Shown piece by piece: positions 1-45,186 of a DNA stretch of 45,186 bases. The position numbers and the translations under genes were made by a program. Numbering within the stretch: position 1 is the first letter of the stretch; every line of letters begins with the position of its first letter. The DNA is from Candidatus Saccharimonadota bacterium (lineage in GTDB: Bacteria; Patescibacteriota; Saccharimonadia; Saccharimonadales; Saccharimonadaceae). Under the pieces are notes generated by a model. That model was not told the DNA's origin. It ran no database searches and saw only the letters and a program-made list of their open reading frames with translations. The DNA is taken from the NCBI GenBank assembly GCA_017421325.1, contig JAFOJO010000019.1, positions 1 to 45,186 on the forward strand, in the 5' to 3' direction.

Positions 1-189
1 ACCGAGCGCCGTTTTATGTATTTCTTTATCTAATTTCTCTCGCAAATGTGGCAACAAATTCACATCATGCACCCTAGGCGTATAGCCAGAAAGTATCACC
101 TTTTCTACTCCAAATCCCTCTGCGGTGCGCAAAATTGCCCCTACATTATAACAAGACCGTATATTATCTAACACTAAAACCGTCTTCAT
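1..189 (-). CDS. SpoU/TrmH-family RNA 2'-O-methyltransferase, N-terminal part (cut by window edge)
   Basis: The first 63 residues of a minus-strand protein run off the left edge. The visible part reads VLDNIRSCYNVGAILRTAEG followed by FGVEKVILSGYTP. This is the first conserved motif of the SPOUT (TrmH/SpoU) methyltransferases, which methylate ribose 2'-OH groups in rRNA or tRNA using S-adenosylmethionine. The SAM-binding C-terminal knot is outside the window, so the substrate (tRNA or 23S rRNA) cannot be assigned. The start is chosen because a TGG-TATTAT box (199-207) ends 9 nt before the ATG, which predicts an mRNA with at most a few leader bases. No SD is present. Confidence 0.85.
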   Translation of the reverse strand, partial: MKTVLVLDNIRSCYNVGAILRTAEGFGVEKVILSGYTPRVHDVNLLPHLREKLDKEIHKTALG

Positions 190-198
190 ATCAGCTAT

Positions 199-207
199 AT
201 AATACCA
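199..207 (-). promoter_or_regulatory. Extended -10 promoter of the SpoU methyltransferase gene
   Basis: TGG followed by TATTAT on the minus strand. The predicted transcription start is about 2-3 nt before the ATG, giving a near-leaderless mRNA. Inferred from sequence only. Confidence 0.5.
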
Positions 208-237
208 TTATTTTGCACTTCTTTCAAATCGGCCTCA

Positions 238-266
238 TTGACTTTTTTACATAAGTGTGATATGAT
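238..266 (+). promoter_or_regulatory. Consensus promoter TTGACT-17-TATGAT of the gene at 321, with 5' hairpin
   Basis: TTGACT (238-243), a 17-nt spacer ending in TGA, then TATGAT (261-266). The predicted start is near 273. The RNA begins with a hairpin, ACATCTA-ttta-TAGGTGT (276-293), and carries an SD (aaggagg, 309-315) before the ATG. The bases after the -10 (TAGAAACGGA) nearly match those at the 42210 gene promoter. Confidence 0.75.
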
Positions 267-320
267 TAGAAACGGACATCTATTTATAGGTGTACTATCT
301 GTACCTTAAGGAGGACAAAA

Positions 321-1034
321 ATGCCAAATAGTTTTAGCCCCACAAGAGTAAGCCCCATTTATTGGGACGTCCTGAGAAGGCAAGTCAATAGATATTGCCC
401 CAGTCTATACCCTCGCGCAGAATGTATTTCTTCAAATTGCAGCGCGGAAAGACTTGTCCACATTAAGCAGCCCATGCTCGTCGGCATAAATTCTATCCGG
501 CAATCATTGAATCGTATCGGAATCAAGTTGCCCGAAAATATCGCGGACATAATAATGTATAGCGAAACCCCTCGCAAGACATGCGAAAAGTTCCACAAAC
601 AAATTGCGAGAAAAGGCATTACTTGCGAGGAAAAAGGTGACATACTTTTTAAGGCCATTGTCGCCGTGCACGAGCAAAGAATTAAAGAAGACAACATTAA
701 CGGCAAAAGCTTTACAAGCATCGATCCGTTCTTGCAGTTCTTATTTCTCCCCGCGGAGATAATCGGATTCGATAACGTCAAAGAAGATTACGACTTCATA
801 AAAGAAGCCGCAGAGATTCTAGGGTTGCGTCCAAGTGATTTTTATGTTGAACAAGCATACAAACTCGGCAGAGAAGCATTCTATGAAGAGCATGCGATCT
901 ATCCGCCCTATATGGATACAGTTGAGCGTGCGATCTTTTGCTTCCAATCCGCCAATCCCGCAATCGCTGAATCGATCGAATCGGATAAAGCCTTGCGCGC
1001 CAGGATTGTCAAAAACGTCCTCGTATACCAGTAA
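321..1034 (+). CDS. Hypothetical protein, 237 aa, SD-led
   Basis: Not recognised. The product is soluble-looking, with no signal peptide or membrane segment. It is moderately rich in Cys in the N-terminal half (YCPSLYP, AECISSNC) and helical-looking in the C-terminal half, ending NVLVYQ. Translation is well supported: a consensus promoter, a 5' hairpin, a strong SD (AAGGAGG, 5 nt before ATG) and a clean intrinsic terminator right after the stop. It is monocistronic and lies between a divergent RNA methyltransferase and leuS. Its control region is of the same type as those of the small unknown genes at 41575, 42210 and 44017, so it may belong to the same regulon, although its protein shows no clear similarity to theirs. 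Confidence 0.75.
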   Translation: MPNSFSPTRVSPIYWDVLRRQVNRYCPSLYPRAECISSNCSAERLVHIKQPMLVGINSIRQSLNRIGIKLPENIADIIMYSETPRKTCEKFHKQIARKGITCEEKGDILFKAIVAVHEQRIKEDNINGKSFTSIDPFLQFLFLPAEIIGFDNVKEDYDFIKEAAEILGLRPSDFYVEQAYKLGREAFYEEHAIYPPYMDTVERAIFCFQSANPAIAESIESDKALRARIVKNVLVYQ

Positions 1035-1043
1035 AATCATAAG

Positions 1044-1069
1044 GCACCGCCCCAAATGCGGTGCTTTTT
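1044..1069 (+). terminator. Intrinsic terminator after the gene at 321
   Basis: Stem GCACCGC / GCGGTGC with a 7-nt loop followed by five T. It ends about 15 nt before the leuS -10 box, isolating leuS from the upstream gene. Confidence 0.85.
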
Positions 1070-1084
1070 ACTATCCATATTCTA

Positions 1085-1093
1085 TGGTATAAT
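1085..1093 (+). promoter_or_regulatory. Extended -10 promoter of leuS (leaderless)
   Basis: TGG-TATAAT with 7 nt between the -10 box and ATG at 1101. The -35 region is weak (TTTTTA at 1065-1070), as is usual with an extended -10. The predicted mRNA begins at or one base before the start codon; there is no room for an SD. Confidence 0.7.
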
Positions 1094-1100
1094 ATATCTT

Positions 1101-3455
1101 ATGGAAAGATACGAACCGCTCAAAATCGAACAAAAATGGCAAAAAGTCTGGGAAGAAACCAAGCCCTTCAAGGCTACTGAAAAACCCAGCACACCTAAAA
1201 TGATGCTCGCCGAAATGTTTCCTTACCCCTCTGGTGCCGGCCTACACGTAGGCCACGTGCGCAATTTTACCATTGTTGATGTGCTTACGCGGTTCTATGC
1301 TCAACAAGGCTTAAACGTACTTCGTCCCTTTGGCTACGACACTTTCGGCTTACCGGCCGAAAACTACGCCATTAAAACCGGCACTGCTCCGCAAGATGTA
1401 ACCAAAACTAACATCGCCAACTTCCGTAAACAAGCCAAACGCCTTGGCTATGCCATAGATTGGTCGCGCGAAATCAATACTTCCGATCCGGAATATTACA
1501 AATGGACCCAGTGGTGCTTCCTGCAGCTTTACAAAAAAGGCTTAGCCTACCAAAAAGAATCCTACCAATGGTGGTGCCCAGTAGACCAAACCGTTCTTGC
1601 CAACGAGCAAGTCGAAAACGGCAAATGCTGGCGCTGTGGCCACGAGGTAGAAAAGAAAAAGATGAAACAGTGGTTCTTCAAAATCACCGAATATGCCGAC
1701 GAATTACTAGAAGAAATCGACAATCTCGAATGGCCTGAAAAAATTAAAACTATGCAGAAAAATTGGATCGGCCGCAGCACTGGCGCAGAAATAGGTTTCG
1801 AAGTAGTAGGTGGCGCACCGCATATCACTGTCTTTACTACCCGCCCAGACACTATCTACGGCGCTACTTTTCTAGTGGTAGCCCCGGAATACCCAGGATT
1901 AGATGCACTTCTTACCGACGATACGCGCGAAAAAGTCCTCGCTTACAAAGCCGCTGCCCTGAAAAAATCCGAAATCGAACGCCAAGAAAACAAAGAAAAA
2001 ACCGGCGTCTTTACCGGCTCATACGCTATCAATCCCGCCACCAAGGCCAAAATACCCATCTGGGTGGCAGACTACGTCCTATCCGGCTACGGTACCGGTG
2101 CCATTATGGCTGTGCCGGCCATGGACGACCGCGACCGCGAATTCGCCGAGACCTTCAGCCTCCCCATCGTCGAAACAGAGCTTTGCGACCGCGACAAATT
2201 CGGCACCCCCAAGACCACCTATCGTATGCGCGACTGGCTCATTTCCCGCCAACGTTACTGGGGCTGCCCCATTCCTATCGCCTACGATAGCGAAGGCAAT
2301 CCTCATCCTATCCCAGAAGATCAGTTACCAGTGCTTATCCCAGAGGTAGATGATTATCAGCCAGACAACTCCGGCCGCAGTGCTCTAGCCAAAGCCACTG
2401 ACTGGCTCAAAGTCAATATCTACAACGAAGCCACCGGTCAAGTCGAAGAAATGACCCGCGAGACCGATACCCTAGACGGCTACGCCTGTTCCAGCTGGTA
2501 TCTCTGGCGCTACGCCTCCCCACACGACAAAGAAGCCGCTTGGGATCAAGACGCCATCAAATATTGGGAACCGGTAGATTATTACTGCGGTGGTGACCAC
2601 GCCGTAGCGCATTTATTATATATTCGCTTTTGGTGTAAATTCTTTGCCGACGAAGGCTACCTGCCATTCCGCGAACCCATCAAGCGCTTGCTTTACAATG
2701 GTTACATCAACGCCCCAGATGGCAAAAAGATGAGCAAGAGTAAAGGCAACGTGATAGACCCGCTCGACGTCATCAACGATGGCTACGGCGCCGACACTCT
2801 TCGTACTTACGAAATGTTTATCGGCCCTTACGACCAAGATGCCGCCTGGGACACCCGCTCAGTTGGTGGAGTTTACCGCTTCCTCAATCGCTGTTGGACT
2901 TTAGTATTCGACAAGAACGCTAATGTCTTATCTCGGAGCATACGCGACGACGGGAGCGTACGGAGCGAGGAGCCCCGTAACGACGGGCGCGACGAAGCGT
3001 TCCGAGATAAGAACGTTAGCGTTCGTAACAGGACGATAAAGAAAGTAACCGAAGACATTCATCGCTACAACTTTAACACCGCCGTCGCCGCTTTGATGGA
3101 ATACATCAACGAACTTTATAAAGTCGGCGCAGTTGAAGAAGATTTAATCACGCTCGCCAAACTACTTAAACCCTTCGCTCCACACCTAGCTTCCGAAATG
3201 CTAGAAAAATTAGGCGCGAATGACGAATGGCCAAAATGGGAAGAAAAATATCTCGCTAGCGACACCGTAGAAGTAGTGGTCCAAATCAATGGCAAACTTC
3301 GTGCCAAACTTACAGTAGATAAATCCGACTTAGAAAACGAAGATAAAATCAAAGAACTCGCCCTTGCCGACGAAAAAATCCAAAAATACACCGCAAACGG
3401 CATCAAGAAAACCATTTTCGTGCCAAAAGCCAAGCTATTAAATATAGTCGTTTAA
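1101..3455 (+). CDS. leuS: Leucyl-tRNA synthetase
   Basis: Class I synthetase that charges tRNA-Leu. HVGH (residues 49-52) and KMSKS (543-547) form the ATP site. The CP1 editing domain is present, with the Thr-rich TTRPD strand near 246-250 and GTGAIMAVPAMDDRD further on; the usual His before the conserved Asp of that motif is Met here. The linker from editing domain to catalytic core is short. Length is 784 aa, at the low end for the family. I start at ATG 1101 rather than upstream Met codons because the -10 box lies 7 nt before it and the protein then begins MERYEPLKIE as expected. Residues about 605-641, rich in Arg, Asp and Ser, are encoded by a large palindrome inserted in frame just before the TIKKVTEDI helix of the anticodon-binding domain. 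Confidence 0.97.
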   Translation: MERYEPLKIEQKWQKVWEETKPFKATEKPSTPKMMLAEMFPYPSGAGLHVGHVRNFTIVDVLTRFYAQQGLNVLRPFGYDTFGLPAENYAIKTGTAPQDVTKTNIANFRKQAKRLGYAIDWSREINTSDPEYYKWTQWCFLQLYKKGLAYQKESYQWWCPVDQTVLANEQVENGKCWRCGHEVEKKKMKQWFFKITEYADELLEEIDNLEWPEKIKTMQKNWIGRSTGAEIGFEVVGGAPHITVFTTRPDTIYGATFLVVAPEYPGLDALLTDDTREKVLAYKAAALKKSEIERQENKEKTGVFTGSYAINPATKAKIPIWVADYVLSGYGTGAIMAVPAMDDRDREFAETFSLPIVETELCDRDKFGTPKTTYRMRDWLISRQRYWGCPIPIAYDSEGNPHPIPEDQLPVLIPEVDDYQPDNSGRSALAKATDWLKVNIYNEATGQVEEMTRETDTLDGYACSSWYLWRYASPHDKEAAWDQDAIKYWEPVDYYCGGDHAVAHLLYIRFWCKFFADEGYLPFREPIKRLLYNGYINAPDGKKMSKSKGNVIDPLDVINDGYGADTLRTYEMFIGPYDQDAAWDTRSVGGVYRFLNRCWTLVFDKNANVLSRSIRDDGSVRSEEPRNDGRDEAFRDKNVSVRNRTIKKVTEDIHRYNFNTAVAALMEYINELYKVGAVEEDLITLAKLLKPFAPHLASEMLEKLGANDEWPKWEEKYLASDTVEVVVQINGKLRAKLTVDKSDLENEDKIKELALADEKIQKYTANGIKKTIFVPKAKLLNIVV
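2915..3024. repeat. Palindromic element read in frame inside leuS
   Basis: Outer arms of 23-24 nt (2915-2937 and 3001-3024) match almost perfectly as an inverted repeat (GAACGCTAA and TCTTATCTCGGA blocks on the 5' arm). Two short hairpins sit inside: TACGC/GCGTA (2941-2960) and CCCGT/ACGGG (2974-2987). The unit is GC-rich compared with its flanks and encodes about 37 polar residues. The layout resembles Rickettsia-type palindromic elements that insert in frame into genes; relation to that family is not shown. Confidence 0.8.
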
Positions 3456-3461
3456 CCTATC

Positions 3462-3490
3462 TTGAATACAAACTATAGATATGCTACACT
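3462..3490 (+). promoter_or_regulatory. Promoter TTGAAT-17-TGC-TACACT
   Basis: -35 TTGAAT (3462-3467), spacer 17, extended -10 TGC-TACACT (3482-3490). The predicted start near 3497 is next to the first base of an inverted repeat (3498-3508) whose other arm (3661-3671) lies just before a terminator. Confidence 0.65.
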
Positions 3491-3547
3491 AATTTTTAGT
3501 GGGGTTGAAAATTAATAATTAGTTAACGGTAAGGAGAAAGGAGGCTT

Positions 3548-3619
3548 ATGGAAGTTTCTATTGAAGACGTCAAAGTCACAATAAAACTAAAAATTACTCC
3601 TGCAACGAAGCAGAAGTAA
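3548..3619 (+). CDS. Putative 23-aa peptide
   Basis: The ORF begins MEVSIEDVKVTIKLKI and ends in TAA. It is preceded by two purine-rich stretches, AAGGAG (3531-3536, spacing 11) and AAAGGAGG (3537-3544, spacing 3). It alternates hydrophobic and charged residues, so it could form a beta strand or an amphipathic helix. No family is recognised. The dedicated promoter, SD and terminator argue for real expression. It could also be a leader peptide, but nothing follows it on the same strand. Confidence 0.45.
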   Translation: MEVSIEDVKVTIKLKITPATKQK

Positions 3620-3653
3620 AACATAATCTGAATTAATTCTACCGCACAACGAT

Positions 3654-4940
3654 TTAAATGTCAACCCCACTTTCAAACCCCTGTGGGTTATTTTTTTTAT
3701 CAATCACACACTTATAAATATTTTCAAACTTATCTAGAGTTTTTTCAAAATCATGTTCACTGGCAATTTCAACTGATTTTTTAGAAAATCTAGCATGCAA
3801 GGAGCTGTCAGATAAAATTCGCGTCATCGCCTCACTAATCTCCATCACATTTCCCGGTTGGCATAAATATCCGTTCTCGCCATCACGGCACACTTCGCCC
3901 ACTGCACCCCCATCTACTGCAATCAACGGCAAACCACACGCCGCAGCTTCTATCAATACTATTCCTTGCGTTTCAATATCACTAGCTGTTGCAAATACAT
4001 CCCCGATCTTGTATAGTTCATACAAATCCGGCGGCAGCACTCGCCCCAAAAACTTTACATCACCGCCCAGCCCCATCTTTTCTACTTTTTGCATTAAACG
4101 TAGTTTATCTACGCCATCGCCAACTATCACTAGCAGCGCCTTCGAAACTTTTTTACGCGCCTCATTAAACGCATCTATTATCACGCCCACTTTTTTCTCC
4201 GGATCCACCCGCCCCACATATAACACTATAGGCCGGTCGGTCGGCACACCATACTTATAATAAATCTCCGCCGGCGCCTTCCCTGGCTCAAAGCAAGCTA
4301 AATCTACCCCATTACTTACCGCCGCCACCGGCACTGGAAATCCCTTTCCGCGCGACCAAATCAAATCTTTAATCGCCTGTTCTGTTGGCATCGTTACAAA
4401 ATCACTCTTGCTTTGCCGATTTCTAAAATACGAAGTCAAAAGATAATTTACTGGCTTTTTCACCACACCAGGCACCTTCAACGTGTCAGTAAACACGTCC
4501 GGCTGATTATGTTCCGTTGTTACCACCGGAATCCCTCGCCGTCTGGCATACCACACCACAGAAAGCCCTATCGGGTCAGACACCTGCACATGTACTACGT
4601 CCGGCCGAAATTCATCTAAAGCCTTCTTCACTTCCATCTGTGGGAACACCGACACCCTTAATCCATGCCGATACACCAAATGTGGTAATTTTATGCCCAG
4701 AAATTTCTTTTTTTTCGGCACATCATGGATCTGATCGGGATACACTTTAGCATCCACAGATCTCAAATAGACAGTTTTTACCCCATCGATTGTTCGCGTA
4801 TAGTTCCGCCCAGTTTGTGATGGACAAATCACCATCACTTCATTGCCACGCTTCGCTAACCCCACTGCTAAATTATGCGAAAAGACCGCCACCCCGTTTA
4901 TCATCGGATAATACACTGCGGTAGCGATCACAATTTTCAT
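3654..4940 (-). CDS. GT4-family glycosyltransferase (GT-B fold)
   Basis: Transfers a sugar from an activated donor, probably to a membrane lipid or cell-surface glycan, at the cytoplasmic face. The N-terminal lobe begins MKIVIATAVYYPMINGVAVF with the Gly-rich acceptor loop. The donor lobe has VLYVGRVDPEKK and the E-x7-E motif ETQGIVLIE near residue 320, followed by AAACGLPLIA. Family resemblance is to glycolipid transferases that use UDP-glucose or GDP-mannose; the exact sugar is not readable. ATG 4940 is preferred over GTG 4943 because GGGAG lies 8 nt upstream. It follows the S41 protease gene by 61 nt on the same strand, probably one operon. A hairpin (4951-4977, GAAGAAAG/CTTTCTTC) sits just before the SD and could limit its translation. 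Confidence 0.9.
   Translation of the reverse strand: MKIVIATAVYYPMINGVAVFSHNLAVGLAKRGNEVMVICPSQTGRNYTRTIDGVKTVYLRSVDAKVYPDQIHDVPKKKKFLGIKLPHLVYRHGLRVSVFPQMEVKKALDEFRPDVVHVQVSDPIGLSVVWYARRRGIPVVTTEHNQPDVFTDTLKVPGVVKKPVNYLLTSYFRNRQSKSDFVTMPTEQAIKDLIWSRGKGFPVPVAAVSNGVDLACFEPGKAPAEIYYKYGVPTDRPIVLYVGRVDPEKKVGVIIDAFNEARKKVSKALLVIVGDGVDKLRLMQKVEKMGLGGDVKFLGRVLPPDLYELYKIGDVFATASDIETQGIVLIEAAACGLPLIAVDGGAVGEVCRDGENGYLCQPGNVMEISEAMTRILSDSSLHARFSKKSVEIASEHDFEKTLDKFENIYKCVIDKKNNPQGFESGVDI
3676..3698 (+). terminator. Intrinsic terminator for the 3497 transcript
   Basis: AACCC-ctgt-GGGTT, then A and eight T. It lies inside the last codons of the convergent glycosyltransferase gene. Confidence 0.75.
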
Positions 4941-5001
4941 CACTTTTCTCCCGAAGAAAGCGCGTATCTTTCTTCCGAACCACCCCTGTTATTTTTTAAA
5001 A

Positions 5002-6195
5002 TCATAGACTTTTAGCTTTATCCATTTGCGGATCACGCATCGCGTTAATATCTTCGTAGGTCCGCTCTACTTCTATATCAGGCTTGATTCCAGTTTTGTT
5101 GATAGATCTATCATTTGGCGTGTACCACTCTGCCGTCGTCACCTTAAGCACTGTCGCACCAGACAAATCATACAAGTTTTGCACTACACCTTTACCATAA
5201 GTAGTTTCCCCCACCACCGTAGCCTTACCATAATCCTGCAACGCTCCCGCTACAATCTCTGACGCCGAAGCCGTAGAACCATTTACCAACACTACCGTTT
5301 CCATATCTTTAAGGATTGCCTTGCCGGCACCACTGTTAGTATTAGTATTGCCAAAATGCTTAGATTTCTGAACTAAGATCTTCTCATTATCCAACCACAA
5401 ACTGAGCAAATCTTGTGCCGCACTCACATATCCACCACCATTACCACGTAGATCCAGTATTACCTTGTTGATGCCTTTATCAGCAAATTCTTTTGCAAAC
5501 CCTTGCACCATGGTACCAGTATTATTATCAAACCTCGTTACCGTAATAATTGCCGTCTTGCCATCATATTCCACGTATGCCGACACATTATTTATCGCTT
5601 CGCGCTTCATAGTGAAAGATTTTTCTTCACCATCACGCACTACCGTCACCGTCACCTCCGAGCCAGTTTCGCCTCGCACTTTCTTAGCGATCTCGTCGGT
5701 AGAGAGATTATATACTTCTCCCCCATCTACTTTATAAATAATATCGCCAGCTAGTATCCCAGCTTTGCGTGCCGGATTATCCGGCAAGGTACGCAGCACC
5801 CGCACATAGCCATCACGTAAGCCCATCTCTACACCAATCCCCGACCCTACATTGCCATGCAAATCATCATAAAATTCTGCGCTCTCCTCCGTATCCATAT
5901 ACACCGTATATATATCACCTAGCGATTCCACTAAGCCTTTCTTCGCACCTTCCACTACGTCCGTCTTAGAAATTTCACCATTATAAGTACTCGCCAATTT
6001 GTTATATACCTCATCTAATGCCGACCAGTCCACATCAGATTTCACACTAGAATTAATGCCTAGATACGGCGCAAATCCGCCAAACCAATTCTGCCAGTTC
6101 GCCCCCACAAAAATCCCCACCACCAACATCACGGCAGATATTATTATGGCATTACCTAAACTTGTCTTTTTTTCTTCCCACTTTTGCTTACTCAT
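5002..6195 (-). CDS. S41-family C-terminal processing protease, membrane anchored
   Basis: 397 aa. A single N-terminal membrane helix (about residues 14-32, IIISAVMLVVGIFVG) places the body outside the membrane. A PDZ domain follows (about 115-200, with VGSGIGVEM and AGDIIYKVDG), then the tail-specific protease core with the nucleophile in NGSTASASEIV (near residue 310) and the general-base Lys in GETTYGKGVVQ (near 334). These Ser-Lys proteases trim or degrade secreted and cell-wall proteins, and in Gram-positives often control wall hydrolases. The gene ends in TGA, which shows UGA is read as stop. It is leaderless: TGC-TAAAAT ends 6 nt before the ATG. The glycosyltransferase follows on the same strand. 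Confidence 0.95.
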   Translation of the reverse strand: MSKQKWEEKKTSLGNAIIISAVMLVVGIFVGANWQNWFGGFAPYLGINSSVKSDVDWSALDEVYNKLASTYNGEISKTDVVEGAKKGLVESLGDIYTVYMDTEESAEFYDDLHGNVGSGIGVEMGLRDGYVRVLRTLPDNPARKAGILAGDIIYKVDGGEVYNLSTDEIAKKVRGETGSEVTVTVVRDGEEKSFTMKREAINNVSAYVEYDGKTAIITVTRFDNNTGTMVQGFAKEFADKGINKVILDLRGNGGGYVSAAQDLLSLWLDNEKILVQKSKHFGNTNTNSGAGKAILKDMETVVLVNGSTASASEIVAGALQDYGKATVVGETTYGKGVVQNLYDLSGATVLKVTTAEWYTPNDRSINKTGIKPDIEVERTYEDINAMRDPQMDKAKSL

Positions 6196-6201
6196 TACTC
6201 T

Positions 6202-6210
6202 ATTTTAGCA
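6202..6210 (-). promoter_or_regulatory. Extended -10 promoter of the S41 protease gene (leaderless)
   Basis: TGC-TAAAAT with 6 nt to the ATG, so the first mRNA base should be the A of the start codon. No recognisable -35 box. Confidence 0.65.
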
Positions 6211-6278
6211 CAAATTTTTTCATAACGCGACTTTCGCAAATTTTTTAAGCCCATTTTAAGCACAAACCTAAAATAATA

Positions 6279-6287
6279 TGCTACAAT
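6279..6287 (+). promoter_or_regulatory. Extended -10 promoter of the small RNA at 6294
   Basis: TGC-TACAAT. The position 7 nt after it (6294) is the first base of the long closing stem of the predicted RNA. No ATG follows, unlike at the leaderless genes. Confidence 0.6.
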
Positions 6288-6293
6288 AAAAGA

Positions 6294-6440
6294 GCAACAA
6301 TTTCATATTATATAAATACCAGCCATTTTTCATAGTAGTTGTTTTAAACGAAAAACGGCACCGTAAGGAAGTCGATTGTTTGAAACAGCTACGCTGGTGA
6401 AAATATGAGATTGTTGCACCCCTTGCGGTGCCATTTTTGT
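6294..6440 (+). ncRNA. Predicted structured small RNA with loop-to-tail pairing
   Basis: The RNA folds into one long rod: closing stem 6294-6309 with 6402-6417 (15 of 16 pairs), ACCAGC 6318-6323 with 6393-6398, and a 15-bp stem 6335-6349 with 6378-6392 including two G-U pairs. The 28-nt apical loop holds GGCACCGTAAGG (6357-6368), complementary to CCTTGCGGTGCC (6421-6432) in the 3' tail with one G-U. That tail is followed by five U. Loop and tail therefore either form a pseudoknot or compete as a terminator stem. The promoter start coincides with the first stem base. It lies just upstream of the FISUMP gene and could act in cis or be independent. No known RNA family is recognised; a 6S-like rod is one alternative. 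Confidence 0.65.
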
Positions 6441-6449
6441 TAATCCTCA

Positions 6450-6478
6450 TTAACTTAGGTGACACCACAAAGCATAAT
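6450..6478 (+). promoter_or_regulatory. Possible promoter of the FISUMP-1 gene
   Basis: TTAACT (6450-6455), 17 nt, CATAAT (6473-6478). A start near 6485 would leave a 12-nt leader holding the GAGG SD. Weak match; read-through from the small RNA is an alternative. Confidence 0.35.
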
Positions 6479-6496
6479 AAAGTAAGCGAGGTAAAG

Positions 6497-8122
6497 ATGG
6501 GCCATAAATTAGAACAAAATAAAGTAGTAAATAGTAGAACAGATTTCTTCTACTACACATTTCGTAATATTCTCCTGTTTGGTATTCCCCTTCTTATTGT
6601 GTCTGGTTTAGTTTTGTTTCATTTATCTCTTCATTCTTCTGCTACCAATTCCAGTATCTCTAGTTCAGACGATCTAACTATATCTATATATTCTGCCTGC
6701 ACATTATCCAACGTAATCAATAACGAACATAATACCGTAGTAAATGTAGGTACCTATCAGGAAGATATAGGCAAAACAACCATTACCACATTGTGCAATG
6801 ACAGCAATGGGTACAGCGTATACGCCAACGGTTTTTCCAATAATGAATTAGGCAACAATAAGTTAGTAGATCCGGCCTCACCACTAAATGGTATAGAAAC
6901 TGGGTTATCAACTAACGGTCCCACATCTGCTTGGGCTATGAAACTAAATAATATAGAAAATGACCCTTCTTCTACTCCGCCAGTCATAGAGCAAAGTTAC
7001 AACAATGTATATGGGTTAGTGCCAAATAGCTGGGTCAGAGTAGCTTCACTTCCTGCTGTTACCACTGATATGAGCCAAGGCTCTTCTTTCACTACTACTT
7101 ACTCTGTATATGCTAGTTCTAGCCAATATGCCGGAACTTACAAAGGACAGATAAAATACATACTTACTCACCCTCACAGTAGTAACGGAGCGATAATTCG
7201 CAATTTTGAAACTGCCTTTATTATGGCCGGAAAAAATATAGCTTATCAAGACGACAATGGCTCATACTATGCAATGCAGGATATTGACGGTAATATATGT
7301 AATAGCATTACCTATACCGGAGAAATTACCGCTACACAATTAGTGGATACGAGAGACAATAAATTATATTGGGTAGCAAAGTTAGCCGATGGGCATTGCT
7401 GGATGACACAGAATCTAGACTTCGACATAGTTGCCGATGAACAAGATTCTACCAAAATGAAGGTTCTTACCTCAGAAGATACAGATTTGACAGATCATTC
7501 TTTGACCAAAGCTTACTCTCAAGCCAACGGATACAGCTATAATTCTGCCACAGGCGTTACCACTTGGACTCCGGCCAGTTCAGCTAGAACAATCAACTCT
7601 ACCGGTAGTACCGTAACCGACTGGGTAAACTCTAACACTGTTCCATACTCTGCTAGTATAACGAATAATGCTGGCACCGATCACTACTCACTAGGCAATT
7701 ACTACAACTGGACTGCAGCTATAGCTTCCAATAATTCCAGCACCTTAACTAATGATACGCTAAATAATATACAAAATAACCCTAAAAACTCCGTCTGCCC
7801 TAAGGGATGGAGACTGCCCACTATATCAAATCAATCCGAAACGATTGTCGGCTCTACCAATGAATTTGCAAGATTAAATTATCTATATAATAATAACTCA
7901 TCAAGCTCTTATACGGGATTAGGTACATCCCCTCTATACTTTATATTAAACGGTTCTCTGTATAGTAATAAGGTTATTCCTGGTACAACCATGAATTACT
8001 TTTCAAGCACCGTATATAACAACACAAAAATTTATTATTTAGAATTCTACAACGGCGTCCTCAACACTAGCACGCAATGGACTAGAGAGTTCGGAAGAGG
8101 AATACGTTGTCTTGCTAGATAA
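6497..8122 (+). CDS. FISUMP-domain cell-surface protein 1
   Basis: 541 aa from the ATG preceded by GAGG (start chosen over an upstream Met because of this SD). A short basic N-terminus is followed by one membrane helix (about 22-45) that anchors or exports the protein. A Ser/Thr/Asn-rich beta region follows, then the Fibrobacter succinogenes major paralogous domain (about 255-541) with the hallmark DNKLYWVAKLADG, CWMTQNLD, CPKGWRLP and final GRGIRCLAR. This domain has a C-type-lectin-like fold and is common in surface proteins; a ligand is not known. The gene is AT-rich throughout and lies between two large RNA or DNA palindromes, which suggests an acquired cassette. Its C-terminal codons do not show the GC-rich pattern seen in the second FISUMP gene at 24247. 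Confidence 0.85.
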   Translation: MGHKLEQNKVVNSRTDFFYYTFRNILLFGIPLLIVSGLVLFHLSLHSSATNSSISSSDDLTISIYSACTLSNVINNEHNTVVNVGTYQEDIGKTTITTLCNDSNGYSVYANGFSNNELGNNKLVDPASPLNGIETGLSTNGPTSAWAMKLNNIENDPSSTPPVIEQSYNNVYGLVPNSWVRVASLPAVTTDMSQGSSFTTTYSVYASSSQYAGTYKGQIKYILTHPHSSNGAIIRNFETAFIMAGKNIAYQDDNGSYYAMQDIDGNICNSITYTGEITATQLVDTRDNKLYWVAKLADGHCWMTQNLDFDIVADEQDSTKMKVLTSEDTDLTDHSLTKAYSQANGYSYNSATGVTTWTPASSARTINSTGSTVTDWVNSNTVPYSASITNNAGTDHYSLGNYYNWTAAIASNNSSTLTNDTLNNIQNNPKNSVCPKGWRLPTISNQSETIVGSTNEFARLNYLYNNNSSSSYTGLGTSPLYFILNGSLYSNKVIPGTTMNYFSSTVYNNTKIYYLEFYNGVLNTSTQWTREFGRGIRCLAR

Positions 8123-8185
8123 GACAAAAATTAGCGAGTAGCCACGCGAATTTTAAACTCCAAGCCTTCTTTCTTCCAAGACATA

Positions 8186-8377
8186 TAACAACTAAATCTA
8201 ATCCCTTTCAGAGTATAATGAGATTTGTTGCAGATTCGTTTGCCGTAATTTATACAACTTAGCAATGAAAAAAATCTTCCCCAGCGCAGCGACTAAGGAG
8301 ATTTTTTCTTGCCCTATGTTGTATAAATTACAAAACAAACGAGTCCAAGCTCTGAAAGGGATTAGATTTAGCTGTTA
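8186..8377. repeat. 192-bp near-perfect palindrome
   Basis: Outer arms of 28 nt (8186-8213 and 8350-8377) match at 27 positions. Next come CGTTTG/CAAACG, a perfect 14-bp arm (8245-8258 with 8318-8331), and an inner arm GCAA..GAAAAAAATCT / AGATTTTTTC..TTGC, leaving an apical loop around CCAGCGCAGCGACTAA. As RNA it would be one long rod on either strand. It fills the gap between two convergent genes (FISUMP-1 and the CHAP hydrolase), and the A/T runs of the inner arm could act as a two-way terminator. It could be an independent palindromic insertion. Confidence 0.75.
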
Positions 8378-8432
8378 CCTACATTATTGAAAAAAAGTTT
8401 AAAATTTTAAAATTTTAATAAATATTGTGTTC

Positions 8433-9599
8433 CTACAAATGTATATAATTATACCTACCCACTTCACCTGCGCCAATAGTCCGCGCTCCAAAATCACCAA
8501 AATGCGAATCACCAGAATATAGATAGGTGGCATACGAATTATTATATTCTGTTACGTTAATAGAGCCATCGCCATTTACACTTTCTACCCAAAACACGTG
8601 CCCATACGCTCCGCCATCTACCTGGCCAATCGTACCCGCCGCCGGAGTATGATCTACCGTATAGCCCGCTGCGCGCGCACGATCGTCCCAGCTATATGCA
8701 TTACCCCAAGCTAGCACTACACCGTAAGCCTCATAAGCCTTCCATCCTGTATAGCTCACACATTCACACACATAACCACCAATATAGTATCCATCCCATA
8801 CTGTGCCATACCAATCCTGCTTTGCCGGACAATCCTCCTGCCATGGGTAAGTATTTGCACCAGTGTAGGCGCTACCACGATAAAGCTCTGGGTGCGCCTC
8901 TTGCTCTGCTTTTTCGGCGGCACGCTGTGCTTCTTGTGCCGCCTTTGCCACTTCTGCATACGCCTCTGCATCATTTTGATACTTTTCCACTAAGTTTTGC
9001 TGCTCACCCCGCTTCGCTACTAAAGCCTCCTTTGCCGCCTGCTGGCTAGCCAATAACTCTTCTACTTCTGCTTTGTCATCCTCTAACTGTTGCTTCGCGC
9101 TCCGCACCGCCACTGCCGACACGCTAATTTGTTGCTTCACCACTTCTTCGCGCGCCGCCTTTTCTGCCAAGTCAGAAATAGAGCTCGAACCTGCCAAAAT
9201 CTGAATCGGCTCCGAATCTCCCTCAAAATGCATATTAATCAAAAGTTCTGCTAGGGCCTCTTGCTCTTCTTCCAATTTCAGCTGCGTTTGATAAATTTGT
9301 TTCTTTAATTCTTTTATTTGCACTTCAGTCTGCACAATCTCCGACTCTCGCGAAGAAATTTCCATCGATAGCTCACTTACTTTCATCTGAAAATAGTCCG
9401 CCGAATTAGAAGCCGCTGCTGCATTCTTATTCGCCTCCTCCTCTTTAGCTACCGCCTCACGACACGCCGCCGAGTTCTGGCAAGCCTTAGAAATACCATT
9501 TACTTCTATATTATTTATTACCGTACCAACGATAAGCGACACCATCATCCCAAAGACAGCCCCACTCATCAATATATTTCTAATGTTTATTTTAATCAT
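8433..9599 (-). CDS. Secreted CHAP-domain peptidoglycan hydrolase with coiled coil (PcsB-like)
   Basis: 388 aa: an N-terminal membrane or signal segment (about 10-30), a long coiled coil (about 45-235, Glu/Ala/Lys-rich heptads), and a C-terminal CHAP amidase/endopeptidase domain. The catalytic Cys lies in CECVSYTGWKA (near 281) and the His in YGHVFWVESV (near 331), followed by the usual NVTEYNN. The architecture is that of PcsB of streptococci, which splits peptidoglycan at division and is switched on through its coiled coil by FtsEX. Here ftsX ends 105 nt upstream and ftsE precedes it, so the same partnership is likely. It has its own leaderless promoter (TGA-TATAAT, 6 nt before ATG). Confidence 0.92.
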   Translation of the reverse strand: MIKINIRNILMSGAVFGMMVSLIVGTVINNIEVNGISKACQNSAACREAVAKEEEANKNAAAASNSADYFQMKVSELSMEISSRESEIVQTEVQIKELKKQIYQTQLKLEEEQEALAELLINMHFEGDSEPIQILAGSSSISDLAEKAAREEVVKQQISVSAVAVRSAKQQLEDDKAEVEELLASQQAAKEALVAKRGEQQNLVEKYQNDAEAYAEVAKAAQEAQRAAEKAEQEAHPELYRGSAYTGANTYPWQEDCPAKQDWYGTVWDGYYIGGYVCECVSYTGWKAYEAYGVVLAWGNAYSWDDRARAAGYTVDHTPAAGTIGQVDGGAYGHVFWVESVNGDGSINVTEYNNSYATYLYSGDSHFGDFGARTIGAGEVGRYNYIHL

Positions 9600-9605
9600 A
9601 ACCTT

Positions 9606-9614
9606 ATTATATCA
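9606..9614 (-). promoter_or_regulatory. Extended -10 promoter of the CHAP hydrolase gene (leaderless)
   Basis: TGA-TATAAT ending 6 nt before the ATG. A hairpin (9624-9658) overlaps the -35 region. Confidence 0.7.
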
Positions 9615-9623
9615 TAATAATCA

Positions 9624-9658
9624 AAATTCAAATCGGAATTCACTTCTGATTTGAATTT
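9624..9658. repeat. Inverted repeat between ftsX and the CHAP gene
   Basis: AAATTCAAATC (9624-9634) and GATTTGAATTT (9648-9658), a perfect 11-bp stem with a 13-nt loop. It overlaps where a -35 box of the CHAP promoter would lie, so it may be a repressor site; it may instead end ftsX transcripts, though no clear U-run follows. Confidence 0.55.
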
Positions 9659-9704
9659 CGCCATTTCTTTGCTAAATTTTTTTCCAAAGAAAGTTTAAGC
9701 CAGA

Positions 9705-10760
9705 TTAAGTTTTATGCAAATACTTAGACACCGCCAGTCTCGCCGATATTCTACCAATTATCATACCTGCCGCAATAAATACCAAATACACTAAAATTAA
9801 TTTATTAGATTGTAATACATCCGTAATAGCCGTTACGTCTATACCATAGCCAGCCAACTTTGGCGCCATAAACATAAAACCAAAGTAACTCACCGTAGCC
9901 GCCACTAGCCCCGCAATCACCCCGCAAATCTCTGCTTCCACCAAAAACGGCCCACGAATAAAGCGTTTCTCCGCCCCCACCAACTTCATCATGTAAATTT
10001 CTTCCCGACGTGAGAAAATCGCCATTCTAATAGTGCTAAATATGATCAATACAGATATTACCAAAAACACTACTGCTAGTATCAACCCACCGGTGCGCGC
10101 AATCCTTGCCCACGAAGTAATCGTAGCAATCTCTGCCTGGTTTACGTCATAAGTCGGCGCCTTTTCTTTATCAGTATATTGCTTAAACGTATCGTTGGTT
10201 TCTACCAAATTCCTAATACTGGTTAAATCGTCTACATTGTAAACTTTTATTCGTATCGTACCCTGCATTTTAGCAATCATCAGTTTTTTCATATCTTCGT
10301 CTAAGATATTTATCACTTCATCACTATCTGCATTTTCTTCCAAAAACTTCTCGTATTCTTCTTCCGAATTAGACACCTCCACACTCTTTACGTTTTCATC
10401 GCTCTTGATAATTTCCGTCATTTCGCCTAAAACTTCTTCCGAAGTATTTGGTTTCACGTAAATTGTGATATCAATTTTATCCTTCATTAAGTCTGCAGTA
10501 CTAGTCAAAATCACACTCGCCACCACCGTGACAAATAAAATGATTAAAGTAATCGCCATCACCACTGTTGCCGCAGTAGATAGCCAAATATTACGCCCAA
10601 AACCTTTTGCGCCATATTTTGCAATCCGCGCCTGTGTACGCATCGGGTGCTTTTTCCGTGTTTTCTGCATGGTACGCAAACTCTTTTTGGTAACTCTTTT
10701 GAGCTTTTTGGCTTTAGCCTCCTTTGGCTCTACCTTTGGTGTCACTTTTTCTTCCGTCAT
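9705..10760 (-). CDS. ftsX: Cell-division protein FtsX
   Basis: 351 aa. A cytosolic Lys-rich N-terminus (about 1-65) is followed by the first membrane helix (VVMAITLIILFVTVVASVIL), an extracellular domain (about 95-225, with KSVEVSNSEEEY) and three further helices near 235, 285 and 320, the standard FtsX plan. FtsX pairs with the FtsE ATPase and passes the signal of ATP hydrolysis to an extracellular wall hydrolase through its outer loop. The start overlaps the ftsE stop by one base (TAATG), so the two are translationally coupled. The CHAP hydrolase just downstream is the likely partner. Confidence 0.95.
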   Translation of the reverse strand: MTEEKVTPKVEPKEAKAKKLKRVTKKSLRTMQKTRKKHPMRTQARIAKYGAKGFGRNIWLSTAATVVMAITLIILFVTVVASVILTSTADLMKDKIDITIYVKPNTSEEVLGEMTEIIKSDENVKSVEVSNSEEEYEKFLEENADSDEVINILDEDMKKLMIAKMQGTIRIKVYNVDDLTSIRNLVETNDTFKQYTDKEKAPTYDVNQAEIATITSWARIARTGGLILAVVFLVISVLIIFSTIRMAIFSRREEIYMMKLVGAEKRFIRGPFLVEAEICGVIAGLVAATVSYFGFMFMAPKLAGYGIDVTAITDVLQSNKLILVYLVFIAAGMIIGRISARLAVSKYLHKT

Positions 10761-11530
10761 TATTGAATTACCCTCCTACGTTGTTTCAAAGCGTGGCCCG
10801 GTGTTTGTACCGCTCGCACTGGCACTTTTGGCGCTGGCGTTTCATCTAGCTTATAAATACCATTGTTCTTTTGGTCGTTCACAATTTTACCATCTTTCAA
10901 GGTTACCACCCGCTTCTGCAAATTATTTACAATATTTTCATTATGTGTAGTCACTAAAATTGTTGTACCAAAATCATTAATCCGCTTCAATAGCCCAATA
11001 ATTTCTTCTGTAGTAAGTTTATCTAGGTTAGCCGTAGGCTCATCCGCAATTAAAATCTTCGGCTGACGCGCCACGCTCCGCGCAATAGACACCCGCTGCT
11101 GTTGCCCACCAGAAAGCTGACCCGGAAACTTCTTTGCTTGGTCTAATAGGTCTACTAATTCTAGTACTTTTGGCACGGTTTTTTTAATATCTCTGCCACT
11201 CATGCCAGCAATTTCTAACGCAAAAGCTACATTTTCGTACACCGTACGCCGTGGCAACAGCTTAAAATCCTGGAACACCACACCTAGCCGCCTACGATAT
11301 CCCGGAATATGGCGCTTCTTTACGTAATCTAAATCAATCCCACCGATAATAATCTTCCCGGCATCTGGATTTTCTTCCTTGGTAATCATTTTCATCAAGG
11401 TAGACTTCCCCGCCCCAGACTTACCTACCAAAAACACAAATTCGTTCGGCTCAATATGCAGCGACACATTATCCAGCGCCGGTTTTTCATCACCCGGATA
11501 CTGCTTTGTTACGCCGTCTAGCAAAATCAT
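10760..11530 (-). CDS. ftsE: Cell-division ATP-binding protein FtsE
   Basis: 256 aa ABC ATPase. Walker A GKSGAGKS (36-43), signature LSGGQQQRV (139-147), Walker B ILIADEPT (159-166) and the H-loop VTTHN are intact. FtsE forms the cytosolic half of FtsEX at the divisome. About 30 extra residues after the core, ending QRRRVIQ, are basic and may contact the membrane or FtsX. The gene is leaderless: TGC-TAACAT ends 6 nt before ATG, with TTGCGA 17 nt further up. It starts 40 nt after pheT on the same strand but with its own promoter. Confidence 0.96.
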   Translation of the reverse strand: MILLDGVTKQYPGDEKPALDNVSLHIEPNEFVFLVGKSGAGKSTLMKMITKEENPDAGKIIIGGIDLDYVKKRHIPGYRRRLGVVFQDFKLLPRRTVYENVAFALEIAGMSGRDIKKTVPKVLELVDLLDQAKKFPGQLSGGQQQRVSIARSVARQPKILIADEPTANLDKLTTEEIIGLLKRINDFGTTILVTTHNENIVNNLQKRVVTLKDGKIVNDQKNNGIYKLDETPAPKVPVRAVQTPGHALKQRRRVIQ

Positions 11531-11536
11531 ACTTCT

Positions 11537-11565
11537 ATGTTAGCATAAACGTTACAATTTCGCAA
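11537..11565 (-). promoter_or_regulatory. Promoter of ftsE (leaderless)
   Basis: TTGCGA (11560-11565), 17-nt spacer, TGC-TAACAT (11537-11545), 6 nt, ATG. The same -35 variant TTGCGA is used upstream of pheS and of the gene at 20879. Confidence 0.75.
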
Positions 11566-11570
11566 ACCGC

Positions 11571-13982
11571 TTATATTTTTTCTAACTCTTGCATCAAAGT
11601 ATTATCAATTTTTCCATGGAAATCCAAATGCACTGAAATGCTTTTTTCTTTTATACCTATCGGCTGATAAATCGAAATCGGTGTAATCTCTGCCACTACG
11701 TTATTTTTCACCAACACTTTTTCAATTTTTTCAATCACTTCCTCATAAGTACCGGTAGTCTTAACTGTGAGATCGCGTTTCTCGATCTCGCCTAAGTAAA
11801 TTTCTTTTTTGCCGTTCGCTTTTTCTATTAATTTATCTATATCAAATTCAAAACCAGCCAAATATTCCGCCAATTTGAAATTTAACCTCACTGAATTTTT
11901 AAATTCACCCACCACACCAAGCACCTCACCGTCTTCCGTAATAATTTCTGCACTGCGCTTTGGTTCAAATGGTTTACTTACCGCCAGATCTCCCTTAAGC
12001 GGCAAAAATTTCGCCGAAATATACAATTCTTTCAATAATTCTTCCGCATACTTTTTAGTCTTATAATATGCTGTTCCCGTATTTTTACGCTCCGCCAGCA
12101 CCATCCCCATTTGCATCTTCTCTACCGGCACATCCTCAAAGTCCATACCCCACGCCTTTTGATAAACTTTATTTATTTCATACAAAGCAAACTTATCAAA
12201 TGGAATTTTTTGATTCACATATGCCTTTTCCAGTAAACTCGGCACGATAGATTGACGAATATATTGCAGTTCTGGCGAAATAGAATTTACGATTTTGTAC
12301 GAATTTCTTGGGTCTTGCCCAGCCTTCTCTAATAACTTCCCCGACACAAAACTATAAGTTAACAATTCATTCGCACCCAGCCGCCGCATTATTCCGCGAA
12401 TTTGTTTCTTAAACTCCCACATTTTGTTTGGCTCAGCCGTTTGGTGCAATGGTAAAGTTGGCAAAATATTATCGTAACCCAAAAGCCGCCCTACTTCCTC
12501 AATAATATCTTCCTTAATATGAATATCCGTTCGCCATGCCGGCGTTGTTACTTCCAACAAATCACCATTTTCCTTTACGGCAAATTCTACATTCTCCAAA
12601 GTTTTCACAATCAAATCTTTGTCATATTCAGTACCCAGTAAATTATTTATTTCTTCTGTTGTAATTTTTACAACGATGGTTTCTTCCGACTTTGGATATT
12701 TATCGGCCACCGCCGCCACCTTAAATCCATCAGAAAGCATTTTTGCACATTCCTCTGCCACAGCCAAAGTTTGATACGGTGGCTGCCCCTTCGTAAACCG
12801 CGTAATCGCTTCCGAAAAAATCCCATGTGCCATTTGCGTTTTGCGCAAATTATACAAACTAAATGTTGCTGATTCTAATATAATATTTCGCGTGTTCTCA
12901 TCGATCTCGGTAGATTTACCACCCATCGCGCCAGCCAGCGCCACCGGCACTTCACCACTCGCAATCACAATGTCATTTTCATTTAACTCAATCTCTTTGT
13001 CGTCTAATAGCACCAGCTCTTCACCCGGTTTTGCTAACCGTACGTTGATTTCTGGCTTTTCCTTACCACCCACCGCCACAAATTTATCATAGTCAAACGC
13101 GTGCAATGGTTGCCCAGTTAGTAGCATCAAATAATTAGTCGCATTCACCACCGGGTCCACCGGCCGCATCCCAGATTTAGCCAAAATCGTATCCTGCCAA
13201 GTCAGATATTTTTGCTTCAGCTCCCCGTGCTTTTCCAGAATGATTGCAGTGTAGCGAGCACAGATAGATGGCTCGATAGATATTTTGATAGCATTTGGAA
13301 ACGCCTCATTGAGGACCGTAAGCTCGGCCGAACGGCCTTGAGTGTGTCCGAAATGAGACGTTTCAAATGCTAAACCGAGTATCCCAGCCACTTCTCTCGC
13401 AAACCCAATCATTCCAAAACAATCCGGCCGATGAGTCAGGGATTTATTTTCAATATCCAAAATTTTATCATTCAGCTCAAATACGTCCGCCAAAGAGTCA
13501 CCTGGCTTCGCCACTGCAGGATTAATCTCGGCAATCTTTTCGTGTTTATCATCAAAATCTAATTCGTCCGCCCCTGCCAGCATGCCATTAGATTCATATT
13601 TGCCTAACATTTTGCGCTTGCCAATCACAAACGGCGCATCTTCGTTCACGCTCGCTGGCACCACCGCGCCCGGCGCTATCCATACCGCCAACATTCCTTC
13701 GCACACATTCGGCGCCCCGCACACTACCTGCACCAAACCTTCCGCATTTTTCTCTACCTTCGACACCTCCACATCGCCTACATTAATTTGACATAAAGTA
13801 AGATGTGTATCCGGAATTTCCTCTACTTTTTCTACTCGTACTATATATATATTGTCGTATTTATGCGTTTCATCTATCACGCCTTCTACTTCCACCAACC
13901 GTGCGCCAATCAGTCGCACCAGTTCTTCGTCTGATACTTTCACATTTACATACTTTTTCAACCAATTTAGCGAAATTCTCAT
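11571..13982 (-). CDS. pheT: Phenylalanyl-tRNA synthetase beta subunit
   Basis: 803 aa, the usual bacterial length. It has the N-terminal EMAP/tRNA-binding fold (about 40-150, CQINVGDVEV and VVCGAPNV), the B3/B4 editing domain (about 235-400, SICARYTAIILE and GMRPVDPVVNATNYLM), B5 (about 435-510), the inactive synthetase-like core (about 510-700) and the C-terminal ferredoxin-like anticodon-binding domain (about 705-803, EKRDLTVKTT). It pairs with PheS as an alpha2-beta2 enzyme. It begins 1 nt after pheS. A large palindrome encodes residues about 204-231, in the linker before B3/B4. Confidence 0.97.
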   Translation of the reverse strand: MRISLNWLKKYVNVKVSDEELVRLIGARLVEVEGVIDETHKYDNIYIVRVEKVEEIPDTHLTLCQINVGDVEVSKVEKNAEGLVQVVCGAPNVCEGMLAVWIAPGAVVPASVNEDAPFVIGKRKMLGKYESNGMLAGADELDFDDKHEKIAEINPAVAKPGDSLADVFELNDKILDIENKSLTHRPDCFGMIGFAREVAGILGLAFETSHFGHTQGRSAELTVLNEAFPNAIKISIEPSICARYTAIILEKHGELKQKYLTWQDTILAKSGMRPVDPVVNATNYLMLLTGQPLHAFDYDKFVAVGGKEKPEINVRLAKPGEELVLLDDKEIELNENDIVIASGEVPVALAGAMGGKSTEIDENTRNIILESATFSLYNLRKTQMAHGIFSEAITRFTKGQPPYQTLAVAEECAKMLSDGFKVAAVADKYPKSEETIVVKITTEEINNLLGTEYDKDLIVKTLENVEFAVKENGDLLEVTTPAWRTDIHIKEDIIEEVGRLLGYDNILPTLPLHQTAEPNKMWEFKKQIRGIMRRLGANELLTYSFVSGKLLEKAGQDPRNSYKIVNSISPELQYIRQSIVPSLLEKAYVNQKIPFDKFALYEINKVYQKAWGMDFEDVPVEKMQMGMVLAERKNTGTAYYKTKKYAEELLKELYISAKFLPLKGDLAVSKPFEPKRSAEIITEDGEVLGVVGEFKNSVRLNFKLAEYLAGFEFDIDKLIEKANGKKEIYLGEIEKRDLTVKTTGTYEEVIEKIEKVLVKNNVVAEITPISIYQPIGIKEKSISVHLDFHGKIDNTLMQELEKI
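13289..13372. repeat. Palindromic element read in frame inside pheT
   Basis: Outer arms 13289-13310 and 13352-13372 are inverted repeats (TAGCATTTG and AAACG blocks) differing by one extra base and one change that leaves a G-U pair in RNA. Inside are GGAC/GTCC and GGCC-gaac-GGCC. It is shorter than the leuS unit but has the same kind of layout and lies in a variable linker of the protein. Confidence 0.75.
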
Positions 13983-13983
13983 T

Positions 13984-14940
13984 TTAAAACTCCCTCAAAA
14001 AGTTTAACTTCCCACTTTCAAAATAACGCACATCCTTTAGTCCATAGCGTAACATTACTAATCTATCCATTCCTCCGCCCCACGCAAAACCATGATATTC
14101 ATTCGGATCTATCCCTGCCATTTTTAGCACATTCGGATGTATCATCCCACAACCCAGCATCTCCAAAAAATCGCCTTTTTTACCGCCCAAACTCCGCGGC
14201 TTTTCAATCATAAATTCGAGCGACGGCTCAGTAAACGGAAAATACCCTGGCTGAGTGCGGATTTCTAACTTTTGTTCATAGTACTTTTCAAAGAATTCAC
14301 GCAAAATTCCTAGCATTTGCCCCATATTACAATCTTTCGACACATACACGCCCTCGCACTGATAGAATGTATGCTCATGCGTAGCATCTACATCTTCATT
14401 GCGGTGTACCCGCCCCGGCACCACTACGGCAATATTTTCACCTCGTGCCAATTTATCTTTATACTTTTTAAGTACTCTATGCTGCATAGTAGAAGTATGC
14501 GCTGGCGGGATTAACCCTTCTTCCGTACGAAAAGTATCATACCCATCTCGCGCCGGATGCCCCTTGGCAAAGTTCAGCGAATCAAACATATGATATTCAT
14601 CGTCCAGCTGCCGACTCTCTACCACATCAAACCCCATCATCTGATAAATCTCACAAACTCTATCTATCTCGGTAGTTAATGGGTGGCTAGAACCATTATC
14701 CTGCGTATACACTTCGGGTACCGGCTCGTTTGGTGCCGTAAACGCCGTAATATCTATCGCCTGCACTTCCGCATCTAAAGCCGCCTTTTCTGCTTCCGCA
14801 ATTTTTGCCAAAATTGCCATCTTTTTTTCATTTATTCTGCGTCCAAACTCTGCCCGCTGTTCAGCCACTATGTCACGGATTCCGGCATATTCCGCATTGA
14901 CTCTTTTTAGTTCCTGTTTTAATCTTTCCAACTCTACCAT
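13984..14940 (-). CDS. pheS: Phenylalanyl-tRNA synthetase alpha subunit
   Basis: 318 aa, a little short for the family. An N-terminal coiled coil (about 1-65) that binds tRNA is followed by the class II catalytic core: motif 1 around HPLTTEIDRV, motif 2 near PGRVHRNEDVDATHEHTFYQ, and motif 3 GGGMDRLVMLRYGLKDVR near the end, with the Phe pocket EFMIEKP. The mRNA has at most a few leader nucleotides: TTGCGA (14975-14980), 17 nt, TATAAT (14952-14957), with the predicted start about 5 nt before ATG. It is followed directly by pheT. Confidence 0.96.
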   Translation of the reverse strand: MVELERLKQELKRVNAEYAGIRDIVAEQRAEFGRRINEKKMAILAKIAEAEKAALDAEVQAIDITAFTAPNEPVPEVYTQDNGSSHPLTTEIDRVCEIYQMMGFDVVESRQLDDEYHMFDSLNFAKGHPARDGYDTFRTEEGLIPPAHTSTMQHRVLKKYKDKLARGENIAVVVPGRVHRNEDVDATHEHTFYQCEGVYVSKDCNMGQMLGILREFFEKYYEQKLEIRTQPGYFPFTEPSLEFMIEKPRSLGGKKGDFLEMLGCGMIHPNVLKMAGIDPNEYHGFAWGGGMDRLVMLRYGLKDVRYFESGKLNFLREF

Positions 14941-14951
14941 ATATAATATAT

Positions 14952-14980
14952 ATTATACCCCTATTTTCACTTTTTCGCAA
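14952..14980 (-). promoter_or_regulatory. Promoter of pheST
   Basis: TTGCGA-17-TATAAT, 11 nt before the ATG, giving a leader of about 5 nt with no SD. Confidence 0.7.
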
Positions 14981-14990
14981 AAACCATCTA

Positions 14991-17900
14991 TTATATAGCA
15001 AAACTGCGATTTCTTACGTCAGCATAACCAATTTGGTTTAATAGTATTACCCACGTATTTTCCGCCACTGTATTTTCGTTATCAAATATTAATTTGTCTT
15101 CCACCTTCAGCTCCGGCACCCCAAATGCATACCGCTCTGCAGGATTATAGTTATTGACAAATTCATAGTATCTCGCAATATACAAGATGTCTGAGACTGT
15201 TTCTTTATCCAGCCCAGAATACCGCGCCAACATTCCTTCATACGAATTATCCAACGGATTTTCTTGATAATATTCTTCTAAATACGCAGTAACGGCAGAT
15301 TTATCAATCACCCCCATCGATTCCGCCAAAGATTGATCCTCAATAAACCGCTGATAATATTTGGCTTTGTCCCACCCCGGAGCGGCTTGTCCACTTATAT
15401 TATTTCCTGCTACGCAAGACTCCCCACTAATGTATCCAAGATTATTTAAGGAATTAATATTTTCAATTACATCAATACCATCACCAATCAACGGAATTGC
15501 GCCGATCGCTCCATCTACCGCCGCATCGGTATAGGTGTTACCGGTGTTCGCACTAGTAGAGGAATTAATACTCGAAACAATATTGTAATCTGTCACCCCA
15601 AACATTGAAGTCCTACCGTCGCAATAAACTATATATTTTGCCAAATCAGAACCGCCATCAATTTTTACATTCCCATCACTTGTCGCTTGATCAGCAAATT
15701 CATCCTTAAGCACATCAATCACGTCCGCCGGATCGTCATTAATGGTGGCCATGTCCGTCATTACATATGGATTACAATAAGCGTCACCTACCACTCCAAC
15801 CGATGCAAGATATGGGCAAGTTTTTCCATAATAATCACTCGCATTCTCATCCATATTTGGTAAAGTCTTCGCTACGTCATAAGCTGCAGCAGTCGGGCCC
15901 ATTGCGACAACAGAATTAGATACAGCAGAACTACTAGAAGATATTATACCCATCAAAGAACTCGCCGACGTAAAATTCATCAGCTGCGTCAGCAAAGTCC
16001 CCATAAACGTGTATTTAGACGTTGTGTCAAACGGATCTAAACTCTCACGTTCATACCTTGCATAATCTTCCATTACTTGACGCTGTGCTACCGCATAGCC
16101 TTCGTATTTTTCTTTAGTCGCCGGTGAACCACCGTTTGCTCTATGCGCACCACCTAAGTACATATTCCCACCCGAGGTCAGAGCATTGCCTAGATCTACT
16201 CCACCAAGATCCGATACCAAATCACGCGTCCATGCACTAGTAAGTATCGGAGATAATACACTGAACACACCAGCAATAGCTACACCAATGGCAACACTCT
16301 TCAAAATTGCCCCACCTATATCTATTGCTAGTTCAACACAACCATCAACCGCCAGCGCTATCCCAGCCCCACCAGCAACTGAAGTAATTAGCCCGCCAAC
16401 GCACTTAAGCGTATCCACAAGGCCATTGACAGCCTCATATGCAGAAAAAGCTAATTTAGCTATTGTACAACCCTGAAATGCCGTCATGCTTGAGCTTATG
16501 CCACCCATAACCTTATTAATACTTGATGTTAAATTAAAGCTTTGTACGCTTGCGTCGCTCGTATTCACCTTCCCGCCACTATACAACGCCGCTACGCCTT
16601 CCGCTTCCATTGCGGACTTATTCTCATACGTCTTATCACTATACTCGCCCTTATAATCACTCTCGGAACCACCATCCCCATTCACCGATACTTCCGTAAG
16701 TACTTTATCGGTAGTAGTTTTTTTCTCGTTCAAAGTCGTGGAAAGTTCGTGAATTGGCGCATCGTCCCCGTACCCAGCTTTTACTTTATCTGCCGTTTCA
16801 AAATACGCCGTCGCTAGGTTAATAATCTGCAAAGCTTCCGCTGCCGTTACCGCCAAAGTAATTGCACCTATTGCATTGGACACCCCGCATACTATATTTG
16901 CACTAGCAGAGAATTTACTCTCTATATTCTTCATTTTACTCGACAAATCACTGGTATCTCCTCTTTTCATTTTGCCAGAATCTTTAGAACTCTCTTCTTT
17001 TTCATAACCAACAACTTCTCCATCATCATCAGTCTTCTTCTTAGATTCGTCAACTTGCTCACCCTCATTAACAATAGTATCGGTCTTTTCTTCCAACGTT
17101 TCTTTCACCGCCGCCAAGCCATCTCCATCCAACTCTGCTTTTTTGTTCTCGTAACCATTAAACATATTCCGTGTTAGATTGTTATTCTTCAAAAACGCAC
17201 TCATTCTTGTGCCGAACCAGTTAGCAATTTGTCCCCGCCAAGTCATCGAACCGGTATTATACGCGTGGTGAAAATCTGTATCAGAAGAATATATATCATC
17301 AAAAGAAACCGCAACTTTACTGTAAGCTTTACCAGTCGTCGCATCAATACCATCTATATCGCCTAAAGCCTTTGCCGTTTTCGCATCTGCCGTAATTATC
17401 TTAATCTCGCCAGACCCATCATCAAATTTAAGAACTCTCTCACCGTTAAAATCATCATCATATTCAACACCATGCTGCTTCAACTTTTCTTGTTGTTTTT
17501 CGGATATTTTAAATGTTTTACCAAAAATAGTTCCTTTCACAGGGTCTTTCACGCGACCAGAGTCCATTTGTAAACGGAAAAATCTGCTAGACCGTGTATT
17601 TGCCGATACTTGCATCGAATTAAACGTTTCCTGAAACTGTGCTACCAAGCTAAACGGTTGAAAAAGTTGCGAACCACCAATAATTCCCCCCACCCCAAAA
17701 ATCAATCCAAAAATCAACCCAATCGGACCGCCTTTTTTCAGCCAACCCTTCGACTTCTTCTTGCCACCCTTATCGCCTTTGCTACTTTTATATTTACTAC
17801 CCTTGCCGCTACCAGAATATAATCCGCCCGCCTTATTCTCTTTTTCTCGCACACCATCTAACCCACCAGCACCCTGGCTTAAACCATTGCCGGCCGCCAA

Positions 17901-18083
17901 TTTTTCCGCCGACCTCAAACCATCAGCCGCACCACCACCACCGCTGGAACCCACATTTTTATCACGACTAGCTTTTTTGTCGGTACTACCCAAAAACTCG
18001 GGACTAGTATCCTTAAAACCTTCAATTACTTTCTTCGCCGCATCAGACAAACTATCCCTTTCGGCCTCTTCTCCACCATCCAT
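14991..18083 (-). CDS. Large multi-pass membrane/surface protein of unknown function, 1030 aa
   Basis: The N-terminal 115 residues are hydrophilic, Gly/Ser/Lys-rich and end in a very basic stretch (SKYKSSKGDKGGKKKSKGW). A Gly-rich membrane helix follows (about 118-140, GLIFGLIFGVGGIIGG). A large soluble part (about 150-395) has many Asp/Lys residues. Further hydrophobic helices occur near 400-430 (IGAITLAVTAAEALQII) and in a group near 535-640 (SVAIGVAIAGVFSVLSPIL). Several Cys pairs in the C-terminal third (TCPYLASVGVVGDAYC, GESCVAG) suggest an extracytoplasmic domain. I do not recognise a family; a role in export or surface assembly is only a guess. The ATG is 7 nt after TATAAT (leaderless). 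It lies between a small tail-anchored protein and pheS. Confidence 0.85.
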   Translation of the reverse strand: MDGGEEAERDSLSDAAKKVIEGFKDTSPEFLGSTDKKASRDKNVGSSGGGGAADGLRSAEKLAAGNGLSQGAGGLDGVREKENKAGGLYSGSGKGSKYKSSKGDKGGKKKSKGWLKKGGPIGLIFGLIFGVGGIIGGSQLFQPFSLVAQFQETFNSMQVSANTRSSRFFRLQMDSGRVKDPVKGTIFGKTFKISEKQQEKLKQHGVEYDDDFNGERVLKFDDGSGEIKIITADAKTAKALGDIDGIDATTGKAYSKVAVSFDDIYSSDTDFHHAYNTGSMTWRGQIANWFGTRMSAFLKNNNLTRNMFNGYENKKAELDGDGLAAVKETLEEKTDTIVNEGEQVDESKKKTDDDGEVVGYEKEESSKDSGKMKRGDTSDLSSKMKNIESKFSASANIVCGVSNAIGAITLAVTAAEALQIINLATAYFETADKVKAGYGDDAPIHELSTTLNEKKTTTDKVLTEVSVNGDGGSESDYKGEYSDKTYENKSAMEAEGVAALYSGGKVNTSDASVQSFNLTSSINKVMGGISSSMTAFQGCTIAKLAFSAYEAVNGLVDTLKCVGGLITSVAGGAGIALAVDGCVELAIDIGGAILKSVAIGVAIAGVFSVLSPILTSAWTRDLVSDLGGVDLGNALTSGGNMYLGGAHRANGGSPATKEKYEGYAVAQRQVMEDYARYERESLDPFDTTSKYTFMGTLLTQLMNFTSASSLMGIISSSSSAVSNSVVAMGPTAAAYDVAKTLPNMDENASDYYGKTCPYLASVGVVGDAYCNPYVMTDMATINDDPADVIDVLKDEFADQATSDGNVKIDGGSDLAKYIVYCDGRTSMFGVTDYNIVSSINSSTSANTGNTYTDAAVDGAIGAIPLIGDGIDVIENINSLNNLGYISGESCVAGNNISGQAAPGWDKAKYYQRFIEDQSLAESMGVIDKSAVTAYLEEYYQENPLDNSYEGMLARYSGLDKETVSDILYIARYYEFVNNYNPAERYAFGVPELKVEDKLIFDNENTVAENTWVILLNQIGYADVRNRSFAI

Positions 18084-18090
18084 ACTATAT

Positions 18091-18119
18091 ATTATATAAC
18101 AAGCTTATGTTTTTACCAA
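18091..18119 (-). promoter_or_regulatory. Promoter of the 1030-aa membrane protein (leaderless)
   Basis: TTGGTA (18114-18119), 17 nt, TATAAT (18091-18096), 7 nt, ATG. Confidence 0.7.
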
Positions 18120-18127
18120 AACAAATT

Positions 18128-18367
18128 TTAGAAAAATACAATCGAAATTACCGACAAAATCGCTAATACGATTAATACTACCCACACCCAACCGAATCTA
18201 CTAGTCTTCTTAAAATCTTGCACATATTCCGAATCCTCCGCAAAATCCGGCACTTCTTCGTCGCCCACCACGCCCGAAGCTTGCAAAGCCTTTTCGCGCA
18301 AATCCGCACTAATCCTACGCGAAAGTTCATTATCTTGTTGATTGTTTTTATTTACTATTATACCCAT
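18128..18367 (-). CDS. Small tail-anchored membrane protein, 79 aa
   Basis: Begins MGIIVNKNNQQDNELSRRIS, acidic in the middle (EEVPDFAEDSEYVQDF), and ends with one membrane helix (WVWVVLIVLAILSVISIVFF) at the extreme C-terminus, so most of it faces the cytoplasm. The start is set at the ATG preceded by AGGAAAG; longer forms would overlap the promoter. It shares a symmetric divergent promoter with the aquaporin-like gene, and the 1030-aa membrane protein starts 44 nt downstream from its own promoter. Function unknown. Confidence 0.75.
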   Translation of the reverse strand: MGIIVNKNNQQDNELSRRISADLREKALQASGVVGDEEVPDFAEDSEYVQDFKKTSRFGWVWVVLIVLAILSVISIVFF

Positions 18368-18398
18368 CTTCTTTCCTAAATAAATTATTAACTTTTTC

Positions 18399-18427
18399 AT
18401 TATAACACACAAAAACCGTGTTATAAT
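18399..18427. promoter_or_regulatory. Palindromic divergent promoter pair
   Basis: ATTATAACAC (18399-18408) and GTGTTATAAT (18418-18427) form a perfect 10-bp inverted repeat with a 9-bp centre. Each half gives TGT-TATAAT for one direction: rightward for the aquaporin-like gene, leftward for the 79-aa gene. Each -10 box occupies the position, 17 bp away, where the opposite promoter would have its -35 box. The two polymerases cannot bind at once, and the symmetry would also suit a dimeric regulator. Confidence 0.65.
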
Positions 18428-18456
18428 AATAGAAATTATTATTTAAGGAGGTCACA

Positions 18457-19383
18457 ATGGCGACTAAAAAGTCGAAATCGTCGGCTAAGTCTACCAAGGC
18501 TAAGACGACAAAACCTAAAACTGCCGAGAAGTCTGTCAAGAAGTCAGAAATCGAGGCTCCTAAAACCAACACGGTGGAAGAAATAAAAGCCACAACTAGC
18601 GCTAAAAAATCTTGCCTCAGCGGATTTTTTGCTAAAAAATATGAGGAAAAAGAAAGTATCCTCACTATCTTCAAAAACCACAAATTCTACGGCGCTTTGC
18701 TAGGCGAAGTTATCGGTACCATGTGCATTGCACTATTGTTGCTTTCACTTTCACTCATGGGCATTGCCAATATTGCCATGTATGCTTTTGCAATTATCGC
18801 AGTACTAGTAGCAGTTTACGCCTTTTCTGGCGCCTGTCTCAACCCAATCATCACCGTAGGCATGATGGCTTCTCGCCGCATGTCCGTCATTCGTGGTATC
18901 ATGTACATTATTGCGGAAATACTTGGCGCTTGGCTCGGTTGGCTTATCATCAATGGCTTCCACCTAGCTGGCGGCGACACCGCTTATGACGTGCCCGCTA
19001 TGACCGCTATCGCTGAAGGCGGCTTCTGGATCGTTACCATGGTAGAGCTATTTGGCGCAACCGTCATTGGCTTCTTCTTCGCCCGCGCCATCGATTACAA
19101 GCGCAGCGTATTTACCTTTGCCGCAGTAGTAGCCGGTGGTATGGCTCTTGCCGTCCTAGTAGGCTATGTAGCATCTGCTGCTTTCCTCGGGTTAAATAGC
19201 AACTTTGTCTTCAATCCATCCGTAGCTTTGATGATGCAAATCTTCCCTACCGCTGGTGAAAACTTCGGCGAAATCCTCGGTGGTATCTGCCAAGCTTTAT
19301 CTATCTATGTCCTTATTCCAATGATTGGTGGCGTAGTTGGCTTCTACTTGTCAGATTTTTCCAAGAAGCTATCTGAAGACTAG
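18457..19383 (+). CDS. MIP-family (aquaporin/glycerol facilitator-like) channel
   Basis: 308 aa. A Lys/Ser/Thr-rich cytosolic N-terminus of about 75 residues precedes six membrane helices. The two half-helix loops carry NPI (129-131, in SGACLNPIITVG) and NPS (253-255, in FVFNPSVALMM) instead of the canonical NPA pair. The spacing and the preceding AFSGACLNP are typical of the family. Altered NPA motifs are known in divergent MIPs, so passage of water, glycerol or another small solute is inferred only. SD AAGGAGG lies 6 nt before ATG. The basic N-terminal tail is unusual for MIP proteins and resembles the Lys/Ala tails on ribosomal proteins in this window. Confidence 0.88.
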   Translation: MATKKSKSSAKSTKAKTTKPKTAEKSVKKSEIEAPKTNTVEEIKATTSAKKSCLSGFFAKKYEEKESILTIFKNHKFYGALLGEVIGTMCIALLLLSLSLMGIANIAMYAFAIIAVLVAVYAFSGACLNPIITVGMMASRRMSVIRGIMYIIAEILGAWLGWLIINGFHLAGGDTAYDVPAMTAIAEGGFWIVTMVELFGATVIGFFFARAIDYKRSVFTFAAVVAGGMALAVLVGYVASAAFLGLNSNFVFNPSVALMMQIFPTAGENFGEILGGICQALSIYVLIPMIGGVVGFYLSDFSKKLSED

Positions 19384-19390
19384 TAACATA

Positions 19391-19418
19391 AAAAATAATC
19401 CCGCAAGGGATTATTTTT
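19391..19418. terminator. Bidirectional terminator between the aquaporin-like gene and metG
   Basis: AAAAATAATCCC-gcaa-GGGATTATTTTT: 12-bp stem, GNRA tetraloop and T-runs on both strands, serving two convergent genes. Confidence 0.9.
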
Positions 19419-20833
19419 TATTGTTTTGGGAAAAGCGGTGTTTTTGGTGGCTCTATTTCACCTGTAAAAACCTCAAAAATCTTTTCCGTAGTATTTGGAA
19501 TAAATGGACTTAACATATAATTTACATTTAGTAATTCTACAATTAAACTTTTCAAACATTCCTGCAGTTTTTCCGTTTCACCATTTTTGGCTAGCATCCA
19601 CGGTTTCTCATCGTCTATTCGCTTGTTTACATTTTGCACCTTTTCCCACACATAGTCAAACGCCCGCGAAAATTCAAATTTATCCATTAATCCCGTATAC
19701 TCTACATCAAATCCAAAACTCGGCTCCGTATCTAATTTTACGCCATTTTTGTACGCCATCGTGGCTAGCCGTTGCACTAAATTGCCTAAATCATTTGCCA
19801 GTTCATTATTATACGCTTTTTCAAATTTTTCCCATGTAAAATCCGAATCATTAAAAGTATCTACGTGCCTTAAGAAATAATACCTAAACGCATCTAGCCC
19901 ATGTTTATCCAATACTTCAATTGGGTCTACCACATTACCAATACTTTTGCTCATTTTTTGCCCATCAGCTAGCACAAATCCGTGCGAGATTAACGTCTTT
20001 GGCAAAGGTAACCCTAAGCCAATCAACATTGCCGGCCAAATAATCGCATGAAATCTTAAAATATCTTTACCCACGAACTGCGCCGCCGCCGGCCACCAGT
20101 CACTAATATCTACATCCGGATATCCTAAAATAGTAATATAGTTAGAAAGTGCATCGATCCATACATACATCACCTGCGTTTCATCACCTGGCACTGGCAC
20201 ACCCCACGTCAGTTGCTCGGTAGACCGCGACACAGATACATCCGGCGACTCCTCCAAAAGCTTCAGTACTTCTTTTTTACGAAATTCCGGCAACACCAAC
20301 ATTTCATCCGATTCTATCGCTGCCCTAATTTGATCTTTAAAATCCGCAATCCTTAAATAGTAATTTTCTTCTACCAATTTTTCATACGGCTTTTGGTGAT
20401 CTGGACATATACCACTGTTCTCATCATATTCTTTTTGCGTAATAAATCTTTCACAACCCGAACAATACCACCCTTCATATTTTGCCTTATATATATGATC
20501 ACTTAGTCTTCGCCAAATTTCTTGGCACCTTTTTTCATGCTCTAAATCTGTCGTCCGAATAAAATCCGTATAAGACACACCCAATTTCTCAATAAAATCT
20601 CTAAATTTCCTTGCATTTTCCGCTACATATTCTTCTACCGGCATGCCCAACTCTTGCGCTTTTTGAAAAATCTTGTTCCCATGTTCATCTACACCAGCCT
20701 GAAGCCTCACCTCATCGCCCAAAAGCCGGCGATGTCTAGCATATACGTCCGCTAAGCAATAATCCATTGCGTGACCAATATGCGGGGCGCCATTCACATA
20801 CGGTATCGCCGTAGTTATATATGTCTTACTCAT
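19418..20833 (-). CDS. metG: Methionyl-tRNA synthetase
   Basis: 471 aa. HIGH (18-21) and KMSKS (near 292-296) flank the class I core. The zinc knuckle near 123-145 reads CSGC then CPDH, with His as the last ligand. The WIDALSNYIT segment marks the methionine pocket. The C-terminal anticodon-binding helices are present, but there is no C-terminal EMAP-like dimerisation domain, so this is the short monomeric form. The start is fixed by a strong promoter, TTGACG-17-TAAAAT, only 6 nt upstream (leaderless). Convergent with the aquaporin-like gene. Confidence 0.97.
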   Translation of the reverse strand: MSKTYITTAIPYVNGAPHIGHAMDYCLADVYARHRRLLGDEVRLQAGVDEHGNKIFQKAQELGMPVEEYVAENARKFRDFIEKLGVSYTDFIRTTDLEHEKRCQEIWRRLSDHIYKAKYEGWYCSGCERFITQKEYDENSGICPDHQKPYEKLVEENYYLRIADFKDQIRAAIESDEMLVLPEFRKKEVLKLLEESPDVSVSRSTEQLTWGVPVPGDETQVMYVWIDALSNYITILGYPDVDISDWWPAAAQFVGKDILRFHAIIWPAMLIGLGLPLPKTLISHGFVLADGQKMSKSIGNVVDPIEVLDKHGLDAFRYYFLRHVDTFNDSDFTWEKFEKAYNNELANDLGNLVQRLATMAYKNGVKLDTEPSFGFDVEYTGLMDKFEFSRAFDYVWEKVQNVNKRIDDEKPWMLAKNGETEKLQECLKSLIVELLNVNYMLSPFIPNTTEKIFEVFTGEIEPPKTPLFPKQ

Positions 20834-20839
20834 AAATAT

Positions 20840-20868
20840 ATTTTACAATATATAATTATCTTCGTCAA
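20840..20868 (-). promoter_or_regulatory. Promoter of metG (leaderless)
   Basis: TTGACG (20863-20868), 17 nt, TAAAAT (20840-20845), 6 nt, ATG. One of the clearest leaderless promoters here because both boxes are present. Confidence 0.8.
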
Positions 20869-20878
20869 TGAAGCAAAT

Positions 20879-21505
20879 CTAAATCTGAATTACACCTAAC
20901 GATATCATTAATACTGCAGCTAGCGCAATCACCACCATCACAGCCACAATTATTAAAGCTATCAAAGTATTTTTACTATTTTTTTTCTTAGCCGGCTTAG
21001 CTGGCGCAGCTACCGGATTTACTTCTGGCTGCACGGCTGGGTCATTAAAAGCTACGCTCTGCGGGTTGCCTCCAGGCGCTGCAAATGTAGCATCATTCAT
21101 GGGCATCGGCTCTACCGCCTCCGGTCCCGACACCGCCGAGCCAATCGAACCCGGCACCGGCCCCGCTGCTTTCATTGGGGCTTTAAGCTCTTCCTCTACT
21201 GGGTCTGGTGCCGGCGCCGGTTCTGGCCGCATAATTGGATCTGTTGCCGCTACGCCATTCAAGCTAGCAGGTTGAAACACTGGATTAGCCGGATTGGGGT
21301 TAACTACCGGGTTAACCGCTACTGGTGGCACTGGCGCAGCAGGTGCAGGTGGTACTGGAGCTACTGGCGCAGCTGGTTGCACTGGAGCCGCCGGTGCAGC
21401 TACAGGCACTGGGTTTGACGCTGGCGCAACAGGCGTAGAGCCAGGTACTGCCCCAGGCAATGGCGCCGAATTAGGATTTGGTGTTGGATTATTCGTTGGA
21501 TCCAT
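20879..21505 (-). CDS. Pro/Ala-rich protein with C-terminal membrane helix, 208 aa
   Basis: Residues 1-165 are low-complexity Pro/Ala/Val with repeats such as APVPPAPAAPVPP; a short basic block (AKPAKKKNSKN) and one membrane helix (LIALIIVAVMVVIALAAVLMI) end the protein. A cytosolic Pro-rich rod anchored in the membrane is the likely topology. Such proteins act as spacers or scaffolds; no specific function can be read. SD AAGGA lies about 9 nt before ATG. Promoter TTGCGA-17-TAAAAT (21548-21576). GC content is high here because of Pro and Ala codons. Confidence 0.7.
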   Translation of the reverse strand: MDPTNNPTPNPNSAPLPGAVPGSTPVAPASNPVPVAAPAAPVQPAAPVAPVPPAPAAPVPPVAVNPVVNPNPANPVFQPASLNGVAATDPIMRPEPAPAPDPVEEELKAPMKAAGPVPGSIGSAVSGPEAVEPMPMNDATFAAPGGNPQSVAFNDPAVQPEVNPVAAPAKPAKKKNSKNTLIALIIVAVMVVIALAAVLMISLGVIQI

Positions 21506-21547
21506 TTTATTTTTCCTTTTTAAGTTAATTCTAGAATTCTTTATTAT

Positions 21548-21576
21548 ATTTTACCGCTAACGCCTATTTTTCGCAA
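21548..21576 (-). promoter_or_regulatory. Promoter of the Pro/Ala-rich protein gene
   Basis: TTGCGA (21571-21576), 17 nt, TAAAAT (21548-21553). The start near 21541 leaves a 36-nt leader with an SD. Confidence 0.6.
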
Positions 21577-21581
21577 GGGCA

Positions 21582-22496
21582 CTAAACCCTTACCGAGCCA
21601 ATCGCCTTCTTTAAAGCATTGATAGATTTTTGCAACTCTATCCCTTCTTTTTCTGAAATCTTCAAATCTAGACGCCTCAGCACCCCCTCTCGTCCTACTA
21701 CCGAAGGCCAGCCAAAACACGTCCCAGAAAACCCATCATACGAAGACACCGGCATTATACGCATCTCATCATTTAAAATACAGTTTAATATAGATACCAC
21801 ACACGTAGCAATCCCGTAATACGTTGCGCCTTTTTTCTCGATAATCTCATATGCTTCATCGCGCACAAAATCCGAAATTCCATTTCGCACACCCGCCGGC
21901 AACATTTCTGCTACCTTTTGGCCACCCGCATCCGCTAGCGACCACAAAGTCAGCTCTGTATCGCCATGCTCACCAATTTGATATGCGTGCACAGATTTTG
22001 CATTAATATTCATATAATTCGCAATTCTCTGCCTGAGCCTTGCCGAATCTAACACCGTACCAGACCCTATCACCCGTTCTGCTGGTAGCCCCGAAAACTT
22101 CATTGTATAATATGTCATCACATCCATCGGGTTTGTTACCACCAAGAATATGCCATCAAATCCACTAGCCATGATTTGATCTATCATACCCTTCAAAATA
22201 TTCACGTTCTTTTTGAGAAGCTCCATCCGTGTTTCGCCCGGCTTCTGCGCTGCGCCCGCCGTAATCACCACTACATCACAATCTTTCGCATCTTTATAAG
22301 TGCCATTAGAAACTTTCACGTAACTCGGCGCCACAGCCAAAGCATCACGTAGATCCATCGCCTCGCCTTCTGCATCCTTCGCAATAATATCCGTTAGAAT
22401 TATTTCATTTATCACCGTGCGCTGATTCATTATCGCAAACGCAATACTCGCACCTACGTTCCCCGTCCCCACAATCATAACTTTATTGTTATCCAT
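21582..22496 (-). CDS. ldh: L-lactate dehydrogenase
   Basis: 304 aa. Rossmann motif GTGNVGAS (10-17). The substrate loop has GAAQKPGETR, where Gln rather than Arg at the specificity position points to lactate and not malate dehydrogenase. The catalytic His lies in GEHGDTELT (near 176). It reduces pyruvate to L-lactate and regenerates NAD+, the likely end of a fermentative metabolism in a small-genome organism. Leaderless: TGC-TATAAT ends 6 nt before ATG. It stands alone between a 139-bp palindromic unit and the Pro/Ala-rich gene. Confidence 0.95.
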   Translation of the reverse strand: MDNNKVMIVGTGNVGASIAFAIMNQRTVINEIILTDIIAKDAEGEAMDLRDALAVAPSYVKVSNGTYKDAKDCDVVVITAGAAQKPGETRMELLKKNVNILKGMIDQIMASGFDGIFLVVTNPMDVMTYYTMKFSGLPAERVIGSGTVLDSARLRQRIANYMNINAKSVHAYQIGEHGDTELTLWSLADAGGQKVAEMLPAGVRNGISDFVRDEAYEIIEKKGATYYGIATCVVSILNCILNDEMRIMPVSSYDGFSGTCFGWPSVVGREGVLRRLDLKISEKEGIELQKSINALKKAIGSVRV

Positions 22497-22502
22497 AATG
22501 AT

Positions 22503-22511
22503 ATTATAGCA
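22503..22511 (-). promoter_or_regulatory. Extended -10 promoter of ldh (leaderless)
   Basis: TGC-TATAAT, 6 nt, ATG. No good -35 box. Confidence 0.75.
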
Positions 22512-22546
22512 TAAGCATTTTAATTATAGTTAAAAATTAAAATATC

Positions 22547-22685
22547 TTTGCATAATTCATTAATGTCGAGTGACATAAAGGCAAAATCTGCCTTTGAGCA
22601 GATTTTGCCGCCGAAGGGGCGAAGCAATGTGATAAAATTTATTATCACATTGCGAAGCTCACGAGACATTAATGAATCATGCAAA
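22547..22685. repeat. Cloverleaf palindromic element between ldh and sbcB
   Basis: Outer arms of 21 nt (22547-22567 and 22665-22685) match at 20 positions. Inside are two perfect 12-bp hairpins with 6-nt loops: GGCAAAATCTGC (22580-22609) and GCAATGTGATAA (22624-22653), separated by a GC-rich spacer. The right arm ends exactly at the sbcB stop codon. Together they make a three-way junction on either strand. Minus-strand RNA from sbcB would run through it, so it could protect the mRNA 3' end or stop transcription. Confidence 0.8.
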
Positions 22686-24014
22686 TTACATCAAGGATTC
22701 AAAATATAGTTTTAATTCTTCACCAATATATTCATCTTTTTCATATATTTCGGATAACTCTTTCAAGAACTTTGGGGCTAGACTTTCGAGTCTCGCCTTG
22801 CGGTATTCTTCCCACTTGGCACTTTCACTTTCGCTCAAACTTTGCGGGAAGTTGCGCCCTTTGTAATGCAGCAATAGTTCTGGCAACCTTGGATCATGAA
22901 AATCCGGGTGAAAATCCGCTAGTTTATTTGCATCCGCATTTCGCACTGCCGCCACTTTTATTCTATCCGTATCATTCAGAAAACCATCATATAGTGCCGC
23001 TTCCGGCTCTACCGCTGGCGGAAATTCCGGCCGGTTTTCCATTTCGCTTCGCATTTTTTCCGCAAATTCTGGATGCGCTAGTAGATCTTGCAAATTTTTC
23101 TCCACAATTTCCCGCGTTAAGCCAATTTTATTCCAGCCATTTTCTTTTTCTAGTACCCCCATCGGCGCCACTGCTGGACATTTATTGAAACACAGCTCTT
23201 TCACGATTGGAAAGGTTTTTTCCATGTCTACATCATTAATATTGTAGCGCAAATCATACACCAGCACATTTCCATTTCGTCCGCTAGTTAACGGAAACAC
23301 TACCGTAGTCTTATTAAATTCATTACTATATCTACCAGATGCATATACAAACGGTTTTTTATTTTCTAGGTTTACTATTTTTTTAATTTCTTTTTTATCG
23401 CGCATCTTAAGAAGAAAATCAAAAAGCTCTGGTTGTTTTTCACGAATCAATTTCGCCACCGCAATTGTAGCATACACATCACTCAGGGCATCGTGCGCAT
23501 GTTCATGCGCTACACCGTTTAGTTTCGTAATTAGTTCCAGCCGGTTTGTCGGCGCACCATCTTCGCGAAACGGCCAATTAATCCCTTCCGGCCGAAGCGC
23601 CCGCGTCAACCGCACTACGTCTAATATATCCCAGCGACTCCGCCCATCTTTCCATTCCCACTCGTATGGATCATAAAAATTCCGCCAAAGAAGCGCCCGC
23701 ATAAATTCATCATCAAACCGCACTGTATTATAGCCTACCGCTATAGTATTTGGTACAAACACTTCTTCGGTTATAAACTTTACAAATTCTGCTTCCGATA
23801 TGCCATCACGTAAAGTATCTTGCGGCGTAATCTTGGTTACCATTATTGCGCTAGGGCTAGGGAGAGCGTCTTCCGTCATTCTTACTAATATATTCACTGG
23901 CTCACCTATCGGCTTTAGCTCCATATCCGTCCGCTGCCCAGCAAACTGCATCACGCGATCTTCCCGCGCGTTTAATCCCGAAGTCTCTAAATCATAAAAG
24001 AAAAATGTTTTCAT
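22686..24014 (-). CDS. sbcB: Exodeoxyribonuclease I
   Basis: 442 aa against about 475 in E. coli. DEDDh exonuclease domain with DLETSG (8-13), YNTVRFDDEFMRALLWRNFYDPY (the ExoI-type second motif) and HAHDALSDVYAT (near 171-182). It is followed by the SH3-like and helical C-terminal domains that give ExoI its C-shape and high processivity on single-stranded DNA in the 3' to 5' direction. It acts in recombination and mismatch repair. A promoter TTGAAT-17-TGA-TATAAG at 24079-24107 gives a leader of about 58 nt whose AAGGAG is too far from the ATG to be an ordinary SD. Confidence 0.92.
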   Translation of the reverse strand: MKTFFFYDLETSGLNAREDRVMQFAGQRTDMELKPIGEPVNILVRMTEDALPSPSAIMVTKITPQDTLRDGISEAEFVKFITEEVFVPNTIAVGYNTVRFDDEFMRALLWRNFYDPYEWEWKDGRSRWDILDVVRLTRALRPEGINWPFREDGAPTNRLELITKLNGVAHEHAHDALSDVYATIAVAKLIREKQPELFDFLLKMRDKKEIKKIVNLENKKPFVYASGRYSNEFNKTTVVFPLTSGRNGNVLVYDLRYNINDVDMEKTFPIVKELCFNKCPAVAPMGVLEKENGWNKIGLTREIVEKNLQDLLAHPEFAEKMRSEMENRPEFPPAVEPEAALYDGFLNDTDRIKVAAVRNADANKLADFHPDFHDPRLPELLLHYKGRNFPQSLSESESAKWEEYRKARLESLAPKFLKELSEIYEKDEYIGEELKLYFESLM

Positions 24015-24246
24015 AAATTTTCGTTCTCTTTCTCCTTACCGCTGTTTTTAACATACGTCTTTCCCACTTCCTGCACTCCTTATATCACATCACACAAAAA
24101 CATTCAACCCATACTATATGACTTATTACAATGTTTTTCTCCGTCTTAGCTTACATCTCCATATCTACTGACTTGCTCCAGTTCAAAACTACAACACTAT
24201 CCACTCTTTTCTCCTTCTTTGAGAAGCGGGGGAAGGGCTAGCGGAG
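24015..24246 (-). other. 232-nt intergenic region after the FISUMP-2 gene
   Basis: Holds the sbcB promoter in its downstream half. Directly after the FISUMP-2 stop there is a purine-rich AAGGAG followed by GTG and a 17-codon open frame (starting MDSVVVLNWSKS), too short to identify. No T-run terminator is visible after FISUMP-2. No copy of the FISUMP-2 C-terminal DNA and no reverse transcriptase is present here. Confidence 0.4.
24079..24107 (-). promoter_or_regulatory. Promoter of sbcB
   Basis: TTGAAT (24102-24107), 17 nt, TGA-TATAAG (24079-24087). Predicted start near 24072. Confidence 0.55.
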
Positions 24247-24455
24247 CTACTGCCTGAGGAGGCAGCGAACTGAGAACCCGTACCTACGGGAGTCGCCACT
24301 GGCGGAATCGACATCCGACGAATTGAAGGTCAGAAGCCGGGCGTTACTGCTACTACTGCTGGAAGTAGAGGGCCAGTAGAAGCCGTAGCTGCCTCCATAG
24401 TAGAACGAACCACTATTGTAGTAGCCCGCGAGCAGAAAGTTCGGAGCAGTGCCAG
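24247..24455 (-). other. Candidate variable region (VR) of a diversity-generating retroelement target
   Basis: The 3' terminal part of FISUMP-2 codes for the ligand face of the lectin-like fold. It switches abruptly to GC-rich DNA with many codons ending in C (TAC, AGC, GGC, TTC, GCC, GAC, TCC), as expected when AAC codons of a template repeat are mutated at A. A 6-bp stem with 4-nt loop (24249-24264) lies at the very end, in the position of the hairpin/cruciform that follows VR in the Bordetella phage system. The template repeat and reverse transcriptase are not in the window. Confidence 0.5.
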
Positions 24456-25761
24456 CTTTTATGGCATTATACATAGCGGCACCAGTAGGAGAAGTACTAC
24501 TATCATAAGTCTGTATTGAATTTGAACCACCAAGTGCAATCATCAAAGCACGGAAATCTGTAGCCTCAGCCGCAGTCCCACTACCATTATAAGTACTCGG
24601 CAACTTCCAGCCCTTAGGACAAATGCTATAAGGTGCATCAGTATTGTCTGTAGATATAGATCTGCCAGAACCCAATGTAGCTACATCCCAAGAATAGTAA
24701 GAATAACACGGTATGTTTTGCCCGCTAGCCCCACAACCAGTAGTATTGCCACTATTATAAACATATGCATAGTTATTGATAGAGAATTGACTACTATCGG
24801 TGAGATTATTATTATCAGAATTCTTAACAGCTGAAGCCGGAAGCACTAACGTGTCATTAGTCTTCGTTAAATTATTACTAGTTGTAAAACTGCTAATATA
24901 GCTACTATCTACATCGGTATCATCCGCAGAAAGCACCGTGCCACCCGCCAAATCCAAATTTTGCGTCATCCAACAGTTGCCATCAGCAAGTTTCGCTACC
25001 CAATACAGTTTATTATCCCTTTCATCTATTAATTGTAATTTTGACGGAATCAATGAATCATCTACTGCATTACATATACTACTTGTCATATCTTGCATCT
25101 TATAATAACCGTTTACTTGCTCTGCACCCGAAGCTATAAAAGCATCTAAAAGCGACGTCGGTCCCACATTAGTCACCGCATAAAAATTTACTACATTAGT
25201 ATAAGTGCCAGAAGCTTGTGTAGCTCCAGCCTTGGCCGCGATTTTAAATTGCACTGAGCTGCCAGCGTTGCTATTTGCACTAGCTAATTTCACGCCAGTA
25301 CCAGTATAAAGTGGAAGGCCTGCATAGCCAGCGCTAGTACTACCTTGATTACCACTAACCCAATTAGAACCAGAATCCGTAGAATATGAATACCCCCATT
25401 TATTATCGTCAAAACTTGCAAGAGTTGCCACATTAGAAGAAAGAGAAGCAAAACTATTGCCACCATTCTTCAATTCCGTAGTGACGTTAGCAGTATTCCC
25501 TACCGTAGAAAACAAATCATAGCCATATGCTGCATTGGTAGCTACGTTCACCGTAATAACGTTACTGTCCGATCCGGTATTAGGTGAAAGATTATTAATT
25601 ACCAAATCACTATTAGATAAAGTCACATTCAAAGTGGGTTCAAACGTAAAACCCACCCCCACATTATTCTGGTAGCTCAATGCCCCCACATTAACACCAC
25701 CAGCCCCCACTACCCCCAAAGTTATCAAACCGAATATTTCAAACTTGACACGCCTTCTCAT
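24247..25761 (-). CDS. FISUMP-domain cell-surface protein 2, with candidate variable region
   Basis: 504 aa. Signal peptide (about 1-28, RRRVKFEIFGLITLGVVGAGG), a Ser/Asn/Thr-rich beta domain (about 30-205), then a FISUMP C-type-lectin-like domain with DNKLYWVAKLADG and CWMTQNLD (near 248-270), CPKGWKLP and the closing RRYGFSVRCLLRQ. The last 65-70 codons are different from the rest: GC-rich and full of NNC codons, with GGSYGFYWPST and Ser/Asn/Tyr/Asp positions. The stop codon is capped by a CTGCCT-cctc-AGGCAG hairpin. This pattern is typical of variable regions of diversity-generating retroelements. Leaderless start: TGC-TATAAT, 6 nt, ATG. Confidence 0.88.
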   Translation of the reverse strand: MRRRVKFEIFGLITLGVVGAGGVNVGALSYQNNVGVGFTFEPTLNVTLSNSDLVINNLSPNTGSDSNVITVNVATNAAYGYDLFSTVGNTANVTTELKNGGNSFASLSSNVATLASFDDNKWGYSYSTDSGSNWVSGNQGSTSAGYAGLPLYTGTGVKLASANSNAGSSVQFKIAAKAGATQASGTYTNVVNFYAVTNVGPTSLLDAFIASGAEQVNGYYKMQDMTSSICNAVDDSLIPSKLQLIDERDNKLYWVAKLADGNCWMTQNLDLAGGTVLSADDTDVDSSYISSFTTSNNLTKTNDTLVLPASAVKNSDNNNLTDSSQFSINNYAYVYNSGNTTGCGASGQNIPCYSYYSWDVATLGSGRSISTDNTDAPYSICPKGWKLPSTYNGSGTAAEATDFRALMIALGGSNSIQTYDSSTSPTGAAMYNAIKAGTAPNFLLAGYYNSGSFYYGGSYGFYWPSTSSSSSSNARLLTFNSSDVDSASGDSRRYGFSVRCLLRQ

Positions 25762-25767
25762 GCCATC

Positions 25768-25776
25768 ATTATAGCA
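25768..25776 (-). promoter_or_regulatory. Extended -10 promoter of the FISUMP-2 gene (leaderless)
   Basis: TGC-TATAAT, 6 nt (gatggc), ATG. A GATGG-type purine stretch here is too short and too close to be an SD. Confidence 0.75.
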
Positions 25777-25808
25777 TAAGTTTTTTCAAAATAAAATAAT
25801 TTTTCAAA

Positions 25809-26537
25809 CTATTCTGCATTTTTCAACATTTCGTCATAGTCCATGCCATAATACGCATACTGTAAACGCATATATGCATCATCTAGCCCCGCCGCCAAAG
25901 ATTTAAGCGGTTCCTCATTTGCCTTAGTCATTACTATAAATTTTAGTGGCTTATTTTTACCACCACATATTTCCCGGCTTTCACCATAGGCCAGTTCGCC
26001 CGGTATAGCAATTTCGCGAATACCGTTCAGTTTCATACCTTCTACCCCCAAGTTCCACCCCTCTATCATACCAAGCGAAGCATCCAAGATTTTCGCGAAA
26101 GCCGTAGGATTATCATTATTATCAAAAGAAGAATCGAAAATGCTTTCGTCTGCACACCAGCCCACATAATATGCCAAATATTTAGTGCCCTCCTTAATTT
26201 CTTCACCACTACCATCCTCTAGATCACGCACCTGCACACCATTTTCATTGGCCGCAGTTTCATTATAGGCCGTAATTTCTGATTTATATTTAATAAACTT
26301 ATCGTAATCTTCCTTTGTCTTTTCAGAGAACTCTGCCGCCTTAGCATTATAGGCAGATTCGTATTCTGCAATTTTTGCTTGATCTACCTGAGGATTCGTT
26401 TCACTAGTAGTTTTAGATTTGCTACCATTTATCACAATTGCGATATAGCTTGCAATAATAGACCCTAGCATTATCACTGCAATCAAAATTATAAAAAACC
26501 GCTGTTTTGGGCTAGTCTTTAGCTCTTTTTCATCCAT
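25809..26537 (-). CDS. Membrane-anchored FKBP-type peptidyl-prolyl isomerase
   Basis: 242 aa. One N-terminal membrane helix (about 15-36), a helical, charged linker (about 50-95), then an FKBP domain (about 100-210) with YLAYYVGW, IFDSSFD, MIEGWNLGVEGMKLNGIREI and IPGELAYGE, which are the standard active-site strands. It catalyses proline cis-trans isomerisation outside the membrane and probably helps fold secreted or surface proteins such as its FISUMP neighbour 48 nt downstream. It uses a leader with an SD (GTGGAG, 8 nt before ATG), unlike the leaderless neighbour. Promoter TGG-TATAAT at 26567-26575. Confidence 0.9.
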   Translation of the reverse strand: MDEKELKTSPKQRFFIILIAVIMLGSIIASYIAIVINGSKSKTTSETNPQVDQAKIAEYESAYNAKAAEFSEKTKEDYDKFIKYKSEITAYNETAANENGVQVRDLEDGSGEEIKEGTKYLAYYVGWCADESIFDSSFDNNDNPTAFAKILDASLGMIEGWNLGVEGMKLNGIREIAIPGELAYGESREICGGKNKPLKFIVMTKANEEPLKSLAAGLDDAYMRLQYAYYGMDYDEMLKNAE

Positions 26538-26566
26538 AATATATACTCCACTATTAATTCTCTATT

Positions 26567-26575
26567 ATTATACCA
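26567..26575 (-). promoter_or_regulatory. Extended -10 promoter of the FKBP gene
   Basis: TGG-TATAAT directly after the rplO terminator; leader of about 23 nt with an SD. Confidence 0.65.
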
Positions 26576-26576
26576 C

Positions 26577-26608
26577 AAAAAATAACCCCTTTCACGGGGT
26601 TATTTTTT
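26577..26608 (-). terminator. Terminator of the rplF-rplR-rpsE-rplO operon
   Basis: AATAACCCC / GGGGTTATT with a 6-nt loop and U-runs on both sides, 8 nt after the rplO stop. It closes the operon where secY would follow in most bacteria. Confidence 0.9.
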
Positions 26609-26615
26609 CAAGCAT

Positions 26616-27080
26616 TTATTCAGCTTTTTTGGCTGGTTTTTGCAAAATTGCAACTTTCTTAAAGCTACCGCCAGCTTTCTTGATAGCTTCTACTGCGGTC
26701 TTAGAAGCAAATTGTGTCTCTAAGTCAATCCTTGCAGTGAGCTCGCCGCGAGTGATTACTTTCACCTTCACGAACGGGCTAGAAATCAAGCTAGCTTCCG
26801 CCATCGCGTAGTTATCTACCTTACCTTTTAGACCATTCAATCTATCAGTGTAAACTACTTCGGCCTTCGGGTGGAAAGATTTAAAACCTTTGAGCTTTGG
26901 CACAGCTTGCATAATAGCACGCTGACCACCCATAAATCCAGCTGGCATCTTGCGATGGCCAGTACGAGCCTTTTGACCTTTGGTACCACGGCCAGCAGTT
27001 TTACCCTGGCCCGCTGAAATACCACGGCCTTTGCGGCTAGGACGAGTATTCTTCTCTACTACTAAATCATTATATTTCAT
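26616..27080 (-). CDS. rplO: Ribosomal protein L15 (uL15)
   Basis: 154 aa. The basic N-terminal arm (RKGRGISAGQGKTAGRGTKG) that threads into 23S rRNA is followed by the globular domain with MGGQRAIMQAVPKLKGF. It ends in a short Lys/Ala tail. Its start overlaps the rpsE stop by one base; rpmD (L30), which normally lies between them, is absent. The last gene of its operon. Confidence 0.96.
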   Translation of the reverse strand: MKYNDLVVEKNTRPSRKGRGISAGQGKTAGRGTKGQKARTGHRKMPAGFMGGQRAIMQAVPKLKGFKSFHPKAEVVYTDRLNGLKGKVDNYAMAEASLISSPFVKVKVITRGELTARIDLETQFASKTAVEAIKKAGGSFKKVAILQKPAKKAE

Positions 27081-27769
27081 TACTTGTCCTCCTTCTTAGC
27101 GGACTTTTTTGCAGCTGGTTTTTTCGCTGCTGGCTTTTCGGCCTTAGCTTCTGCCTTTTCAGTCTTTGCACCAGTCCACTCTTTGCGTGGTACTTGCTGA
27201 CGCAAACCTTCAATCACGGCGTAAGCAATGTTTACCTTATTGGTGCTACCTAGTGATTTGGAAATCAAATTCTTTACACCGGTAAGGCCAATAATAGAAC
27301 GTACCGTACCACCAGCAATAATACCAGTACCAGGAGCTGCAGGTTTAATCAAAACATCAGCACCAGTCACCTTAGTACGGGTTTCGTGGCATACAGTTTC
27401 ACCATCCATATTAAAGGTAATCATAGCTTTCTTAGCCTTTGAAGTAGCTTTAGCTACGGCAGTAGTTACGTCGTTACCTTTAGCTACGCCTACACCTACC
27501 TTATTTTTGTGGTTGCCAATCGCCACGAGTGCTTTAAAGCGCATACGGCGACCACCAGCTACGGTACGAGATACGCGATCTACCGCGATGGTGATTTCAT
27601 CAAATTCTTTTGGCCCTGCTTCGGCACGTACACGATCGCGACGATTGCGACGATCCATTCTCTTACCAGAGATATCACGAGTCTGCTTGGTTGCAGCTGT
27701 TTTATCATCCATCTTGAGCGTGCCAGATTTATTAATTACTCTTGGGGCTTTTTTCTCTGTTTCTGGCAT
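27080..27769 (-). CDS. rpsE: Ribosomal protein S5 (uS5)
   Basis: 229 aa, longer than usual (about 165). The double-stranded RNA-binding fold (DEITIAVDRVSRTVAGGRRM) and the S5 C-terminal domain (KPAAPGTGIIAGG, VRSIIGLTGVKN) are intact. About 45 extra residues precede the core and about 30 Lys/Ala/Glu residues follow it (KAEAKAEKPAAKKPAAKK), probably disordered. Two nt after rplR, overlapping rplO. Confidence 0.96.
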   Translation of the reverse strand: MPETEKKAPRVINKSGTLKMDDKTAATKQTRDISGKRMDRRNRRDRVRAEAGPKEFDEITIAVDRVSRTVAGGRRMRFKALVAIGNHKNKVGVGVAKGNDVTTAVAKATSKAKKAMITFNMDGETVCHETRTKVTGADVLIKPAAPGTGIIAGGTVRSIIGLTGVKNLISKSLGSTNKVNIAYAVIEGLRQQVPRKEWTGAKTEKAEAKAEKPAAKKPAAKKSAKKEDK

Positions 27770-27771
27770 AA

Positions 27772-28101
27772 TTAAAACTCCAATCCTTCTTTGCGAGCCG
27801 CATCAGCAAGTGCACTCATTCGGCCTGCATATAATTTAGCACCACGGTCAAAGACAACCTTAGAAACTTTTGCAGTTTTGGCCTTCTTGGCAATTTCTGC
27901 ACCAATCTTAGCAGCTTTTTCGGTCTTGTTGCCAGTCATTTTGGCGCCAACCGTAGTAGCGTAAGCCAAAGTCATTTTCTTATCATCGTCAATGATTTGT
28001 GCGGTAATATGTTGATTTGAGAAATGGACACTTAAGCGTGGCCGTTCCGCAGTACCATGAATTTTGGCACGCGTCCTCTTTGCTCTAAAAATCTTATTCA
28101 T
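27772..28101 (-). CDS. rplR: Ribosomal protein L18 (uL18)
   Basis: 109 aa, normal length. RKRTRAKIHGTAERPRLSVH-type N-terminus (here FRAKRTRAKIHGTAERPRL), SNQHITAQIIDD and the closing FDRGAKLYAGRMSALADAAR that binds 5S rRNA. Overlaps rplF by one base. Confidence 0.97.
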   Translation of the reverse strand: MNKIFRAKRTRAKIHGTAERPRLSVHFSNQHITAQIIDDDKKMTLAYATTVGAKMTGNKTEKAAKIGAEIAKKAKTAKVSKVVFDRGAKLYAGRMSALADAARKEGLEF

Positions 28102-28637
28102 TATTTCTTACCCGCCTTTCCTGCCTTGCGAAGGATTACTTCGTCAGCATACTTAATACCTTTGCCCTTGTAAGGTTCTGGTTTCTTGAGGCTGCGGATC
28201 TCTGCGGCAACCTGACCAACTTTCTGCTTGTCGATGCCAGACACCGTAATTTCCATTTTGTTGGTAGTAAGTGTTACGCCTTCTGGAGCTTTGTATTTCA
28301 CAGGATGCGAAAAGCCAAGGGCCATTTCTATCTCCTGTGGTCCACCAGACAAACGGAAGCCTACACCATTAATTTCCAGTTTTTTCTCGAAGCCTTTAGT
28401 CACACCTTCAACTGCGTTATTGAGTAACGCACGTTGCAAGCCGTGCCAAGCCCGAGATTTTGGCTCGTCATCTTCGCGAGTGACGATAGCCGTAGTACCA
28501 TCAATAGCAACCTTTGTCTTCGGCTGCACCGGAACAATGAGTTGACCCTTCGGGCCTGCAACAGTAATTTCGCTGTCGCCGACCGTGATTGTCACTCCCG
28601 CCGGAATCTCGATGGGTTGTTTTCCGATACGACTCAT
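28101..28637 (-). CDS. rplF: Ribosomal protein L6 (uL6)
   Basis: 178 aa with the two repeated L6 domains: MSRIGKQPIEIPAGV at the start and EPYKGKGIKYADEVILRKAGK at the end. First gene of a separate four-gene operon (rplF-rplR-rpsE-rplO), which in most bacteria directly follows rpsH. It has its own strong promoter and a structured leader; SD AAGGGA lies about 7 nt before ATG. Confidence 0.97.
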   Translation of the reverse strand: MSRIGKQPIEIPAGVTITVGDSEITVAGPKGQLIVPVQPKTKVAIDGTTAIVTREDDEPKSRAWHGLQRALLNNAVEGVTKGFEKKLEINGVGFRLSGGPQEIEMALGFSHPVKYKAPEGVTLTTNKMEITVSGIDKQKVGQVAAEIRSLKKPEPYKGKGIKYADEVILRKAGKAGKK

Positions 28638-28742
28638 ATCTTTTCCCTTATTGTTAATAATATCCCGTTAATTATATCACAAAATCCCCCTAATTACAAG
28701 AGAAAATCCCCTATTTCTAGGAGATTTTCACGTTATCTCTTC
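28638..28742 (-). promoter_or_regulatory. Leader of the rplF operon with competing hairpins
   Basis: In the minus-strand RNA, GAAAATCTCC (28720-28729) can pair with GGGGATTTTC just downstream (28702-28711) or with GGGGGATTTT (28681-28690). The two helices exclude each other. A second extended -10 box (TGA-TATAAT, 28671-28679) lies in the leader. The place suggests feedback control by an operon product, as S8 does for the spc operon in E. coli; which protein would bind is unknown. Confidence 0.5.
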
Positions 28743-28771
28743 ATTATAGCACAGATTTTTATTTTTGTCAA
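28743..28771 (-). promoter_or_regulatory. Full-consensus promoter of the rplF operon
   Basis: TTGACA (28766-28771), 17 nt, TGC-TATAAT (28743-28751): both boxes and the extended element match consensus exactly. Predicted start near 28736. Confidence 0.85.
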
Positions 28772-28799
28772 GTATGACCTCTATCCCCCAAGACCCGCC

Positions 28800-30650
28800 T
28801 TAATCTTTCCGGCGCACCAAATAAGCAAAACTCACAATCGAAGTTAATATACCTACCACCACCGCTGCAGCCATCGCTGCCACACTTGCCGATGCCCCCG
28901 CCGCAGTCATAGTACCGGTATCTGGCGTAATTGTCTTTGAAGTTTCGGCAACCACTGCACCATTTTCTTCTGGCTCATAATCAATGCCTATTATTCCATA
29001 AGTAGAAAAATGCGTAGTTTTAAATTCCGCCCAATAAATATCGCCCTCAGCTTTCAATTCCACAGCTAAGCGTTCTACTTCGTTGCCGTATTCATTGAAA
29101 TACGCCACGGCAGCATCATCATAGCCACAAAGAAGATCATATTGTTCCTGTGTTAAAGATAGCCTAATTATAATAGATGTATTATCAACACCCTCAATTG
29201 GCTCACCGTAACGATCCCAAAGTGTTGCATCAAACGGAATCACTAACTTACCACCCAAAGCCTGATCAATCTTCAATATTTCAATTTCATCGTCACCTAG
29301 GGTAGATATCTCAAAATAAGCATTACGATCGGCAATAAACTCACTCTCAAAAATCGCTTGCCCATTCAAAACGCCATTTTTATTTGCATCGCTTATCATA
29401 ACGCCATTTTCTACCATGTCAATCTTTATAGGCATCAATTCATAAAACCCATCCTTATCGTCATCTGCATACTCAAGATTCTGTTTTCCTAATTCATCCA
29501 AATTTGCTACCACATAACCATCCTCAGTTTTATATATCTCGTCTCCATCAAGCATATCGGCATCATTCGGCCTTGTTGAATAAACGCCACCAGAAACTAC
29601 AAGATTAATCTCATTATCTACTACGCCAGTACCAGCCCTTGGATTAGCGACGACGTCATGTATGTCATTAATAATTCTCACAGCCTCAGTGTTTTCTTTA
29701 GTACTTAATAGGCTACCGCCCGTAATCGTCACGTTCATTTCCTGTTCAACTTTACCTGCATTCCAAACCAACACCGCCGATCCGTTATTGGCATTAATCG
29801 TACCACCATTAATCGCTAAGTTTAAAGAATTACCATATTGTGCATTTGCGCTATTATAAGACCCGCCCTGCACTGCAATTGCATCACCAAGCCATGCAAA
29901 GCCATTATTCAAATCATAGTAATCCTCTAGCGCATCCAGACCTTCACTAGACTTAATTCCATTAATTGTTCCACCATTTATGGTAATCTGGCCCATTTTT
30001 ACATAAATACCACCATTTAGTACACCATCATTGATTTCAAGCTTCACTTGTGATGGCATAAAAACAGTTTGATATGTAGAATTTAGAACTCCTCCATTCA
30101 TAACAAAGTTCATATCGCCAGTAGTATTGTTTCCGCCAACCGCTGCTCCAGATGAAGCAGTGGTATCTATAACTCCATCATTTAGCGTAAATGTTGCCCC
30201 ATCACGCAAAAATACACCATAATAATCACCAGAACGAGTAGTTTTAAATGTCCCGCCATTTATTTCCAAACTTTTGCCACCCATATCAATAATATTATAG
30301 CCGCCTAGGATCTCGCCATTACCATTAACTGTAAAGTTTGCGTCGTCAGAAACCGCAAAAACGCTACTATTGAGACTCTCAATCGTCTTGCCGGTAATGT
30401 CAATTATTAAATCTTCTGTCACGCTAACCGACCCAGAAACACTAATATAATTAATCTTGTCATTACTCAGTCCGTACTGCAGATCCTCAACATTGCGTGC
30501 GAAACAGCTAGTTTGAGACTCATCAATTGTTGGTGAGCACAAATCTAAATCGCCACTGGGTGTTGCCCAAGCCTGGAAAGAAGCCATCGCGCCTAAACCC
30601 AAGCTCAAACTAACTGCTGACAAAGCATAAGCTACTTTATGTTTACTCAT
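28800..30650 (-). CDS. Surface protein with beta-helix-like repeats and C-terminal wall/membrane anchor
   Basis: 616 aa. Signal peptide (about 1-29). From about 60 to 360 there are repeated NGG-x-(I/V/F) turns (VNGNGEILGG, LEINGGTFKT, ITINGGTING, LAINGGTINA, VTITGGSLLS), which predict a right-handed parallel beta-helix. A beta domain follows that ends in TTHFSTYGIIGI, a motif frequent in Gram-positive adhesins. The tail has TPDTG, a hydrophobic helix and RRKD, the layout of a sortase signal although the motif is not LPxTG. SD GGAGG, promoter TTGACT-17-TATAAT. It sits between rpsH and rplF. Confidence 0.85.
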   Translation of the reverse strand: MSKHKVAYALSAVSLSLGLGAMASFQAWATPSGDLDLCSPTIDESQTSCFARNVEDLQYGLSNDKINYISVSGSVSVTEDLIIDITGKTIESLNSSVFAVSDDANFTVNGNGEILGGYNIIDMGGKSLEINGGTFKTTRSGDYYGVFLRDGATFTLNDGVIDTTASSGAAVGGNNTTGDMNFVMNGGVLNSTYQTVFMPSQVKLEINDGVLNGGIYVKMGQITINGGTINGIKSSEGLDALEDYYDLNNGFAWLGDAIAVQGGSYNSANAQYGNSLNLAINGGTINANNGSAVLVWNAGKVEQEMNVTITGGSLLSTKENTEAVRIINDIHDVVANPRAGTGVVDNEINLVVSGGVYSTRPNDADMLDGDEIYKTEDGYVVANLDELGKQNLEYADDDKDGFYELMPIKIDMVENGVMISDANKNGVLNGQAIFESEFIADRNAYFEISTLGDDEIEILKIDQALGGKLVIPFDATLWDRYGEPIEGVDNTSIIIRLSLTQEQYDLLCGYDDAAVAYFNEYGNEVERLAVELKAEGDIYWAEFKTTHFSTYGIIGIDYEPEENGAVVAETSKTITPDTGTMTAAGASASVAAMAAAVVVGILTSIVSFAYLVRRKD

Positions 30651-30677
30651 TTTTCCTCCACACTCTTATTACTTATA

Positions 30678-30706
30678 ATTATAAATTGCCATAATCCTTA
30701 AGTCAA
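30678..30706 (-). promoter_or_regulatory. Promoter of the beta-helix surface protein
   Basis: TTGACT (30701-30706), 17 nt, TATAAT (30678-30683). Start near 30671; 20-nt leader with an SD. Confidence 0.75.
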
Positions 30707-30742
30707 TATTAAAAACAAACATTTTATATTATTTTTCCACCA

Positions 30743-30770
30743 AAAATTCCCCTGTTACCAGGGGAATTTT
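30743..30770. terminator. Terminator after the VWA surface protein gene
   Basis: AAAATTCCCCTG / CAGGGGAATTTT, perfect 12-bp stem with a 4-nt loop (GUAA, GNRA type, in the minus-strand RNA). Confidence 0.85.
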
Positions 30771-30788
30771 GATTCGAAAGTTAGCGCC

Positions 30789-33700
30789 TTACTTTCTTTT
30801 TGCGATTACCGCTGCACCGGCCAAAGCCACCATCGCCATCACCATTGCCGCTGCCACAGATAAGCTAGCACTTACGCCACCTTCAGCCTTAGTAACTTCA
30901 CCAGTCTCCGGCGCCTTAACTTTCATTACTGGCTCTGATACTCTCCCGCACCCACCAAATACACAAGGATCTGTGCTATCGTTGGTAATCATGTAATCAT
31001 ATCCATTACTTACATACTTTGCCAAATACCCCATCACTTCATCTTCTTTCACCGTGTATTCTATTTCTTTACCGTTCTTGTTCTTATAAAGCCCCTCAAA
31101 TACGCACTTCCACTCACCATCTTTACCTGACATCACACTCTTCGAAGCGATTTCTTCACCATCTGCATACAACCGCACCACAATGTTCAAAGGCCTAGTT
31201 TTTAGAGCATCTCCATTGTCGTTCCATTCTTTTATTACCTCTAATTTGCCATCATTCTCTAGATCATCGTCATCATCTTTAATTAATTCTGGTTTATGGG
31301 TATTCGTGAATACTTTTCCATTATCAATTTCTTCTTCAGAAGTTACATATCCATCCACTTCTTCTTCCATTGCGGAATATTTAATAACCTCTGCATCTTC
31401 ATTTGCGACATCAAGTTTAGTCCAACTATACTTCCAGCCATTTTCCTCATTCAATTTTACCGTATCAACTACTTTACCATCCGCTACAAGCTTTATCTTT
31501 ACAGACTCTGGCCGAACACCGTCACGATTATCGTCATCATCCCAAATCTTCTCCACCTCGAACGACGCGGTCTTTACAGGCTCATAAACATTTTTAAATT
31601 TAAACTCTGCTACTTCGCCCAACTCTGCCGTTTTTTCAATCTTCTTACTACCAGGTTCACTAGTATAAGTAAAGTTCTCGATCTCTGCATCGCCTTCCGT
31701 TACAGTATATTTACCAACCGGCAAAAGTACTTCAGAGCCATCAATAATACAAGTTAGCTTGTTTCCAGAAACCGTACATTCCTTATCACCATTTCCTACG
31801 GTCATTCCGACAAACCCATCTGGGCCAGAAATCGTAAACTTAATTTGGCTATTCCTTTCGAACGCTTCAGCCGAAATACCTTCAAAAGTTTTTTCAATCT
31901 TCAGCTCGTCCGCCAAAGCTTGGTCAGTTACCAGCAAGGTTGCACCATTCCCCTGCCAGACATAGCCATCAATTGCCGTCTTTACCGCAAAGGCGAAACT
32001 CTTTGCATAAGTATTTGTCAAATTAGCCTCGTCAACTGTAAGTTTCATATCGGTCGTTGCCTCAAGCACTTCTGTGCCCTCAATGACATCGTAATATTCC
32101 GGCGCATCAATTTCAGTAACCTTGAAAATATATTTATTCTCCGCCTTTTCGGTAGCTTTAGAAAATTCCACCCTCACGCTACCATCGCTACCAGTCTTAA
32201 AAGTCTTATCGCCTACCGCAAAAGTCACATCACTCAAAGCCTTGCCATCTTGGTCAGTCTTCTTAATGTAAAATTCTCCGGTACCAGTATATAAGGTTTT
32301 AGCTGGCGTCCAAGTATTCGTCACCTCTGCCCCATTATAAGTTGCTGCCCACTTACCTTCCAATATATTGTCCTTATAAACATACAAAGTATTTTTACTA
32401 TTAAGGAAGCCATTATCAATCCCCTTTTCTTTTACTGTGTAAGTGATTTCCTGCCCCGCTTCATATTTATAACCTTCAAACTTGCCAGTCCATTCGTTAT
32501 AAGTTTCACCTTGCAAAGTCGCCGTCTTGACTGTGCTATTCTTATTGTTCGACACCTCTACTGTCACAAAACCTGGCGTCACCGTTGGCAAAGTTCCAGC
32601 ACTAATGTCCCACTTTTTCTTAATTGTAAGTTCAGTCATCTCGGGCACATGCTTGTTTGTAATGACACCATTCCCATTTGTTACTATATAAATTGCATTA
32701 CCCTCATTATCAACATCACCAGTAAATTCGCTTGCACAAGTAATGGTTTTACCACTTTTGTTACAGCCTTTAGCCTCAACTATTTCATAATCAATCGCTA
32801 CGCCATTACGGTTCTTTGGTAAGGCACCAAAAGTATAATTTTTATTCCTAGTTAAGTCCAAAGCCTCATAGGCCACATACTTATTGCCATCCTTCACCGC
32901 CACAGACAAATCCGAATAATTCTTACGCAAACCATCCCTATCATTATCGTCATCCCAAACTTTATTAACAGAAACCTCGGTCTCTTCATAAATATTTTTA
33001 ATTTTAGCGTTAATCTTATCGCCATGATTTTGAGTAACAACAAATCTATTGCCAGTATATTCAATATTGTAATTCTCAAATTTACGCTCACTTTCGTTTG
33101 CGGCGCCAGTCTCGGTGATTATATATTCTGTTCCAATTTTTATCGGCATCGGTACCTTGATAACATTACCGTCACCCGACTTAACCGAATATTCCTTTTC
33201 TTTGCCATTACCAGAAATTTTGAACTTAAACTCCTCGCCATTTTTGGTTGTCGCGTTTCCGCTTTTGTCAACAACCACTAGCTCCTTTTCTACATTGACA
33301 GCAAAAGGTTTAGCCTTTGGCACCGGGAATTCACCAGTCTTACCACCATTATAAGTCAACACCGCGCTATCATTTAGTGGATAAAAGCCATCTGCAGATA
33401 CCTGCTCATACACACTCTCGTTCATCTCAACTTCATAGGATTTCTCTGCCACAAATACGTCGCCTTCCAACTGGAATTTAGGTGTCCATTCAATCGAAGT
33501 GTTACCAGTATCACTTACCACTACACCCTGGCCCATCGTATCCTTTACCGAAGCGCTCTGAATCAATGATAAAATATCACCACCAATATCACTAAAAATC
33601 CTGTTTAACTCAGCTGGCGTAGCTGTATAATCTTTGCCTGAACTAGCAATCGCATTCAAAATTGGCGTACCTACTTCATCAGCATCAAGCGCAATGGTAT

Positions 33701-34523
33701 AAATAGTGCCACCTTTAGCCTTATAGTAACCAGCCTCCGCAATCGCCGAATTGCCATTATTATAATATTTATAATAATTTAAACAATTTCCCCGCCAATC
33801 TTTTTCAATGCAGTCTCTCAAATTTCCGCCATTACCAACTCTTCCATTGCCTGAATAATCAAACACCGATTGCTCCACCCCAGAACTCGTCTCTAGGGCA
33901 TTCCCATACGCCACAAAATTATCATCATTGCCTATTGCACTTTTCGTAAATGGCACGCTATAAGTTGGCTCACCATCTGAAAGCAAAATCATCGTCTTTA
34001 TGTCGGCCGTCGATCCCTTCAGCATCTCCGCCGCCATGTGAATAGCGGATTGTGTATAGGTACCGCCGTTAGCTTTCATCCGATCGATCGCGGCAGAAAC
34101 CGTATCATAACTATGCGTGAAATCCGTATCAATTTCAGAATTAGAAGCAAACGAAACCACGCCTACCCTATTCGTAGTATTGCCACTAGGAAGGAGCTGC
34201 CGAACCAAAGTCCCGGCCGCAGTTTTCGCATTCGCCAACCTATCATCATCGCCCATACTGCCAGAACGATCAATTACAATTACTGTATCTGACGTCTTCT
34301 CAGTCTTAGGAGATTCGATCCTCAGCGTAACTTCCCATTTGTTAGCATACCCAGGCACACTTTTCACAGTCTTGAACAACTTCACGCCATCAGCTAAAGT
34401 TACCGGATCGGCATTTTTTATTGTCGGATCATCTACATCCGCCATTGCTGGTATTACTCCACCAAGATTATATCCCACCATCACTACTGCAAGTACTGCA
34501 CTAAACAGTCGCTTTAGCTTCAT
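30789..34523 (-). CDS. VWA and Cna-B-type repeat adhesin, 1244 aa
   Basis: Signal peptide (about 1-29). VWA domain (about 75-320) with a complete metal site: DRSGSM, the Thr in GGTYTQSA and LSDGEP. A row of Cna-B/SpaA-like beta domains follows, marked by VNKVWDDDNDRDGLR, IKKTDQDGKALSDVTF, VEKIWDDDDNRDGVRP and VIKEWNDNGDALKTRP; in Gram-positive pilins such domains often have Lys-Asn isopeptide bonds. The end reads APETGE, a hydrophobic helix and KRK, a sortase-like anchor. This is the architecture of pilus-tip adhesins. In an episymbiont, host-cell attachment would be a natural role (inferred). It has its own promoter, SD and terminator, inside the ribosomal protein cluster. Confidence 0.9.
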   Translation of the reverse strand: MKLKRLFSAVLAVVMVGYNLGGVIPAMADVDDPTIKNADPVTLADGVKLFKTVKSVPGYANKWEVTLRIESPKTEKTSDTVIVIDRSGSMGDDDRLANAKTAAGTLVRQLLPSGNTTNRVGVVSFASNSEIDTDFTHSYDTVSAAIDRMKANGGTYTQSAIHMAAEMLKGSTADIKTMILLSDGEPTYSVPFTKSAIGNDDNFVAYGNALETSSGVEQSVFDYSGNGRVGNGGNLRDCIEKDWRGNCLNYYKYYNNGNSAIAEAGYYKAKGGTIYTIALDADEVGTPILNAIASSGKDYTATPAELNRIFSDIGGDILSLIQSASVKDTMGQGVVVSDTGNTSIEWTPKFQLEGDVFVAEKSYEVEMNESVYEQVSADGFYPLNDSAVLTYNGGKTGEFPVPKAKPFAVNVEKELVVVDKSGNATTKNGEEFKFKISGNGKEKEYSVKSGDGNVIKVPMPIKIGTEYIITETGAANESERKFENYNIEYTGNRFVVTQNHGDKINAKIKNIYEETEVSVNKVWDDDNDRDGLRKNYSDLSVAVKDGNKYVAYEALDLTRNKNYTFGALPKNRNGVAIDYEIVEAKGCNKSGKTITCASEFTGDVDNEGNAIYIVTNGNGVITNKHVPEMTELTIKKKWDISAGTLPTVTPGFVTVEVSNNKNSTVKTATLQGETYNEWTGKFEGYKYEAGQEITYTVKEKGIDNGFLNSKNTLYVYKDNILEGKWAATYNGAEVTNTWTPAKTLYTGTGEFYIKKTDQDGKALSDVTFAVGDKTFKTGSDGSVRVEFSKATEKAENKYIFKVTEIDAPEYYDVIEGTEVLEATTDMKLTVDEANLTNTYAKSFAFAVKTAIDGYVWQGNGATLLVTDQALADELKIEKTFEGISAEAFERNSQIKFTISGPDGFVGMTVGNGDKECTVSGNKLTCIIDGSEVLLPVGKYTVTEGDAEIENFTYTSEPGSKKIEKTAELGEVAEFKFKNVYEPVKTASFEVEKIWDDDDNRDGVRPESVKIKLVADGKVVDTVKLNEENGWKYSWTKLDVANEDAEVIKYSAMEEEVDGYVTSEEEIDNGKVFTNTHKPELIKDDDDDLENDGKLEVIKEWNDNGDALKTRPLNIVVRLYADGEEIASKSVMSGKDGEWKCVFEGLYKNKNGKEIEYTVKEDEVMGYLAKYVSNGYDYMITNDSTDPCVFGGCGRVSEPVMKVKAPETGEVTKAEGGVSASLSVAAAMVMAMVALAGAAVIAKRK

Positions 34524-34565
34524 TTTAACAACTCCTTCGCTTGTTATTTGATGATATTTTCCGCC

Positions 34566-34594
34566 ATTATATCACGCTCGTCAACCAGTAGCAA
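34566..34594 (-). promoter_or_regulatory. Promoter of the VWA adhesin gene
   Basis: TTGCTA (34589-34594), 17 nt, TGA-TATAAT (34566-34574). Start near 34559; SD AAGGAG 8-9 nt before ATG. Confidence 0.75.
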
Positions 34595-34620
34595 CGATAA
34601 GCTTTTTTATTTAGCCAACA

Positions 34621-34644
34621 AAAAAATAGCCCCGTAGGGCTATT
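34621..34644 (-). terminator. Terminator after rpsH
   Basis: AATAGCCC-tacg-GGGCTATT followed by six U in the minus-strand RNA; the loop is of the UNCG type. It ends the rplC-to-rpsH operon. Confidence 0.9.
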
Positions 34645-34654
34645 CTTCTGTTGA

Positions 34655-35056
34655 TTACCAAACCTTTACTAAGATTTCACCACCTAAGCGATTTTTCTTA
34701 GCTTCACGTCCAGTCATCAAACCTTTAGAAGTTGATACGATAATCATACCGCGACCAGACTTCACTGTCGGCAAATCATTCGAGCTTGAATAGACTCGTC
34801 GACCAGGCTTAGATACCTTAGCAATCTCGTTAATCCGAGCAACTTTGCCTGGCTCATTAATGGTAACTTTAAGCATGCCACGTGGCTTATCATCAATAAT
34901 TTCAAAATCCGCCACATAACCATTCTTATTTAGCACCTCAACAACACCAGCCTTCAATTTAGAAGTCGGGACGAGAATTTCGTTTTTACCTACCATTATC
35001 GCATTGCGAATTCGCGTGATAAGGTCGGCGATTTGGTCTGTAGATTGTAATGACAT
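34655..35056 (-). CDS. rpsH: Ribosomal protein S8 (uS8)
   Basis: 133 aa. DQIADLITRIRNAIMVGK at the start and STSKGLMTGREAKKNRLGGEILVKVW at the end, including the 16S rRNA-binding STSKG turn. Last gene of the first ribosomal operon; a terminator follows at once, whereas in most bacteria rplF comes next. Confidence 0.97.
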   Translation of the reverse strand: MSLQSTDQIADLITRIRNAIMVGKNEILVPTSKLKAGVVEVLNKNGYVADFEIIDDKPRGMLKVTINEPGKVARINEIAKVSKPGRRVYSSSNDLPTVKSGRGMIIVSTSKGLMTGREAKKNRLGGEILVKVW

Positions 35057-35071
35057 ATTTCTCCTTTCTCC

Positions 35072-35341
35072 TTACCAGCTACTCTTAGTTACACCAGGAA
35101 TTTCACCTTTTGAGGCTTTTTCCCGGAAGTTAATACGTGAAAGTCCAAATTGACGCATATACCCACGTGGGCGGCCATCTAGCATATCACGGTTTTTAAG
35201 CCGTGTAGGCGATGCGTTGCGTGGAAGCTTTTGCAAACCTTCCAAGTCGCCCGCTGCTTTTAGCTCAGCCCGCTTGGCTTTATACTTTTCATACATTTTG
35301 CGCCGTTTTTCGTCGCGGAGCACTGCAGATTTCTTCGCCAT
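35072..35341 (-). CDS. rpsN: Ribosomal protein S14 (uS14), zinc-free type
   Basis: 89 aa. [36 protein letters not shown] is the family core. No CxxC pairs are present, so this is the zinc-independent form. It follows rplE directly and lies 15 nt before rpsH. Confidence 0.96.
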
Positions 35342-35968
35342 CTACTTGCCCTCCTTTTCAAACGGCATCCCAAAGAGTTCTAACAATTTGGTACTTCCTT
35401 CCTTTGAACCATTTTTAATAATAAACGTAACTTCTAACCCGTGAAGAGCCGCTGCATCTTCGAAAGTAATTTCTGGAAATACAGTTTGTTCTTTTAGGCC
35501 TAGGTTGTAGTTACCTTGCTTATCAAACGCTGTGCGAGAAACACCGTGAAAATCACGTACGTGTGGCAAAGCAATGTTGATCAATCTATCTACAAATTCA
35601 TACATTTTATCATTGCGCAAAGTGGTGAGGTAGCCTACTGGCGCACCCATACCTTTACGAATTTTAAATGTCGCAATAGATTTCTTTGCTAGACGTGAAG
35701 TTGGTGCCTGGCCGGTAATTTTCGCAATGGTGAGAGCTACCGTTTCGGTAAACTTCTTATCTTCGCGCTTTTTACCTACACCACAGGACACAATTACTTT
35801 TTTCAACTCCGGCACTTGGTTAATGTTCTTTAAGCCAAGTTCCTTTGCTAATTTCGCCTTTAGCTCATTATTATAGAGAGCTTTGAGGCGTGGTTGTGCT
35901 TTAGCTGATTTCGCTGCAGTTTTCACCGCAGGCTTCTCAGCCTTGGCAGCCGTTTTCTTTTCCGCCAT
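35342..35968 (-). CDS. rplE: Ribosomal protein L5 (uL5)
   Basis: 208 aa against about 180 usual. The core (VPELKKVIVSCGVGK, KSIATFKIRKGMGAPVGYLTTLR, DFHGVSRTAFDKQGNYNLGLKEQTVFPEI) binds 5S rRNA. About 28 Ala/Lys residues precede it (EKKTAAKAEKPAVKTAAKSA). Overlaps rplX by one base. Confidence 0.97.
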   Translation of the reverse strand: MAEKKTAAKAEKPAVKTAAKSAKAQPRLKALYNNELKAKLAKELGLKNINQVPELKKVIVSCGVGKKREDKKFTETVALTIAKITGQAPTSRLAKKSIATFKIRKGMGAPVGYLTTLRNDKMYEFVDRLINIALPHVRDFHGVSRTAFDKQGNYNLGLKEQTVFPEITFEDAAALHGLEVTFIIKNGSKEGSTKLLELFGMPFEKEGK

Positions 35969-36252
35969 TATTTAGCTCCTTTCTTTACTTTTTTATCAGC
36001 CTTGGCATCTTTTTTCTCAAATTTCGCCGCTTCCACCAATTTTAAGTTAGATAGATCGATCCCTACATGAATAGTCTTCTTGCCACCCGCTGGATTTAAG
36101 TAAGATTTCTTCATATGGCGCTCTACTAGGCCAATACCTTCGAGGCAGGCCTTGCCAGCCGCGCGATCAATCTTTACAATCTTCGCTTCAGTACCCTTGT
36201 TATCGCCAGAGATAATCCGAACTTTGTCGTTAATCTTTAAATTCTGTGCCAT
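35968..36252 (-). CDS. rplX: Ribosomal protein L24 (uL24)
   Basis: 94 aa. KOW motif KVRIISGDNKGTEAKIVKID near the start and GLVERHMKKSYLNPAGGKKT. Ends in a Lys/Ala/Asp tail. One nt after rplN, overlapping rplE. Confidence 0.96.
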   Translation of the reverse strand: MAQNLKINDKVRIISGDNKGTEAKIVKIDRAAGKACLEGIGLVERHMKKSYLNPAGGKKTIHVGIDLSNLKLVEAAKFEKKDAKADKKVKKGAK

Positions 36253-36253
36253 T

Positions 36254-36622
36254 TTAGAGTACCTCCGGTGCTAAGCTAATAATCTTTGAGAAACCAAGGT
36301 CACGTAGTTCGCGCGGAATCGGCCCAAACACACGTGTGCCTTTTGGTGTCTTGTCGTCGTTTACTAGCACTGCTGCATTTTCGTCAAAACGGATGGTCGA
36401 GCCATCTGGGCGACGAATTGGCTGACGCGTGCGTACGATTACTGCGCGCACCACGGCCTTTTTCTTTATGTTGCCAGTTGGCGAAGCTTCCTTTACCGAG
36501 CAAGTTACAATGTCACCAACCCGAGCATACCTCGCCCTAGTACCGCCCAGCACACGGATTACGCCAAGTTCCTTAGCACCGCTGTTGTCGGCTACTTTTA
36601 ATCTACTTTCTTGCTGAATCAT
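36254..36622 (-). CDS. rplN: Ribosomal protein L14 (uL14)
   Basis: 122 aa, the normal length and with no extension. [27 protein letters not shown] and [26 protein letters not shown] are diagnostic. Overlaps rpsQ by one base. Confidence 0.98.
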
Positions 36623-37002
36623 TAAGCCTCCTCCCCTTCCGCTGCAACTTCTGCGGCCTCTTCGGCCTTCGCAGCTTCGGCTTTTTCTTTCGCAATTTTG
36701 TCTGCGCCAATTTTCTCGGCTTCGTAGGCTTTGTTGACATCTTCTTTCAGTTCAACAGTACCATGTGAGCGCTCAATCACCTTTACCAAAGCATAGGCTT
36801 TAGTCCTGGATAATGGACGAGACATAGTAATTTGCACGCGATCACCCACCTTTGCTTCGTTCTTTTCGTCGTGCGCAGTATATTTACGAGTTTTCGTGTA
36901 CTGCTTGCGATACAAAGGATGAGTTTCGCGGCTCACGATGGAGACGGTAATGGTCTTATCGCGCTTATCGGAAGTCACAATCCCTTCTAAAGTGTGTGCC
37001 AT
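36622..37002 (-). CDS. rpsQ: Ribosomal protein S17 (uS17) with long acidic tail
   Basis: 126 aa against about 85. The OB-fold core ([32 protein letters not shown]) is followed by about 45 residues of helical, Ala/Glu-rich sequence ending [13 protein letters not shown]. In most bacteria rpmC (L29) lies between rplP and rpsQ; here the gap is one base, so L29 is missing from its normal site. Confidence 0.96.
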
Positions 37003-37003
37003 C

Positions 37004-37423
37004 TTAAAACTCCTCTTTTTTAATAATTTTACATTTCACTGGCAACTTATGCATTGCAAGACGCAATGCTTCCTTTGCCTGTTCTTCGCTAATATCAGCT
37101 ACCTCAAACATCACCGTGCCAGCCTTCACCTTTGCTACATAGTACTGTGGTTCACCTTTACCAGAACCCATTTTTACGTCCAAAGGTTTCTTGGATACTG
37201 GTGTATGTGGGAAAATCCGAATCCAGATTTTACCACCACGCTTTAAATAGCGAGTAATTGCCTGACGAGCTGCCTCGATTTGGCGCGAATTAATGCGCTC
37301 ATTGTCTAGCGACATCAAGCCATATTCACCAAACGCCACCGTGTTGCAGCGCGTAGCAATACCTTCGTTTTTACCTTTACGTACTTTGCGATGTGGTACT
37401 TTCTTTGGAATCAAAATAGCCAT
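37004..37423 (-). CDS. rplP: Ribosomal protein L16 (uL16)
   Basis: 139 aa. [21 protein letters not shown] at the start (family PKR-type N-terminus), [29 protein letters not shown] and [17 protein letters not shown] in the core. Sits near the peptidyl-transferase centre and the tRNA elbow. One nt from rpsC and from rpsQ. Confidence 0.97.
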
Positions 37424-37424
37424 T

Positions 37425-38051
37425 TTACTTTTCCCCCTTATAAATCCAAACTTTTACGCCTACGATACCGGCAATAGTTGGTGCATGATGACAATAGAAG
37501 TCAATATCAGCACGAAGCGTATGTAGTGGTACCGAACCCTCAATAAACTTCTCACGACGGCTCATTTCAGCACCGTTCAACCGACCTGCTACCTCGATAC
37601 GCACGCCCTTAGCGCCTGCGTTCATGGTAGATTGTAAAGCCATCTTTACTGCACGGCGGAAATTCATCCGCTTGCCTAGCTGGAAGCCAATGTTTTCAGC
37701 CACCAATTTGGCGTTTAGCTCTGGTTTTTTAACTTCTTCTACGTTGATACGGATAGGTCCGTCAACTATTTTCTCAAGCTGTTTTTTCAGCTCATTAATG
37801 CCTGCGCCTTGCTTACCAATTACCGCGCCAGCTTTAGCTGTCAAAATGGTAATCGTAGTAAGGTTGGCGGAACGTTCAATATTCACCCGAGCGATAGTTG
37901 GGCGGGCTTTAAACCGTTCCTCTATCGTCTTGCGAATTTTGTCGTCTTCTACCAGCCAGCGCCGAAAGTCTGCCTTGCGGGTAAACCACTTACTCGACCA
38001 ATCTTTGCTGATCTGGAGACGGTAAGAGATGGGATTAACCTTCTGACCCAT
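37425..38051 (-). CDS. rpsC: Ribosomal protein S3 (uS3)
   Basis: 208 aa. MGQKVNPISYRLQISKDWSSKW start, KH domain with GAVIGKQGAGINELKKQLEKI, and GRLNGAEMSRREKFIEGSVPLHTLRADIDF in the C-terminal domain. At the mRNA entry site of the 30S subunit. Confidence 0.98.
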   Translation of the reverse strand: MGQKVNPISYRLQISKDWSSKWFTRKADFRRWLVEDDKIRKTIEERFKARPTIARVNIERSANLTTITILTAKAGAVIGKQGAGINELKKQLEKIVDGPIRINVEEVKKPELNAKLVAENIGFQLGKRMNFRRAVKMALQSTMNAGAKGVRIEVAGRLNGAEMSRREKFIEGSVPLHTLRADIDFYCHHAPTIAGIVGVKVWIYKGEK

Positions 38052-38052
38052 A

Positions 38053-38472
38053 TTACTTTTTCTCCTTTTTCGCCTCTGCCTTAGCTGGCTTATCAGCCTT
38101 CTCGGCAGCTTTCTTTACTTTTTCTTCGCCGGCGACCTCGACGAATATATTACTGCTAATCTTCTCGTATGGGAGCGCGCGTCCACGGGAAGCTGGCTTA
38201 TACCGGCGCATCCGTGTACCGCTAGTTACAAAAATTCTTGCAATCCGAATAGTTTTTGGATCGATCGACACTTTCGAATTATTTAACAAATTCGCGTTTG
38301 CCGATTCCACAGCCTTTAATACTGCACGTGCAGCCCGGCGTGGAGTATGTTCCAAAATTACTACTGCGTCTGCTACATATCTATCACGCACCAAGCCCGC
38401 CACAACGTTGGTCTTGCGTGGTTGGCTATCGATACCTTTTTCATATGCGTGTGCAAAATAAGTTTCCGCCAT
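38053..38472 (-). CDS. rplV: Ribosomal protein L22 (uL22)
   Basis: 139 aa. Core with VAGLVRDRYVADAVVILEHTPRRAARAV and the exit-tunnel hairpin FVTSGTRMRRYKPASRGRA. Ends in about 25 Lys/Ala residues (KKAAEKADKPAKAEAKKEKK). 3 nt after rpsS. Confidence 0.96.
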   Translation of the reverse strand: MAETYFAHAYEKGIDSQPRKTNVVAGLVRDRYVADAVVILEHTPRRAARAVLKAVESANANLLNNSKVSIDPKTIRIARIFVTSGTRMRRYKPASRGRALPYEKISSNIFVEVAGEEKVKKAAEKADKPAKAEAKKEKK

Positions 38473-38475
38473 AAT

Positions 38476-38766
38476 TTATTTCCCTTTCGCAGCCGCAGCT
38501 TCTGCAGCTTTCTTGCCACCATGGCGCTTAAATTTACGAGTTGGCGCAAATTCGCCCAGCTTATGCCCAACCATATTTTCCGAAATAAATACTGGTACGT
38601 GTACTTTGCCGTTGTGTACAGCAATCGTCCGACCTACCATTTCTGGCGAAATCGTAGATTGGCGTGCCCAAGTTTTTATTACGGTGCGGTCTTCGCTGGA
38701 AAGTGCGGCAACTTTTCTCGCAAGCTTGTAGTCTACAAATAGACCTTTCTTCAAACTCCTCGACAT
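38476..38766 (-). CDS. rpsS: Ribosomal protein S19 (uS19)
   Basis: 96 aa. [37 protein letters not shown] and [20 protein letters not shown] are diagnostic. Short Ala/Lys end. Overlaps rplB by one base. Confidence 0.98.
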
Positions 38767-39602
38767 TATTTCCTCTTTCCTTCGTGGCGACTGCGCACGA
38801 TCATTTTATTAGTTTTCTTATTGTGACGAGTACGATAACCCAAGGTTAGCTGACCCCACGGCGTGCGTGGTGCCTTGCCCGAACCGTGGCGACCACCGTC
38901 ACCACCACCGTGTGGGTGGTCCGTAGCGTTCATCACTACACCACGTACGGTTGGACGAATGCCCTTGCGGCGGCGTCTACCCGCTGCACCAATCTTAATA
39001 TTTTGATGCTGCACGTTAGATACCGTACCAATCGAAGCTTCGCAAGCTACTAGTACTTTGCGTACTTCGCCAGATGGCATCTTGAGCGTGGCATAACCAT
39101 TTTCTTTTGCCATTAGCTGTGCCTGCGCACCAGCTGCGCGCACCATTTGGGCGCCCTTGCCAGGTGTTAGCTCTACTGCATAGACAAAGGTACCTACTGG
39201 AATGTTTTCTAGCGGCATCCTCGAAGAATCTTCTACCTCGATTTCGTTTCCGGTCTTAAAGGTGGAGCCCTTCGTCATCTTGGTATCAGCTAGCACATAA
39301 TAATATGTACCGTTTTGATCTTTCACCCGAGCGATACGTGCGCTGCGGTTTGGATCATACTCAATTTCCTCTACCGTCAGAGTTAAATCTTTTGGTAGGC
39401 TGTAAGTCATAATCCGATAGTGCCGCTTTACACCACCACCACGGTGACGCACAGTAATACGGCCTTGGTTATTCTTACCTGCCTGTTGCTTTTTCGCCTT
39501 CAAAAGTGATTTCATCGGCTTGTTTGTGGTAATTTGGTCAAAATCCTGAGTAGTCTTTTGCCTTTGAGCCGGCGTAATCGGGCGATATGCCTTAATAGCC
39601 AT
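38766..39602 (-). CDS. rplB: Ribosomal protein L2 (uL2)
   Basis: 278 aa. [15 protein letters not shown] start, [13 protein letters not shown], and the essential catalytic-centre loop [15 protein letters not shown] near residues 228-242 with its conserved His. Organises the peptidyl-transferase region and subunit bridge. Overlaps rplW by one base. Confidence 0.98.
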
Positions 39603-40009
39603 TATTTATTCTCCTTCCCTGCATTCTTGTCGGCCTTTTTAGCTGTCTTTTCAGCCTTCTTGGCTTCCTTTGCGCTGGTTTTCTTATCTTCTTCAGGCTC
39701 ATCAAATACCTTGATTGAATCGCCTTTCTTTAATCTTACATAAGCAAACTTCTTGTCTTGGCGTGTAGTAATGCCAGGATAAGCATGCTTACCTTTGCTA
39801 AACTTGGTTTTCTTACCATTACGAATTAGTGTGCGTACGTTAGTCACGGTCACATTAAATTCTTTTTCTACCATGCGGACAATTTCTTGCTTGCCCATCG
39901 ACTTTTTCACCGGGAAAACATAAATCCGGTTAGTCTGCTCTAGGTAGCTTTTTTCGGTTGCCCGTGGCTCCAAAAGGTGAAGTTTAATATCAGTCTGTTT
40001 TTCTGCCAT
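39602..40009 (-). CDS. rplW: Ribosomal protein L23 (uL23)
   Basis: 135 aa against about 95-100. Core LHLLEPRATEKSYLEQTNRIYVF and GKHAYPGITTRQDKKFAYVRLKKGDSI; then about 35 residues rich in Lys, Ala and Glu (TSAKEAKKAEKTAKKADKN). At the tunnel exit, where trigger factor and SRP dock. Confidence 0.95.
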   Translation of the reverse strand: MAEKQTDIKLHLLEPRATEKSYLEQTNRIYVFPVKKSMGKQEIVRMVEKEFNVTVTNVRTLIRNGKKTKFSKGKHAYPGITTRQDKKFAYVRLKKGDSIKVFDEPEEDKKTSAKEAKKAEKTAKKADKNAGKENK

Positions 40010-40010
40010 T

Positions 40011-40610
40011 TTACTTCTCCTCTCCTAATAGCCAGTTTTCGGTAGCTTTTAGTGCTGCTTCAGAAAATACAATCGCATCTGCATTCATAATGTCAAATAC
40101 ATTAAGGTAAGTCGCACGTACCAACTTTACATTTGGCAAGTTATTAGTAGAACGCAAAACTTCTGGCGTTTTCTCTGCTGCTACGGCCAGTACATTTTTG
40201 CCGTCTAGCTTCATATCTTTCAAAACTTTCACTGCGTCCTTAGTCTTGCCAGTTAGTTTTACTTCCTTATCTAGCACAAACACAGCTTTATCTGCATTTT
40301 TCATGCTCAAAGCTTGGCGCACAGCCAACCGCTTCGAATTCTTTGCCAATTTCTTGGTAAAGTTTTCTTCGCCAGTACGGCCAAATGCTACGCCACCATG
40401 ACGCCAGATTGGGTTACGAGTGGAGCCAAAACGTGCTCTACCAGTACCTTTTTGCCGCCAAGGCTTCTTACCACCACCACGCACTTCGCCGCGCTTCAAA
40501 GTTTTAGCATGTGAAGAGCGAGAATTAGCAAGATATGCATCATAAGCGAGCTTTACGAGTTCATGATTCTCTACGTCTAAGCCAAATATGTCTTTATTTA
40601 GTGTCGCCAT
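40011..40610 (-). CDS. rplD: Ribosomal protein L4 (uL4)
   Basis: 199 aa. The tunnel loop RSSHAKTLKRGEVRGGGKKPWRQKGTGRARFGS is fully conserved. In E. coli L4 represses its own operon by binding the leader; the long structured leader before rplC makes it a candidate regulator here. Confidence 0.97.
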   Translation of the reverse strand: MATLNKDIFGLDVENHELVKLAYDAYLANSRSSHAKTLKRGEVRGGGKKPWRQKGTGRARFGSTRNPIWRHGGVAFGRTGEENFTKKLAKNSKRLAVRQALSMKNADKAVFVLDKEVKLTGKTKDAVKVLKDMKLDGKNVLAVAAEKTPEVLRSTNNLPNVKLVRATYLNVFDIMNADAIVFSEAALKATENWLLGEEK

Positions 40611-40611
40611 A

Positions 40612-41232
40612 TTACTCCTTTCCCTCCACGCTTACAATACCTTTCTTTGGGCCAGGCACCGCGCCTTTTAAGCCAATCAAGTTGTTTTCTACATCAATGT
40701 AGGCTACTACTAGATTTTTTACGGTCACTTGGTCGTGCCCCATCCGGCCAGGCATCTTCTTACCCTTAAATACCTTCTGAGGATACATCGAACCAATCGA
40801 ACCTACACGGCGAATATTCCCCTTAAAGCCGTGCGTGTTGCGCGATTCATTAAAGTTCCAGCGTTTCACTGTACCAGCATAGCCTTTGCCTTTGCTTGTA
40901 CCAGTTACCGCCACCTTATCACCTAGCTTGAAACTTTCCACCGTCAAGGTGTCGCCAAGTTTCATGCCCTCAGGAACTACCTCTACACGGAATTCCTTCA
41001 GGACTTTAGGATTAATATTTTCACCAGCCTTTTTTACATGGCCAGCTACCGACTTGCTCAGATTCTTACCCTGACCATATCCCACCTGCACAGCATTATA
41101 ACCATCAGTATCGACGGTCTTTATCTGAGTCACTGCGCAAGGGCCAGCTTGAAGGATAGTGACTGGTGTCACCACGCCATCTTCGCCGATGATCTGGGTC
41201 ATACCAATTTTGGTGCCGAGAATGACTTGCAT
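40612..41232 (-). CDS. rplC: Ribosomal protein L3 (uL3)
   Basis: 206 aa. MQVILGTKIGMTQIIGEDG start and RWNFNESRNTHGFKGNIRRVGSIGSM with KMPGRMGHDQVT. First gene of the operon; rpsJ (S10), which usually precedes it, is not here. A purine-rich AAAGGAAAGG precedes ATG. Confidence 0.98.
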   Translation of the reverse strand: MQVILGTKIGMTQIIGEDGVVTPVTILQAGPCAVTQIKTVDTDGYNAVQVGYGQGKNLSKSVAGHVKKAGENINPKVLKEFRVEVVPEGMKLGDTLTVESFKLGDKVAVTGTSKGKGYAGTVKRWNFNESRNTHGFKGNIRRVGSIGSMYPQKVFKGKKMPGRMGHDQVTVKNLVVAYIDVENNLIGLKGAVPGPKKGIVSVEGKE

Positions 41233-41472
41233 CCTGTTCCTTTCCTTTAATTATGTTATTGTTAGAGTTTTGCCTCTGATCATCAGGCAAAACCACTTTT
41301 CCTACCTCTAGTAGGAGTTTAGAGATTTTTTACCTCTGTACACCAGGTAAAAATTATTTCTCCTGCAATTTCTACCCTCCACAGGTAAAATTGCATTATT
41401 AAAACTAGACTTTTAGGCCGGTTTCCTTGGTCGATTCAAGCGACCTCAGACCTCACCTTATGTCTAGGTAAC
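41233..41472 (-). ncRNA. Structured leader RNA of the rplC ribosomal operon
   Basis: About 240 nt from predicted start to ATG. The 5' part is a branched domain closed by CTAGAC/GTCTAG (41405-41410 with 41462-41467) and holding a GGTCG/CGACC hairpin (41429-41445). Then follow four hairpins with a common look, CCT-G-loop-AGAGG: 41364-41394 (GCAATTT arms), 41327-41353 (9-bp stem), 41300-41316 (TCCTAC/GTAGGA) and 41267-41293 (9-bp stem). The two 9-bp hairpins are near copies whose differences keep pairing. A regulatory ribosomal-protein leader is the best explanation. Confidence 0.7.
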
Positions 41473-41478
41473 ACATTC

Positions 41479-41507
41479 ATTATAGCATACTTTCACCCCC
41501 TTGCCAA
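41479..41507 (-). promoter_or_regulatory. Promoter of the rplC operon
   Basis: TTGGCA (41502-41507), 17 nt, TGC-TATAAT (41479-41487). Predicted start near 41472. Confidence 0.85.
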
Positions 41508-41531
41508 CCCCTAATTTTCATATTTTAAAGC

Positions 41532-41561
41532 AAAAAAGGCCCCGACTTTCCAGCCAGAGCC
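41532..41561 (-). terminator. Terminator of the small gene at 41575
   Basis: GGCTCTGGCT-ggaa-AGTCGGGGCC followed by six U in the minus-strand RNA, with three G-U pairs and a GNRA loop. Its sequence resembles the terminator at 42173. Confidence 0.85.
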
Positions 41562-41574
41562 AAACGGTGAAAAT

Positions 41575-42048
41575 TTAATAAAAGCCAACCGCTATATCGA
41601 TATCGACCATAGCAACTTCAACCGGCTCTCCACGCAGATATGCGTTAAAGAGCCCTAAGACCTTATCATCTGCATCGCGAAGTTTAATCTTGTAAGTACT
41701 GCCGCTACTAGTGGTGACACGATAAGTTACTCCTACCAATCTCGGCCACCAAGCCCAGATAAAGACGCGATCAAGCCAACTGAGGCGCCGAATCTTATCT
41801 ATGGTTTTAATGTGCGATGTCAGAATCGTCGTTCTTCCATTACTAAACCTCTCGTCGTTGCAGGCTTCTCCATAAAGCGACACTGGATAGCCTACGACTA
41901 TTCCGGCAAAGCGAGGATCATGCTCCATTGTATTTTCAATGAAAACCTCGGCAAACCCGGCGCTAACCCCCAGAGGAGTATCATCAGGAAAAACAAAATC
42001 CCATTTTTTCATACCCCTTTCCTTAAAGTCCTTGTTTCTGTTTTTCAT
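41575..42048 (-). CDS. Small unknown protein, family member A (157 aa)
   Basis: Not recognised. Lys-rich start, then KKWDFVFPDDT (W16), VSLYGEACND, a Thr/Ile strand TTILTSHIKTIDKI, an aromatic patch FIWAWWPRL and a closing beta hairpin TYRVTTSSGSTYKIKLRDA. It has exactly the same length and motif order as the gene at 42210 and is clearly its paralogue. No signal peptide; the WAWW segment is too short for a membrane span. ATG 42048 follows AAGGTGGG; a second ATG 37 nt later also has a purine-rich site. Promoter, 5' hairpin, SD and terminator are all its own. Confidence 0.75.
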   Translation of the reverse strand: MKNRNKDFKERGMKKWDFVFPDDTPLGVSAGFAEVFIENTMEHDPRFAGIVVGYPVSLYGEACNDERFSNGRTTILTSHIKTIDKIRRLSWLDRVFIWAWWPRLVGVTYRVTTSSGSTYKIKLRDADDKVLGLFNAYLRGEPVEVAMVDIDIAVGFY

Positions 42049-42117
42049 AAGTACCCACCTTCTCAAAAATTTTTTCAAAAAAACATCGACAACCGCGGAA
42101 TCATAATTCCGTCACCA

Positions 42118-42146
42118 ACTATACCACGAACAGCCAAAAAAGTCAA
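42118..42146 (-). promoter_or_regulatory. Promoter of the 41575 gene with hairpin at the mRNA 5' end
   Basis: TTGACT (42141-42146), 17 nt, TGG-TATAGT (42118-42126). The predicted first base, 42111, begins the hairpin CGGAAT-tatg-ATTCCG (42096-42111). Confidence 0.75.
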
Positions 42147-42172
42147 AAAAAACGACACTCCTTCCCAGCAAG

Positions 42173-42202
42173 CAAAAAGCCCCAGCCATTACAGCCAGAG
42201 CT
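42173..42202 (-). terminator. Terminator of the small gene at 42210
   Basis: AGCTCTGGCT-gtaat-GGCTGGGGCT followed by five U in the minus-strand RNA. Confidence 0.85.
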
Positions 42203-42209
42203 AATCGGA

Positions 42210-42683
42210 TTAGGCAAGAGCGCGATGAAAAGTAATTTCGTCCGGCGCCCCAAACCTCGCAACCCAAAGCTGATAATACGTCTTTGCAGACGCATCTTGG
42301 AATCGCAGGGTGAACGTTGATCCGTTCTCGGTCGTTAACCGAAACGTTTGGTTTTGGTTAATAGATTTCGGCCAAAGCAACCACGATTTCAGCGGATTCA
42401 CTGAAGCCTTTTCCCCAGGCAAACAAATTTTTTCCATTCTGGTTATTGTAGAGGTGGTCGCCTCTACCCCATCCTGAAAATATTCATCACTAGAGAATAC
42501 TCCGCGCAAGCTAACTTTGTCGCCACATTCAAACACTCTGCTCGAACTTCTGATGAATTTCATCCATTGACGAGTAAAATTCCAGCAAGCAACGTGCGAT
42601 GTATCTGTCGGGAAAACAAATTCCCAATCCTGCACTTTCAGCTCAATGATAACTGTGACAATGTTCTTTCTGTTGGCGTTCAT
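42210..42683 (-). CDS. Small unknown protein, family member B (157 aa)
   Basis: Paralogue of the gene at 41575, same length. Shared blocks: QDWEFVFPTDT, VSLRGVFSSDE, TTSTITRMEKI, SWLLWPK and TFRLTTENGSTFTLRFQDA. The repeats of beta strands with a Trp-rich centre suggest a compact beta fold. Start at the ATG preceded by AAAGGGG (8 nt). Its promoter begins only 10 nt after the prfB stop, with no terminator between. The N-terminal VTVIIELKV segment is hydrophobic but too short to be a signal peptide. Confidence 0.75.
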   Translation of the reverse strand: MNANRKNIVTVIIELKVQDWEFVFPTDTSHVACWNFTRQWMKFIRSSSRVFECGDKVSLRGVFSSDEYFQDGVEATTSTITRMEKICLPGEKASVNPLKSWLLWPKSINQNQTFRLTTENGSTFTLRFQDASAKTYYQLWVARFGAPDEITFHRALA

Positions 42684-42749
42684 TTCTTCGTCCCCTTTCG
42701 ATAGTCTTATATACCAACAAAACCTCAATGGAATTATCTTCCATTTCTA

Positions 42750-42778
42750 ATTATACCACAAGCACTTCAAAAAGTCAA
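42750..42778 (-). promoter_or_regulatory. Promoter of the 42210 gene with hairpin at the mRNA 5' end
   Basis: TTGACT (42773-42778), 17 nt, TGG-TATAAT (42750-42758). The predicted first base, 42743, begins the hairpin TGGAA-gataa-TTCCA (42729-42743). Confidence 0.8.
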
Positions 42779-42787
42779 TATCAAACG

Positions 42788-43858
42788 TTACATTTCTAGA
42801 TATCTGTCAATAAACCCATCAATTTTACCATCTAATACTGCCTCTGGATCAGTTTCCTCATAACCAGTTCGAGTATCTTTCACTAATCTGTAGGGCTGCA
42901 ACACATAATTTCTAATCTGTTGCCCCCAGCCGGCCGATTCTCCAGCCCTTAGCTCACCAATCGTAGCTGCGTGCTGTTCTAGCTGCATTTGCACCAATTT
43001 GCCTCTTAAAATTTCCATTGCTTTCTCTTTGTTTTGTAGCTGAGAGCGCTCATTTTGGATCGCCACCACGGTATTGGTAGGAAGGTGCGTAATCCGCACC
43101 GCCGAATTCGTAGTATTTACAGATTGCCCACCATGTCCACCAGAGTGATACACATCTATTCTAAGATCCTTATCGTCTATTTGCACCTCTGTATCTGCTT
43201 TAATCACTGGTAAAATCTCCACCAGCGCAAATGATGTTTGTCGCAGATTATTCGCGTTAAAAGGCGAGAGTCGTACCAAACGGTGCACGCCATGTTCGGA
43301 TTTCAAAAGTCCATAAGTATTGGCGCCACTGACTTCGTAAACAACGGTCTTAATACCCGCCTCTTCACCTTCCACTCGTTCCAAACAGATTACTTTAAAT
43401 CCTTGACGCTCAAAATAACGTAAATACATCCGTTCTAGCATGCTCGCCCAATCCATCGCCTCTGTACCACCAGCCCCCGAAGTAATTCGCACAATCGCAT
43501 CTTTAACATCGTACGGTCCAGTAAATCTTAATGCCTTTTTCAGTTCCGCAAACTTATCTTCCATCGCCGTAATTTGCTCGGCAAATTCATCCTTCATCTC
43601 CTCGTCAGATAGCACCATCAATTCCTTCAAATCATTAATTTGCGCTTTTAGTAGTTCATACGGCCCAGTTTCAGTCTGCAATTTTGCAAGTTCTTGGTTT
43701 TTCGCCGTAGCTTCTTCTACGTTTTTCCAAATATCTGGATCCGCCACTTCTTTTTCTAAATCTGTAATTTTCTGCAATTTTTTCGCAATTTCCAATTTCT
43801 CATACACCTTCAAAAAATCCGCCTCCAAAATCTCCAATCTCTTCGCCAAATCCTGCAT
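42788..43858 (-). CDS. prfB: Peptide chain release factor 2
   Basis: 356 aa. GGQ in HSGGHGGQSVNTT (near 244-246) triggers peptide release; SPF (near 197-199, RLSPFNANN) is the RF2 tripeptide that reads UGA and UAA. Its presence confirms standard use of UGA. The frame is open throughout, so the programmed frameshift found in many bacteria is absent. The start is put at MQDLAKRLE because TGA-TATAAT ends 7 nt before it; an earlier in-frame ATG overlaps the -10 box itself and cannot be in the mRNA. Confidence 0.96.
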   Translation of the reverse strand: MQDLAKRLEILEADFLKVYEKLEIAKKLQKITDLEKEVADPDIWKNVEEATAKNQELAKLQTETGPYELLKAQINDLKELMVLSDEEMKDEFAEQITAMEDKFAELKKALRFTGPYDVKDAIVRITSGAGGTEAMDWASMLERMYLRYFERQGFKVICLERVEGEEAGIKTVVYEVSGANTYGLLKSEHGVHRLVRLSPFNANNLRQTSFALVEILPVIKADTEVQIDDKDLRIDVYHSGGHGGQSVNTTNSAVRITHLPTNTVVAIQNERSQLQNKEKAMEILRGKLVQMQLEQHAATIGELRAGESAGWGQQIRNYVLQPYRLVKDTRTGYEETDPEAVLDGKIDGFIDRYLEM

Positions 43859-43865
43859 AACTCTC

Positions 43866-43874
43866 ATTATATCA
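43866..43874 (-). promoter_or_regulatory. Extended -10 promoter of prfB (leaderless)
   Basis: TGA-TATAAT, 7 nt, ATG. No good -35 box. Confidence 0.7.
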
Positions 43875-43925
43875 CAACAAAACCATCAAAAAACTTGCGC
43901 TATTATTCAAAACATTCCCCAAATA

Positions 43926-43954
43926 TTGACTTATTAAAATACTTGTGTCATAAT
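43926..43954 (+). promoter_or_regulatory. Promoter of the 44017 gene with hairpin at the mRNA 5' end
   Basis: TTGACT (43926-43931), 17 nt, TGT-CATAAT (43946-43954). The predicted first base, 43961, begins GAGTT-ttcg-AACTC (43961-43974), a UUCG tetraloop hairpin. Confidence 0.75.
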
Positions 43955-44016
43955 CAAAGAGAGTTTTCGAACTCGTTAGCCTCAGATCGTCCTAAAAACT
44001 GAAGGGGGTGATAATA

Positions 44017-44418
44017 ATGCAACGATCTAAAAAACAGGCAATTTTAACAAATTGGGATATTTACTTTGGGAGCTTTTGTTACCTAACAGAATTCTACGAT
44101 CTTTTTGTGGATTTCATCAATAAGAGAAAAAAGCTGAGGATACCGCCCGAATACACCATTTGTATAGTTGGCTATACCATCATTAATTCAGATGGAGAAA
44201 TAGAAGAAAAGCCTACTAAATCTCCACCAATCGTATCCATCAAAAAGATCAGTGGTCGCCATTTCGAACGAAAAACCGGTTTCTGGTGGGAGGGAACAGC
44301 TAACACCAAAAGAATTCTCTGTGCAAAAGCCACAGACGACAGTGTCTACTACTTCCGCCCACGCTTTGCCTCTGACAACATTAAAAATTGTCTCCGTTAT
44401 ATTAGTTCAAGTAAATAG
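44017..44418 (+). CDS. Small unknown protein, likely family member C (133 aa)
   Basis: Not recognised. It shares the motif order of the genes at 41575 and 42210: Lys-rich start, TNWDIYF (W13), VGYTIINSDGE, PPIVSIKKISG, an aromatic patch (TGFWWEG) and a closing hairpin RILCAKATDDSVYYFRPRF. Similarity is weaker than between the other two. ATG 44017 is used because AAGGGGG lies 8 nt upstream; a GTG three codons earlier overlaps that SD. Monocistronic with its own promoter and terminator. Confidence 0.7.
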   Translation: MQRSKKQAILTNWDIYFGSFCYLTEFYDLFVDFINKRKKLRIPPEYTICIVGYTIINSDGEIEEKPTKSPPIVSIKKISGRHFERKTGFWWEGTANTKRILCAKATDDSVYYFRPRFASDNIKNCLRYISSSK

Positions 44419-44429
44419 CCCAACTCTCA

Positions 44430-44452
44430 CCCCGGCACCAGCCGGGGCTTTT
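44430..44452 (+). terminator. Terminator of the 44017 gene
   Basis: CCCCGGC-acca-GCCGGGG then CTTTT. Confidence 0.85.
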
Positions 44453-44475
44453 CATAAGTACAATAAATCTTCCTT

Positions 44476-44503
44476 AAAAAATAGCCCTTGCGGGCCATTT
44501 TTT
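44476..44503. terminator. Bidirectional terminator between the 44017 and 44502 genes
   Basis: AAAAAATAGCCC-ttgc-GGGCCATTTTTT: stem with one G-U pair and T-runs on both strands. It overlaps the stop codon of the 44502 gene. Confidence 0.85.
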
Positions 44504-44753
44504 ATTGTGTGAGGTGCCAGGATAGATCGCGGGAATTAAACTCCAGCTGTACCCTTTCCCGACCAACGAGCACGTCAAAGATATGTAGAGCCACCCCGCC
44601 CGCAAAACGAATTTGCGTGCGTAAAAGCTCCGTTACTTCGGTTTCGCTTTCCCCGCGCCGCCGAAATGTCAGCGGTTGGCAAGGGGTCATTTCGTACCCG
44701 AAGAGCGCCATTACCTCTACTTGCTCGGTTTTGTTTTTGTTAATATTTTTCAT
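44502..44753 (-). CDS. Small unknown protein (83 aa)
   Basis: Not recognised. Begins MKNINKNKTEQVEVMALFGY and ends ERVQLEFNSRDLSWHLTQ; a basic centre (TFRRRGES) and a C-terminal beta-like part (VALHIFDVLVGRERVQLEF). SD AAAGGAG lies 6 nt before ATG. A leader of about 120-140 nt carries repeated GAGCC/GGCTC segments that can form alternative hairpins. It lies between the small-gene cluster and the transposase fragment. Confidence 0.65.
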   Translation of the reverse strand: MKNINKNKTEQVEVMALFGYEMTPCQPLTFRRRGESETEVTELLRTQIRFAGGVALHIFDVLVGRERVQLEFNSRDLSWHLTQ

Positions 44754-44905
44754 AAAAGACTCCTTTAAATTAAATTTATTAGAGCCATTTATGCGAGCCT
44801 TTTATTGGCTCTTGGCTACGAGGCCAAATGACAAATGCCTACGCAGCTTTTAACTTTTCTCTGTGCTGGTGACCGAAGTATAGCACGAGCAATTTAATTA
44901 TAGCA
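44754..44905 (-). promoter_or_regulatory. Tandem promoters and repeat-rich leader of the 44502 gene
   Basis: Two extended -10 boxes, TGC-TATAAT (44897-44905) and TGC-TATACT (44877-44885). In the leader, AGAGCC (44807-44812) can pair with GGCTC (44795-44799) or with GGCTCT (44781-44786), so two hairpins compete just upstream of the SD. Confidence 0.5.
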
Positions 44906-44939
44906 TAATCGATGCAACCACCATAACATACAACTTTCA

Positions 44940-45185
44940 CTACTTTTGCAACATCTGGCTAGGAGTTCTATAACTTATCCCTAAGTGTATACGATGATAG
45001 TTGTAAAAGTCAACATATGACAATATTTTATCGTCCATTGCTTTCAGAGATTCACTCTCTAAATAATAGTTGCCAGTGCATTCCTCTTGCAAAGTCCTAT
45101 TAAATCTTTCTATATGAGCATTGTCATTTGGTCTACCTAATCTAGTATGACGAATTTTAATTCCTCGTTTTTCTAATCTATCTGA
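44940..45185 (-). mobile_element. Transposase (integrase-core DDE type), C-terminal part, cut by window edge
   Basis: The last 81 residues are visible. LGRPNDNAHIERFNRTLQEEC holds the third catalytic acidic residue (Glu of the DDE triad); YVDFYNYHRIHLGISYRTPSQML is the typical end of IS3/IS481-like integrase cores. The frame is intact to its TAG. The 5' part and one insertion-sequence end lie outside the window, so the terminal inverted repeats could not be matched. It marks the right border of the accessory small-gene area. Confidence 0.85.
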
Positions 45186-45186
45186 A

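Follow-up and report, generated by a model that had tools for sequence, protein, structure and literature searches.

A very probably orphaned variable repeat of a diversity-generating retroelement in a FISUMP-domain gene of a Saccharibacteria genome

The 3′-end of a FISUMP-domain gene in a 45,186-nt contig of a Candidatus Saccharimonadota bacterium (the whole contig is called the window below) is very probably the variable repeat (VR) of a diversity-generating retroelement (DGR) whose other parts were deleted. The repeat is homologous to a template repeat (TR) at the syntenic locus of a sister genome and differs from it specifically at template adenines; neither the cassette nor the TR is present in the assembly to which the window belongs (contig C9; 861 kb, 40 contigs, 98.5% complete). 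We characterize the gene as most likely an orphaned DGR target, probably a frozen one. Coordinates are given in Table 1.

Table 1. Features of the target locus in the window (L243, sister contig)
Feature	Position	Strand	Remarks
FISUMP-domain target gene	24247..25761	-	504 aa; ORF call, TIGR02145 and predicted structure
Predicted N-terminal TasA/pilin-like sandwich	residues about 40-200 of target		structural neighbours of model
Predicted C-terminal lectin-like FISUMP domain	residues about 243-501 of target		TIGR02145, model, structural neighbours
FKBP-type gene	25809..26537	-	conserved neighbour upstream of target; synteny anchor
SbcB-like exonuclease gene	22686..24014	-	conserved neighbour downstream of target; synteny anchor, at this site across the genus
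DGR variable repeat, in all likelihood orphaned	24218..24438	-	homologous to TR L243:4366-4583(-)
6-bp hairpin CTGCCT-CCTC-AGGCAG	24250..24265	-	abuts stop codon 24247-24249; probably incidental
3′ flank of VR, left edge of cassette site	24125..24246	-	homologous to L243:2155-2277
Putative deletion scar	24117..24124	.	site without L243:2278-4807 (accessory ORF, RT and TR)
Right edge of cassette site	24028..24116	-	95.6% identical to L243:4808-4897

The target gene and its predicted protein

The target scored 49.0 bits against TIGR02145, above the curated cut-off of 41.65, and 31.9 bits against PF09603, slightly below the cut-off of 33.9. The predicted structure of the whole protein had a mean pLDDT of 86.5, and the C-terminal domain modelled alone reached 93.3. 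Foldseek by itself returned no significant PDB match to this domain; the best of its candidates was the C-terminal domain of Legionella Lcl, with a modest Z of 6.4 (rmsd 4.2, 113 aligned), and C-type lectins were present among the candidates with Z of 3-5, also modest values. The predicted model and these matches agree on a lectin-like fold of the C-terminal part, as the earlier note had suggested. A VR located at the 3′-end of a gene whose product has a predicted C-type-lectin fold fits a DGR target, and the predicted structure fits a surface-displayed binding protein.

Structural neighbours of the N-terminal sandwich in the model are TasA-like and pilin subunits (Z of at most 8.1, a value that a common arrangement alone may explain). 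The TasA/pilin-like half suggests that such lectins may sit on fibres of the epibiont surface.

An adenine-specific footprint at the 3′-end of the gene

We saw that the VR, comprising the last 64 codons of the target and about 29 bp beyond its stop codon, was 81% identical in DNA to the TR of the sister contig (L243) over 221 bp. The differences were concentrated at template adenines: 23 of the 54 TR adenines were changed (10 to G, 9 to T, 4 to C), against 12 of 163 non-adenines (P=1.8e-8). The non-adenine differences were at the level of species divergence and mostly transitions; when the roles of VR and TR were exchanged as a control, no adenine enrichment was seen. As the L243 TR occupies the same locus, the result does not depend on the choice of TR. 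Comparison of this TR with its own VR gave the pattern of an intact system, with differences at 18/54 adenines and 1/164 other positions. The L243 and window FISUMP proteins are only about 52% identical; therefore, the TR that wrote the window VR should be a relative of the L243 TR rather than the L243 TR itself.

A template restored from the window VR matched a stretch in another genome (G007), which is the TR of an intact DGR. In the window VR, 15 of the 18 Asn codons of the G007 TR were replaced, against 5 of the 40 other codons (P=3e-7); all 18 have C or T as the third base, and the pyrimidine was kept in the window VR. With an adenine-specific footprint against both the L243 TR and the homologous G007 TR, the sequence comparison strongly supports a genuine DGR variable repeat at the 3′-end of the target. 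The claim of the earlier note, a DGR variable region within the lectin-like FISUMP domain, was thus borne out, with a correction to the interval proposed, 24247-24455: the repeat begins 17 bp inside it and passes the stop codon by about 29 bp.

One could argue that the target is an ordinary FISUMP paralog, that its binding face owes its divergence to normal mutation and selection, and that shared ancestry alone accounts for the likeness to DGR targets; FISUMP is indeed a large paralog family in this genome, with many members that carry no footprint. Such a reading is hardly credible given adenine-specific differences from the sister TR that vanish in the swapped test, the third-base pattern at the Asn codons of the G007 TR, and the lack of a footprint in the window's other FISUMP gene.

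Composition and hairpin

The earlier note was also right that the last 65-70 codons turn GC-rich, with many NNC codons, and that the other FISUMP gene of the window lacks these traits. GC content of the target was 0.407 in codons 1-437 but 0.562 in the last 67; GC3 likewise rose from 0.31 to 0.69, and the frequency of C at the third codon position from 0.117 to 0.493. All three rises are sharp and fall in the last 64-67 codons; the maximum GC of any 67-codon stretch further upstream was 0.468. The same jump was observed in the intact DGR target of L243 (GC from 0.431 to 0.562, third-position C from 0.117 to 0.507), and neither a jump (GC from 0.388 to 0.363) nor an adenine footprint in the second FISUMP gene (about 6401-8122, + strand).

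The hairpin that had been noticed at the stop codon is present, though it abuts the codon and does not overlap it. It is probably incidental, and we set it aside as support for a DGR and as a DGR cis element: stems at least as good were found in 10 of 306 GC-rich 40-mers of the window, which is near chance, and the intact locus of L243 does not share it but has a different small one (GCTAGC-TCC-GCTAGC) at the corresponding place. Among 22 genuine DGRs examined, stems of at least 7 bp followed the VR in five; the stem in the window has 6 bp.

The intact cassette of the sister locus and its loss

A scan of named genomes gave relatives that belong to Ca. Saccharibacteria, mostly from ruminant guts. 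One Ca. Saccharibacteria contig, L243 (CAMKRV010000014.1), carries the same locus as the window, in the order target, VR, 294-aa ORF, reverse transcriptase (RT), inverted TR, SbcB and LDH. The RT at this orthologous locus has the DGR motifs IGNLTSQ and YVDDF ([IVL]GxxxSQ and YxDD); the accessory ORF (2298-3182, + strand) had no match to any Pfam family. RTs of three other loci (L142, L248 and L272) form a clade with that of L243, and their TRs share a backbone type. Since the SbcB DNA of the window and of L243 is 88.7% identical, the sister is another species.

Window positions 24996-24125 align to L243 1435-2277 and positions 24116-24028 to L243 4808-4897, so that 2530 bases of L243 (2278-4807) are absent from the window. 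Only about 230 bp separate the stop of the target from the start of the exonuclease gene, and no RT is present there. We infer that a deletion, rather than a gain, explains the difference between window and L243. At its edges the L243 block bears two short and imperfect repeats (TTGCAATGAATAG and TTGCAAAATAG); the deletion may have made use of them. Collapse of repeats during assembly is an unlikely source of this structure, as VR and TR are inverted and the clean junction lies in unique sequence outside both.

The following sequence of events would account for these observations. In the ancestor, and still at the same locus of the sister, an error-prone RT would copy template RNA adjoining the target gene, and random bases would be put in opposite template adenines during copying; the cDNA would then replace the 3′-end of the gene, changing residues of the lectin-like domain. 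By analogy with known DGRs, such mutagenic retrohoming would have made the window VR. In the window lineage, a deletion of roughly 2.5 kb would have removed accessory gene, RT and template, and the variant written last would have stayed behind as an ordinary open reading frame. This variant would now be fixed, and its product may still bind a surface ligand.

Cells bearing the cassette could exist in the same population as the window genome. If alleles with and without the cassette coexist there, the assembly could have taken the deleted one while diversification continues in the cassette-bearing cells; long reads showed exactly such variants at the degenerate DGR loci of Thiohalocapsa PB-PSB1 (PMC10907252), and a cassette is present in the sister. 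The sister, however, is a different species by its SbcB divergence, and we consider coexistence unlikely, though with an appreciable chance; it would refine the explanation by cassette loss rather than oppose it.

The genome of the sister (G060) appears to have a second TR/VR pair (L320/L321, contig C3:1711-4197), with a different FISUMP backbone; it seems to carry at least two DGRs.

No template in the genome of the window

The earlier note had placed template and RT elsewhere in the genome of the window, and had proposed a search for an A-biased copy of the template next to an RT. No such copy was found, and by this search the version of a target still active in trans fails: the cognate TR and the cassette are absent from the assembly, and the sole RT serves its own, unrelated TR and target. 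A direct copy of 24220-24480 was not present in the genome; a degenerate template pattern (each VR base either itself or A, with at most three mismatches) and BLAST with the restored TR both recovered the VR itself only. The block missing relative to L243, searched in the same genome, returned the window VR and weak similarity to another DGR, with no copy of the cassette.

RVT_1 had exactly one match in this genome (G000), on contig C40, where an intact DGR occupies positions 16394-19231 (L018:8394-11231). It consists of a 785-aa FISUMP target with a VR, a 348-aa helix-turn-helix ORF (L007:2451-3497, - strand), a 381-aa RT with motifs IGNLTSQ and YVDDF, and a TR inverted relative to its target and RT. 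An AAC-rich stretch beside the RT has an 88% identical copy, the two being TR and VR; 25 of the 27 substitutions between them fall at template adenines. We rejected the C40 TR as the template of the window VR, the likeness being at protein level only, without a close backbone. No Avd-type accessory was recognised beside the RT of either L243 or C40.

Ends of contigs C3, C7, C11, C21, C22, C26, C30, C32 and C37 were located in or near FISUMP genes, several of them within a VR; such ends are expected if repeats or hypervariability break assembly. As the assembly is split into 40 contigs, frequently within FISUMP VRs, a TR could lie in a gap. The target could then still be diversified in trans, either from a TR (with or without an RT) in the unassembled part or by the C40 RT acting on an unassembled second template; one DGR RT is indeed at hand, and trans-acting DGRs are known (PMC10907252). 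We nevertheless regard this as improbable, given 98.5% completeness, no TR found by pattern or BLAST, no cassette remnant, a native cassette site that is closed in the assembly, and a C40 TR that mismatches the window VR at 81 of the 198 non-adenine positions of the aligned stretch.

The locus across the genus

The locus was compared between FKBP and SbcB or, on contigs that end within it, beside one of the two. A full DGR is present there in four relatives (L243, L143/G035, L145/G028 and L213/G015); four others, like the window, have FISUMP-like genes without a DGR (L212/G004, L214/G009, L215/G003 and L225/G012); in still others, e.g. L216/G001, L219/G006 and L226/G020, neither is present. 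Of the targets without a DGR, those of G004 (P=1.1e-6) and G003 (P=3.9e-4 against the nearest TR) also show adenine footprints against TRs of the genus, although many TRs were compared here, as for the paralogs and public homologs below, so that single weak P values are unreliable. Given these two footprints, orphaning has probably occurred more than once. The RTs at the locus fall into three clades, in different species; therefore, cassettes have also been gained, exchanged or regained there.

Orientation of the TR relative to RT and target varies within the genus (L018, L142, L143 and L243 versus L147), inverted TRs being common.

Relation to known DGRs

The BPP-1 DGR (mtd-VR/TR-avd-brt) has a lectin-fold target, a C-terminal VR and adenine-specific changes. 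Two points set the DGRs described here apart from BPP-1: the accessory beside the RT is a helix-turn-helix ORF or an ORF unmatched in Pfam, neither of them matching Avd, and the TR frequently lies in the opposite orientation to the target. The intact FISUMP DGRs of gut Saccharibacteria (L243, L142, L143, L145, L213, L248, L272 and C40) have target family, RT motifs and 3′-end position of the VR in common with the window; unlike the window, they retain RT and TR, and outside the adenine sites their VRs hardly differ from the TR.

DGRs are enriched in CPR genomes (PMC8144416), and partial or degenerate DGR loci are already known. Paul et al. (2015) described partial DGRs, consisting of target and VR only, in DUSEL4 Nanoarchaeota, and offered a fossil or a remote target as explanations (PMC4372165). 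As there, the window has an adenine-mutagenised VR in a target gene and no RT at the site; in contrast, the host is a bacterium (Saccharibacteria), the target carries a FISUMP domain, and the intact cassette at the syntenic sister locus allows loss in place to be shown comparatively. In Thiohalocapsa PB-PSB1, degenerate DGR loci, missing RT or TR, occur alongside complete DGRs in one genome, as they do here, and structural variants with and without the machinery have been reported (PNAS 2024, PMC10907252); there the genome has 7.95 Mb and the loss is tied to transposons and MITE-like repeats, whereas a plain deletion would suffice in the 0.86-Mb genome here. The open-access literature, which does not reach Paul et al. 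2017 on CPR DGRs, yielded no study of FISUMP-target DGRs in gut Saccharibacteria.

What is added here is the before-and-after comparison at one locus and the number of orphan VRs. The window and L243 form a with/without pair for DGR retirement at a single syntenic locus, with an intact cassette in the sister, a clean loss in the window and a VR footprint that is still legible; the locus opens the testable question of the fate of a hypermutated surface lectin once its mutator is gone. Less expected is the setting: a small genome rich in FISUMP genes, footprints without templates, and repeated gain and loss of cassettes at one locus.

FISUMP paralogs and footprints without template

PF09603 had 52 matches in the genome of the window, corresponding to over 40 FISUMP genes or gene fragments in 0.86 Mb. 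About a dozen paralogs, not counting the C40 target and the window gene, carry an adenine footprint when set against TRs from other species (P below 5e-3, with the reservation on weak single P values given above) and have no template in the assembly; many others show no footprint. Nine VRs of the same genome share one backbone (on C3, C32, C21, C25/C12, C11, C26, C14, which has two, and C36). Diversity among them was 0.377 at columns that are adenine in the genus TR and 0.107 at the other columns (P=6e-11); upstream diversity was 0.229 against this 0.107, i.e. the backbone is more conserved than the upstream gene region. No TR for this family was found in the same assembly, nor did any of the matches in G060, the sister genome, provide one.

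Among the public FISUMP homologs fetched, 54 had a 3′ flank longer than 4 kb and no DGR detected locally, the search being confined to the locus; 15 of the 54 carry an adenine footprint (P below 1e-3, under the same reservation). As such homologs carry the footprint, a scan that detects DGRs only through their RT or TR would overlook most of the once-diversified genes in genomes of this kind.

One could speculate that DGRs of gut Saccharibacteria serve as generators for a genomic archive, in which loss of the cassette fixes a diversified lectin, which is then duplicated and kept, with new cassettes seeding further targets. We offer this tentatively, as a possibility well below even odds; if true, dozens of once-hypermutated, now frozen lectins in a 0.86-Mb epibiont genome would make up a standing repertoire for binding.

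A phage origin of the target was rejected: tblastn of the target gave no match in annotated phage records, and the L243 RT gave none in viral contigs, in a search that reaches close relatives only. Matches in BFVD were FISUMP proteins of uncultured Caudovirales phages.

One and the same FISUMP gene, with an identical VR, was present on L031 (C12) and L032 (C25), either by duplication or as unmerged assembly copies.
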